In this document: positions 1 through 64,000 of the stretch, one piece after another
Numbering within the stretch: the first letter of the stretch is position 1
Layout of the letters: each line of letters opens with the position of its first letter
DNA from: Bryopsis sp. KO-2023
Taxonomy: Eukaryota; Chlorophyta; Ulvophyceae; Bryopsidales; Bryopsidaceae
NCBI GenBank assembly: GCA_030272585.1
Contig: BSYQ01000006.1
Span: 5,047,001 to 5,111,000, forward strand
DNA length: 64,000 nt
Direction: 5' to 3'
Position numbers and translations under genes: made by a program
The notes under the pieces: generated by a model
Told to the model about the DNA's origin: nothing
Seen by the model: only the letters and a program-made list of their open reading frames with translations
Databases searched by the model: none

Positions 1-566
1 CCTTTGCATCCAAAGAATCTCTGCACCTCGGGGATTACAAACATTAGGGTGTGGCTTTGTTCCCTGTACAGGTGACTGGGAAAAGGGTGGCAGGGTGTCA
101 GACTTCTAGACGCTGGTTGACAGACTGTACAGTTTAGTCATTGGGGATCGATCTTCAACGGATGCCAGAATTGCACCCGAATGAAGCCAGTTCCAAGTCT
201 GCCATTTCTGTGTTTTTTCCTGAACTGTGGGTTGACTGAGGCAAGAATAGGGTTGTGAAAACTGGAACGAATTCCCCACCCCTGCAGGGTTGAAATGCTC
301 TTGTTGTTGCTGGACCTGTGGGGATAGATTGTGGTGCTGTATTGGAAGGGTACTTTAGTCTCCCACGGAATTTCGACAAAAAGTAAATACGGATGCCCGA
401 CTGTTGAGACATGCAATCCAACCGCGAATTTTTGTTACATCATGAACATCAACAATTTGATGGTTGCATCCTTCAGGGATGCACCACCGCTGCCCGACCC
501 CCATCCAGGTTTTTTTTTCTTCTTTTTTCGCCAGATCATTCGTTTGAGGAGTACCCCATCCCCATC
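1..566. other. Spacer left of the CACTA-like element
   Basis: No supported gene. Short open frames on both strands overlap each other and show no domain or splice logic. The stretch ends with a T-rich run and the ATT (567-569) that is duplicated at the far side of the adjoining transposon. Confidence 0.5.
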
Positions 567-569
567 ATT

Positions 570-598
570 CACTATGGGAAATCCACCCCTGTGCGACC
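570..598 (+). repeat. Left terminal inverted repeat of the CACTA-like element
   Basis: Twenty-nine bases starting CACTATGGGAAATCC and ending TGTGCGACC. They match the complement of 4627-4655 at 28 of 29 positions; the single difference is C versus T at the 14th base. ATT lies immediately outside. Confidence 0.9.
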
Positions 599-918
599 GT
601 GCGAAAATACGGTCGCACAGGTTTGGAAAGCCAAAGCCGCTTTCCACGAAGCGAAAGAGTGGTTAACGCTTCGGGGACGTTCGGCGTATCTGGGTTCGAC
701 TCCCAGACGCCCCTTCTGAAAGCTCTGATGAAAATTGGAGCATTTTCTTATGTTCGACGACACAGTCGTCAGGGTGGGTCGGGGACGGGAGAACAAGCAG
801 GTCGCACGCGACGTGCGACTGAACTGATAAGGTCGCACCGGGAAACAAACAGGTCGCACACGATGTGCGACTTTCACTTTAGTCGCACAGCGTGTGCGAC
901 TTCGTGTGCGACTTGTAT
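591..918. repeat. Left subterminal GTCGCAC motif cluster
   Basis: Repeated GTCGCAC / GTGCGAC heptamers in both orientations. They include a perfect hairpin at 591-618 (10-bp arms GTGCGACCGT and ACGGTCGCAC, 8-nt loop) and paired copies near 808-825, 862-890 and 890-918. The same heptamer dominates the right side of the element, as expected of transposase-binding subterminal repeats. The binding role is inferred. Confidence 0.75.
655..715 (+). ncRNA. tRNA-3'-half-like sequence inside the CACTA-like element
   Basis: A stretch resembling a degenerate tRNA: GAGTGGTTAACGC looks like a D-arm/A box, and CTGGGTTCGACTCCCAG (690-706) is a perfect T-arm/B box. The T-arm is extended by a GGCGT/ACGCC stem (683-687 with 707-711). 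There is no matching 5' acceptor strand and no convincing anticodon arm, so this is a tRNA-derived or tRNA-mimicking relic, not a functional tRNA gene. Confidence 0.35.
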
Positions 919-1125
919 TTTTTTTCTTCTTCTTCCTAATCCGTGGCCAGCAGCGATATGACTAATCACTGCAACAACAAAACCTATACGACGTTTTGGT
1001 TTCATTTTCTTCGGCACCCTGCTTCCAGCCCAGCGCCCCCACGAGAAAGCTGCTTCAAGACGCGGCTCTGTTCGTCAGGGATTTTTCCTTGGCTTCCGTG
1101 TTTGGGGGGGCTTGCCAGATTGGAA

Positions 1126-3193
1126 ATGGAGTCGAATGATGGCGAAGCCTCCAAAAGAGAGGCGCTGCGGAAAGCCGGTCAGGACTACTTTCAAAAAGCT
1201 TTGAAGGAGCAAGCTGAGAAGGGAAAAACTCCGAACGAATGAAAGAGAAAGTTGCAGCAAGGGGGCCTTGGAGTGGAAGGGAGTGTCGAAGCGGAAGACC
1301 AGGATTTTGAAGCAGTGGGACGAGTGATTCAAGGCTCTAAGTATTACGTGTTCTTGGCTGTGTATGCTGCCTGCCAAGCCGCTGGGCTGGTGCTGCTGGA
1401 GGTAAATGTTTTGGTTGTAATTGGGAAGCTGATTATGTTTAACCCCCCCCCCCCAAAAAAAAAAGTAAGAAACCCTCTTTGATCAAATTGAAAAAAGACT
1501 GGGAAAAGGTAAAAACGAGGGAGGGGGGGGTGTCCTGTCAAACAAGATTTTCTAATGTTTTATTTTATTAATAACGTTTGGGGGGTGGGGCCTGGGAGTT
1601 GCTTATAGCCAATCAAAATCAGAAAGATAGGATGCAGATCCAGCTGTGTATTTTGTTGCTGAAAAAGCTTCTATATGTATGTCGTTTTTTAATCTTTGTT
1701 TCCCTTCGACTTCCAGCCTGTTCCTGGAAATAGGCGAACATAACAATTCTCAGTGCGAAAAAAAGTGACAACCGCCATTGCAAGAAGGAAGATAGGAACA
1801 TGCAATCCCAAAAAACAAGCCTTTCGCTGTAAGGTGAAGAGTGGCTTTATTTTGTTTGCGACAGAGATGCGCTCGGCTGGTGAAAACTCCGTTTCTAATT
1901 GCATTTTGGCACATGATTCCGTTGCCGCTTGTCCTATGGGGATTAAGCCTGGCTGGAATAGTTTCCCTGAAAAGCTATAGCTGGATGAGGCTCCGCTCCA
2001 ATCTATTAGTCACGCTTGTCCATGCAATCCAAGTGAGTAGCAGCTCAGTCACTGTCTGCTGAAAATTTATGCCCTTCCTGGAAATATTGTGTGTGTGTAT
2101 ATTCCATTTTTTCTGCCATCAACACCTACTTCAAAAGTCGAATTCACAGTTGTGCATTGGACAAAGTTTGGCCAATGGCAAGCAGCTGCGGAAACCCTCC
2201 ATAATCAAGGATCTGGGAAGCTGCTTGCAATTTTTTCACATGCTCGCTCATGAAAGAATTGGGTTGTTTTTTGGTGCCTATCATTTGTTTTTGACTTGGT
2301 TTCAGGTGCATCTGTGTTTCGCAGTTTTTGTCCCTTGTTCTGGGGGTGTGCTTCAAGGCGTGGTTTTCCTTATCACCTGGATTTGCTTTTCGCTGATTTT
2401 GCTGGAGGTGGCTTTCGATGTGCAAATTTTCGGGAAATCGATGCTCCGTAAACAGCAACTTGCGTTGATGATCGGTCTCGCTGGCTTCTGTAAGTTGTTT
2501 TGGCTGAAAGCATTCTCTAAGGAAAAAGCATTGCACTCACTCACAGTTGGAAATGTTTTGCCTGAAGAAACCGTATGGTTAGTTGAACTGCCAGACTAAG
2601 CTTGAAAGAGGTGTGTACAAGAATGTGAATAGATAAAAAAATGGGGTTGGGTGGTGCAGTGGTTCAGGCCAGCTCCACGGATGATATGGGGGGCGATGTC
2701 CATGTTGGTGTGGACAATTGCTCAAGGAGGAAGGTTCTTACTGTCGCTGGTCGAAAGAGACACTTCGACAGCATCTGAGCCGGCCAAGAGGGTGGAATCC
2801 ATTTTAGGTAAAACACACCAAAACAATCACCCCTCTTTCTTCCCTGTCCTATTCATGTTTTCAAAGGGTTTTGTTTGGTTCATGAAACGTACCCCCCCCC
2901 AGCAAAAGCTGATTCGAAATCGACGCCTTTTCTTTTTGTTATTTTTGCAAGGGAATTCTGACCCGGATGAAGAAGACAAATTGTTACGAGAGTCGGCTGT
3001 GAAATGGGAGCCTGCAGATCACATGTTTTATCAACATGCCGTCCCAGCCATTCCGGTGTTAATACTCGGCTTCCTGTTCTTGTTTTCCTATGCCTTCCAC
3101 AGCCTAATCAGAGTATTCAGAAAATGGAGGGGTATCCATGGTCGGAATGGAAAGCTGCATGAAGGGAAGTCGATGAACGATCCGAAGAGGTGA
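1126..3193 (+). pseudogene. Multi-pass membrane protein gene carried by the CACTA-like element, with an in-frame TGA
   Basis: Not recognised as a known family. A frame opening at the ATG at 1126 (MESNDGEASKREAL...) meets one TGA at 1240-1242 and continues open in the same frame to a donor after 1401. Four further exons join in phase: 1865-2032, 2306-2489, 2673-2807 and 2952-3193 (stop). The protein has about five or six hydrophobic segments, among them YYVFLAVYAACQAAGLVLLE, a Trp/Leu-rich pair in the second exon, two in the third, and AIPVLILGFLFLFSYAF near the end. The tail is basic. Either the TGA is a nonsense mutation in a captured gene, or the first exon lies elsewhere and 1258 is a real acceptor (TTGCAG). 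The spliced structure argues that a host gene was captured at DNA level, not through a retrocopy. Confidence 0.55.
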
Positions 3194-3597
3194 CCGGCAA
3201 TCACGGTTGTGGGGAGCAAATAACGATACGAATTCCGATGTGCTCTGTTTGCCCCGGTTCCTCTTGAAGGGGGTATGTCTGTGGTATGATGGGGGCATCA
3301 AGGGTGGCAGGGGGGGTACACTGTGGGGAAAGGAAGTGTGATGAGGGGGGTATGGATTTACCTGTTGATTTTGATGAGGGCTCTTGCTGGAAGCCACTCT
3401 GGCTGGAACCAGGGAACATAGATTTTCTAGGGGAACTCAGACTGGAAGAGAGGTCGATGTTTTGATCGAGAAAGATTGGAATGGTGAAGTTCTATGGGAA
3501 TTGGAATATATTTGAACGAATGTTTTACCTCTGGGTGGGAATTGTTGTTTATTGGGGGTGGGGGAAGGAATGATATGTAATATGAGATTAATGTTGT

Positions 3598-4412
3598 AAG
3601 TCGCATATGGGTGGCTACCTGGTCGCACACAGGTGCGACCTAATTTCCACGACTTTTTCCTCGGTCGCATATGGGTGGCTACCTGGTCGCACACAGGTGC
3701 GACCTAATATCCACGACTTTTTCCCCGGTCGCATATGGGTGGCTACCTGGTCGCACACAGGTGCGACCTAACTGTGACGACTTTTTCCTCGGTCGCATAT
3801 GGGTGGCTACCTGGTCGCACACAGGTGCGACCTAACTGTGACGACTTTTTCCCCGGTCGTATATGGGTGGCTACCTGGTCGCACACAGGTGCGACCTAAC
3901 TGTGACGACTTTTTCCCCGGTCGCATATGGGTGGCTACCTGGTCGCACACAGGTGCGACCTAACTGTGACGACTTTTTCCCCGGTCGTATATGGGTGGCT
4001 ACCTGGTCGCACACAGGTGCGACCTAACTGTGACGACTTTTTCCCCGGTCGCATATGGGTGGCTACCTGGTCGCACACAGGTGCGACCTAACTGTGACGA
4101 CTTTTTCCCCGGTCGTATATGGGTGGCTACCTGGTCGCACACAGGTGCGACCTAACTGTGACGACTTTTTCCCCGGTCGCATATGGGTGGCTACCTGGTC
4201 GCACACAGGTGCGACCTAACTGTGACGACTTTTTCCCCGGTCGTATATGGGTGGCTACCTGGTCGCACACAGGTGCGACCTAACTGTGACGACTTTTTCC
4301 CCGGTCGCATATGGGTGGCTACCTGGTCGCACACAGGTGCGACCTAACTGTGACGACTTTTTCCCCGGTCGTATATGGGTGGCTACCTGGTCGCACACAG
4401 GTGCGACCTAAA
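3598..4412 (+). repeat. 64-bp tandem array, about 13 copies, with a 128-bp higher-order period
   Basis: Units run GGTCGCATATGGGTGGCTAC, then CTGGTCGCACACAGGTGCGA, then CCTAACTGTGACGACTTTTT, then CCCC. Each contains the palindromic pair GTCGCAC...GTGCGAC. From about 3791 onward ten successive units alternate strictly between GTCGCATATG and GTCGTATATG (starts near 3791, 3855, 3919 and so on to 4367), so the true repeat unit is a 128-bp dimer. The first three units differ in the spacer (AATTTCCAC, AATATCCAC), marking an older edge. Degenerate GTCGCAC copies continue to 4640. The array lies within the right arm of the CACTA-like element. Confidence 0.9.
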
Positions 4413-4626
4413 GCTTCTGCGACCTCAATATTTCGGTCGCACACACTTATGTCGCACACAGGTGCGACTGTTTTTTGTCTCTGCGACTGGGAACTGCATC
4501 AAAGACGTCACCTCTGTGCGACTTTAAATTTTAGGTCGAATACGGGTGGCTACCTGGGCGCACAGGGGTGCGACCGTTGACGTCGCGTGCACGACTCTGT
4601 ACACTTCACTGCGACATTACAATTTT

Positions 4627-4655
4627 GGTCGCACAGGGGTGAATTTCCCATAGTG
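4627..4655 (-). repeat. Right terminal inverted repeat of the CACTA-like element
   Basis: Complement of the left terminus with one mismatch, ending TTTCCCATAGTG and followed by the ATT target duplicate at 4656-4658. Confidence 0.9.
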
Positions 4656-4658
4656 ATT

Positions 4659-5084
4659 CAAACATATTTCACAACTTAAAAAATGAAAGGATCCCGAAAC
4701 CTATCGTGCCGATAAGAAAAATAAAGAAAAAAAACAGCCAAAGCAAACAAACAGCAAAAAAACAGAATAAAAAATAAAGGAAAGATGCAAAATGGCATGG
4801 CTCTCCTTATTTGAAATTTCTACAGCTGTCAAGCGTGGTTTCACACAATAGGATTTTTTTCAAATGAAAGGCCAAACCCACACTTGGAACATCAAACATT
4901 TATCACTTGGGACTTCTTTCGATTCTTTTGCCAACAACTGATGGCAGCTTCTTTTGCCAGGAGTTAATCACGTGTTCGAGAGAAGAAATCGGGGTAAAAC
5001 TTATGAAAAACTCGAAAACGCGTAGAGAGGTTGAAATATGCTCCACTGGGCAAGAAAAACACAAAAAAAGATACTGCTGGCGAT
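4659..5084. other. A-rich spacer downstream of the PPR gene
   Basis: A/AAAC-rich sequence with no supported gene. It lies 3' of the minus-strand PPR gene, so part of it is probably that gene's 3' UTR. Confidence 0.4.
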
Positions 5085-6146
5085 TTATCCACAGAGCTTG
5101 CTGTTGGTTGATGTGTGGAGGGGTTTGAAGGCTGGGCGCTTATGAGCACCCTGAACACGGCCCGTCGCAATTTCCAGATGCATCGTGATTTTGAACTTAT
5201 CCCTCAATTCCATGGCCAAAGATGCCTCCCCGGCATTGGAGCAGGAATTCACCAGCGCGGCGGCGCTCTCCTCGTCGATCTTCACTCCACGCCGCCACAT
5301 GCTTTTGAACACACCCAGTGATTCCTCCCACATGCCCTCCCGGGCAAGACTCCGCAACAGTGAATTGTAAACGTCCAACGCGACATCGATCTTATATTTC
5401 TCCATCTCGAACAGCAACGCGATTCCAACGTCTGGCCTTTCGCACTCCTCACACGCTAGCATGAGCGCGCCACACACTTCCGAATTCACGTCCACGCCCA
5501 GCATCTGCATGGTCAGAAACGTTTCCACGGCGTAGTCCAACCCCCTCACACCCGAGCAAGCGGTGATTATTTCAGAATACTCTTGCCGAGTAGCCGCCAT
5601 CCCTTCACAATGCATGCTCTCCAGGATCATGGCCGCATCGCTCCACCTCCCGCTGGCCGACAAGGAGCGCAGCAGCGCCATGAGGATCTTCCTATCCGGG
5701 TCGAAACCGGCGGCGATCATCTCGTCGAACAGATGGAAGACGTCCCGATACCATTTGGCCTTGGCGAGCGCGGGGATCAGCGATCGGTACACCACGTGAT
5801 CAACCCGCCACTCCGCATTCGATTTGGACACCCCTTTCATTCGACGGAAGAATTCCAGAGCCTCGGAACACCTCCCCGCGGACGCGAACACGGCTATGAG
5901 CGACGTGTAAGTGATGACGTTGGGCCGAACGCCACGAGACTCCATCGCGTAGAAAATCTCTCTGGCCTTGTCGCATTGGCCCCGTTTTCCGCACGTAGCT
6001 ATCAGGGTGGTGAATCCCGCGATGGTTATGTCGAAACGGCACGATTCGATCAGCTTTCGTATCTGCCCCGTGCCCACCGCAGCCGACCTCAACGTCTTCC
6101 TCAGCTGTGAAACGGAGGTGACGGCATTGGGGTTAGAAAGTACCAT
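5085..6146 (-). CDS. P-class pentatricopeptide repeat (PPR) protein
   Basis: PPR proteins bind organellar RNA sequence-specifically and control its processing, stability or translation. The uninterrupted 353-residue frame holds about eight consecutive 35-residue motifs from roughly residue 38 to 335. Examples start DITIAGFTTLIATCGKRGQC, NVITYTSLIAVFASAGRCSE, HVVYRSLIPALAKAKW and ALDVYNSLLRSLAREG. No E, DYW or SMR domain follows; the protein ends in a basic tail. The frame stays open upstream of the ATG to a TTTTAG at about 6207-6212, a possible 3' splice site, so a first exon with the organelle-targeting peptide may be missing from this model. Codon use is GC-rich compared with the flanks, typical of coding sequence here. 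The RNA target cannot be read from the sequence. Confidence 0.88.
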   Translation of the reverse strand: MVLSNPNAVTSVSQLRKTLRSAAVGTGQIRKLIESCRFDITIAGFTTLIATCGKRGQCDKAREIFYAMESRGVRPNVITYTSLIAVFASAGRCSEALEFFRRMKGVSKSNAEWRVDHVVYRSLIPALAKAKWYRDVFHLFDEMIAAGFDPDRKILMALLRSLSASGRWSDAAMILESMHCEGMAATRQEYSEIITACSGVRGLDYAVETFLTMQMLGVDVNSEVCGALMLACEECERPDVGIALLFEMEKYKIDVALDVYNSLLRSLAREGMWEESLGVFKSMWRRGVKIDEESAAALVNSCSNAGEASLAMELRDKFKITMHLEIATGRVQGAHKRPAFKPLHTSTNSKLCG

Positions 6147-6212
6147 ACCGAACAGCAGAAGCTTCCTGTTGAGCAGCGCCTTGCATCCCTGGGGATGCAG
6201 GGAGGTGTACTA

Positions 6213-6645
6213 AAAGATTGACTGGTTGGGGGGGAAAAGATTCTAGCAAGGACAGGGGCTTTCCCTCTTTTCTGGCGTTTGTGTAGCAGGTATCGTCTTC
6301 ATCGTTGGCTGGAAAGGCTTGCCGAGGTTCCATACAGACGATGTCGACACGTGCTGAAGCACATGTTCCTCGAATTCTCTAGGTCTCTGCCGTCATGTAC
6401 TGATTACAAGAGTGCGTCATATCAGCCTTGATCTGACTGACCGTCCCCACGTGCATAAGTCCTACCCTCCCGTTTGCGATAACGAAAAACTGGTACTGCG
6501 GAGAAGCCAGACCGATCAGACCGTGTTGATTGTACGCGATCGAATTAGTGGATCGCATATGGCGTTTCGCATACCTGACAGAAACTAGGGGAACATATAA
6601 GGAAAGACCGTGATACTTTGGATTACTTTTTCGTGTAAAAACGAT
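6213..6645. other. Upstream region of the PPR gene
   Basis: About 430 bp without a supported gene; it may contain the PPR promoter and a short 5' exon. A minus-strand open frame at 6133-6333 (MEPRQAFPANDEDD...) overlaps the possible splice acceptor and could be upstream coding sequence, but no in-phase join could be fixed. Confidence 0.3.
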
Positions 6646-7130
6646 TGGTTCACAACAGAGATAGGACTTGGGCCAAATTTTTGGTCCGACTCCGGTCCGG
6701 TCCGGTTACGGTCGGGTTACGGTCACCGTACTACGGCCGTAACTCCGTACCGTAACCGGAGTAATATGTTGTTTTTACGGTACGGAACAGGTACGGTATA
6801 ACTACGGTAGGCCCTAAATCACCGTGAAGTAGCGTGGTTCAGTGCTAAAGCGTTAGGCTGTAGTCAGTAGGGTCGCGGGTTCGAATCCCCCTGGGTTCCT
6901 TTGGAATCGCGGGACCCTGCGGGGGTCACTTTCTACGGTTTACGGTTGTTACGGCCGTTACGGTCGTTACGGTCCGGTACGGAGCGGTACGGAGTGGTAC
7001 GGTGCTACGGTTACGGCCGTAAAAGTACGATTTTCTGACGAAAATTGTACTCCGGTTACGGTCCGGTTACGGTGGTTACGGTCCGGTTACGGTGACCGTA
7101 ACCGTAAAGTCCTATCTCTGGTTCACAACA
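6646..7130. mobile_element. Mutator-like MITE (461 bp) with a 12-bp target duplication
   Basis: Perfect 12-bp inverted termini GAGATAGGACTT (6658-6669) and AAGTCCTATCTC (7107-7118) are flanked by a perfect 12-bp direct duplication TGGTTCACAACA (6646-6657 and 7119-7130). A terminus starting GAGATA with a duplication of about 9-12 bp fits the Mutator (MULE) superfamily. The interior is built from many copies of GGTTACGGT, GGTCCGGTTACGG and ACGGCCGTAA in both orientations and has no coding capacity, so it is non-autonomous. A tRNA-like segment sits in the centre. Confidence 0.8.
6828..6900 (+). ncRNA. tRNA-like segment inside the MITE
   Basis: TGGTTCAGTGCTAAAGCG resembles a D-arm/A box and GGGTTCGAATCCCCC a T-arm/B box, with spacing compatible with a tRNA. 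The central CTGTAGT could be an anticodon loop reading GTA (Tyr), but its stem does not pair, and the 5' sequence does not pair with the 3' acceptor GGGTTCC. It is best read as a tRNA-derived relic or SINE-head fragment trapped in the MITE. Confidence 0.4.
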
Positions 7131-8140
7131 TGGTTTCCTAGACTTTCGTAAGAAGTCGGGTCGAACTGTCCCCGACTGAGTCTCAACCAAGGAACACCAT
7201 CAACAGACCGCAAAGGTGATAGAAACTGTTGAACCAATCATTGTTACACCCTGTCAAAGTCCAATGCCAGCCCACAACGTTGTGGCGTTAACGCCACATC
7301 TAATCAACCACTGGTTCATTCGATTCCTTGCAGCACTCAACTTTGGCTTATGAGCGTGCGATGCTGCGTTGATGTTGGCCGAAATCCCCAGGCTTCCGTT
7401 TTTTAGGTGTACCTCCCTAGCTGATGGGGTCGGAGTTCGAGAAGTAGACCGTTTTTGTGTGTGTGCGTTTTCTCGCTTGGTGGTGAGTGGACTGATTGTC
7501 GAAATTTCGCTGCTGATCAGTTCACTCAACCATCACGTGGATTTCTGGGGGATGTGTTGTGTCGAAAAAAAACATCCGAAACAGGGAATTTGTTCAAGAG
7601 CAGTGTGGTTTCGAAACCTGCACCGTTCTTTGCGTCGAAATTTTGAACAGGAGGTGGTTCGTCGTTTCTTTCTCCGCGCCGTCGCTGCCTCATCCTCTTC
7701 AAGGTCGGACGGCTTCGGGTTTCGTATCCGATCCTTCGCCGGTATGGAAAGCTTCTTCGAGACTTTGCGAATCTCGTCCAGCGTCCAGTTTTTGGAAGCG
7801 ACCGTTTTTTTTTGGTCGTTTTCAGTAGTGTGTTTCGTCTGGCGTGTCACTCCTCTGGAGAGTGATATTGGCAGTCACGTGGGTGGCCTGAAAAATAGGG
7901 TTTCAGAAGGCACTCTAATCTAAAAGTGTAACAAGTGTGATGGTAGTAGCATGATGCTAGAAAGGCACAGCAACGTTTGAAACTATATGTGTTCGATTAT
8001 CGCAGTCTTGAGTTTGGCTGGATATCCAGACATCGATGTGGGTTTTATTTTTCTTTTTTTTAGAAACCGTTTTTTTATTATTGCACCCGTTTTCCAGAAT
8101 TGTTTGGCACATGTGTTTTTTATGGTTTGGGTTATTGTAG
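7131..8140. other. Upstream region of the 8.1-11.8 kb gene
   Basis: No reliable coding exon. A short 5' exon of the following gene probably lies here, because that gene's first recognised exon begins in the middle of a codon after an acceptor (GTTATTGTAG, ending 8140). Several long plus-strand open frames (for example 7369-7923) show no domain or splice continuity. Confidence 0.35.
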
Positions 8141-11100
8141 GCTGGTCTGTCATGGACGGGCCTCCTCTCCACGTGAGAGGGAAATTGGATGGAGCTTGGT
8201 ACCCGATTGACTTCAGCAGGTCACAAGTGATCTTTGAGCAAAATGGACCAGGAATTTTGAGGATCAGAAAGAAGTGGGTGTGGAGCCCCCCCCCCCCTTG
8301 CAACAAAAAAGAGATTTCAACTCTTTTTATAATTATTATTATTTCGTCTCCAAAAAATCTGTTCGTTCCTGTGGACGTGTTCAAACTTGATTTGAGATGT
8401 TACGTGATTTTGTCCTTTTTTTTTCTTCGATTAATTTGAAAAAGGAGGTGAAGAAAAACCCTCAATTGTGTTTTTAGTGATCAGGATGCGAGTGAGGATG
8501 AACTTGTTGGTGTGGAGGAAATGTACAAGAGAATTCGTTGTGCATCGAGGTGAGTTTAATTCTTCCAGAACTGAATAAGTTGAAAATAAAAAAACAAGCT
8601 TCATTAAGTAGCGGGGGAAAAAACAAGCTTCATTTAATAGCGGGAAAAAAACACAAGCTTCATTGAATAGCGGGGAACATAAAGAAGAAAAGGATAAAGC
8701 AGAGATATGCCAAAAACAAATTACAGAAAAAATCCACACGTTTTGAAATGGTGGCCTCAAAGCCAATTGGCTATGAACGTATTTTCACGTCGATAACACG
8801 TCCCCCCGGACCAGAGCGCTAAGACAAGCGAGGATTTTAAATAAAATCATGTAACAATTTTTTTTTCATTTTATTTTTTACGGTCTCTGACCATTTCTCG
8901 AGGCTCTTGCTTATGTTGGTTTATCTGAAAACTGGATGCAGGCTTGCCACCACAGCGGATGTGGGCCTATTTCTTGAAGGGCTGTTCATCGTGGGGTTAG
9001 CGGAGATGAATTCAGGAACAAAAAAATGGTGGGCCAATGGATGAATGAATAAATTTTGCTGCTGTTTTGTTACATCCTGTCATAATCCAATTAAACATCA
9101 AGCAACAAGAAAACTGGCTCACAGTCGATCGGGCACTGGCTGCTGCAAGAAAAAGTGGTGGGAGAAAACCCTCCACTCATCCGTTATTTTTTTATTATTT
9201 TTTTCCATTTTAAAGTGTCAGTTCTGAATACCTAATTTCCTCGGTTGCAGATCTGAGTAATAATTCGTTGTCCAGGTGCGACTGCGAAATCGTGAAACGA
9301 ATGCCAGAGCAAGGTGAGCAAGGAGGGCATTCCATTGTTAATGAAAGGGTCGCGTGTCGACCCTTTCATGGAACCAAGTGCCGATACTCCACTGTGGATT
9401 ACGCTGTGAGGATGAAAACAGGATGGTGGCAGAAATCTACCCATCATCCCAGTTGATCACCCTGTTTTCTGTCTCTTCTTCTTCGACATTTTCTCTATTC
9501 CATTTGCTCCATTTTTCCTGGAAAATGCAAACCCAAAAAACTCGTGAGGCAGCGTATGGTGCATGTATACAAAGGGGAGGGTGGGTTATGTTTTTGCCGT
9601 TTTTTATGATGAGGATTTTCCACAATGTAGTTGTCTAAATCGCTGGGTGCATTCCCCTGTTTCGGATTAGCTCTTTTTTTCCGTCCGTTTTGTTCTGGAA
9701 CCGTCGTCAAATCAGAGAGGAATCGGATGGGGCAATTGGCATCACTTCATATCTCAAGGCGAAATCAGGCAAAGGGTGGTTTCTTGGTTGCTTCAGGCGA
9801 GTATGAAGTCCGGGTGAAGTGGCATAATGCTGGTGAGGGTCCGCTGGAAGACAGGCAGCCAGTGAATTTCGTGTTGGATTTGAAGGGAGGTCCTTGCATA
9901 CAGTTGAAGAGCAATCGGGATGTTGGGTCGCATCCCAGATTCAGACACTGGATGAGTCTTATGGAGACATCCAGAGTAAGAGAGATGCATGCATCTGTTG
10001 AATCTATCCTTGCATTCGTCTGCACATGCATGCATCCGTGGATCCTATCCTTGAATCCATACATCTGCGAATGCATGCATGCATGCATCTACTTACCCTG
10101 TGTCTGTGAATGCACACATATACAAATACATGCATCCATTCGAATGCATCCCCTTCTTTCTGTCCTTCCCTCCATGCATTTTCTTTGATGCCTACCGATT
10201 GTGTATAAACTGTCACTTCTCTTTGTTGGACTTAGCTCCATGCATCGTTACCTCAAGTTTCCATTTTTTCCCAGACAGTCTTAAGCGAACACATGTTCCA
10301 ACAGGAGGTGGACAATAGCAACAGCGTGAATGGGGATCCTGTGGTGGTGGATTTGACGACCCCCACCCCAGGCAACTCTCCTCAAAGCTCCCCTGCTATT
10401 GTGATGCCACCACAGCAACGGGCAAGACTGAGGCTGGAAGGAAGATCGCTGCCTGGAAAGATCACCTCCCCAGGTTTGACTTCTAGGTGGCCAGACATTC
10501 TCTATCGTTGCTATTTGGTTTATTCCTATGATGAATTCCATGGAGAAATCCAACACAAATAAGGGCCGATTCTCCTACTTTGTTACTAAACTCCACTGAA
10601 GTCCTTACCCAATATGTTTGTGCATATGGACCATCTCAGTTTTCTGATTGACATGCAGCAGGGGACCCCCGTGGCTTTCGACCGGTGTTCGATACAAGGC
10701 AATCTGACGGACAAGAAGTGGTGGATTTACTGGAGGATGAAGGGATGTCGATTGAGGGCAAGTCGATGGCATCTCTGCAAACCAGAGGCTTCAGACGGGC
10801 ACCCAACAGGAGGGGACCTGATGTTCAGCAGCTACCCAACATTCTTCACGGTTCGACCGGACAGAAATCAGCACGGAAATCGGGGGGTGCTGTGGTGGTG
10901 AAGCCGGAATCCTCGACTTCGCTGATGGAAGCAGGGACCAACCCAAGAGCATCTACCAGACCTCACTTTTTCAAAGACAAGAGGGATGGGGTGGATACGC
11001 GTAAAAGATTGCCTTCTCAATCAGATCAGTATGGGGGCCCACAACCCCCCCGGTTTGGAGGCTTGGTTTCGAGCGGTAGCCAGAATTTGCTGGCGGAAGA

Positions 11101-11755
11101 GACTTTGGATTTTGAGGATATGCAGGGTTACATGGGGCCTGGAAACCGGATTGATTTGACTTGCGAAGAGAACAGAATTCAGGAGCCGATGCGCTGGGGT
11201 TTAGCCCCTCAACAGATGTTCTCCAACCCGAGCAACATGAGGCCATATAGCATGAATGCCTACCCCCAATCGTTCAGACCGGTGCAAGGTGGGGGGCTAG
11301 CCACTGATCTGAGGGGGAACGATACATCGCTGCTTGGAATGGGTGTCCAAGGGGGATCTGGGGCCTGGCAGTCGCCTCAACCTCCACCCGGTCGAGGTTT
11401 ATTCCCACCGATCGAGCCCTCCGGACAACCCTCGGATATTTTGGCTGTGTTTTCTCAGCCACGATACCCGTACAGTCGAATGCAGCACCCTGGGGATAAG
11501 AGGTTGGGTGCATGGGCTTCCGGAAACCAGAATTTCGATTCGGAGGTGGGGGTGGATGGAAAAGAGAGTGTGGATACGGACGATGGCCCCAAAAAGGGTG
11601 ATCTTTCTGAAGTCAGCAGGCTGGGTTTGCTGTATTTGGCTACGTGTTGTTTTCGGGAAGAGAATCATCCGGATCACTTGAAACTGGCCAAGGATGCCCA
11701 AGTTTTAGATGGAGACAGGTTGAAAAGAAGGAAAATATCATGGAATGATATTTGA
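8141..11755 (+). CDS. Unrecognised multi-exon protein with three SUMO-interaction-like motifs
   Basis: Family not firmly recognised. In-phase exons: 8141-8273, 8478-8549, about 8942-9028 (donor unresolved), 9251-9313, 9797-9975, 10275-10473 and 10659-11755 (stop). The first usable ATG is at 8152. The N-terminal third is globular (LDGAWYPIDFSRSQVIFE, then SRCDCEIVKRMPEQGEYEV). The C-terminal two thirds are low-complexity, rich in Pro, Gly, Ser and Gln, and presumably disordered. That part carries three V/I-D-L motifs followed by acidic or Thr residues: PVVVDLTTP (about 10340), EVVDLLEDE (about 10714) and RIDLTCEEN (about 11148). These resemble SUMO-interacting motifs such as those of STUbL ligases. 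A basic KRRK patch lies close to the C-terminus. A nuclear, SUMO-reading role is inference. The N-terminal pattern faintly recalls CLASSY-type RdDM proteins, but no SNF2 helicase follows. Confidence 0.7.
8591..8676 (+). repeat. Three-copy intronic tandem repeat
   Basis: ACAAGCTTCATTAAGTAGCG, ACAAGCTTCATTTAATAGCG and ACAAGCTTCATTGAATAGCG follow one another at about 30-bp spacing, separated by A-runs, inside an intron of the surrounding gene. Confidence 0.85.
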
Positions 11756-12616
11756 AAATGCCCACTGATGTGGATAAGGATGTGTTATTTTTTTGTATCG
11801 TTTTCCCTTCTTTTTTTTTCTGAGGGAAATTTTGCGTTGAGTGGGGGTTACAGACTGTGTTGATATATTTGGTGCCACGTTGAATGTAGATGGTTAGATA
11901 GATGATTGATGAATGATAGGAGTTATGTTGGAGGTGGATGGAGAGAATGACTAAGCAACGTGGAGGCGGGTTGTGATGCTGAATTTGCATGTATTTCTGT
12001 ACACCTCTGTTGTGGATGACCCAACCACTGGAACAAATTGTAAAACCACAGCCGGCAGGCTTCCATTCAGTTTTGAATGGAAATGAGGAGTAGACATCAT
12101 TTTGCTTTCAGGGAGGACAGGGAAAGAGAAGGGATTTGGGGAAAGGCTGGTTTGGGCTGATTCGAGTATGGTGATCGATAAGAATCGATGTGTAGATGGT
12201 AGAACCTTGAGGAGTTGTTCATGAATTGATTGAACCAGTTGGTGTATTTCAAAGTGTTTCAGTTTCCTCCTCATGGTAGAGTCGGCCACCAACACAGGAG
12301 GCAAAACGAGCAGACCACCATATCTCTCGATTATGTGGATCACTGTTTGGAGTTTGTTGGAGATGTGGCAACATCCCCCCCCCCTATTTTGTGTCGACTG
12401 AACAGGAAGCATGCTGAGTTTTTGCCAAAACTGAAAAGCGCCCCAACCGACATTTGTTTTTCTCTCAGGTTGTTTGGTGCCTAAAAAAAAATCAGTATCT
12501 GCACTTTCATCAGAGGGAGCGACAGCCTCTTGATTCTGAGCTGCTCAAGATCCCCATGGTGAGAGGCTGGATGGGGTGATCTCCACCAAGCTCCTGAGCA
12601 ACTAGCACAGTCAAAT
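11756..12616. other. Convergent 3' ends; no supported gene
   Basis: Lies between the stop of the plus-strand gene at 11755 and the stop of the minus-strand JmjC remnant at 12617, so it probably holds both 3' UTRs. A minus-strand open frame at 11951-12412 contains a moderately protein-like stretch (LQTVIHIIERYGGLLVLPP), but no splice link or domain could be established. Confidence 0.35.
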
Positions 12617-13001
12617 TCAAACCGGTTGAAGTGCAATTCTGGGGGAAAAATCAAAACCATCCATAGCTATTGCTTGGTCGATTTGATCAATGACAGACTG
12701 GATACCCAGGAGTCAGTCTGTATATCTGCCAGACATAAGATCAGTGTGGCGATTTGCTAAATGACATCCTTGCTGATTTTTGTGAGGGCTCAACATCACC
12801 ACCCTTGCAACACTTCTGTCTGACCAAAGCCCATATCCAGTGGAGCCCAAATCCATAGATCCAATTATGATTCACTGATAGAGTGGCCTCTAAATTTTCG
12901 ACGGAGTGATGCCAGCCACATGGAATAAAAATAGAATCCCCGCTTTCCTGGATGCATTCGATAGCATGATTGGTTGCTTTATGTATGTTTGGGCAATTAT
13001 C
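12617..13001 (-). pseudogene. C-terminal remnant of a JMJD4-like JmjC oxygenase gene
   Basis: JMJD4-type 2-oxoglutarate oxygenases hydroxylate a lysine of translation release factor eRF1. The main exon (about 12741-13001) reads ECIQESGDSIFIPCGWHHSV followed by ENLEATLSVNHNWI. This is the distal part of the JmjC cupin with the conserved G-W-H-H and N-H-N-W motifs. A second exon (about 12617-12683, acceptor GGTATCCAG) reads SVIDQIDQAIAMDGFDFSP, which fits the short C-terminal helix of this family. The donor between them is uncertain, possibly GTGGTG near 12800. The N-terminal half, with the HxD iron-binding pair, was not found: only about 670 bp of simple repeats separate this exon from a kinase relic. 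I therefore call it truncated, although distant upstream exons cannot be excluded. Confidence 0.55.
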
Positions 13002-13673
13002 TTTATCTTTCACTTTTTTTATTTATTTATCACTTCATCTTTTCTTTTCCTTACACATCTTTTTTCTTTTTTTTCTGTTGTTTTTGACTGTCAATTGACC
13101 TCCCTCATGTGGGGAATGAAAGGCATAGCTCCTGGATCCATCCTTTAATTTTTTCATATTATATTTTGGTTATTCCCCCCCCCCCCTTTCCCGGAAAAGA
13201 CACCAAAACAAAACAAAATCTTTTGTCTGCAAAACAAAAAGAAGGGGGGGGAGAGAGGAAATTAAAAACTGTTCACGCCCACACTAACACAGCTTTTTCG
13301 CGAAAAGGGGGGGGGAGCACAAAAAAATAAAAATAAATGAGAAATGCACTGCCACCAATGCACAACAAAACAAAAACAAACCACAATCCATAGAAAAAAA
13401 AAGAACACAAAAAACACAAGCTTGTGAGCCGTTCCCTTTGATTTACTCGTTTTCTTAAACTATTTCTTCCCATTCCTTAGATTTTCGACTTTTAACCAAA
13501 AAAAAAGATGAAATAAAACCTAAAAGAAAAAAGAATCTAACTAAAAAAAAAAAGAAGGGACGACTGACACAACTCACACGAATGTTCAATCACAAGATCT
13601 GTTTTCTCTTTAAAAAAAAAAAGAACACAAACCCAAGGTGCCTTTCTCTCTCTCTCTCTGTCTCTTTCTCTGT
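13002..13673. other. Simple-sequence spacer
   Basis: T-rich tracts, C14 and G7-G10 runs, A-runs and a (CT)n tract at 13645-13660. No gene seen. Confidence 0.5.
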
Positions 13674-13881
13674 AACATGGACAGCTCAAGCAGCATTGAT
13701 GAGGTCACTGGCGAAAGGTCGGGTGGCCTTACCGGGAAAGTGCTTCAAGGGTCGACCACAGTGGATTGGAGCCACACCTTACGCAGATTTAGTCAGTTTT
13801 GGGCGGGTTGAGAGTGGCGGCAGCGCAGATCCTGAAGGAGATGACCGAAATAACCACTAGGTTCCAGTCCGCCGAAATACA
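13674..13881 (+). pseudogene. Relic of a receptor-like kinase C-terminal tail and 3' UTR
   Basis: This segment is clearly homologous to the last coding stretch and start of the 3' UTR of the receptor kinase at 59547-62687 (about 62491-62740). Shared stretches include ACATGGACAGCTCAAG, GTGCTTCAAGGGTCGA, GTGGATTGGAGCCACACC, GGCAGCGCAGATCCTGAAGG and GATGACCGAAATAA. In the relic a block of roughly 15 bases is missing after ACATGGACAGCTCAAG. A 2-base deletion after the WSHT codons shifts the frame to an early stop (DEVTGERSGGLTGKVLQGS is still readable). Homology begins right after a (CT)n tract. No kinase domain is attached, so this is the tail of a lost paralogue. Confidence 0.85.
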
Positions 13882-14045
13882 GTAGCGAAAACAATGTGCA
13901 AACCCCAGCGTGTCGCGCCGCAATCGGTAAGAAATGTACAGCACCCCCTCTTTTCCATCAACATGCATGCCAGATGGTCGGCAGTTGCAATTTCACCGCG
14001 AAATCCGAGCCACCTTTGTGCAGGATGTGTCGACATGACAATTGT

Positions 14046-14072
14046 CTCGCTTCGATTTCTTATCGAAGCGAG
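14046..14072. repeat. Perfect 11-bp inverted repeat upstream of the CaaX kinase
   Basis: CTCGCTTCGAT, loop TTCTT, ATCGAAGCGAG. It lies about 290 bp upstream of the kinase start and could be a protein-binding palindrome or a hairpin in the 5' leader. Its role is unknown. Confidence 0.6.
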
Positions 14073-14365
14073 TTGGTCATCGTTCATGCATAAAACCTGA
14101 AACACTCCTCCATTTTGTTCTACCATTCTCGCGCGATATACCTAGCCTACGGCGAAAATAAAGTCCGCCCAGCGTTGTCTCCTGAAGCGCCCAGCGTTTC
14201 GATTTTTCGCCAGGCTGGACAGGTCCATTTTTCTTGCGTGCGGGAAAGAGGGAAAGAACCAGCTCTGGTCGAGGGCGTGAAAGGGGAAAAAAAACAGTGA
14301 CGGTGCGTTTCTTTTTCGAGGAGGGATCGAAAGGGAAAAAAAAAGAAGCGAGAACCAGGCTGCGC

Positions 14366-16600
14366 ATGATGTTGTTGGAGTCTGGGGAAACGCTGCCACC
14401 CACGCTGCAGTTGGGCAGGCGCGGAGCGAGCTGCGACATCGAACGCAGTGGCTCGGATGTAGGCGGGAGGACGTCGGCGTTCAGCGTCGACCCCAAGAAT
14501 TTACGGGTCTTGGAAGATGTCGGAGAGGGGGGGTTTGCAACTGTGAAACGCTGCGAGTTGACCGTCCCTGGCATGGGGAAGGAAATCGTGGCGGCAAAGC
14601 AGCTGAAGGCGGACTGCTTCGAGCGCGACAGGGAGTTCATCGACTTCATTGCTGAGACGCTGTTGATGAGCCGGCTGAACCACCCCAATATCGTCCGCTT
14701 CAAGGGTCTCTGCGAAGGGAAGCTCGGCGGGGACGAGGGAGTGGAGGGGAGCCCAATTTCGGTGGTGGGGGAGTACATGAACATGGGAACCCTCACCGAC
14801 CAGCTCGACGCACAAATGCGAGGGTCGTCACTGGCGTACACAAAGGCGTCAGGGATGCGGTGGATGCTGCAGGTGGCGAGGGCGTTGGAGTACCTGCACG
14901 GCTTGAACGCGACGGTTATCCACCGTGACCTCAAGCCTGAAAATATCCTCTTCACGCGCGACGAGCTCACGCAGGAGGTCGTCGTGAAGGTCGCCGACTT
15001 TGGCCTGTCGGCGGTGGTGCGCAGGCAAAAGAAGGCCCGCAGCGTGGATATCAGGAGGGAAGGGCTGATTCCCGCCGAGGGCGGGAACAGCTTTACCTCC
15101 AGAGGCTCGGGGGAGCTGTGGGGGATGCAGCACAAGCACGCCGTGCGATTGCTCTCGCCCGACGTGCGGTCGCGAGTGGTGGGCAGCAACCTCATGCGCA
15201 GCGTGACGATGATTTCCAACGTCTTCGAGCCGTGCGATGGGACGCCCAAGGTACAGTCGAAAGGCGAGGAAACGAACGCTCGGGAAAACATTTACTTTCA
15301 GGGTATCTCGCGGATGCAGTTCTACGCCGATTAATGTACTATAGCTAACTACTGCTTATTAAAATCCTATTTTTAGCACTAGATAGTATCTAAAATAGGA
15401 GCAAAGATATCTGCACCTTTGCCAAAGGCCCCCAAAGCTTTCCAGCCAGCAGAGGGTTTCTCTGGAAGAAATGCGTGCTAAAGAGGAAAGGAAATGGGCC
15501 AAAAAGAAGAAAAAGAAATTCTGGCCTCACCAGGATGGCTGAAATTTTAACTTTTATTCACTGATTTTTAGATATCTTTGGTGAGCTGCATATCTATCAG
15601 GTGGGACCCCCTTTGGCTCAAAATATATCACCAATTCAAAAAGAGGGGCGAAACTCGATTCCTCTAGAATGTCAAATTTTGCCACCTACCAAGATTTCTC
15701 CAGACACCCCCACCCACACACCAGTTTGACCATTGCACTCTTTTATTGTTTTGAACCAACACACACACATAAACAGCCCCAATGGAAAGGTCTATCCTTC
15801 CTATCAACAAGGAGAACAATTTCTATGGAGTCTGCGAAGCCTTTCGAAGCGCTCTCTCAATCGAAAGCCCCCCACAAAGATACATGCATTCAGCAGGAAC
15901 AGGAGAACAACAAGTACTGAAACGCATGAGAGATTTTTTTTTTTTGAAAGTGGGTGTGTCAAACCACAACTGAGTTAAAACACCACTTACCGTTCGCAAC
16001 ACATGCATAAAAAAACCAAAAAGGGAAGAAGAGTGACCAGTATTTTTTTTTTCACGGGGATGTCTCAATGGTTTAGTTTTTATCCATGGTGCTTTTGAAA
16101 ACCGATGTGGTACTTTATGTGTGTATGTGTTTTTGTTTTTTTTTCCCCAGAGCTCCCGGAGAACGCCCATCGACGTTTATCACGATTTGTCCGGACGGAC
16201 AGGATCGTTGATGTACATGGCCCCTGAGGTGCTCTCCTACAAAAAATACAACGAGAAGGTCGACGTCTACTCCTTCGGCATCATCCTGTACGAAGTCATG
16301 GCCCGGAGCAAGCTCATCTACATGCTGATGACTAATGCCAAACCGGGCCAAGAAGTGGCCTCCCAAGTGAGACGCTATTCCGAGAGCGTGCAGAATGGCT
16401 ATCGACCTCCGATTCCTCTGCAATGGCCTCTGGGAATTCGATTGTTGATCGGAGATTGCTGGCAACATTGCCCGGCAGATAGACCCTCCATGAAGGAGGT
16501 GGTTGGACGATTGGAGGCGGCTCTGAAAACAGAAGTCCAAAAGGAGCAACGAGAGGAGGAAGCGAGGGAGGGGGCGTGCGTTTGCTGTTCGATAATGTAA
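14366..16600 (+). CDS. TKL-type protein kinase with an enlarged activation loop and a CaaX box
   Basis: Two exons, 14366-15250 and 16151-16600, join in phase 0 (donor AAG|GTACAG, acceptor CCCCAG|AGC) to give 444 residues. All catalytic landmarks are present: Gly loop VGEGGFATV (about 52-60), Lys78 in VAAK, HRDLKPEN (Asp188), DFG (211-213), YMAPEV (APE near 319-321) and the DVYSFGIILYE helix. The DFG-to-APE segment is about 110 residues instead of the usual 20-35; it is Arg/Ser-rich and is interrupted by the intron. The protein ends CVCCSIM, a canonical CaaX box (C-S-I-M, favouring farnesylation) preceded by cysteines that could be palmitoylated. There is no signal peptide or transmembrane segment, so attachment to the inner face of a membrane by lipidation is the likely mode (inference). 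A second ATG at 14369 could also serve as start. The substrate is unknown. Confidence 0.9.
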
Positions 16601-19600
16601 AATATGTTACGATATATGCATCCCATATGTATACGTTACACATGCACCTATAGACAGAAGATTGGAGGGTTGGGGGGGGGGGAGTTGTTGAGGAAAGAGA
16701 GAAAAAAAAAGAAGAAAAGAAAATATTGGAGGGGGGGTTTCGTTCCCTGTCCTGTCCCCATCCCGTCCCCTGAAAAAAAAAAAAAAGAATAGACGGAAGA
16801 AGAGGTTTGAAACAAGAACAAAAAAAACAAAAGAAGAGGAAAAGTTTTTCAGGGGACAAAAAGTCACATTTTTATATATTTAGACAGAAAGGTTCAAATC
16901 ACCAATCTGACATCAACCATGGGAAACGAAAAAAAAAAAGAAGAAATTCCGCATAACATGTGGGGAAAAAAAAGAAGTAAAGAAAAAAAATAGTCCCTTT
17001 GCTTGGGGTTGGAAAAAAAAATCAAATAGGTGTGTGTTTTTTGAAAGTTGGGAGAGAGAGAGAAAGAGAACAGAGGACGTGATTGATGGTTAATTCAAAT
17101 TGTGAAAAAAAAAAGAAAAAAAAGAAAGTGAGAGAGATGTATAAAAAAAAAAAAAAATCAAAGAAAAAGGATCAAAGTGGAGGAAACAATATATTGCGAT
17201 TCTTTATTGAAAGAAAAAAAAAAAAAGAGAAGAGAGAAGAAAAAACAAAGCTGTGATTACAGTGTGTAACTCTTTTTTTTTTTTAGACTGCCACACCCGC
17301 ACGTTTTTTTTTTTTTTTTAATTTGCTTTCTATTTCTAGACAGCCGGATTCGAAGCTACTTTTCATTTCGATCATTTTAGCACTGCTTCTGGGTCCATCG
17401 CAGGTTTTTTTTTGTTGGTTTAATCATTTCGTTCCTTTTTTTTTTTTTTTAATGTTTCTTTCCCCCCTCTATTTTTGTATTCGAGGGGGTTGAAAAAAAA
17501 ACACAAAAAAACACAAGAAAAAAAAAAAAAGAGAACGTCACTGTATTTTTGGGGGAAGATTTTAGCATAATTGGTAGCGCTCCATGTGACGATATGCTCT
17601 AGATTATGAGTTAATGATGTGGCAAAAAAAATCAAAAATCAAAAATCGCCGATCGACAAAAAGTTTTAACGGCAGTGCCTTCCCTTATTGATCCCCCGTT
17701 TGTTGGAGTGGCGGGGAAAAAAAGTTCAAAAGAAGAAAAAATGGGTTGGTCAAGATTTTTCAAAAGGAAAGAAAGAAGAGATCAAACGAAAGGACATAAA
17801 ACAGAATGGAAAATTTAATTCCGAAAACCTGCCTGGGTGTTTGATCTTTTCAGGGCACGTTTTTTTTGGGGGTTCTTTTTCAGGGGAGAGAGTTTGATTA
17901 AAAACAATTGAGCTTTAAAGAGATTTCATATTCTTTTTTTTTTCGTTCTTTTTTAATTCGGGTGGTGTAACCTGTGGATCTGGGTTGTTTGTTTTTCTTT
18001 TTTGTTTAGAATATCACTTTCATACAGTTCATTTAAAAAAAAAAAAGAAAAAGGAAAGAAATATGGGTATAATGGGTAAGAAAAAATGTATGTTGTGAAA
18101 AGATTTGGGAAAACATGGGGTGGGGAAAAAAAGCGATCGAACCAAAAAAAACTGAGAAATTAAGGGGAAAAAAAAAGATAAGAAAAAGATTTATTAAAAA
18201 GAAGTCAGAGAAGTCAGTTGCTGAGGGGTTTTCTTTCTGAAGCAAAATTCTCGTGTTTTCGTTTGATTGTGTCTAGTTGATTTTTTTTTTTAATCTTTTT
18301 TTTTTCTTCCTGACATCGTGATCGGTCCCCTCATAATATTTGAGTTTGGACAAAAACGATCTTCTGAAAAAAGATGTTGGTGTTTTGTGAAAATAAGCCC
18401 TGGAGAGGAAAAGAGAGGAGGAGGGGAAAAAAAAACTGAAGAAAATGATTGGAAAAAAAAAAGATTGGATAGGGCTGATGTTGGTTTTTTCAAAAAATTT
18501 CGATATGCATGCAGTGAGAGATGCCGCTGAGAGATTTTCTGGGTTGTTTTTTGTTTTTTGTTTTTCCTGGGGAGGGGGTAATGGAAAGGGTTGATCCTTT
18601 TTGACATGCACCTTTTTTTTTGTTTCGTTTATAAAAAGAGAGGAGTGGAAAAAAAAAAAGATGTGTGAATTAGCCCTTTTTTCTGGGAGATCGTGTGGTA
18701 CGGTTTTGTTGTGTGATAGGTTGGGGGAGTGTTGAAAATTCGGAAAAGAGAGGGGAAAAAAAAGAATATTATTTTCTTCTTTTTTTTTCCTGTGAAGGGA
18801 GGAGGAAGAGTGAGTGATGCTTGTATGTTCTATGTGTGTCTTTTTTGGCTGTGATGGACGATGGCGGTGGAAATCTGCAAGGGGACGAAAAAAAAACAAG
18901 AAATCGAAACAAAAAAAAGAAAGAAAGAAAAAAAAAATATAAAGAGGATATGGGGAAATGGTAATGGGTCGTTCAGAAGACGAAAAAATTTTGGAAAAAG
19001 AGAGAGAAGAAAAAAGAAGACAAGAGGAAAAAGAAAAGGCGGATGTATTTTTTTTTTCCGTGGGTGTTTTTTCCCTTCGGCGTCTGTTTCTTTTTTGTTA
19101 GGCTCCTTGTTTGGAGGGGGGGTTGTCATTTTGGGGTTTTCACGACCTCGTTTGGATTACCTAATGACATCGTGTTGCTGTGGGTTTTCCGACGAGATGA
19201 TGTTTCTTTTTTTGTCCTGGGCACTTTTAGGTGCAATTTGCTCTCCAGATCGCTGAACGTCAGGTTGGACTGTAAAATGGTGTGTAATGAGGAAAAAGAA
19301 AAAAGAAATCTGTGCGAGGATTTGCACAGATGTGCAAGGCCATTGTTGTTGGGTTAGGATGTTGCTGATGTGTGTGTGTGCATGTTGCATGTTGCATGTT
19401 GCATGCATCCAGGATGCAGCCTAAATGCATGCATCTGTGCCTCCAGAGGAATACCTCTGCTGAACGAATTTGAGGTTTTCCTCACAACTGTTCTTTTTGT
19501 TTGGCCTATATGAATGTGGGAAAGGTTACTGACTGGAAACATTGATGAATCTATCATTGCTTCAGGTGCACTTTGGGGTTGACTGGCAAAGATGGGTGGG

Positions 19601-19899
19601 TGGATGCCTCAACTAGCTACTCTTTTTTTCACATGCCAGATTGAACGTTTAAATGTGATGGAACCAACCCTCTATCCACTGAGCATACCATCCTCATAGT
19701 CGATCAGCTTCCCTTCGAATTCCTGAACTCTTTACAATGGAAATTTCCTCGAATATTTTTTTCACGATACACGTCTGACACAAAATCAACAGCCAGAAAC
19801 AAATTACAGAAGTTACATCCCCTCCCCATGTCCTATCATTACGAAGCAGAAAGAAGAACAAAGAATCCAAAAAATCAAAAATGACCCAGGCGCCCTACT
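16601..19899. other. Long low-complexity intergenic spacer
   Basis: About 3.3 kb dominated by A-runs, T-runs and GA-rich tracts, with no supported gene. Near 19376-19432 there is a small cluster of GTTGCATGTTGCATGCATCC-type repeats. The end adjoining 19900 probably holds the 3' UTR of the F-box/LRR gene. Confidence 0.5.
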
Positions 19900-21222
19900 C
19901 TATGTTTCCACCCTGACTCCACCGTGAAACACTGCCATTCGAGCTGGATCAACCTTGGTGCTTTTCACATTCAAGTGGTTTAAATTGGGCAGCTGAGACA
20001 ACCCACATATCCCCCCAAAACTAACCCGAGTGTACGACACATCCAGCGAAACAAGTCTGCTCAACCTGCACAAATTTTCCATATAAACATCGCTGATTTT
20101 CGTGGAGCCTAGATCAAGTTCTTCCAACCCCCACATTCTACCCAGCCATGGCAGACTCGCCGAATTCACCGCCGTCGAGCAGACTTTCAATATCCTCAGG
20201 TTTTTCAAGGCGGTCAAATCCACCATGCAATCCCCAGCAATCCATGTTCCTCCGAGAGTCAAAGACCTCATCTCAGTCAGACTCCGGATGTAGCACAGAC
20301 CGTTGTTGGTCAGGCGAGTCCAAGACAAATTCAGCTCTGTCAACCTGGTCAAGCAAGCCAAAAATTGAATCCCATCATCGCCGATGGACGTCCCATGCAA
20401 ATAGAGCGCCTCCAGATTCTGCAGCGACACTATCGAACACAAGCCATGGTTGGTGATCCTCGCCCAGCCCAACTCCAGCCTCCGCAGCTTCGTCAGCTCC
20501 ACCAACCCCTCCAATCCTTTGTTCGACACGAAAGTCTCGCTCAAATTGAGGCAAGTCAGACGCGGCAAAACCCGCAAGCCGCTCACCCCATCCCCCCGAA
20601 CCTGAGTGTTGAATAGGCTTAATTCCTCCAGTGTGGATAGCTTACCCAGGTGGTTCACCCCAGCGTTAGTCACTCTGGTGTATCCCAAATCTAACGAGGT
20701 CAGACCTGGAACCACCCTCAGTTCATCCACCAGCGAGTCCCCCACATTCGTCGACGACAGGTTCAACCTCCGCAGCTGAGTGATGTCTGGCAAAATCGAA
20801 GCCATCCCTTTTCCCCAGACGCCGGTCCCCCTCAAATCCAGCTCAATCAAATGATTGAAACCCAGGATTGCCTGTCGAAGATCTGCTGGGGTCATCAGCC
20901 CCGTCACCCTCAAGCATTCCAGCCCAATCAGCTTTCTTCTCAGAATATCCATGGCATCAGAGAATGATCCAACGATGGTCTCTGAGTCAGCCACTTTGAC
21001 GTTCGCCTTTGAAATGGCTGTGCTGACTCCAGCGCACCATTGCTGGTTGACCAGGCGAGCGTTTTTTAACGAAATCAAGCACAGGTGCGAAGCCACATTT
21101 CCAAGTATGTCTTTAGGCAGCGCGCCCCAACCCTCGAAACCCTGAAATCGATCGAGACCACTTGAATTCGTTTTCACCGAAACAAAAATATATAGATCAA
21201 ACATACAAAAATCAACGACCAC
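19900..21222 (-). CDS. F-box/leucine-rich-repeat protein
   Basis: Probably a substrate receptor of an SCF ubiquitin ligase. An F-box-like motif (ALPKDILGNVASHLCLISLK, with NARLVNQQW following) precedes at least 12 leucine-rich repeats of about 23-24 residues, such as LTSLDLGYTRVTNAGVNHLG, LRRLELGWARITNHGLCSI and LTELNLSWTRLTNNGLCYI. Their pattern (LxxLxLxxTxIxxxGxxxL) is that of the cysteine-containing/GALA-like subclass. The main exon starts at 21141 after the acceptor GATTTCAG and ends at the stop at 19900 (413 codons). The frame continues open to 21222, so the true N-terminal exon is unresolved and residues before GFEGWGALPK may be intronic. The protein looks intact. Its target is unknown. 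Confidence 0.85.
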   Translation of the reverse strand: MVVDFCMFDLYIFVSVKTNSSGLDRFQGFEGWGALPKDILGNVASHLCLISLKNARLVNQQWCAGVSTAISKANVKVADSETIVGSFSDAMDILRRKLIGLECLRVTGLMTPADLRQAILGFNHLIELDLRGTGVWGKGMASILPDITQLRRLNLSSTNVGDSLVDELRVVPGLTSLDLGYTRVTNAGVNHLGKLSTLEELSLFNTQVRGDGVSGLRVLPRLTCLNLSETFVSNKGLEGLVELTKLRRLELGWARITNHGLCSIVSLQNLEALYLHGTSIGDDGIQFLACLTRLTELNLSWTRLTNNGLCYIRSLTEMRSLTLGGTWIAGDCMVDLTALKNLRILKVCSTAVNSASLPWLGRMWGLEELDLGSTKISDVYMENLCRLSRLVSLDVSYTRVSFGGICGLSQLPNLNHLNVKSTKVDPARMAVFHGGVRVET

Positions 21223-23707
21223 TCACTCTTTTCTGTTCAAATGAAAAGAGTGAGATTCCCATTCTTTCACAACCGGACACAGTCGAGGCGGAAAGCGAGA
21301 ATGTGAAAGAGGTTCTGTGTATATTTATGCATTTCGATGGCTCCTGTTGATCTGGTTTGTGGGGGAATTCAGCCTCCATGGAGTGAAATCGTTCACAGGA
21401 TTTTATTTGAAGTTGGGCAAAATTGTTTTTTTTTTTTAACTTTCGAACTTTCTTTTGCGGGTTTGTTTCGTTGGTGAGAAGATTTGAATGAAAATTTTCA
21501 AGGGAAAGGGGGGGGGGGAAGGTTGGGGAAAAACAAGGAGAGGAAAAAGGGGATCCATTTGAGGGCAGATTATTTTGGGCAGCTTATTTTTTTTTTCTCA
21601 GGGAAAGCATTTTTTACATAGCATTATATATTCTAACAGACGTCGAGGTTATGTGTAGGTTTTGGACCGCTTGACTGGGAAATGAAATCAACAGATGCAT
21701 CACTGGGTCAACAATTTGGGCTGCCACCATTTGCAGGTTTTCAGATGATTGCATCTGAAACCAAATTCCCCACCTCAGATGGCTGGCCGTCCTCCCTCAT
21801 CCCGACCGATCGACTCCACGCAGAATCCCTCCCCGCATGTGTGCGATCCAATCAACTCGTATCTGTATTCAATCCGCTCCTCGAATCCTCAAGCTGGTAG
21901 TCGTTCCAAAACAAGCAAACCTTCAAATCGCCAAACGCAACGGCAGAATGAAACAGTACCGCGAACGAGCGAGGCGTCCCTAGGTAGCAAAGCAGCGTAC
22001 GGTGTTCGGCACCCTGACTCGGATTCGCATGTACACAAAGTACAACGGGTGTTTTAGGCTGGTTTCTATTTTTGCCCCGAAAGATAAATGAGTTCAAAAA
22101 TATTTCGAGCTCTGGCTCCCCCCCTCCCAATCAAAAGAGAGTGTGAGTTCAATCAGCGGTCACACCAAAACGAAGCCACAAAAAAACGACATCGTCTCCA
22201 CCTCGAAATTCTGAGACGCCGGCGTCCTGCGCACGATACGGAATTTTGAACACCTAGAAAAGCCTCGGAAGCCGGTTTCGTTCTTTCTGCTTTTGCACGT
22301 AGATCACGTGCATTTACTGTACATCTTTTTGAAAGGGGCCTTATCACGACACTCATAGAGCGAACACTCAACGCCCACTCGTCGACTTCCGTTTCTCCCT
22401 TACAAATCGGGTTCGGAGAGAGAAAGAGAGTGTGTTTCTTTTTCTCGACGCGAGAGCGTCATATGGGCGACCTCTTGCCGAGTCGCGGAGAAAACACCTG
22501 GTCGAGACCCTCCCTTTTTCCCCAGAAGCTGCAAAAGACGTCCTTCACAAAAACACACACACACACAGGTGACTCTACAACCCTGCATGAATTTTCAGCA
22601 ACAGGTTTCTTTTTTCCCTCGAGTGCATTCATGGGGAGCGTAGGCTTGGAGACGTTTCGCTGAGAACGCTGTTAACCGTGCGTTGCGACGTTTCGACGCG
22701 TTCCCGCCTCCTCCTCGTCTGTGTCAAATCTTTCATGTATTGTCGTTTGAAAAAAAAAGAAAAAAAGATTGCGTGGTGTCGAAAAGATGGGCTTGTGTTT
22801 TCCCAAAGAGCTTCCTTTAACGTCAGGTTATAGCTTTCCTCGAAAACTGGTGTAGTTTGTTCTACTGGTTTCCGCTGGGGATCTGGCTTCTGTTCGAATT
22901 CACGCAACAGATAACTCCCGCCATCCTCCAGTTTTTTTGAAATTATGAAACCTCCAAAGGGTCATTTCAGCAAACCCTTCTTTCCCGAATTTTCTCAATT
23001 TCAGTGTCATTCCTTGGATTACTTGATCAAGAAATTTGGTTTCAGTCAGAGTCATATTGGGGAGGGGAAGGGAAGGGGGAGGAAATTAACACACAAATGT
23101 CAAGTTGGCGGGGGAACATAGGTAAAAAAATAATAAATGTATGACTGGAATTTTTGTGGTGGTGTGTTACAGGTACTCGGAGCATTATTGCACCATTCCC
23201 ATCTGAGGGAATCTGATAACATTTTTTGTTGGTGAGTGTCGGTTTTTTTTGATGTTCAAATTTTTCTACACAAGACAAATTTTTTGCCGAGTGCAGCCCT
23301 TGTCACAGAAATGTGCCATGCATGCCACATATTTGACAGGAAAATTTTTTAAATTTAAATGAAGCCCCTTGGAACAGTGGATTGCTGAGAGATTTTGACC
23401 GGAACAAATTCAGAAGAAAAAAAAACACTTGCCCTTTGTGGGTTTTCCAAATTTACAAAAAAATGTATTTTTGTCAAGATGATGAATTTCCTGGAGCTGT
23501 GCTACTCTGATCCTATAGTTTTTTGGATTTTTTGCAACAAATCGTTAAGGCATCCAGGTCCAGTCTCTTTTTTTTTTTTTGGAAAAAAGATAACGAGAAA
23601 AAAATACTGACTGTCGGTCCTGTTGTATTCCAGGTAGATCGTTTTTCCCTCTTCTTTCTTTTTTTTATCTTTCTGTTTTTTTTTTTCTTTCGAGAAAAGA
23701 AAAAAAA
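21223..23707. other. Intergenic region between the F-box/LRR and ARM/U-box genes
   Basis: The two genes are divergent, so both promoters lie here. No exon could be supported. The GC-rich stretch at 22140-22720 could contain a 5' UTR or first exon of the ARM/U-box gene. One copy of a dispersed repeat is at 23285-23315. Confidence 0.4.
23285..23315 (+). repeat. Dispersed repeat, copy 1 (GCCGAGTGCAGCCC family)
   Basis: GCCGAGTGCAGCCC, then TTGTCACAGAAATGTG. It is a diverged match to copies at 52784-52850 and 58111-58170, which read GAGTGCAGCCC, then (A/G)TTCACGGAAATGTG. Confidence 0.7.
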
Positions 23708-26700
23708 ATGTGGAAAAGAAAAGTGCAATTGCATTTCGAGCATTTGATGGAAGATAGCTTGGATGAACGGAGCATCCATGATGTGGTAAAAGCGTTGAGC
23801 AGTAAAATTCGCTCCAGAAGGCGGAAGAGTGTTGCTCGTCTTGCTGATCTGTCCCAGGTAATTTTTCTTCAGCAAAATTAGCTAATTTATCCTTTTTTTT
23901 CCCTATGTATTTTTCCTTGCATTTCAGATCATGATCTATTTTTAGTTTGTTGTTTTGACATGTCGAAAAAACAAATCCATTTTTTGCATCGGGAAAAAGA
24001 AAAATAAACACCGAAACCCCCCAAAAAAGTGCTTTAGTCATTGGGTGTTTTGAACTTAAAATGCCAACATTTGCAGGACTCGACGAATCGCGAGCTGATG
24101 GTGAAAGATGGGGCTCTGGAGCCCCTGATCAAATTGCTCGAGCGGGATGAGGGAGAACACCAGTCCCACGCACTGGCCACTCTATCTTCCTTAGCATCAA
24201 GCCACGCATACCTTCGAAAAGAGCTTCTGGCAGCCGGGATCGTCCCTGCCACTCTACCGCTCTTAGCCAACGATAATCCAGACATCAAATGTGGGGCTGC
24301 CTGCGTTCTTTACCACATAAGCTGCGACAGGGAGGGAGGAGAACAAATCATCGATGCGGGGGCTGGGGCGGAGCTTTCCAGAATGTTGTTTCGAGGGGAG
24401 ACATCCTATGAAGAGTGGGTGATCCAGCTGATCGGAAATTTGATCCAAGACCACCCCCAGATGATGCAAATCATTGCCCAATCGGGGGGTGTCGGCAGAC
24501 TCGTGAGCGCAGCCTCGACCAGCTCCGGATCAAGAGTTTATGCTGTCAGGGTTTTGGCGTTGATTCTCGAAGCAGATTCGAAGGATGCTGCCGGTTCTCT
24601 GAACAAGGGGGAGGTTCAAACGATGGTCTTGACTGCTGGAGGCATTCCGTTGATGATCGAAGCTCTGACGCCAGTATCGGGTGATCGAGAAATGGGGAAA
24701 TGGGCGATCCGGGGCCTTGCCCGGATTTCCATGCACGATCCCAGCAGGCAGGCGATTTTCACCTACCATGGCGTTCAAGCCATCGTTCAGATGCTGTGGG
24801 AAGACGATCAACTGGTTCAGGAGAGCGCTGCAAAAACGGTGGCGTTTTTGGCTTCGTCCCCGGTGGTCGGAATAGAGCAGTCCTTGAGCAAGAGTGTTCC
24901 ACCCTTGCGAGAATTTCTGGATGCACCGTCCAATGGATTGAGGCAGTGGTCAGCCAAGGCGATAGGAAACCTAGCAGAGCTTGGAAAAGAGCTCCAGATG
25001 ACGATCAGCGAAGAGGGCACTGTGGAAAAACTGGTCAGGGGACTGGATGCTCAGTCCCACTGGGTGAAGTTGGCGATGGTTTCTGCTTTGGAGAGCCTCA
25101 TCAAGGACTGCCCAGCAAACCAGGATTTGGCCATGACCTGCGGGGCGATGCAAGGCTTGTGCCGAATAGCATTCGGTCTGTCGAACGCCAACTCCATGGT
25201 CAAAATTGCCCTGGGGGTGATGTCGATGCTGTGCTCTGAAAGCGTGGACAGCCAACGAGTGGTAGTCGAACAGCTGGATGGAATTAAGGGGCTGCTCACC
25301 ATCTTGAGCAACAGTGGGGAGGACCTGGTTGTGTCAGCCCGGTTCAGAATGGCATTGAAATTGCTGGAGGAGCTGGTGCAAGCCCCCGAGACGATAAATC
25401 AGGTTCGATCCGAGTTCCTGTTCAAGGGGGGCATGCGCTTGCTGTCGGCGGTGTTCGAGGTGAATGACCCGGAATGCCAATCCACCGTGATGAAAATTAT
25501 TTTCAGGATCGCGGATGGAAGTCCGGAGGGGGTTATCGATGGCAGCCTCCGGGATAGCGACATCAACAACATGGTCCAAGCCCTCCGGTCAGACTCCGAA
25601 AGCTGCCGGGCTGAAGCAGCCAACACGCTGGCAACCCTGGCCGATGCCTCGTTTCTGTACAGTGCCCAGATCATCAGCAGCGGAGGCCTGGCCCCACTGG
25701 TCGAGCTCTCCTACTCAGGAAACATCAACCTGATGACCCAAGCTGCAAAAGCTCTGACAAGCATCGCTCGAGGGAGTCAGGAGAATCGAACGCTGGTGGC
25801 GGAGGCCAACGCGGTGCCTCCATTGGTGTTCATGATGGATATGGGCAATGAGGAGTGTGCTAATGAGGCGGTGAGGGCGTTGGCTGCGATTGCTGAGGAG
25901 GATCAGAGCAACTTGTTGCTGTTGTCTCATGAGCCCGTGTTGGAGCCTCTGGTTTCGAGGCTGAAGGGGGCCGATGGGGAGAAAGCCAGGGATGTGGTGG
26001 TGCTGTTGTCTTTGTTGAGCAGGACCCTGACGCCGAAGGAGGCTCAGATGTTCGAGGAGAGGGCGGTACATGACGTGAGTGAGTGGACCTTGTGGGAGGC
26101 AAACCACCACATGTCGATCTTGGCTGGGAAATTATGAATCAGTCAAAGTTGTAGAACTGGTCCCCCTCTTCCCCCCCCCCCCCCCAAAAAAAAAGAAAGA
26201 AAAAAATATATCAAGAAAAGCAGAGATGGTTTCGTATTTGATTTTCATTGTGGATTCGACACTGTGGTTTCTTTCGGAAACCGTATGATGTTTATATTTG
26301 GAATTACACTCGATATAATTCCAAATGTCAGTTTCAAAATGTTCTGGAAATTTTTGTGCCTTTTTATTGAAACTTTGTTCACATTGTTTTCTTTTTTCAT
26401 TTTTGGGGCTAGGTCATCGAAGGTTTAAAGGAAATGGTGACGGCTGGGGATTCGGACAGCCAGATCCGGGCCTTGAAGGCCATGAAAGGAATAGCTGATA
26501 GTCCAGTGTGCGCCCAAGAATCGATCCTAGGCACCATCAGCAGTCTCGTCATTTTCCTCATCGAATCCAAAAACAACGCCGTCCGCCAGCAAGCCAGTTC
26601 GGTTCTGTCCCAAATGGCATACCAGGTGAAAGTCCTGGCTCCAAACATTCGGGAAGGCGGTTTGCCGGTGTTGATTCCTTTCCTCAAGGGCTCCAGTCCG

Positions 26701-28236
26701 GCGGTGGGCGAGCAAGCCCTGGACGCGATGCTGAAGGTTTTCGATCAGCCCAAGGAGGGGGAAGAATCGCCGGGGCGGGCGTTTTGCCAAGCCGGTGGGA
26801 TCCGGCCTTTGGCTAATGTCATGACGTTTGGGACGATGGCCTGCAAATGGAAATCAGCGGCGCTGGTGGCGGAGTTGGCCAAGGATTCGCTGGAATTCTG
26901 CGAAATGGCTGTGAGGGATGGGCTGGTCACATCACTTGTGCGGGTGTTGGCAATTGACGATCCGGAGTGCAGGTCGGTTGATGGATGTTGAAAATTTGAT
27001 GTTTTCTTGGAGGACGCATCCGGAGTTTTTCCTTTCATTCTTTCTTTCTTTCTTTTTTTTTTTGGGGGGGGGGGAGGGGGAATCTGTGCTCCTGCAGGAC
27101 TGACTGGGTGCATTGTTCTTCAATTTTAAAAGAAAGCTTTAGCTTTTGTGGATTCCATTTCTTTCAGGGAAGCTGCTCAAAAGGCACTTGCCATCCTGAC
27201 CGGCAAAGATATCGCTGCAATGGCACAACAAGAACGAATCCAGGTCAGGTTGATCGAAATTAAAATAGGAGAAGGCACAAAAAGAAACAAGAAGAAAAAC
27301 AAACGATGTCTGAGAATGCTCATGTTTATCGCACTTCCAGTTTTCGAATGCATTACTGATTTCCACATCGATCAGTTGAAGTTCCGGTGATATCTATTTT
27401 TTTCCTTTTTTTTCATCCCCCTCCTCCCCCAAAAAAAACCAACATAAGATGCATGGTCTATGTACAAAGCAAAAGAACAGGATTTTGAAAAAAATGTGCA
27501 TCTATTCTCTTCTTTCAGTTGATCACAGAGCTATTGGCATCCAAAGGGGGGGACAGCGGGGAGGCTGCCAGTTTCTTGAAAAGCATGGAAACCTTCAGCG
27601 TGGCGTCGGGTGACGATGGCCATCACTCTGCTTCGGGGTCCAGAGACTTCTCCTTTGGAGAAGCAAGTCCATCATCCAATCTGGAGGTATACATACGCAA
27701 CCTATCCATATAATTTTGTCTGAAAAAACACACATATATAGAATACATATGTATATAGATATGTCCATTGAACATGTGATCTGTAAAGGATTTCAAATAT
27801 ACCAGTTTATGTGAGTTGTATGTTTTTGGTTTGTGTTTTGGTAACGTCAGAATTGTTTTTCTTTCCTTTTTTTGGTAACCTCAGGATGTTGTTGTTTTGT
27901 GCTTTGGTAACGTCAGGATGTTTTTTTTTCCTGTTTTTGATAACCTCAGGATTTTTTGTTTTTTTTCTCCCCTTCTTTTGGTAACCTCAGGATGACATGC
28001 ACTACTCAAGTTGTGAGCAAATCCCGGATTCCTATCTTTGCCCGATAACCCACGAACTCATGGTGGAGCCGGTGATCGCAGCAGACGGACATACGTACGA
28101 AAGAGGGGCGATCGAAGCTTGGTTTCGCATGCACTCGTCATCCCCCATGACGAATCGTGAACTGCCAAACCTTCGATTGATCTCCAATCACGTCGTGGAA
28201 CGACTAATAGCTAAATATGTCGAGGGAGGGAAATGA
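23708..28236 (+). CDS. Armadillo-repeat protein with a C-terminal U-box (putative E3 ubiquitin ligase)
   Basis: Six exons join in phase: 23708-23857, 24077-26074, 26413-26972, 27168-27243, 27519-27686 and 27991-28236, giving 1,065 residues. Residues from about 50 to 900 form many ~42-residue armadillo repeats, for example GALEPLIKLLERDEGEHQSH, GIVPATLPLLANDNPDIKCG and GLAPLVELSYSGNINLMTQA. After a Ser/Gly-rich linker, the last exon encodes the complete U-box: IPDSYLCPITHELMVEPVI, ADGHTYERGAIEAWF, SPMTNRELPN and the terminal helix. U-boxes recruit E2 ubiquitin conjugates, and ARM repeats usually bind the substrate. In most plant PUB-ARM proteins the U-box precedes the ARM repeats, so the order here is reversed. 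The ATG at 23708 is in frame, but an upstream exon is possible. The substrate is unknown. Confidence 0.92.
27837..27994 (+). repeat. Five tandem copies of a 3' splice-site motif before the U-box exon
   Basis: The motif TTTGGTAAC(C/G)TCAGGATG recurs at about 27837, 27871, 27903, 27935 and 27977, with 32-42 bp spacing and T-rich filler. The last copy is the acceptor actually needed for the U-box exon (CTCAG|GATGAC at 27990/27991). Confidence 0.85.
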
Positions 28237-30928
28237 GGCAGGAGAGGTCACTTCACAAGATGGGGGCTTTTTTTCTCCCATCAGGTTTCTCCATTGCAAG
28301 AGTCCGGCACCACAGTCATTGCCGTACCTCCCCCTCCCACCCCCCTCATTTCGTTTTCAGAAAGTATTTCTTATCTGCTTATTTTTGTGGGGAATCCCAC
28401 AGTTTTGATGTGGTTGCACAGGGGTACTATGCGTATATTTATGTATATAGATGCATGCTGTTGTCTTTTGTGTGTGTGTTTTTTTTGGGAGGAGGGGGGG
28501 GGTTGGGCAGGGAGGAAATTGGTTTTAAAAAGCTTTGACGGTTTGTTTTGCCATGTTTTTGCTATGTTCGAAGTGGATTTTTTCGGGAATAGGTTAGTTT
28601 TTTGGGGGTTGGGTTGGGTTGGGTTGGGTTGGTTTTTTTTTGGGGGGGGGAAGGGGACTTGTGATCTGGTGGAGTCTTGCACGAAATGGAAAAAGAAAAG
28701 GAAAACATGGAGATGACAAAAAAAATTGACAAAAAAACAGATATTTCTGGCAGACATTTGGATTGTACATGTATATATGCTTGGGGTTCCCAAATCGCTC
28801 TCTTCGTTGTTTCTTTGTCTTGTTTTTTGTCTTGTGTTTGATTTTTGGAAAGAAAAAAAAAAGCAAGGCGTGGGTTTGTGGAGAGTTGGGTTCCCGGCAG
28901 AAAAAGCAACCCAATGCGCATTAAAGAGGGAAAAACCAATCAAACAAACAAACAAACAAACAGAAAATGTGTAGAGAGAGAGGAACACCTCAGAGGAGCT
29001 CTGTGACTTTGCTAGATATTGTAAAATATTTCGGAGGTAAAGGAGGAAAAAGGGGAAAAGGAGAGGTCAAAATGGACTTGAAATGTTGTTTGGGGGGGGG
29101 GGGGTGAGAGGGGTGCTTGACCCCCCCCCCCCAAAAAAAAAAGAAAAGAAAAGAAAAGAAAAGAAATAAAACATCTGGGGCGATGGAAATGGGTCAAAAG
29201 GATTGAAAAAAAAAAAGAAAAAAAAAATGTTGTAGGTCTCTGAAACAAAAAAAAAAATCGTGTTTGTTTTTTTTCCAAATTTTTTTTTCCTGAGTGTTGA
29301 CAAGAAAAAGAAAACTTTTTTTTTAAAGGATAGAAGATAAGAATATATTCTGCATTGTGTTGATTTCCTCTTTGTTCAAAAAAAAAAATGCAAAAGAATG
29401 GATCGAACCTGGGGGACGTTTTTTCCTTAATACTTGGTTCTCATTCCAGGGGTGCAAAATTTTCAAACTCCTGCCATCGTTTTTTCATTCCTTTTTTAAA
29501 ATCATTGTATTGTCTTACTACATTGGAAGGATTGATTAAGGGGGGTGTCAATGTCTGTTGGGTTTTTTTTTTAAGGGGGGAGTTTTCAGTGTTTATCTTG
29601 TCTACAGAACGTAATGAAGTCTTGGCCATGTTTAGTTTCTGGGGGGACCGAGGGTTTCGGATTATTTTGTAAAGGATGCAGTGATTTAATTCACCTTTGC
29701 CTCGTCTCGTGACTTGATCAACCAAGAAAGCTTCCATCTTGACTTTAGAATATGAGTTATTTCTTCTTCAACATGCGTCACCTGTGGTCCTCGTTCATAG
29801 AGTACCCAAATGCCTCATCAAAAACTTATTGGCAGCATTCATATGAGTTTTCAGTTTGCAAACACACTGGGAGAATGCTGGAGCCACTGGTCATTTGGAT
29901 ATCCAAGGAGGTGATGACAAAGTCTGCTGTGCTGTTCGTCTGGGCAAGTTGAAATTTCCACTTGTTTTAAAACACTTTTCTGGTAAAATGCCCCCCCTTG
30001 TAAACAAATTCTCGGTTGGTAGATCTCACTGGTATGCATTCTTCTTCCATCAAAGCCTGGTTGTTCTGCTGACCTCTTTGAGTCGTGGTCGGTGCAAATA
30101 ATGGGGAAAAAATCCAAGATGGTGTTTGGCAAAGCGAAGACCTGTTGTGGGGGCTCGATCTGTTGGGAAAGAGGGTGCCGCACTATATTCTCTGGCTGAA
30201 GTTGTGCTTTTCTTCTTCTTTGTTTCCTTTCTCTGGTTTCAAGAAATTCTTGTGTTGTAGAACCATCAAAGGCAATTTTTTTTCTGTTTAAGCTCTTTGG
30301 GGAACATGATGTGTGAATGCATTGCTTGTGCTGTTCATTCATGCCTCATCGTATTATTGGCAGCATTCATAATTAATATTATAGGTTGTTGAAGGTTAGG
30401 GAAGTTGTGTTTACCATAATAGTAATCAAGGACTCGGGTCATGGGGGAATGAAAGCATCCAACCCCCCTTTTTTTGACAGTGTTTAGTTGATACATTATG
30501 TCGTCCAGTGTAGTGCAGTGGTTCAGTCCGAGTGCTATGAAATCACGGCCATGTGAAAACGTGGGTGCCGCTAGAAAAAGCTGCATCCAAGTTCTTGTGG
30601 AGCTTGTGGATGGCTGGGCAGATCGCAAGGGCTGAAGTGGTTTGCATTCAGGGAATATATTTAGAGGGGGTTTGGACCCCAAGGATGCAGCAACCTTTGG
30701 TGGCTTTACTGATGAGGGTTATTAGGGTTTGTGTTGAATAGACTTTTGGGATGGTAGAATGGGGTCGACAGACAAAGGGGGTTGGTTGTGTAAAGACCTG
30801 GACCTGACGGACAGTTCGTCCATCATGACGCCGTCAACTTCGAAGTGCGACACTCATTCCCACCCTTCGCTGAGTTCTATTTTTTGTGCTGAACTGGTTT
30901 CAATCGAGTTTTGGTCTGTGAAAAATAG
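28237..30928. other. Repeat-rich intergenic spacer
   Basis: Homopolymer-rich, with G- and T-runs, (GGGTT)n at 28606-28630 and (AAAC)n at 28937-28960. A direct repeat of roughly 30 bp, ATGCCTCATC...ATTGGCAGCATTCATA, occurs at 29809-29845 and 30339-30372. Minus-strand open frames of about 163 and 115 codons lie between 29851 and 30682 but have no recognisable domain or splice continuity. Confidence 0.45.
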
Positions 30929-31417
30929 TGCATCTCTCGCGTGCAACAGGCGCTTTCTGGTCGAGTTTTTCAGGTAGTTCCAGTCGGTTTCGGTTTCAAC
31001 AAGGCGACAACAACAGAGGGATCCAAGGGATCCATGAAAAATACATCTTTTTGCATCTCTCGCGTGCAAATGGCGCTAGGTCGAGTTTTTCAAAGAGCGA
31101 GTACATTTGGGTATCTCCTTTCCAATCCATTTATCCACCACTTGAGTCTCCCATGTACGATTTTGTTTTAGAACGGGCTTCCTAGAGCCCGTCCTTTTTT
31201 TTGTTTTTTTTTATGGGTCGGAAAACAAAAGCATGAAAAAAAAACCGACCACCCGTTTTACGAGGATTTTTTCGTTTTCTTATTTATGACTCGGGAAACA
31301 AAATTATAAAAAAAACCGAGTACCTTATTGGGTTCCTCCTTTCCATTCAATTTAGCCACCACTCGAGCCTCCCATATAGGATTTTTTTTTTCTCCCTAAC
31401 ACGGCCTCCTAGAGCCT
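30929..31417 (+). repeat. Two overlapping families of local direct repeats
   Basis: GCATCTCTCGCGTGCAA...GGTCGAGTTTTTCA occurs at 30930-30972 and 31053-31092. A second, roughly 100-bp unit containing GAGTAC, TCCTTTCCA, CCACCACT, GAGTCTCCCAT and CCTAGAGCC occurs at 31095-31192 and, diverged, at 31316-31417. This suggests a decayed mobile element or repeated segmental duplication. Confidence 0.7.
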
Positions 31418-33448
31418 TCGAGTTCCAAGCACTCGATTTTTTTTTTCTTTCCTAAACTTTTTTTTTGGCGCGGACAAAGGTCCACCACCAAAACCGAAAA
31501 ACTTCAAAAAAACCAACGACAATGAGCATTGAAGAGAAAACGAACTTTCGAACAAAAATGCAAACTTGAATATAACGTGTGTGAGAATTACACTTTTGAA
31601 ACGATTTTAACTTGAAACGAGGCGAAACGCGGATCAACGGATCAACGGATCATCGATCACACGGATGATCGAAAAAATGTAGCGATTTGGTATTTCTGTA
31701 ACAAGTGTTTTGTCACAAAATTGCGCTTGTCACATCGATGCAAATGTTTTTCCTCCTTCACACTTTGTGCAACCACTCGATGTGACGGACCAAAGACCGG
31801 CGGCAGCTCTCCAGCAGTCTTCGACGTTCCGTTTCACCACTACGAGCGCCGCGAGCAAAAAAACAAAGCGCGTGGAGAAACGGAAACCCCCTCCGGTCGT
31901 GGAAGCGGAAGCCACCATTGAGCAAGCTGCAGTCGAAATGGTGGATATACATACATGCATGGCGGAGACAGTTACTTGTTAAAAGAGGACGACGCTTTTG
32001 TGGAAACGGTTGTAGGGAGGGTTCGCTCGCGTTGAAAGTCTTTTCCACCGAGAAGCGCGCGGCAATCGCGTCGCCGGTAAGCTCACGGATCACGAAACTC
32101 GGATTTTGAACACGATGTATATGTATGGAGGACGTCGCAGAGGCTAGCGGTCGGTTCTAAGACGCTGAGGTCGAACACCAGTTTTCTTCGAGAACGAGAG
32201 CTTCAGTTAGTGTTTTTTCTTTTTTTTAATTGATACTGATCCGGAGTTATCATGCTCGGAAGCGATGGCTGGTGGTGTCGACTTTCACTGTGACGACTTG
32301 TGCGCTTGGGCACAAGGCGAGTTGGGAGGAGATGGATGCCTCTGTGCGAGAACAAAAAAAGAATCGGATCGGCGGATCGGCGTGAAGTCCTTAAACAGGC
32401 CTTTTTTTTCGCCAGTGAGAAACAGACAGCTTGAGGAAAGAAAGGAAAAACGAGTTTTCAGGAAAAAAAAACTCCGATCCCTTTCCAAGTATTTATTGGT
32501 TTCCTTTCCAACTTCCTACAGCCCTGAACTTCGACTGCTTGTGTGCAAGGGCTTTTATTCCTTTCCTTTTTTTTGGGGGGGGGGGGGGAGGAGGGTTTGT
32601 TCTTATTTTGTGCATTTTGTGCAGAGATCGTTTTAGTATCTCTGTAACATACAGCAGGTGACTTCCTCAATGGAATTCTGAGATATGCAAACCCCCATCA
32701 CAAGGTCCTCAATCAAAGCATATCTACTGAGGTTTTTCTGTTTTTCGAGACGAATCATTTCCTTTTTGCATTGTGTAAGCCAATCCACTCAACCCCCTTA
32801 CACTAACCATTATTATTAATACAGAATCTCCTTGCTTGCCCAGGGAGGAAAGATAGAAAATGTCAAAACACAGTTATATTTCCCAAACATAAGGTCAAAT
32901 CTTTTACTATATGTCAGCAATCTTTCCCTTTTCTGTTTTCTTCATAACTTATGAAGAAAACCAACCAAAAGAAAAAAGAATCATTGATTCAATGTTGACT
33001 TTAAAATCGATTCTCCATGCAATTCTTTGCACGTATATTGATTGGCATCAAGGGGGCAGGCCTGGCAGAGTATTCTACCATCGCTGTACAGGAAACCGAA
33101 ACAATAAATGAATGGATTGCAACAACAAAAAATGCAAAAACAGAGGCAAGTGGTGAAATTCGGAAAGCAGTTGTGTTGCTTTCGTGCATATACATTCGTC
33201 GAAAAAAGAAATAGAACAAAATGACAACCCATCCGAACTTTTGCCGCGTCCCCTTCTTCGTTTCGCTCAAAAGAGCACAAAGAAACGCGGAGAACACCGC
33301 TCGTCGTTTTTTACTTCCATGCGTTGAACAAAAAAAAAAAAAAAGGAATTCGTGTTGTGGAAACCATTCTGCCCCTTTCTTTTTTTTCTCCCAAAAATAA
33401 AACTTAGCCTCCAAGTAACACTAGGAACACGAACGACCTCCTCTCTCT
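31418..33448. other. Spacer downstream of the phosphate-transporter gene
   Basis: No supported gene. An open frame at 31710-31982 has no recognised domain. The end adjoining 33449 is the expected 3' UTR of the minus-strand transporter gene. Confidence 0.4.
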
Positions 33449-36277
33449 CTACAAAACTGGATCTGCCCTGCTGCACGTGTTCCACACTATCGTCCCAAAT
33501 ATGTAAATGGCGGCTGTGCATTGAAACACTGTAGTGAACGATTGCGACTTTTCCACGATAATGCCCACAAGCCAGGTCCCCACCAACCCTGACAGCGATC
33601 CGCACATGTTCGCCAAGCCGTAAACTTTGCCGGTGTTGGTCGGAGCGATGTCGGATGTGTTCGCCACAAATCCTGCCTGCAGAAAAAACAAACACAACCA
33701 CAAGTGATTACTAAATTACTAATCACTTGAGAAAATTACTTATTGTGATTTACTTGCTATGGTTCGTTGTTCTGGACCAGTGTGTTGCCTGGAAATATTC
33801 TGGAACAAAATGAAACAGCCACTTTTGAGCCAGAGAAATTGAGACACACGCTGTTCTGGATCCATGTCTAATGCTTCGGCAATATGTGAACCTTTTTCCA
33901 CTGGCTGTTTTCCGTTAGTCTATTCTCAGGTTTTTTTTTGTTCTCTTTGATGTGTGTTTCCACACACACACACACACGGGCTCTTTCCTTTTTATTTTTC
34001 AGCAGTTAGATTTTGCGGCTATATGTGAAAGCAAAGAGTCGCGGACAGATTTGGGTCTGTATGAACATTTCTGTAAAACAAACACCAATTGGACACGGGC
34101 GCACCTGTCCAACTGACTTCGCCCCCAAAGCCAGAGTGAAGCAGAAGAGGGCCAAGCCGGGCGAAATCGAGGGATTTGATAACAGCAAGCAAGCGATCGC
34201 TGGACAGATGAAAGCGATCGACTGGGCTACCCTTCGGACGAGGAGCACCGGAACTCCGTTGGAAACTGCCGAATCTGCCATCAACCCAGACGCCAGCGAT
34301 CCCAGCGCCATGGTCAGCCAAGGGACGAACGAAAAGTAGCCGGATGCTAGAATGTTTAAGCCCAAAGCCTGTATTTTTCCATTCGAGATTCAGTGAAAAA
34401 ACCAAGCATTTCCTTTTTAACTTGAAAAGCAAAGCACTTTCTTTTGAAGCGATGAAAACCAATGGATGAAATCCAATGGAAAAACGTAATGTAGTCTCGA
34501 GCCTCGATGGAAGGTTTTTTCCAGGTTAGAATACCTTGTGGAAATATGTTGGCATCCATCCAAGACAGATGAAGTAGCCCCAGTGATTAACGATAGTGGC
34601 AGTAACAACAGCCCAGGCGGCAGGGGTCCTCAGAATCTTGCCCATCGACAGCGACTGACCCTTCGTTTGCATCCGGGGATCCCTCACTCGAAGCTGAAAC
34701 CAGGATCAAAAAGGGAGAGAAAAAAAAGTTGTTCAGTATTGTAGAGTGGTGGAGGCCCATATCCTGGGGCTTTCATTTTCTTTTTTCATTATAAAAAAAA
34801 AAACAAATTCGAGGAGAAGAGTTCATGGAACATTGCCCACTTAATGATGCGTTTCCGGCCGAGGGCAGCCCCTCTCAGCCGGTCTGGCATTCGGTCAAAA
34901 CCATGGAATAAAAAGGAATTAAGAAAAGCAAGAATGAACAGGCTTGAATGCAAAGGTCACCTTGCTGGGCACAGTGTTTATCCAGAAGAGCAGCAGGGGG
35001 AACCCAATGCATCCGAAAGCGTAAAACACGCTTTGCCAGCCATAGTTCGCCATCAGCCACGAAGACAGCAACAGACCGCATGCACTTCCTGAAAAAAAAA
35101 GGGATCTACATCTAATCTATATATACCCTGAGATCAAAAAAAAAAAAAGGAAATGGAGAGCAAATGAAGTAAAAATGAAGCTGTATATGCTGTCCGGGAA
35201 TGCCAAGTCAGGAAAAAAAAAATTTGATATGAAAAATTCTTTACAACCGCTTCAACTTTGTTGGATACACGATCATCCAATTTCCACAGTATTTCTTTCC
35301 TACAACCCTCTTTTTTTTGGCAATGTAAATAGCAAGAGATTCAACAGGATGGCCACATGGGTGTTTAGAAAAATCAGCAACACAAAAAACATGGAGATAA
35401 TAATAGATTCGTTCCGGATTCCACCCTCACCACAGTTGAATCCTAGGAAAACCAGCCCCAGCGCCGTAGATTTCAGTTTCGGTGGTATGTTTTGTGAAAC
35501 TAAGGAAGTCATGGCTGGCATCGTGACGCCCTCACCCAACCCCTAAAAGTAAAAAAAAATAAAATCAAAAGACTGACTTCAACATTTCCAGATAATTTTC
35601 CCGGCAGAAAAAACCAAACCCGGATTCCAAAACCAAACCCTCTTCAACTTTCCCGAAAAGTCAAAAACTTGGAAAACAAAAGGAAAGTAAAATGCGATGT
35701 GATTTACAACGGGTTTTTACTACCAGAGCATATCACCACGAGCTTTACGCGGTGTAAAACTCGTGGTTCTCAAACATTTGGTGTAATTTTTTTTAAAATT
35801 AAATTACTACATATATTATCATTGTTACAGACCAATCCATTGAATTCTCACTTGTTTGATAAAACCGCACTGTAGTTATTCAAATCGTGCTTTACTTTTC
35901 TTTTGTTTTTTTTTCAAGTTTTTGACTTTGAGTGTTCTTTCAAACTCACCACAAGAACTCGGGAAAATAGGACCAAAGGAATGGTGAACCCCAGGGCTCT
36001 CACACCAGGGGAAAGCACCACCGGCAGCAGCAGGGATGCCACAGAGAAAACACCGACACCCACAGCCATCACGCTTTTTCCACCATACTTATCAGCGAGA
36101 ACTCCACCCAAAACTTGTGTGGCTGCATAGCCCCACAGAAAGGCCGATTGGATCATCCCCTGTTGGGCAAAAACTCGATCAGGGTGCCGATTTTTTCGGT
36201 AGATAGGAATTCGACGAGGTGAGTTTTGAGAGTTAAAAAGAAATATGGGGAGGGGGGGCATTATTTAAAAAAAATAT

Positions 36278-36329
<52 letters not shown>

Positions 36330-37762
36330 AAATATATATATATATATATATATATAAACTTGTATCGAAACACCGAATGTGATATATCTGTAAGAGAAAA
36401 AAAGAAAGCCATTCATAAATGGCACCGTAAAAATAAAAAATTAAAAAATTCGACACCGTTGTGCATACCTGAGTTCCTTCCGCCCAACCGAATTGCGTTG
36501 ATATTGCCAACATCACGACACTCAAACAAATTCTATCCATGTTGCAAACCAGCAACACAAGGGAATTCGGTAAAACGACCTTACGGAAATTCTCCCCTGC
36601 AAAAAAAAAGAAAACAAAAAGTGAGAAAAAAAGATGTAACACGTTACACACGCTTTCCAAAATTTCCAACACCGTCCATTCCATAATCCTTCACAAAAAA
36701 TTCAACTGCCCTTTCCCCCCCCGCCCCTTTTCTCAGCAGATGAAAGAATCAGAAAAATGTTCTACACAGAAAAAAAAACAGAAGAAAATTTGACACATGT
36801 GGATATTTCCTTGAAATAAGCACCATGAAATTTGACGATGCACGAGATCCCTCTGAATTAATAAATAAAAAAGTTTTTTTAACTTGGATTGCTACCAAAC
36901 ACAAGATTGACAAAATTTTCCTATTTAATTTCTTTTTTAATTTATTTATTTACTTGTCCACAGGTTTACTACTCACCAACCTGTCCTCTCATTTTGAACC
37001 TCGCCAATGGAGGCAGCCACAACTGTCCCACCCCTGTTTGAAAGAAACAACCTTGAAAAACAGAAAAAAAAAACCTTCAGAAAAAGGAAAAACAAACAAA
37101 CAAACAAACAAACAAACAAACAAACAAACAAACAAACAAACAAACAAACACAACAATGGCGAAACGACCTCAAACAGAAAAGGGAAAAAAAAAATCAAAA
37201 AAGAGAAGAAAAGAAAAAACAAGCATCACCACAGCAATGGCAACATGAGAAGAACCTTCCTTTTTTTTTCTTCAGATCAAATTCTTAATCGTTTGTTTTC
37301 TCAAGCGGTGCCACATCAAATGCTTTCTTTCAAGTTTTTCCTTTTCTCCATCCTATGTTTATAATAAATGAATGTGTATGCATTTTTTCTCTAAGAAAAG
37401 AAATCTGTGTCTGTGGCGAAAATGATATTGAATCGATTATGGTAAAAAAAGCCATTCTTCAGAGATAATTGTTACATGAAAATCAACCAAATATGAAACT
37501 TGAGGCAACCCTGGGGTGTGGTGCTTTTCTTTTCTTTCTTTCCATCCAGCATTACTCTTCCCAGGAAAAAAAACACACAAAAAAAACAGTACCTCGAACA
37601 TTTGTTAAACTCCCCCAATCTGCCCCTTCTCTGTCCGACTCGTGTCTGTCTGAACACCCCTTGACGTTCCGGAGAATTCCTGTCAGAAATCGAAAGGGAT
37701 GGTAATTGCGCGAGACGATTCGCAGCGATGGGATTAAAAACTCCAGAAATTGACGTCAGCAT
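33449..37762 (-). CDS. PHT4-type major facilitator transporter (organellar phosphate/anion)
   Basis: PHT4/ANTR proteins are SLC17-like MFS carriers that move phosphate or ascorbate across plastid, Golgi or vacuolar membranes. Nine exons (37593-37762, 36981-37033, 36469-36596, 35950-36159, 35431-35542, 34961-35088, 34535-34693, 34105-34368, 33449-33676) keep phase throughout and give 483 residues. The first about 75 residues are Ser/Arg-rich and non-acidic (MLTSISGVFNPIAANRLAQL), like a plastid transit peptide. The core follows: NMDRICLSVVMLAI, GMIQSAFLWGYAATQVLGGV (with ADKYGGK, the MFS loop motif), GEGVTMPAMTSLVSQNIPP, the central basic loop, LGWMPTYFHK and a C-terminal TSDIAPTNTGKVYGLANMCG stretch typical of the family. 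It looks complete. Substrate and membrane are inferred from the family only. Confidence 0.9.
36278..36358. repeat. (TA)n microsatellite in a transporter intron
   Basis: Almost pure TA/ATA repeats of about 80 bp in the intron between the third and fourth coding exons of the PHT4-like gene. Confidence 0.9.
37091..37151. repeat. (AAAC)n microsatellite in a transporter intron
   Basis: About 14-15 uninterrupted AAAC units in the first intron of the PHT4-like gene. Confidence 0.9.
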
Positions 37763-39292
37763 CACGCCCAGCTCAGCCGCCTCGAGCAAACGATAACGGG
37801 AAGAAAGAAAAAGCGATCCTCTCTCCGTCTCGTTCGACGGAATTCGTCAAATTCGTCACTTGCGCGTCAGGGATTTCCTTTTGGGAAAAATAAAAATCAA
37901 CGTCACCGATTTGAAACGCCAGTTGATGTGATGAGCCCAATCCACCGTCACTACGTCGAGTGTGTGTGTGTCTGTTTTTTTGCCTGAAGTGAAGATTTCT
38001 GGACGCAGGGTGGCGCTTGGGGTTTCTGAGTAATGATAACTTCCCAAGCTTGGCAGGACGTCTTCCCCAAGATCCAAACTTCAGGTTGGCCTGTCATGGT
38101 TTTTCTTTCAAAATGAAATGAAAAATTTGTCATGTTCCAGTCATGCTGCCCTCCTTGCATAGCTCTCACCAAACATATATCTATATATAGGTGGGGATGC
38201 TCCATTAGCTTTCGTTTTGTTGGAATTGCATTTCGACTTGGGGGTTGAAATCGTATTGATGTAATGAGGTGATGATGGAGTTTGCCGGAGGGAAGGCACC
38301 GATGGAGTTTGATTCGAGGATCGTTGAATTCACATTCTTACACTGTGAAAAAGTACGACCCCTGTTACAAAGGTCAAATACCTCAACCCGGAGTTCTAAC
38401 TGTACAAACTGCCACCAACTACCCAACTGAATCGCTCTTTTCCACATGATCGTATTGCTTGCAGTTGATATTCTTCGTTGTGGTAATTTTTGAAAGGGAT
38501 TTGGTTCGAACAGGAGTCTTGCTTTTTACTTTTAAGGATGTGAATTCAACAGAGTTGATATTTTTCCACAGTAACTTGCTGTTTTGGATAAGATATGAGA
38601 GGAATCACGATCAGAAAAAGGGGAGGTCGACTGAAACGCATGTCAAGGGGTGAATATTACATCACAATCAATTTGGACAAGTAGATATTCTTTTTCGCAC
38701 AGATGAGGGAAGCCAGATGCATCCCCCTTCTCCCTCGACACAACTCGAATGCGAGAAAATCTATAAACTATCACTTCATCCCTCATTTAAACCACAACAA
38801 TTGGAAAGAACAAATAAATCACAAATATAGCTTGCCCATATAAAAACACAGTTGCACCTGTCCTGCAGCTTGGCACTATTTTTTTCTTTTCTTTTCTTTT
38901 TTCCCTTTTTTTTTCTCTCTGTTTTGAGGTCGGGTGCTGTTGCATCGCATGAAATATTTCGTATTCAAAGGAACATCTCGTTTAGTCCTCCTCATCCACA
39001 GACAAATCTGGTGAACAAAAAAACAAGCAGCCCATCTTTAGTAACGCTTTCCTCAACTGAATTCGATAAGCGGATGATCCCTGTGAAATCCCATCATTAG
39101 TCATTCTTGATATGATGCATATCACCACGACCGATAACTGAGAAAAGAAAACTGCAGCGAGCTTTTCACTGTTCATTTCAGAACAGTAAGACTGGACATC
39201 AAATCGACCAGCAAACCACAGAAGAATCTGGTGAAGTTTTGGTTTATTGCTGGAATGAGTTTTTTTAGGCTTATGCACAGCGGTTCATGTTT
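37763..39292. other. Region between the transporter start and the FAS1 gene end
   Basis: No supported gene. It contains the likely promoter of the transporter (just above 37762) and the 3' region of the FAS1 gene (just below 39293). Confidence 0.4.
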
Positions 39293-41803
39293 TCATGTCT
39301 CACCGATTTCACAAGGCAAGAGTACGGTGTCGATGAAGTGAATGGTGGAGGAGCAAGCCTCCACGTCTGGCTCAACAACGGTAGCGCTATTCACACCTCC
39401 ATCGACAGTCACCGATTTCTTGGTAACCTGAAAGAGAATCAACCCGCAGTCTCAGAGAGGGTGTTTCTTGCTCAGAGTTTCTGGTGGAAAGAGAGATGGT
39501 CAGGAATACAGGAACGGTGCTTGATCGCCCGAGTTTACTTTCACAACCACCAATTCAGCTGAATACCTTGATGTCGACGGATGAGTTCTTGCAGCTGCTG
39601 TTCTTTCCCAAGAGAGTGGTGTAAGTTCCTCCCTTCTTAAAACCCGCAGCGGTGATGCTTGTCCTGAGCACGTGGAACTGCAAGATTTCTTTCAAGAGCT
39701 TCCTGTTTCTCAAAAGCTGCTTCTTGGTGATTCCAAGAGCCTCCAGGGCATTCTCGAAAGCTTCGTCGGTGGGGGCGAACAGGGTGAGTCCCGCATCCTT
39801 GCCATTGATGGCCTTCGAAAGACCAGTAGTGGTGAGAGCTTTGACCAGAGTCTTGCTCTTGGGGACGAGCTGAGAAAGAACAGGCACGCAGCGGAGGCCA
39901 CCTCTGACTGCAAGGATTCCCACAGAAAGCACAGAGTTGATCGGGAGTTGCAGGAATAGATATTATGCTTTGCTACCCAGGGTCAGGGGAAAGGGGGGGT
40001 TCACACATGGCCAACCCAACCCAACCCTCTCAGATCTGTGCTCATCAGTTACCTGTTTTCTTGCCACCATCATCCTCTTCCTCATCCTCTTCCTCGGCAT
40101 CTTCCTCGTCAACATCCTCATCAACGTCCTCATCAACATCCTCATCGAGATCCTCATCATCCTCATCAATATCGTAATCAATATCGTAATCGACATCCTC
40201 ATCATCCTCATCGACATCCTCATCGACATCCTCATCAACATCCTCATCGACATCCTCATCGACATCCTCATCGACGTCAACCTCTACAGTTTTTGAGGTT
40301 TTTGAGGATTTTGACTTGGCCTTGGCCTCCGTGATCTTCGTCAATTTGGCAGTTTTCTTCACCTTTTTGCCGTCAGCCTCATCTTCATCTTCGGCCTCAT
40401 CCTCATCCTCATCCTTGACCTCAACCTCATCCTCGTCATCATCATCACCCTCAGCAAGTTTCTTCTTGCTGGCGATCTCCTTGGTGTTAGAGGCATCTTT
40501 GATGGGACATGGGACCAAGACGGCGTCAATCACGTGGACAATAGTGGAGCAGGCCTGGACGTCAGCAGCGACGACATTCGCACTGGATTCTCCACCAAGA
40601 ACGGTGGCAGCCTTCTTTGTGAACTGCAAAAACAAAAGGGTCATCATGGCTCCAGACATGAACAACATACTTCATTGCCACAGATCCACACCGACACTGG
40701 CTCTGGTTTTTCCCAGGCGATAAGTGTTGCTTGCATCACCACCCCCAGTTTTTCATACTCCCCTCACACCATCAACTCGCACAAGAAGTGAAATTGGTGG
40801 GTGCCACCATTAAGGAGTGTTTTTCGGAGAGTCCTGTCAAGATTGTAGGTGTAAAATGTGTTACCTTGAATCCAAGATCGGATGTGGAGCAGGAGCTGTC
40901 ATATCCCAACAGAGTTGGCAATCCCTCCTCTCCGAATCCAGCCAGCTCTTCAGCAGTGTATGCGGTGGGCAACACATGGTACATCAATATCTCGGCCAGA
41001 AGGTCCTTGTTGGCAACAAATTCCTTCTTGGACACCTTGAGCGCCGTAAGCGCATCCTCAATGGCTTTGTCAGTTGGGGCAAAAATGGTAAAGTCTCCAT
41101 CGACATCATCCAGGAGATCACCCAAGCCAGCGGCAGTCACCAACTCCAACAGGAGGTTGAGCTTGGCTGATTTAGCAGTTTTCACGACAGATTTGCATTT
41201 CTTTTGGGCAGACACACCTGTTGCAGCACATGACGATAACACACGCCGCTGTCAGCATGCATGATTCGCGGACACAGAACGAAACGATCAAAAAGGAACA
41301 GACTGAGCTTATCCGTGGGGGGACTAAAAACGCGACCCAAGAGGCAGCGCCGCGCAGTGCTGTCAAGCCATATAATACTATCCTTGCAGAAGGAGCACGG
41401 AAACAAGGTGTGGTCTAGCTTTTTTTGTTGTCATCTCAAAACAGGCACTATTTACTTCAGTCCCCGCAGGTTCCCATCACACAGCCTACACGACTGCAGA
41501 AGGCAGCGCTCAGAAAGATTTTCTGGGCGAGCGCGAAGACCTAGGTCTGTGTGCTAGGGCGACAGGTCCATGCGCGAGATCTATCATAGGAGGTTGAAAA
41601 ACTGCGCTGCTGTTCGAGCCCACTGGGCGTCCAAAGTTGGAGCCCAACCAATCAGGGGACTGTCGGAAATAATGAGAGGGAGTAAGTGTGGTTCAATTGG
41701 ACCACTTCACCGACACGCCCACTGGCGCTGCACATCCTTCGTTGCACTCACCAGCGCACAGAAGAGTCGCGCAGAGAAGCGATACAAGTGCCAGTTTCAG
41801 CAT
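39293..41803 (-). CDS. Secreted protein with two fasciclin (FAS1) domains joined by a long Asp/Glu linker
   Basis: FAS1 domains mediate cell adhesion and wall or matrix interactions. Five in-phase exons (41752-41803, 40865-41217, 40053-40623, 39567-39907, 39293-39427) give 483 residues. The first exon is exactly a signal peptide (MLKLALVSLLCATLLCA). FAS1-1 spans about residues 24-175 (FTIFAPTDKAIEDALTAL, ILMYHVLPTAY, HVIDAVLVPC). FAS1-2 spans about 325-480 (LTLFAPTDEAFENALEAL, ILQFHVL, HFIDTVLLPC). Between them lies a linker of roughly 130 residues: a D/E-rich block, a Lys/Ser/Thr-rich block, then VDED repeats and a DVDYDID stretch. Each domain has paired cysteines. There is no transmembrane segment and no hydrophobic GPI-type tail, so it is predicted to be secreted. 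The linker could bind Ca2+ or cations (inference). A GTGAGA donor overlaps the stop, so an alternative C-terminus is possible. Confidence 0.9.
40080..40275 (-). repeat. Coding 12-bp minisatellite encoding VDED repeats
   Basis: On the plus strand, CATCCTCATCGA-type 12-mers are repeated and read in the minus frame as VDED. The array lies inside the linker of the FAS1 protein. Such in-frame arrays are prone to length change. Confidence 0.85.
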
Positions 41804-43226
41804 TGTGTTCCTTTATGCGAGCCGTCCAAAAGCAAGACAAGAAATGGTATAGCGTGGGTTCTGTGGTTGGGAATTTATGGGCAGCTGTGGTACGCCAGTT
41901 GCCACGCACGATTAATGAGGTGCGGATTTGTTGGGGTGTAGAAATACTCGGATATATGTGTGCGAAAATTCCCTCGATCCTCAAAAAACCCATCCCCATG
42001 GCTGAGATTGGCCTGTCTGCTTCCCTTGTTTCTTGATCGAGGTCAGTCTGCCAAGCTGATAGCAGTCACGGCGCAGGTTGCGCTTGAAAAAGTGATGGAA
42101 TGGAATCCACTGGTGAACGTGTCCCCACCCCTTTTCCTTGTCAAATTGCCACCCAGAAACTCTGCAGCCTTTGAAATACTTCAACTAGTTGGAAGGGATA
42201 CTGGGTCTATCCAATTGCCATTGATGTGACTAAGCGTTCCAACCATCAACCCGCGGAAACGCTCGCGGCCCTGGTTTTCAGCCTTTGCTGGCTAAGCCTG
42301 AATATTCTGATGATACGGTCTTTGCGTTGTCTGATTTGCCTTTCGCTTGTATCGACTTTTGTTTCAACGGGGTTACGAATCGATTAACGGGAATGGAAGG
42401 TATAATATATACCTTCCATGCAAAACCAAACGAGGGGGGGGAGGATGTGATGCAACTCCCCTGCTTGCTCTTGGGGCAAAAGTGTGGACACTGGGCTGCA
42501 ATTCAGCAGTTGTAGCTGTGGTAACGCCCACGCCCTGAACGCCCGTTTTTCAGGAGATAGTCACCATCAATCAATCGCTCGGAATTCCACCTCTCACCAA
42601 CGAAACAAGATATGCGAGGAAAGGCAGGAAACTCCTTGCGGCTCCGAGAATTCACTTCGCACTCGACAAAACGGCATTGACATGTCTCAAGCTGTGGCGT
42701 AACTGTTCCACGCCAAGTACAAGCAACTTGAATTATCATCCGTCATGCCTACTTCTATCCCCCTGGACCAATTCTTGAAACAAATATATACTTTGGAAGG
42801 AAAGCCACGTGGATGGCCAAGTGGATGGTTGGAGAAAATATCAAGAAGAGATAGATTTTGAGGCATGAAGGAACCAAATCCATATCCACATTTCAGAACA
42901 AGAGCTGCTACTACATTCATGGCATCGAGAATTGACACCTCCCCCCCTGGCACAGGATCCAATCAGGCGTCTCGATTCTTCCTAACTCATTTTGCCTCAC
43001 ATCCAAGCTAATTCCACTTATCACACAGTATCAGATTTTCCGAACGCAGCCAGTTTCCAGCTTTTCTCAAACAATTTCCGTAGTATTTTTAAAACAAACT
43101 TAGATTTATCATTTACATATTCCACTCGCTGCGCATACTTATCATATATATTTGACTTGTAATCCACAAAACGCCTTGAACTAAAAAAGAAAAAGAAAAA
43201 AAGAAAAAAACTTCGTTGATTCTATT
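41804..43226. other. Spacer between the FAS1 and SMC4 genes
   Basis: Holds the FAS1 promoter side (just above 41803) and the SMC4 3' end. No exon recognised. A perfect hairpin is at 42393-42419. Confidence 0.4.
42393..42419. repeat. Perfect 12-bp inverted repeat
   Basis: ATGGAAGGTATA, spacer ATA, TATACCTTCCAT. A strong cruciform or hairpin candidate in intergenic DNA; no flanking duplication was found. Confidence 0.7.
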
Positions 43227-45788
43227 CTATTCCTGGCTGTCTTCCATGTCGACATCATCTGTGGGGGTAACTCCATTGCAATGTGCTTTCTTTGCTTCGA
43301 AAGCTGACGGCATCATTGCGACGGTCAAAGTGCAATCGTTGATTTTGTAAATGCCCATCAGGTGATTGGCTTTCTCGTACATCTGCTGCCTCAATGAAAC
43401 TATGACAAATTGGGCGGACTGGGTGCGCTCGCTGATGTATCTGGCGGCCACCTCAACATTCCTCCAATCTATATTTAGAAGAAAAAAAAATGTCGAAATG
43501 AAATGAAATGAAAAATATACAGGGATCGACGAGAATTTGGTGAACGGAGAAAAAAACAAAGCATGTAAAAAACGTTTGTGGTGGTGGTGTTGCCTGCGCA
43601 TTTTTGGGGGTTTTGTTGTTTTTGAGGTGAAAAAAGAAGGAATTTTTTTTTCCCATGGTTGTTTTGTTGTTGTTTTGTTGTAAGTTTTGACATGTGGTTT
43701 TCTTACTTTTTGTGGAAACTCCTCCATCCAATTAAAAGAAAAGAAAAAAGAAAAAAAATGTGTTGAGAACTGGAGGGAGAAGGAATTCCTGCCCTGGTTA
43801 TGAAACTCAATATTTTCAAAAGTCATGAGGCAAATATATATTAGGACTGCTGATTTATATTCAAGGGAATCTGCCTATACATATATGTAAATTTGCAAGT
43901 TTTATTTTTTCGTTTTTCCTTTCAAAGAAGAAAAAAAAAACGCACCCAGAGCAGCATCGATTTCATCCATTACATAAAGAGGTGTTGGCTTGAAATGGTG
44001 CAGTGCCATGACTAATGAAAGGGAACTTAACGTTTTTTCACCCCCCGAAAGATCAGATATTTTCTTCCATGCTTTGTAGGCTGGTCTGACAGTGAATTCG
44101 ACCCCCTATCAAGCAAAAATATGCATCCAGTCAGAAAACGAAATCAACAGGAAAACCACCCAACTTTTGAGGGGAAAAAAGAGTCAACTTTGAGCCACAA
44201 CACAAAAAAAAGAGAAAAAGGATAAAGAAAAGCACTATGAAACAAAATATCTGTTGAAAAAAGAGAAACCCCGGAGTCAAAATATCTGTTTTACCTTTGC
44301 TGGGATCTCTATTTATTTATTTTTTCACCCAGACATCTTTTTTTTTGGTGCACTTCTTAAACATTTCATTTTTTGGTGGATCTTTTTTCTGTGCCAAGAC
44401 ACAACTGTAAACCTGAGCAAGAAATAAAAATTACATTTAAGAAACAACAATCATAAAAATATATACAAAAACTTTGGCCCCTACTTGAAAGGGATCCATG
44501 TTGTCCACCCAATCGAGCTCAGCCTGCCCCTCCCTGGTCAGAAATCTGAAAACTTGTTTGAGTTTCCGATTGATTTTGTTGAAACCATCCAGAAATTCTT
44601 CTTTTCGCCTTGCTCCTAGAGCAGCACAATTTGATTCCACCTACCAGAGATTGAACCCCACATTGTGTTTAAAAAAAGTACCCATCAGAAAAAACAAAAA
44701 CATAAAAAAAAAATATATATATATATATATAAAATAAAAAAATTCAAAATCAATCAAGGTGTATATCCAAAAGCGATTCAAGAAAAAAAACCCATCTCTC
44801 CTTCCAATTCCACGCCGGCATTTCAAAATTAAACATCGTGGTTCCAATTCCGTTCGTTATTTTGCGTCTACTATAATATTTAATATTTTTCCAAATTCCG
44901 ATTCTTTTTTCTGCTAAAATTATTCATTTATTGCATGTTTCTCTCCACCTGATGATATTGATTCTTTAATTCATCCAGCTCGGCCAGCCGATCGTTGCAT
45001 TCTCCTTCCCTCCGTCTGTATTCTTGGAGGGCTGCTGTCTGGGGGTTCATACGTTCCAGTTGACTGGCAAGTTTCGTGCATTCCTTACCCAAGGCCTCCG
45101 GATTCACGCGATCCAATTCTTCCCTCGAGGGTTTAGGCAGCTCGGCATCTTGAAAAAATAAATCCATTCGAAATTCATAATTTTGAAAACCTAAAAAAAA
45201 CAACCCTAACCCCCCCCCCCCCCCAAGAAAATACCACCACAATGTGGAAAAAATGTGAATTGCGCAAATGTGAATCGTGTGATGCAACGGATTTTTCACT
45301 TGTGGCTAGACAGCCCCCCCCCCCTCCCCTTTTTTTCAATCTATTTCGGAAAGAAAAAAAAAGAAAAAGAAATAGATAAAAAAAGTTCAAACTCAAACAA
45401 AGTAAAAAAATGCATCTTTTTATTTCCAAATGAAATGTCAAGAGCAGAACGACCACCAAAAAAAAATTGTACCGTTTTCTTCACCTCGACGTTGCATAGG
45501 TTCTACCTGGCAGAAGATTACAGTACTTTGCTGCATGCTCATCTATTTGCCTCTGTCGATGGACGATCCGTTTTTCCAGTTCGCCCAGTTTCGTTTCCAA
45601 TGCTTTTTTCTTCACCTCCAATCTGGCCATTCCCTCCCTGGTGGAATTCCCTTGCCTCGAAGTTGTTTCGAACTGAATTGAAAAACGAAACCCCCCAAAA
45701 AACACGTAAACTTTTTTTTGTTTTGATTTTTTTAAAGCTCCATTTTTCTTTTGAGCTTCGATTTCCTTTCTTTAAGTTTCGAAAAAAT

Positions 45789-45825
<37 letters not shown>

Positions 45826-48800
45826 CATATTTTTTATATATTTTTTATATTTTATATTTTTGGGGGGGGAGAGGGTCTCCAGTACATTTTCGAGAGATTC
45901 TTGATTGATGGAGGGGTCGGTAGACTCCATGCATAAAGCTTGGCAGTTCCATTCCACCACATTAGTAAACATACACCCACAAACAAATTCGAAAGCAGTT
46001 TTTTTTCTTTCCATCGCTTTCTGGACTCAAACAATAGACCTCTCTGTTCCTAGTTCACAGCAAACTTTTTGAAATACACGAAACAAATTAAAAAAAAAAA
46101 AGCCTCAACAACTCCCTACTTTTTTCCTGAGCTCCGATAGGGCGGCATCCTTTTCCTCCTTCAACTTCCCCAGTCGCTCCTCATTGCTAAGCAACCGTGA
46201 CGCCTTGCTGTGCAATTCCTTCAACTCCTTTGTGAGGGTCTCTTTTTCATTGCACAGTTTCTCTTTTTGCTTTTCGATCGATCCCGCCTCTTTTCGAATC
46301 CTGTCAGCTTCTCGGGTTTTTTTCGCCAGATTTGCTGACAACTCTTCGAGTCGGCCCTCTGCGGTTTTGATTTCCTAACCAAAGAAATGTCCATAGCTTA
46401 AAACACTGACCTGCAACTTTCTCTGCTATCCTGTTCCAGAAAAATCGATCTCAAAGCAAAACCTCGAAGGGAAAAATGTACTCTTTGAATAAAATGCCTC
46501 CAATAGGGTCGATTTATGGTTACTAATCGGTTAATCTATCCAAAACACCCCCCGCCGACAAAGACACCTCAGCGACGTATACCTGTTTCAGTTGTTCGAT
46601 TTTGTACTTTTGACCCTTCATTTGAGGTCCCCCTGCATTATCGATTCTTTCTTGTGCAGCTTTCTCCCTTCCCAGTTCAGTCTGAAATCGAGAATTGATA
46701 TCTGCGATCTCTGCATCACAGCGCTCCATTTCTGCCTCCAGTTCTTGAAGCTTTTGCTGGTCTGGGCCCACCATCTTCACCACAGTGCAAAAAAACCCAC
46801 CATTGTTATACAAGGGACTCAGCAAAAAAAAGGTGAAATCTTCTATCATTTTTGCGAAAAAAAAAAAAAAAAAAAAAAAAAAAATAAAAATAAAAGGGGC
46901 TCTTCATGAGGGGATTTTTTCGCACTATGTTTGGTTGGCTAAGCGTTTCAGGTAAGCGATTTTTTCTGGGATTACCCATGCAATTCTGGTCAGCGTTTTT
47001 TCTGGAGATTATCAAATCAGTTTCTCCTTAAAAGGAAATCTCCTTTTGAAAATGATTCCTAGTGTCGCTACTGCACATGTTCCCTCACTGCCCAGTCACA
47101 GGTACAAAATGACCTGCTTTCAACCATCCTGAGTTAGAAATAAGAGGATTGCCTTGAAGAGTGAGACTGAGAAGGATTCCTCTGTCTGACAAATCACTGA
47201 TTGCACCAAGAGTGAGACTGAGAAGGATTCCTCTGTCTGATGTATCACTGATTGCACCTTACCCGAATTTCTTTCTCCAGCTGTGCCATTCTTTGGTTGA
47301 CCGCTTGGACCTCAGCTTTCGCAGCCTCCACATCGCTCTCAGCTTTCCGCATGTTTCTTTCCAAAGCCTTTCCCTCCGTCTCGAAGCGTTTGCCTTGTCT
47401 TTTCGCCTCTGTGCATTTTTCCATCACATCCTGATGCTCCTACATTACAGTACCCCCCCCCCAAAAAAAAAACAAACATAAATATATAAATTAATTGGGA
47501 CAAATTAAAAGACAAAGAACCCCCCCAAAATTTTGATAGAAGATAAATCTACATAGAATATCATCCCACATGAGGTGGCATTTCAAAATGAACTGCTGGA
47601 GATCAAGGTGGCCCCCTGCAGGCTGACAGAGACTTTTTCTTTTTCCTTGTTGTTTTTTCTTTGGTTTGAAAAAAGACTCGCTCACCTGTATGTGAGTTCT
47701 CAGCAGAGCGGCTACGGCTTCCAACTCATTGACTGCCACTTGGGGATCCACCACTTCAGGAGCAGCGTTTCCTAAACATATTCTACCCCCTCGCGGACGA
47801 GCACCACCCCCAGACATAGCCCCAGATATTTCCATCATTTCCCCCTGAAAAACAAAAATCAAATCTCATTTTTTTTTCAGTTTTCAGAGGGGTGGGCCCA
47901 TATCACCCACTTCCGTAGTGGGTGTGTTAAATCAGGGTTTCAGCCTACATGCATACATTTAGGAAGAAAAAAATGAAAAAAGTAAAAAAAGTAAAAGTAA
48001 AGAAACGAACGAATAAGCTACATCTGGAAGATTTAAAAAACTGAAATCGGCAATACCTTGAGAGTGACCAGTCTGAATTTCGTGGAGCCAGAATTGACTC
48101 GCACACCCGTTTCCAGGTCGTTGACCACCATTGTGTCCCGGCAGGCAAAATAAAAAGGCAATCTGAATTTCTCGTCCGCACATCTCACCAAGTCGAACAA
48201 TCGCTGAGCCCCTGCATGCCATCATCATAAATATTATCATCAGACCCCATTATTGCCCTTTTCAAATTTTTTTCAACCCCCCCCCCCAAAAAAAAAAAAA
48301 GAAAAAGATTGTGCCCCAAAAGAAAGCAATTCACTCAGACGCATCCTTGGTCTTTCTGGGGTGTGTGTGTTGCTTTCTGTTTTATTTTATTTTATTTCTT
48401 CAATTTTTCTTTTCCTGTTTTATTTTATTTATTGTATTCTTCTTGTTTCAGTGTTTTTAATTTTATTCTTTTACTACTTTTTTCTTTACCATCCGGGGCT
48501 CGGAATCTTTTGTTCATGGCAGACATGAGGTATGTTATTCGGTCCAATGCAATGAAAGTGACCACTCTCATTCTGGCAGATCTGAGCAGGGCTCCAGCGA
48601 TGGTGGCCTCCTTCATGGTGTCTATGACATAAAAATCCAGTTTGCTGCATGCGACTGACATAGGAATATCATACTTTGGATCGATTGCTCCGAGGTGACC
48701 TGTAGAAAGAAAAAGAAAAAAAAACTATTGAAAAACACGCACACACACATAAAAGTTTGAATGAATGGATCAAAAGGATCAAAAGTAAACACCAAAAAGA

Positions 48801-51800
48801 TAAGAGAAGAAAAAGTCAGCCCTATCTTCTTGATGATCCCTTAAGGGTGGTCTGCAAATTGCGCAACAGTTGCAGTTTTTTTTTTGCTTTTCTTTTTGTT
48901 GTTGCTAATTTCACCTCACCTAGCTTTCCATGAAACCCAGGGATTTTCCCTGATCGCTTCGCATCCATCAGCAACCTCATGGTTTCGTTTTGAGTGACTA
49001 AGGAATCCGCTGCAGCTCTTTTCATCCTTTCTGTTTCCCGGACTTCGTTCACCAACCCTTCTACTCGACGCTCTTCAGCCTCCAACCCCACTATGTTCTG
49101 TTGCTCGGTGGCTGCCTTTTGTCTAAAATTCACACACCACCACCAGCAATGGAAATCTAAGATATTTTTTTATTTTTTTCAACTTCTTTTTCTTTCAGAA
49201 TGTATTGCTGTCATTGTACATGTTTTTTTTGGAGGGGTTTGCTATGCAATTAGTGCCTCGAAATGACTTTTACTTTTATTTTTTCAAGAAAACAGAGAGA
49301 GAGACCTCATCCCCCTCCCCTCCCAAGAAACAATTAATTAAAAAATGAATCCCAGAATACTTGAAAAAAATCTGAAAAAAAAGAGTTTTACAGCAACTGG
49401 AAAACCTACTACGAATCTGACACCGAAATGAAAACATATCACAAGTTTATTTTAAAGCCCATCGCACAATTACTCAGGTCATTTTTCTTCAACTCTTAAA
49501 CATACACAACAATTGAGACGAGAAAAAAAGTAGTGGAGGCGCACCTAAGATCTTGTAGTTCCTCTTGCATTTCTTCGACTTTTTTTTGTTTTTCGACCAC
49601 GGCTTTTCCGGCTTCTGACGCTCCCTGTTTTGTGGATTCCAGGGTTTTTACTCTGGCCTCTTGTTTTTCGATGATGCCTTTCTTTTCGGTCTCCAGACAT
49701 TTTTTTCGGGCACCCACCTGCTCAATTCTGTAATTTGAAGAAACTTAAAATCTGAAAAGACATAGTTTGTATTAAAAAAAAGAAGTGTCATAGTCGCAAT
49801 GACACTATGCTTCCCCCCCCCAAAAAAAAAAAATATAAAATAAAATAATAAAAAGAAAAATAATAAAAAAACAAAGATAAAAAAAATAGATTAATCAATA
49901 AATAATAACAAATAATGAAAAAGATGAGACTGGAATTTTGAGAAATCGTCTTTTTCATTATTTTTCATTATTTGTTTTTTGTTCTCATCCCAGAACAAAG
50001 TTCGAAATAGCATCTTCCAGTATTGCCAAAATAAAAAGACGATGCAAGTACTGCAGTTTGAACAAAAAAAAAATTAATTAACAAAAAACTTGGGATTTTT
50101 TCACCAGTTTTCCTACCTTTCTTTGAAAGGAGTTAACGCAGAGCTCGCTTCTGACAATTCTCTGTGGAGTGGTTCCAATTCGCCACGAATTGCAAGTTGC
50201 ATTTGTTTCAAAACCTGTGTTCAGGAATTGCACCATCGGAAAAAAATAAAAAAAATAAACTTAGCACATCGATAAAGTGAAATAGAAAATGTCATCCTCG
50301 AAAAAAATAAAAAAAAATCAAGCGAATGAAAGAGTAATCCCGTACAGCAAAAACCTCTCTCCAGCTGTTAAGTGATTTTGAAGGCCGCTATTGAAAAAAA
50401 AGTACCACGTGTGAAAAGGACTGAAAATCTGTGGTTTTTTATGTTGCTTGATATTTTGCTATTTTTGCAATTTTTTTTTCTTTTTCTTTTCGACTCCAAG
50501 GGACAGTTGTCAAAATAAAAATAGAAATACGCTGTACCGTAAAAATAACCCCCCAGCAAACTTGGGGGAAAAAAAAGCAACAGACACACACACACCTACC
50601 TCTTCTTGTTCTTTATAGCTGGCTTGAATAGAAGCCAACTGCTGCTGGAGTTCGGGGATTTCGCCCTCAGCTTCTTCGATTTCATTTTGTGCTGCCTTGT
50701 GGTTTCATACGCCAAGGAAATAAAGAATTCAAAAATAAGAGAAAAGAGAAAAAAAAAAAAACGATTGAGAAAACTTATCATCCATCAAAAATATAAAATG
50801 ACAAGGGCTGGGAGATTGCCACCTCTTTGCGACTGTGTGGTATATCTAACCATGGCCCAGTATTAGGATAGTTCAGTTTGTTTTTTGTTTCTTCCAGATA
50901 TGTATTTTAAAATCTTTTTAATTAAAGTATTTCTTGTTTTTTCGTTGTTTTTTTTCAAGACAAATAAAGATCTTGAGGGAGGATGGGGGAGTTTTGTACC
51001 TCCAGGCTTTCTGCCAGTTTTTCATGGGTTTGTAGCAACTTGTCCAATTTTTCACCGACAAATTTTTGGTTCGCTGAGAGCTCCGAGTCTTGCTTGTCAC
51101 ACTCTGCAAACCTTGACGGATTGACCCAAATCAGAAATGAGCCAAGCAGTACACATTCATCTCTGTTGAGTAATTGATAATTTTAAGAAAATAGACACCG
51201 GAGCAAAAACATACCAACATGAAAGCAAGGGTGGGTGAGTGGGTGGGTGGGCATTTCCTCTTTTCAATTGTCAGACTTCTTATTTGACAGAAAAGAAGGG
51301 GGAAAGACAAAAGAGGAGTGTGGGGGGGGGCGGAAATCAGCCAGGGTGTACCAAGCAAAGAAACACACATATAGAAAAAAAAAATTGACAAAAAACATAC
51401 CTGCTTTGGGTGAGTTTCAGTTCAGCATCGAGAGCTGCCAATGCTTGTGTCCCGGTTTCGATCTCTTTTTTTTCTTTTGCCTCCAAATCCATCACCCCAG
51501 CATTGTTCATTTCTTCCTGCGAGATTTTCTGCAGGTGAGCATCCAGCTGTGTTTTGGTACCTGAAGCAGACTCCTATAAAAAAAACCCACCACCACCATG
51601 AAATTCAATATTTGAATTTGATGCTTAAGTTGGACCGGAAATAAAACTCAGTGGGCATTCATACGTACAGCGTGAGGTTCCCAGCCTCAGAAAAGAAAAA
51701 TTGAAAAAAAAAAATACATACAGCGATTCCGCGAGGGTATCTCAGCGGTGGAAATTTTTCTGTTGCTTGGTTGGGAAAAAAAAGATGAAGTAAAAAAAAA

Positions 51801-54427
51801 AAAGAGCCAGACCTGGTCGCTTAAATTGACTTGACTTAATTGTAGGATTCTGTTCTCTTCAATTTTTGCTGCTTTGGCTAGATATGCTTCGCCCTCCTTC
51901 CTGGGCCCCTCGAGGTTTTCTTTTCGCCGCTGAACGGATGCCAGCCTCTCCCTCAAGATCCCACTCTTATCAGTGAGGTCATCCATTCTGTATTTTCCAA
52001 AACAAAAAAAACGAAAATTGAAATTGAACAGCCAGGAAAGTAACAAATATGTGAATGAAAATATGATCTCTTGGAAGGTGGGGATCCAGGGTTGGATTTT
52101 GATTGATGGAAAAAAGGGCGTAATTGTAGTACGGCGGTTGGAAACTCTGTCTTGTGTATATGTATATATTATATCACTGATTTGTACGACGAGTGGGTTG
52201 CATGGGGGACTTTCAGCATTGAAAGGCAAGTTTTGGGATTTGAAAAAAAAAAAAGAAAAAGAAATGTCTACCTTCTTTTCCACACTGAAAGTGTCGTCCA
52301 TGTCAAGTTCCTATAACTTTTTCTTATTCTTTTAATCAGTATTTTTATTTTTCCAAGTGTATTCACATCGAAGCTGAAAGCCCCAGGTAGCCCGTCCACT
52401 GTGAAAATGAGTAAAAAAATGAAAATTGAAATTAGAAATTTCACAATAAATAGTAAAAAAAATGAGTGATATTTTTTTTCCTCCAGAATCTCACTCTTTT
52501 TGCAATGTTTCAATCTGTTCAATGTACACATTCGTCCCAATGATTTCTTCAAAATACTCCAGAAACCCTATCTCGTTTTCTTTTTCCCCTTTGGATTTCA
52601 TGGAAGAAATCATCTCTATTTCACCCTGCAAAAAAAAAAAATCGAAAGAAAAAACAAAGCCTCAGAAGCTGACTCATCCCTTACTCCCCCCCCCAAAAAA
52701 AAACGACAAAGAGCCAAATAATCAATAATAAACAAAATGTTCAATGGACAAGGGAAAATGACATATATATATATGAATGAACGTTTAATTTACATTAGGC
52801 AAACTTGCCCAGCGAAGGCCGTCGAGTGCAGCCCATTCACGGAAATGTGTTTTTGGCTTATATATATATGTGTGATAGATTTTTACCAAAACAGAAGATC
52901 GACTTCAAGCAACAGCAAGATGTTCAAAATAAGACTCACACCTGCAGAATCAAAAATCTGTTGTGTTTGAGGTCGATTCCCTTTTGCAACATAACCTCAG
53001 CTACATCTTTGAAAGATGCCTTGTCAGCATTGATAAAATACTCTGATTTATTTTCACTGGTCGCCGACCGAGTGATTGAAAATTCGGAGCCTGGGATCGG
53101 ATCGCCGTTGTCACTCTCCTGCAAAGAGAGGAACACAAAATCAAGAAATTAACCCAGAAAAAAAAACCGTAGAATTTGCTTTTGTTTATTTTTTGGTGAC
53201 GAAAAAGTGAGGTAAAAACTATAGGAGGCCACCAGTGCTAGGCAAAAAAAGCGAGCAAGAAAACCGTGAACTCGGCTTTCTGCAATACAAAAAACGATTG
53301 TAACGAGTGAGGATGCCATAACAAAGTTGGAAAAAAAAGGAAAAAAGAAACAGAATAGCATTTGCAAGATGATACAAGCAATCACCCCCCCCCAAAAAAA
53401 ATATGGAATCCAAAAAAAAAGAAAAACACAAAAACACAAAAAGAATCAACTGCACCTCGTCTAGAATCTCCTGGAAATGAACGGTCACCCTCGCATACTG
53501 AAAGTTGGGATGCTTTGCTGATTTGTGAATGATTCCTGACACTTTTTTCAGTCGAAGCTGAAATGGGCGAGTGTTGAAGAAAAAAAGAAAGCACCAAAAA
53601 AAAAGGTTAATTTTTTTGAAACCTGCCTAAAAATTCTATACATATATTTTTGGGAATTACCACTCCTTGCTTGTCAATCGATGCTTGTCAATCGATGCTT
53701 GTCAATCGATCCACGTCTTTTTTTTGCTGTTTTTTTTTTTTTTCTCTTTTCACCATCACTTATTCCAGATTTTTTTTAATAATTATTATTAATTTTGGAC
53801 AGGGAATCCATGAAAAACTGGGAAAAAAAAAGAATACCTTCGTTGCCTTTTTGCCGAAAACGAACATCATTGCATCGATAATATTGGACTTGCCACTTCC
53901 GTTCGGTCCAACCACACAACTGCATTTCTGTGCAATTGCAAAAAAAACACACAAAAAAAACATTAGGAAATTTTATTTACTGTAAATTAACTTTCCAACC
54001 TCCTAACGATATAATAATAGAAACCCCTGCTGAGGTTCAGTTGAAAAAAAAGGAAGCGTTGAAAGTCAACCAGGCATAACCGAATCATCTGTTACACCTT
54101 CGAAATCTGAAACCAAAGCCCCAACGGAGGGAGTTCTCCGTGTATACGTGGGGGACCTGCTTAATGCAGCCTTTTCGATTCATCAGCAAGAAGACGGCTC
54201 ATGCATGAAAAGTCGACAGGCGAGTTGCAAAGACGTCACTCGCGATTCTTTCGGATTCTTCGTTTCGAATACTGTCGGATGTTTTTTGAGTGAAGGCCGA
54301 GTATGGAGGATACCTTGTGGAACGGCCCCACATGCACGACGCCGGCGTAAGATTTAAAGTTTTCCAGCTCAATCGCGCGTATCATCAAGCGCTGCGTTGG
54401 CGCCCCCCCTGGAGCCTCGGACACCAT
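43227..54427 (-). CDS. SMC4: Structural maintenance of chromosomes protein 4 (condensin ATPase)
   Basis: SMC4 pairs with SMC2 in condensin, which compacts mitotic chromosomes in an ATP-dependent way. The start is the ATG at 54427 (MVSEAPGGAPTQRLMIRAIE). Securely phased early exons: 54314-54427, 53838-53927 (Walker A GPNGSGKSN), 53456-53557, 52942-53118 and 52495-52625. About 16-18 more follow: near 51.9, 51.5, 51.1, 50.65, 50.15 and 49.6 kb (first coiled coil); 49.0, 48.6, 48.1 and 47.8 kb (hinge, with KIPGFHGKLG, KYDIPMSVACSKLDFYVID and SGAMSGGGARPRGG); 47.35, 46.7, 46.25, 45.6, 45.05 and 44.55 kb (second coiled coil); 43945-44105 (LSGGEKTLSSLSLVMALHH signature and PLYVMDEIDAAL Walker B); and 43227-43470. 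Residues around YAGVVHVGPFHK and the hinge identify SMC4 rather than SMC2, SMC1 or SMC3. A short acidic tail (DDVDMEDSQE) ends it. The join near 52.3-52.4 kb is unresolved. Confidence 0.93.
52784..52850 (+). repeat. Dispersed repeat, copy 2 (in an SMC4 intron)
   Basis: TTAATTTACATTAGGC...GAAGGCCGTCGAGTGCAGCCCATTCACGGAAATGTG, preceded by a (TA)n tract. Strongly similar to 58111-58170. Confidence 0.85.
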
Positions 54428-55247
54428 TTCCTATCTCGAAACAAAAAGCAGCGTTTTTCGACGAGAAAGTATTTCCCCTGGTTACGATATCCAGCCCCTC
54501 CCTGCTGCTCATGAAATAGCGCGAAACGTGGAATGAATTTCTGGCAGTGGTGTTTCCGTGCGGGAATCCAGAAAACGCTGGGCAGGGACTGACTCATTGC
54601 CAGCGAAAGTCACTCTTTTTTTGGACATCATTCTCACCCTTGATTGTGGTGTTGAGCATTTCCACAGCTTCCAAATTTCTGAAAGGAAAGCCCCTTCCCA
54701 AATTCGAACGTAACTTGAAACAAGAGGTATTTTGGTGGGAGTTTGATGGATCAGGGTTGATTTGCATGTTTTCTGGTGTGTTTTCGAATTGACCCTTCCC
54801 TAAAGAAGTGTAACGGAGAGAATGAAACTCCATTGTGTGGTTGGGCAACTGTGTGTTCGAGAACAACTCCCGCTGTAACATTTAGTCATTGGTTTGTGCC
54901 GAGTGGGGTCACCACCCTTCAACTATGTCAAAAATATACATTTGTGTATTAGACAAATACACAGATTAAAAAAAACTTTTTGGATTTAAAGAAATCGTGC
55001 TTTTTGATGCCCTGCTCAACAAGGGGTCCTGTTCAACACACAGGCATGCTTCTATCTACCCACAGGGTTGCCACCGATGCCAGTCAGACAACTGGAAAAA
55101 GAGATTGAAAAATGGGGACTTTTTTAAATCCAAATTTCACTGCTAACAAGTTTTTTTACATATCAAAAGACTCAACAGCATCCAGACACTGCAGCCCCCA
55201 TTTGAAAAAAACATATACTCGTATATCTAGTGTGCTGTTCGTGCAGC
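54428..55247. other. Region between SMC4 start and PSMD5-like stop
   Basis: About 820 bp with no supported exon. It should contain the SMC4 promoter. The two genes are on the same strand, so this is not a shared promoter. Confidence 0.4.
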
Positions 55248-58200
55248 CTATCTCATTTCTGTTGCAACAACGGGGATGGCTTCCGTTGTGGTGGTGCGTG
55301 ATCTGAGAAACGGGCCTTTGGAAACTGCTGATTCCAGCTTGGGCAGGCAGGATTGCAGAATGGCTTGGTGAGGGTTGACCAAATCTGGCTGGCATCCGTT
55401 CCTGGCTGTTGCAGCTATTTTCTGCAGGCATGCAAACCTGCAACAGACCGACCGACCTTCATGTTAGCTTCCCTCATGAAGTTGTTTTTGGTTTTTCTCT
55501 CGAACCAAAAAAAACAAAATATCGACTAGGTTGAGGCAACATGATTTTATACTGAAATTCAATTTGTAAAGGGTTGGAATTCAACCCAGCTGTTATTGCT
55601 GATGCCAATCATTTACTCGACTTTTTTTGTCATTTCTTCTTCCCCCCTCCCCCCTCCCCCCTCCCAAAAGAAAAGTCACCTCCATTCAGCAACATCTCTT
55701 TTCGGCTCAATTCCATCAGTCAAATGATGAAAAAGCGGTACATGACTACAAAGCGATCCTGCAGCCCACAGTCTGACTCCGAGGAAAGTCATAGCTCGAT
55801 ACACGGCCACCCTTTGCTGAGTCACCGGATTCTGCAACAAATCCCAGAAGACCTCCCCTGGGGACGCCCCACCATTCTCCGCACAGCAGGAGAACACCAC
55901 CGACTCCAATTTCGACTCCGACTGTCAAACATTTTATTTTTTCACAATGCAGACGATGGAATCAAAAGAAAATCAACTTGGACAAGATAATGAAAATGAA
56001 AACACAATGAAAACAGGAGAAAGGGAGAAATCACTCTTTTCTTTCTTTTGCCTTCGCAGTACCTCCTTTGAGCATGTCTCTTCACCTCGTCCGCTCCATT
56101 CCGAACCTGCCAAAGTGGCGATGGAATGCAAAGCACTTGTGAGGATTTCTTCCGGGGAGGATGGAGTGAATGCGTAGCTCACCACACCCTTCAAAATCTC
56201 TGTCGAGCTCTGGATGATGTTATCAGCTCCGGAGCGGGTGGCTCCAATTTGACCAACCGTGTCCAACACAGGTGAAAGCATCTGCAAGGAAAAAGAGCGT
56301 TTCTTTCTAAACAAGAGCCTAGAGTCTATATACCTCTCAACCTTATGGCACCCCCCCCAAAAAAAAAAAAATATATAAATAATAATAAAAAAAAGAGAAT
56401 GAAAACATTCTTAGATTAGTAATAATTACTGATTAATTAGCTGATAATTAACAAAAAAATAATAATCAAGGCAAAAATGGCAAGAGCAGGATGCAGAGAA
56501 GCACAAACCACCACGTTATCCATTTACAGTTTTTTTTTTTGCATTCACATTTTGCACATTTCGATTTTTGAATTCCATCGATGGGGTTGAGGAGAAGCTA
56601 CCTCACGTTCGAAGGATTTGTCGCTCTTCAGCACTCCATTCAGGTACTCCACAAAAGGGGAAAATAATTCTGCTGCAGCTCCTTCTGCAGCAAGAATCCA
56701 GAGTTGGGAAAGAAACAGAAACATCAGGTTGTTTAAATCAGACCTAGGTGTCCCTTTGACGTGGCACCTCAGAATTGAACGAAATTCCGAAAAAAATGAA
56801 AACCTTGAAATTCTGCAAAATTTCAAGTTCTAATACTGAAAACTTCAACCTCCCCCCTCTCCCCGATTTTTCCTCAACTTTCCCATAAAACATGTCAATT
56901 TGAAATTTTCTTATATATAAAGGGGAGCAGCTCCTCCCAAAAAAGAAAAGCAAAGAAAAGAAAAGACCATAACCTTAGCAACAACATCGATGCAATTTTC
57001 TTTCTTTCTTTCTTTCTTAAATGAAGTTTCTGGTGGTGTTGGCACCGGTCCAGTCAATACTCGACACGTTCATTTTAAAAACCTCTTTATCACACCTCCT
57101 GGACCTTCCGCCTCCAGTGCAGCCCCCAGTACGGGACCAGCAACAGCCAGCATCCCAGACAGCAGCGATTGATCGTCGCTTTCCCCCAACATACCCAGAA
57201 TTCTCGGACGCAACACTCTACACACCCCTGAAATCACTTGAGCAGAGCCCTCCTCCCCAGCCTCCGACCATTTCCTCACCAACTCCCCAAACAGATGCCA
57301 TGCCGACAGACATGCGAGGGGATCCGGGTAATTGTCGAGTTCCTTCAACAAAGGGTTGAGAAGGCCTGATGGAAGCCATCGGGCTCAGCATTGTCAAACA
57401 TCCAACAATAATTTATTTATCTATTTACTTCTTTCTTTCTTTCTTTTCTTACTTACCTATTTGTCTATTTATTCATTTATTTACCTTTTTTTTTTTTTTG
57501 ATTTTTTTCCCCAGAAAAGCCAAATGCATTAATTTTGGGATGAGTGCTCGTTTGTGACTTTTAAATAACTTGTTTCACAACATTTGGTCACCACCACAAT
57601 AATTAGCATTCAACGTTGATTAACAACTCAAGCTCTTCCATCCAAACACTTTGCTTTCTTTTTCTCAAAGAGAACAAAAGAAATCACACTCAAGGGTCTA
57701 TTTTCACCTGCAAGCTCTATTTTCTGATGGTTCTCTTCCGAGCGTGCAGCTGCGTACAGAAGCAATTGGAACGCCCTCAGTCTGACCACATCTGTTTCGC
57801 TCCCAGCAAGTTGGGCGATCGTGGAAAGATGCTCTGTAAGGAGCAATTCAAAATTGTGGGGAACAGCTACAAGGCTCTCAACTGCACTCAGCACCCCAGC
57901 AGCAACCTCCAATTCCGTATCCTACGAAAATCCATGATTATATCGACCCCATGCCATTGAAAAGAAAAGCAAATGATGAGCTGGTGGCAAGAAATGCATA
58001 TATTTTGGTTGGGATTTATGCCAACAAAATCAGAAAATGTTTTTTTTTGGCTTTCGAGGTATTTCTGTTCATTTACATGTGTGTCTGTATATATATATAT
58101 TGAATTCAAATTAATTTACACAAGGCCAGAAGGCCGAGTGCAGCCCGTTCACGGAAATGTGATGGAGACCACCGTTTCATCCCAATGTCCATATCTTTAT

Positions 58201-59060
58201 TCATTTATTTATTATTCATTTTTTATTCTGTAAAGACTGTGAACAAGGGGAAAAGAAAGAAGGGAACAAAAAAAAAGGTTCACCTGCAGTGCGAGCAACA
58301 GGGGCCCAAGGAAAATGCTGCCATCGCTGGTGGGACATTCTGCTAGCGATTTCGATATTTGTCTGACCCCAAGCTTTCGAAGCTCCACATGCCTTGAGCT
58401 GAGTGCTGCAATTGCATATGGTGAAATCTGCGAAAGAATTTCCGTGCCTACGAAAGAAAAAAAAAATCCTTTCGCACACTCAACAAATGACAGTTCAAAC
58501 AAAACTCAGCGAACCTGGGCTGCGCCGGATTGACTGTTGCAAAGGTGAATTTTTATCTTTAATTTTGGCTATCACTTTTCATATCTTTGCAAACGTGCAG
58601 CAACCATCCAATTTGTACCTCCAAGATTTCTTGATTGAGATTATTATTATTTTATTTTTTTGGATTGTGACTGCCCTCCATACCATAGCTAGTGGACAGC
58701 ACACGGTCCAACGCTCCACAAATATTGCGAATGTGGAGGCCTGTGGTGTTCTCTCTTTGGCATATCCTGTCAGTCAGACACACACAATCAACCCCCACTC
58801 TCCTTCAACCAATTCAACACCCCTCAGCCCCACAGCCATCAAAAAGAGCCTATGAAAAAAACTGCCCAGCCACCCCAAAAGTCGTCACAATCCCAAACTG
58901 CAGTAAATCGTCGTGATGAAATGGACCAAACGCGCTCTTACTCGAAAATGTAACTCAAGGGATAGTCGTCCAAAAACTGCCTCGCCTGATGGTGCGTCAG
59001 AGGTAGCCCCGACCTGACGATTTCCGACACCACCCCCAGGAAATCTTGCACAGACCACAT
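55248..59060 (-). CDS. PSMD5: 26S proteasome assembly chaperone PSMD5/S5b-like protein
   Basis: PSMD5 (S5b, yeast Hsm3) is a HEAT/ARM-repeat chaperone that holds Rpt ATPase subunits during assembly of the 19S base. Nine exons (58942-59060, 58684-58766, 58284-58447, 57708-57921, 57096-57365, 56602-56684, 56063-56281, 55680-55921, 55248-55437) keep phase at every join and give 527 residues, close to the family length of about 500. The start is the ATG at 59060 (MWSVQDFLGVVSEIV). Family-like segments are CGALDRVLSTSYGTEILSQI, DVVRLRAFQLLLYAAARSEE, MLSPVLDTVGQIGATRSGAD, and the C-terminus with KGPFLRSRTTTTEAIPVV. The helical repeats are continuous and no catalytic motif is expected. It looks intact. 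It lies head-to-head with the receptor kinase, 486 bp away. Confidence 0.82.
58111..58170 (+). repeat. Dispersed repeat, copy 3 (in a PSMD5-like intron)
   Basis: TTAATTTACACAAGGC...GAAGGCCGAGTGCAGCCCGTTCACGGAAATGTG, again preceded by a (TA)n tract. Same orientation as the copies at 23.3 kb and 52.8 kb. Confidence 0.85.
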
Positions 59061-59546
59061 CGATTTTTTTAAGGTTCGAGAGCAATTCCACCAGGCCGCG
59101 TGAGTTTCTCCTCCGACAAACGTAACGTGAAAAAAAAAAGCCACTCTGTTAAGTGGTTAGTCACAGAATGTCGCCGTTTTCTTCCTGCTCTCAAAACCCG
59201 CAGCCTTCTCGTGCCGCCCCTCGGCCAGATTCTCCAAATCTTGCAGACGTCCCTGATTCTTGACACACTGTTCGTCAGCGAAAAGGCCTGAAGGAAACCT
59301 AGCCCCGTCCCATCGAGTCCGACATAACCCCGCCCCTCGAGCGAAGCGAGTGAAAAAATATGCCCACTGCCGCAAAAACGTTTTCAAACAAGGCATCCAG
59401 CTGTTACGAGAATGGGTGGCTGGTGCAGAAGAAAACCAACAGAATATAGGGACGCTCCGAAAGGCCCTATTACTGCCAGAAGGTGAAACTTTTTACCTTT
59501 TTCTTGTCGAGGTGGGAGGGCAGGGGGGTCATCCAGTCCACTCAGG
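59061..59546. promoter_or_regulatory. Shared divergent upstream region (PSMD5-like / receptor-like kinase)
   Basis: A 486-bp interval between the two start codons on opposite strands. It is more GC-rich and freer of homopolymers than other spacers, and no independent gene is seen. It probably acts as a bidirectional promoter with both 5' UTRs (inference). Confidence 0.5.
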
Positions 59547-62500
59547 ATGTGGTGGATTTCGACGCTCGCTCTGGTATTAATAGCGCTAGGAGTGGGACGG
59601 GGCGAAACGAATGCTTCTTTCGTCGCCGTTGCGAATACGGGTGTGGAGCTCCACGCCCACATATCAAATGTCGTGCACCACGCGACGGCGGAGTGTTGCG
59701 TGATCGAGGTCGGACAGGACATCGCCATCGACTCCGACCTTTTTTCGCCCACTCCGATCTTCACGCGGGACTGCGTCATCAGAGGCGCTTCTGAGGAGGT
59801 CGCGCTCAAGTTTGAGGAGCTGGTACCGATGTTTTCTGCGGCGAAAAATGTCACCGTGCGGATCGAAAACTTGAGAATTCACCACAAGGCGTCCGTGTCC
59901 CTGTCGGCGATGTTCCTGGGGATCGTTGTCTTGTCGTCGGACGCGAAGCTGGTGGCGAGTCGAGTAAGGGTCGGGGTGCGCGAGCGGTCGTTCGAGCTGT
60001 TGGAATTGGACCTGAGTCTGGGAACGCTGCCCACAGGCGATGTCGCCCTGAGCCCGAGGTTCGTCAACGTCACGCAAGCGAATTTCGACGCGCTGCATCT
60101 CAGGAACGTGAGCGTCGTGGAGCTGGGGAAAGAAGACTTTCTGGACTGGCCGTTGCAGACGACTTGCGTGATCGACACGGCGGCGGACTTCGTTCACTAC
60201 ATGCAGGTGGCGCAGACCGCCAGCAAAGGCTACCCGATGGAGCTCGTCTTGAACAGGACCATAACAGTCACGCGCGACGACTTTGATGGCGCTTTCCCGA
60301 CTGTACGGAGGAAAGTTGTTGTACGGGGTGCGCGTCCAGGGACAGCCCTGCACGTCGCCCTCGACTTGGGAAACGTCGACTTTATCAAAGTGCAGAAAGG
60401 GGGGCAGCTGGTTCTGAAAGATCTCACCTTTCAGTTCTTCAGCCCCAGAAACCTGCAACGGGGCGACTGGGACCAAGGCCTGCCGATTCGCTTCAACACC
60501 AGCAGCCCGTCTTGTGAGATTTACTCTATCAACAGCAGCTGGGCGACGGATTGCGACTACGTGAACCGGCTCGCGAAGCACTTTCTTTACATATCTCAGG
60601 GCCTGACGAAAAAACTGAAAGGCGGGAGGAGATCGGTGTTGAACCTGGGGCCTGGGGACAACAGCACCGTGGAGATTGAACGGGCGATTCAGTCTGGGGC
60701 GTGTTTCTCCAAAGTGGACGTCACCTGCAAGGTGCCCGACCGCGATCCTATGGAATACGCCACCCAAGGCTATGTTCAACGGCGTCGCGCCGAGCAAAAG
60801 GAAGGGAGCGATGGCGCCGGACACAAGTCGCGCGAAAAAGTGAAGGTTTTGATCGTGGTGGTGGTTCTGGTCGGGGTGCTGGCAGTCGTCACTCTGTGTG
60901 CCTTCGCCCTGAAGTCTGTCAATTGCAAGCGCGCGGGCCGCGTCGAACGCGAGAAATCGAGCGCAAGCGTCACGGACATCCTCCATTGCAGGACGGGCAG
61001 CATGTTCGGATACAGTGGCGGCGAAATGCCTCGTCCTCGATCGGCGGCGACCACCACGGATACGCGAACGGAGCTGCTGGACGAAATCAAAGAGGAGAGG
61101 CGTGGTATGGGGGATGAAATTCTTCAGCTGAAAGAGCAGGTCGGGAGTGGTGAGTGGACTCATGTGTAATATCGTCATTAAGACCGTGGGGTGGCGTTTC
61201 CTGCAAGCGCTTGCAGGAGATGGTGTCTTTCTTGTTGGCGGAAGGGAAAATTTCCGACCACCATCGGCAGTGGTATTGAAGGGATCTCCATCTCAGCCCC
61301 CTCTATTTCTGGAAGAAAAAATGGTTGCATTCCAGGGCTCGCCAAAGAAGAGCCCTCACCACAATCCATGTATGCTGTTGTATTTGCAGGTGGATATGGT
61401 GTGGTTCACAAGGCCATCTGGCACGGGCTACCCGTCGCGGTCAAGACCGTCGTTTTCCAAGATGTGGAGGGAAGGTACTCCAGACACAAAAAACGCGTCG
61501 TGTATGAGGCCGCCATCAGCTCCAGCATTTCCCACCGAAACATCGTCCAGACATACCACTACTTTTTCCGAAAGCTGGCGCCCGAGGCGCCGTCCGGCGC
61601 CCCCGCCGAAGTCACGGTGGGGACGATCGATTGGAAAATGTTCATCATCCAGGAATTCTGCGAGTTGGGGTCGTTGCTGAGGTCCGTCAGGCGAGGCATG
61701 TTCGTGGATATGGACACTCGAGCACCGGATTTTTTATCGATAATACACCTCGCCCACGACATCGCCTGTGGGGTGCGGCACCTGCACGCGCACAACATCA
61801 TTCACGGGGACCTCACCGCCAGAAACGTGCTATTGAAACAAGACCACTCAGGCATCGTTGCTAAAATCAGCGATTTCGGCCTGAGCGTCAAGCTGAACGG
61901 ACGTCAAAACCACGTGTCCAATCATCGTGCAGGGACGCCTCTGTACATGGCGCCCGAACTGGGGCTGGATGGGCGATTGTCCAAGAAATGTGACGTTTAC
62001 TCTTTCGGAATAATCTTGTGGGAGCTGTTTCATTTGTCCCTGCCCACACCGATGGCTTTCGCCAAAGGTCAAAGTCGGCCTCGATTCGCATCATCTTGCC
62101 CCATGGCATATGTTCTCCTCTGTGCGACTTGCCTCAGTCCTAATCCGGACCACCGCCCTGATTTCGCCAGACTCACGGAAATCCTGTGGAGGATGATGCA
62201 CCTCGCACCGACGGAAGAGTTGCTGAGCAGGTTTGGCGACGAGTTCAATCTGAAATGGATGTCTGACTTGAGCCCATGGGAGGTGCTGAATGTGCTGGAA
62301 GAGAGGCTGCCTTTTGTTCACCCGGTCGACTCTATAGGGAGGGCTGGCTCCCCATCGGGCAGTGCATTGACCGATCAAGCTCCGCTTTCATCCCTGAGCG
62401 TCACCCATCACATTAGAATCCCCCCCAGTTTGCATCCCGAGATTTACACAACCCCATCGGATGCACCTGGTGGGGCTGGGGAGGACCCCGAAACATGGAC

Positions 62501-62687
62501 AGCTCAAGAAAAGGCGCGTGGAAGCAGTATGGATGAGGTCACCAGCGAAAGGTCGGGCGATCTTACTGGGGAAGTGCTTCAAGGGTCGATTACGGTGGAT
62601 TGGAGCCACACCGTAGACACAGATTTGGTCAGTTTCGGGTGGGTTAAGAGTGGTGGCAGCGCAGATCCTGAAGGAAAGAAGAGATGA
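59547..62687 (+). CDS. Receptor-like kinase with a novel ectodomain and a non-RD TKL kinase domain
   Basis: Two exons, 59547-61149 and 61390-62687, join inside a Gly codon of the ATP loop to give 966 residues. A signal peptide (MWWISTLALVLIALGVG) is followed by a ~410-residue ectodomain with several N-glycosylation sequons and a repetitive beta-strand pattern, then a single membrane span (KVLIVVVVLVGVLAVVTLCAF, about 432-455), a juxtamembrane segment and the kinase. The loop VGSGGYGVV is complete only after splicing. Other landmarks are VAVK (Lys553), HGDLTARN (Asp675), DFG (696-698), LYMAPEL and DVYSFGIILWELF. The Arg of HRD is Gly, so it is non-RD. A Ser/Pro-rich tail of about 190 residues follows the kinase fold. 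The ectodomain was not recognised; a beta-helix is only a guess. The ligand is unknown. The tail has a decayed duplicate at 13674-13881. Confidence 0.9.
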
Positions 62688-62811
62688 CCGAAATAAAGCT
62701 CGGTTCTAGTCTGCTGAAATTGCGGAAAAAAATCGTCAGGAAAAACAAATGTCTTTCCCAAAGTTGAGATGACCAAATTATCGGTCGACCGAGAAGCTGA
62801 TACACATGCAT

Positions 62812-62855
62812 CCCACAATTTTGCATGCATACATGCATGCATGTATGCATGCATT
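62812..62855. repeat. ATGCATGC-rich palindromic repeat
   Basis: TGCATGCATACATGCATGCATGTATGCATGCA, an imperfect run of the octamer ATGCATGC. Similar short runs occur at 9986-10085 and 19380-19435. Confidence 0.8.
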
Positions 62856-62859
62856 TTCG

Positions 62860-63489
62860 GTCTGAACATGATTCGATCATCGGATATCTTAGGAACGAAA
62901 AATCCCTCGACTAATTGCCTTGGGGCATCGTCTGTTGGGGGCTAGAGGTGGACTCATTCATTTACTCTCAGGCAGGTCACACTCAGGAGGGTAATTTGAG
63001 TGAGGATCATAGTGTGACATACAAGCAGATAGAAAAAAAGTGTGACGTCTTTAGTACCATTGCATCATGGTTCTTGTTTGTTTCTTTTCTGAACGCTCCT
63101 CTGGATTATTTTGAGGCGGTTGGTGAGGAAATATAGGTAGTGTTATTTTGGGGGGTTTCGGAGTTGGTATGGAATTATTTGCTCTTGTTGAAATTGCAAA
63201 ATCTTGGATTCTTTTTATGGGGTGGGGGTATTTTCTCTGTTGGTAGTCATGAGATGGAGTCTCATTATTATCAGCGACAAGTTATCAACGACAGGTTTGG
63301 CAGTATTTATTCTGTGAGAGTTTCGTGAGGTTAGTTTAAGGAAAAACAAAGGAAAAAAAGAAAAAAAATCGGAATCTATGCTGTGGTGCAAAGATTTCTA
63401 AAATAATGTGTGGGAGGGGGGGGGGGGAAGAGAGATGAAGGAAAATATGAAAGAAATCTGTATCTTATATATATATTGAACAAATCTCA
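62860..63489. other. Spacer downstream of the receptor-like kinase
   Basis: No exon supported; AT-rich with a G14 run at about 63416-63428. Confidence 0.4.
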
Positions 63490-63491
63490 CC

Positions 63492-64000
63492 TGTGTTGGA
63501 TGGAGCCCACGATATCGATTCAGCCATTTGCTGTAACATGTGGAGAAAAAAAAGCAACAATTCCTAAGTAAATAAAAGCAGGTTGTGGCTACCAAGATTC
63601 GATATGACCTGTTGTATATTTGTTATATAAAAAAAAACAAATCGAAAATCGAGGGGGATAATGCAAATAGTTTTGATTTCTTAAACAAATGGATTGGGGA
63701 GAGAGAGAATATGGATAAAAGAAAAAAATATTGATAAAGGATTTTGTACCAAGGGATGCATATGTGTGTGGGGAAGAGATATATATATATATATATATTG
63801 AGTAGGCTCTTCTTTTTCAAAAAAACAAAAAAAGGAAAGGAAAAAATATCCGAAGAATTATGTTTTGATTTTTCACAGTGTGGCTGGGTGTTTTTTTTTT
63901 CTACCTCTTTTTCCTGTGTGTTCTTCCGTTCCCCTTTTTTCAAGCCGTTAACTTCTTTGAGAGTGCTTATTTTCTTAAATCGACTCTGTACAATCTGTAG
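63492..64000 (-). CDS. Possible exons of an unidentified gene running off the right edge
   Basis: Weak evidence. On the minus strand a stretch near 63906-63995 (after a possible CTACAG acceptor) reads IVQSRFKKISTLKEVNGLKK and GERKNTQEKE, and is followed by a GTAGAA donor. A second stretch at about 63492-63530 lies between a TTACAG acceptor and a GTGAGA donor and could read KWLNRYRGLHPTQ or QMAESISWAPSNT. Neither matches a family I recognise. The rest would lie beyond position 64000. Confidence 0.25.

Follow-up and report, generated by a model that had tools for sequence, protein, structure and literature searches.

Structure of the element in the window

The window, by which we mean the whole stretch of 64,000 nucleotides analysed here (C6:5047001-5111000), belongs to the genome of Bryopsis sp. 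KO-2023, of which 91.09 Mb in 28 contigs were searched, and contains a CACTA-like element with the remnants of a spliced gene inside it. The features of the element are presented in Table 1. An earlier note on this DNA had described 29-bp inverted repeats starting with CACTA and identical at 28 positions, a perfect ATT duplication outside them and GTCGCAC-type motifs inside. All three were borne out: positions 570-598 and 4627-4655 are complementary at 28/29 nt, ATT stands at 567-569 and again at 4656-4658, and the motifs are present internal to each end, forming on the right a 12.7-copy array of a 64-nt unit. Elements of the En/Spm (CACTA) superfamily are recognised by a CACTA start, a 3-bp duplication and repeated subterminal motifs. 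The family to which the window copy belongs resembles them in all of these respects, with CACTA-starting terminal inverted repeats present in the family and repeated subterminal motifs present at both ends of the window element.

Table 1 Features of the CACTA-like element in the window
Feature	Positions	Strand	Basis or detail
Left target-site duplication copy, ATT	567..569	.	Flank comparison
Whole non-autonomous CACTA-like element, 4086 bp	570..4655	+	One of 16 paired copies
Left terminal inverted repeat, CACTATGGGAAATCCACCCCTGTGCGACC	570..598	+	
tRNA-like module	674..713	+	Outer stem 674-680/707-713, T-stem 690-694/702-706, T-loop TTCGACT 695-701
Left subterminal GTCGCAC/GTGCGAC motifs	801..913	+	
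Captured host-gene segment, introns included	1079..3076	+	Homologous to C7:1138195-1140431 (reverse strand)
Exon 1 remnant	1126..1401	+	In-frame TGA 1240-1242, common to 14/14 gene-bearing copies
Exon 2 remnant	1865..2032	+	Hydrophobic by sight
Exon 3 remnant	2306..2489	+	1 base shorter than C7, likewise in 14/14 copies
Exon 4 remnant	2660..2807	+	8 nt lost after 2681, in the window copy only among 14
Exon 5 remnant	2952..3076	+	64-nt loss near 3077, among 14 only in the window copy and C14a
Right subterminal array, 64-nt unit x 12.7 with GTCGCAC/GTGCGAC	3600..4411	+	
Right terminal inverted repeat, variant with T at position 14	4627..4655	-	
Right target-site duplication copy, ATT	4656..4658	.	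Flank comparison

The exon model was built from splice sites and from comparison with a homologous locus on another contig (C7), and its outer borders, ~1126 and ~3076, are approximate; the homologous stretch of the window copy ends within its lost 64 nt near 3077. Comparison of the cargo protein with Pfam and PDB gave no match. The earlier note had placed a multi-exon membrane-protein gene inside the element; the gene is indeed spliced, but it is not an intact working gene, as the shared TGA and the 8-nt and 64-nt deletions demonstrate. Thus, the captured gene of the window copy is dead.

A family of paired copies

A search of the 91-Mb genome with the terminus, in which any base was accepted at position 14 and up to three mismatches were allowed, gave 36 matches, while the reversed-sequence control gave none; the terminus is not unique to the window. 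Thirty-two of these termini form 16 inverted pairs distributed over 8 contigs, leaving four ends unpaired, and the paired elements span 2,298 to 19,127 bp, so that the search for further inverted copies proposed in the earlier note was answered with 16 pairs of 2.3-19.1 kb. Each of the 16 pairs has one end with C and one with T at position 14 of the terminus, so what appears as the sole mismatch between the two ends of the window copy is an inherited left/right difference. Identical 3-bp flanks, representing 10 different words, surround 11 of the 16 pairs, and the copies occupy many sites with 3-bp duplications, as expected of the mobility that the earlier note had claimed. If these copies were instead immobile blocks of a segmental duplication with inverted ends arisen by chance, the lack of a perfect duplication in the other five (C2c, C2d, C6a, C13 and C14a) would be accounted for, but the probability of this is negligible in view of the number of pairs and contigs, the variety of perfectly duplicated words and the empty control.

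The gene-bearing interior is common to 14 of the 16 elements, including the window copy, and copies C2d and C2e have only parts of the backbone in common with the rest of the family. The nearest copy to the window element is C14a (98.6% over 3,864 columns). Insertions are present in C12b and in the two longest copies. In C1a, one nested ORF encodes both a reverse transcriptase and a tyrosine-recombinase domain (Pfam) and is taken to be DIRS-like, and a second nested ORF looks Gypsy-like by sight; C13 contains a nested DDE_1 ORF (Pfam) together with a retroelement ORF.

Origin of the captured segment

Only one other strong match to the cargo gene was found in the genome, at C7:1137347-1140379, where two extra exons are present and the sequence fits seven exons with splice sites. 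A composite query of the cargo exons retrieved, among the best candidates scored, the 14 elements, C7:1138196-1140238 and one match at E 0.5. For C7 exons 6-7 there was no other genome match below E 0.1, and one at E 0.6. The alignment of C7 with copy C2a has 2029 identical positions in 2264 columns over 2.24 kb, introns included, and the similarity stops at both borders. The captured segment starts ~50 nt before the ATG (window position 1079) and stops just past exon 5; it thus excludes exons 6 and 7 and most of the upstream region. Since the introns are retained, capture at the DNA level is the direct reading.

Within the 9.5 kb around C7, even the best candidate for an element end differs at 6 of 18 positions. 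Nine 12-nt words there can be matched to CACTATGGGAAA with three substitutions or fewer, a number that we estimate to be at chance level. The subterminal sequence of the element was absent at C7 in the BLAST comparison. The capture of a host gene, suggested in the earlier note, was thus supported by a fuller homologue without matching ends, and the Pack-TYPE sign of a host-gene fragment with another copy outside the element is present. A course of events in which host DNA would have been captured with its introns and then amplified is well supported by these sequence comparisons, because C7 has two extra exons and no matching end in 9.5 kb. At least 14 copies descend from one ancestor holding a host-gene DNA segment that is now represented by C7.

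The reverse relationship, in which the membrane-protein gene originally belonged to the element family and C7 derives from an element whose ends were lost, would agree with the presence of the gene in 14 of the 16 elements and with the smaller differences of exons than of introns among the copies. It is nevertheless highly improbable: the two further exons of C7 are in frame, have splice sites and recur nowhere else below the threshold given above, element subterminal sequence is missing there, and C7 is open at the site of the stop common to all 14 element copies. In exon 3, C7 has one base more than every one of these copies and is therefore out of frame. Thus, C7 may be the donor itself, in a damaged or misassembled state, or the segment may have come from a sister of C7.

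Decay and possible selection in the captured copies

The TGA in exon 1 and the one-base loss in exon 3 occur in 14/14 gene-bearing copies, and many copies have acquired further frame-breaking indels; losses of 11, 2, 30, 6 and 121 nt were recorded in copies other than that of the window, along with single-base changes. Copies C2a, C2c and C5 differ from C7 by just two indels across exons 1-5. Among the elements, divergence amounts to 1.8% at codon positions 1 and 2, 2.3% at position 3 and 2.8% in introns; between the elements and C7, the corresponding values are 3.4-4.5%, 5.9-7.8% and 8.8-10.7% (the intron value from 14 copies). The pN/pS ratio ranged from 0.35 to 0.46 in six comparisons of C7 with elements.

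An important question is whether the captured copies have themselves been under selection. Some selection is possible because pN/pS is 0.52 pooled among the elements and 0.58 in six diverse copies, with a bootstrap interval of 0.30-0.99. That selected copies produce a shortened membrane protein, which the small number of indels in C2a, C2c and C5 would also favor, is quite unlikely in the face of an in-frame TGA in every gene-bearing copy and of frame-breaking indels in many. The gene piece would rather be passive freight, because the exon 1 stop is common to 14/14 copies.

Search for a transposase and an autonomous partner

None of the 16 copies showed a recognisable transposase; for 11 of them this was judged from their similarity to the window element. 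In C1a, C13, C12b, C2d and C2e the ORFs were listed, with eight viewed in full and three scanned with Pfam, and within the ORFs examined the 16 copies fit the Pack-TYPE sign of having no transposase coding sequence of their own. In this respect the family differs from En/Spm, as no tnp2/tnpA-type gene was recognised inside the copies. C1a and C13 were considered as autonomous copies and rejected, their extra length being due to nested insertions.

Elsewhere in the genome, a profile search with PF02992 (Transposase_21) found one locus above the cut-off, with two matches (C12:548569-549374), and a protein search found tnp2-type loci at C12:546208-549000, C10:699769-701478, C12:1314989-1315414 and C1:9725557-9726725. 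Around the first two of these four loci, the surrounding 9-10 kb contained no matching ends: the closest end-like sites have 5 and 6 mismatches of 18, respectively, and 12-nt end words occur there only with 2-3 substitutions.

Related ends of the CACTATGGG type numbered 172 by one loose pattern and 305 by another, with no match in the controls; being so common, they point to a wider set of CACTATGGG elements in this genome. Their places were taken from the first ~100 of the 172 and of the 305 among the matches listed, and in the regions examined among these no autonomous copy was seen between related ends. Two long relatives with such ends were rejected as autonomous: one of 13.7 kb instead contains a SWIM domain (zinc finger) and an ORF that is Gypsy-like by sight, and one of 9.6 kb (L043) contains hAT dimerisation fragments. 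Thus, an autonomous relative with a DDE transposase, which the earlier note had recommended looking for, was sought between matching ends in the regions examined and not found.

These results bear on the possibility that the family belongs to another DDE superfamily that has CACTATGGG ends by chance. The SWIM and hAT pieces in the relatives and the lack of a tnp2 gene between matching ends in the regions examined would speak for it, but these pieces may be cargo, and the CACTA start, the 3-bp duplication and the subterminal repeats are CACTA signs. Duplications are 8 bp long in hAT and ~9 bp in Mutator elements, against 3 bp here. We therefore regard another superfamily as unlikely. For a CACTA-type family, an enzyme acting in trans is plausible; movement would be by cut and paste, catalysed by a tnp2-type (Transposase_21) enzyme provided from elsewhere, which would bind to the termini as well as to the subterminal repeats rich in GTCGCAC.

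A tRNA-like module near one end

Near its left end, the window element carries a tRNA-like module, in which one pair of the outer stem is broken in the window copy. The exact word TGGGTTCGACTCCC is found in 14 of the 16 copies of the family and is damaged in C2d and C2e. It lies 85-115 nt inside 105 CACTATGGG ends (control 0), and the module-bearing ends fall into at least five end-families with differing sequences in between. Among 18 ends compared, most of which were selected for carrying the module, 13 have it, and the B left, B right, D right, y and z ends do not. A motif AGTCGTC follows at +41 to +72 after the module in 13 of 16 module ends compared.

Across the genome, 211 matches to the 15-nt module word were counted, against none in the control. 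Twenty further sites were sampled from the first 100 among the matches listed. Fifteen of them form five groups, each represented by two to five sampled members; one is single, three (L063, L065 and L066) look like CACTA variants, and one (L062) lies near an unpaired end of the window's family. The module is thus present in other repeats besides the related end-families.

Another question is whether the module is part of a tRNA gene. ARAGORN found no tRNA gene in the window or in the 20 short sampled sites, and Rfam gave none in the window. With introns allowed, ARAGORN made three calls in the sequences then collected. Two use the T-arm of a module: in L043 the call is a tRNA-Ala whose intron measures 23 nt, and in L013 it is a tRNA-Lys whose intron measures 713 nt. 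The third, in L025, overlaps no module. In the L043 call another 5' strand takes part in the pairing, and no call was made at the sister ends L050 and L051. We took these calls as degenerate or chance matches and rejected a tRNA gene at the left end; a decayed tRNA origin of the module is possible. No common distance to a downstream TTTT, as a Pol III terminator, was found.

Folding was assessed by covariation and by permutation. When 13 modules were aligned, double changes were seen at three pairs, in 9 cells, a value reached in 0 of 500 shuffles; the count of double-change pairs is by itself unremarkable (88/500 shuffles). A narrow rule for the outer stem, which allowed too few T-stem offsets, gave a mean of 3.43 pairs against a largest permuted mean of 3.9, and because it did not exceed the permutations, the rule was widened to offsets 0-3. 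Under the wider rule, which was set after the data had been seen and applied to 14 cluster representatives that are not all independent, the stem beside the T-arm has a mean of 5.64 pairs against 3.27 with swapped partners (0/5000 permutations), and 9 of the 14 representatives have at least six pairs. Taken together, the data support a conserved fold resembling the top half of a tRNA, that is, a T-arm and an acceptor-like stem with a short linker.

The B-box/T-arm word is known from tRNA-derived SINEs and other tRNA-like RNAs. In contrast to such SINEs, most module sites here are not called as tRNA genes, a short linker joins the acceptor-like stem and the T-arm, and the module is carried by an element with inverted ends and 3-bp duplications. 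We tentatively suggest that several CACTA-like and other repeat families may bear a selected tRNA top half near one end, which the elements would use, as a structured RNA or a TFIIIC-type element, to be expressed, to be processed by tRNA enzymes or to be shielded from silencing. In the window's family, the module might then act at the RNA or chromatin level, a role to which we attach low confidence. We know of no CACTA biology that accounts for such an end module.

Relation to known elements and significance

The family resembles the Pack-CACTA and other Pack-TYPE elements of Arabidopsis and maize, for which a capture model is outlined in the main texts of PMC8903248 and PMC13317346: these are non-autonomous, CACTA-ended elements with host coding DNA that have multiplied in the genome. 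As far as those texts describe them, our family differs in that a single five-exon capture with introns is present in 14 of 16 copies, one end has a tRNA-like fold, and the regions examined yielded no autonomous element with its ends. Neither algae nor Chlamydomonas are mentioned in the two main texts, and a diatom paper (PMC7017206) has the term Pack-CACTA in its references only. Among green algae, the CACTA- or En/Spm-like element Jordan of Volvox carteri, as described in one passage of PMC5093975, likewise combines an algal CACTA-like element with ends that fold as RNA. There, the inverted ends form the fold, that of a miRNA precursor, whereas here a T-arm-like module lies inside one end; a cargo gene is unmentioned for Jordan in that passage. 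Literature searches, which mostly did not cover subscription journals, found no report of a CACTA element with a tRNA-like module at its terminal inverted repeat, only a moss genome paper on the subject of CACTA gene capture in green algae, and otherwise nothing matching by title or abstract start.

Thus, the window very probably holds a non-autonomous CACTA-type, Pack-CACTA-like element with a captured host-gene segment that has been amplified. This assignment rests on structure, namely the ends, duplications, subterminal motifs and cargo; by structure the family is of a known kind, and the tRNA-like end module is its unusual part. In this small genome, the likely donor locus, the cargo and the descendants of one CACTA-like gene capture are all in view, and therefore the borders of the capture, its amplification and its decay can be read directly.

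A tRNA-like module near one end of CACTA-like elements

Close to the left end of the element lies a T-arm with an acceptor-like stem of the tRNA type, and this module also occurs at 105 ends of the CACTATGGG type across the genome. At least five CACTA-like end-families, together with other repeats, have the module in common, and its outer stem covaries. The word AGTCGTC follows 41–72 nt past the T-arm in 13 of the 16 module left ends compared and, in some module ends, sits inside a hairpin. With introns allowed, ARAGORN predicted a tRNA-Ala (93 nt plus a 23-nt intron) over the module of L043, a 9.6-kb relative; under the same setting, no tRNA was called over the module of its sister ends.

Related elements, tnp2-like sequences and other ORFs of the window

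A 13.7-kb relative (L040 and L041) has CACTATGGG ends and is flanked by the duplication TTT; of its ORFs, one carries a SWIM zinc finger and another is Gypsy-like. L043 includes an internally duplicated stretch with hAT C-terminal dimerisation fragments. Sequences of the tnp2 (Transposase_21) type are dispersed in the genome (L036, L042 and L083); a search of L036 and L042 for ends matching the element found none.

About 430 bp from the element is a 353-aa ORF that, judged by sight, looks like a pentatricopeptide-repeat protein. Four further ORFs in the window were also judged by sight: among them are likenesses to protein kinases, to a leucine-rich-repeat protein and to an armadillo-like protein.

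Locations of the module, relatives, paired T-arm words and window ORFs
Feature	Location	Strand
Module	window 674-713	
13.7-kb relative	C1:5328220-5341879	
9.6-kb relative (L043)	C2:5301311-5310937	
Predicted tRNA-Ala	L043, about 133-248	
Outward-facing pair	C1:7897426/7897887	
Outward-facing pair	C4:281886/282339	
353-aa ORF	window 5085-6146	-
Further ORF	window 61191-62687	+
Further ORF	window 14234-15334	+
Further ORF	window 19900-21222	-
Further ORF	window 24041-26137	+

The T-arm word of the module in other repeats

The same T-arm word is present in further dispersed repeats, which fall into groups (L064, L071-L073 and L078; L069 and L070; L060, L074, L075 and L077; L067 and L076; L059 and L068), and some dispersed repeats carry it twice, facing outward, with ~450 bp between the copies.
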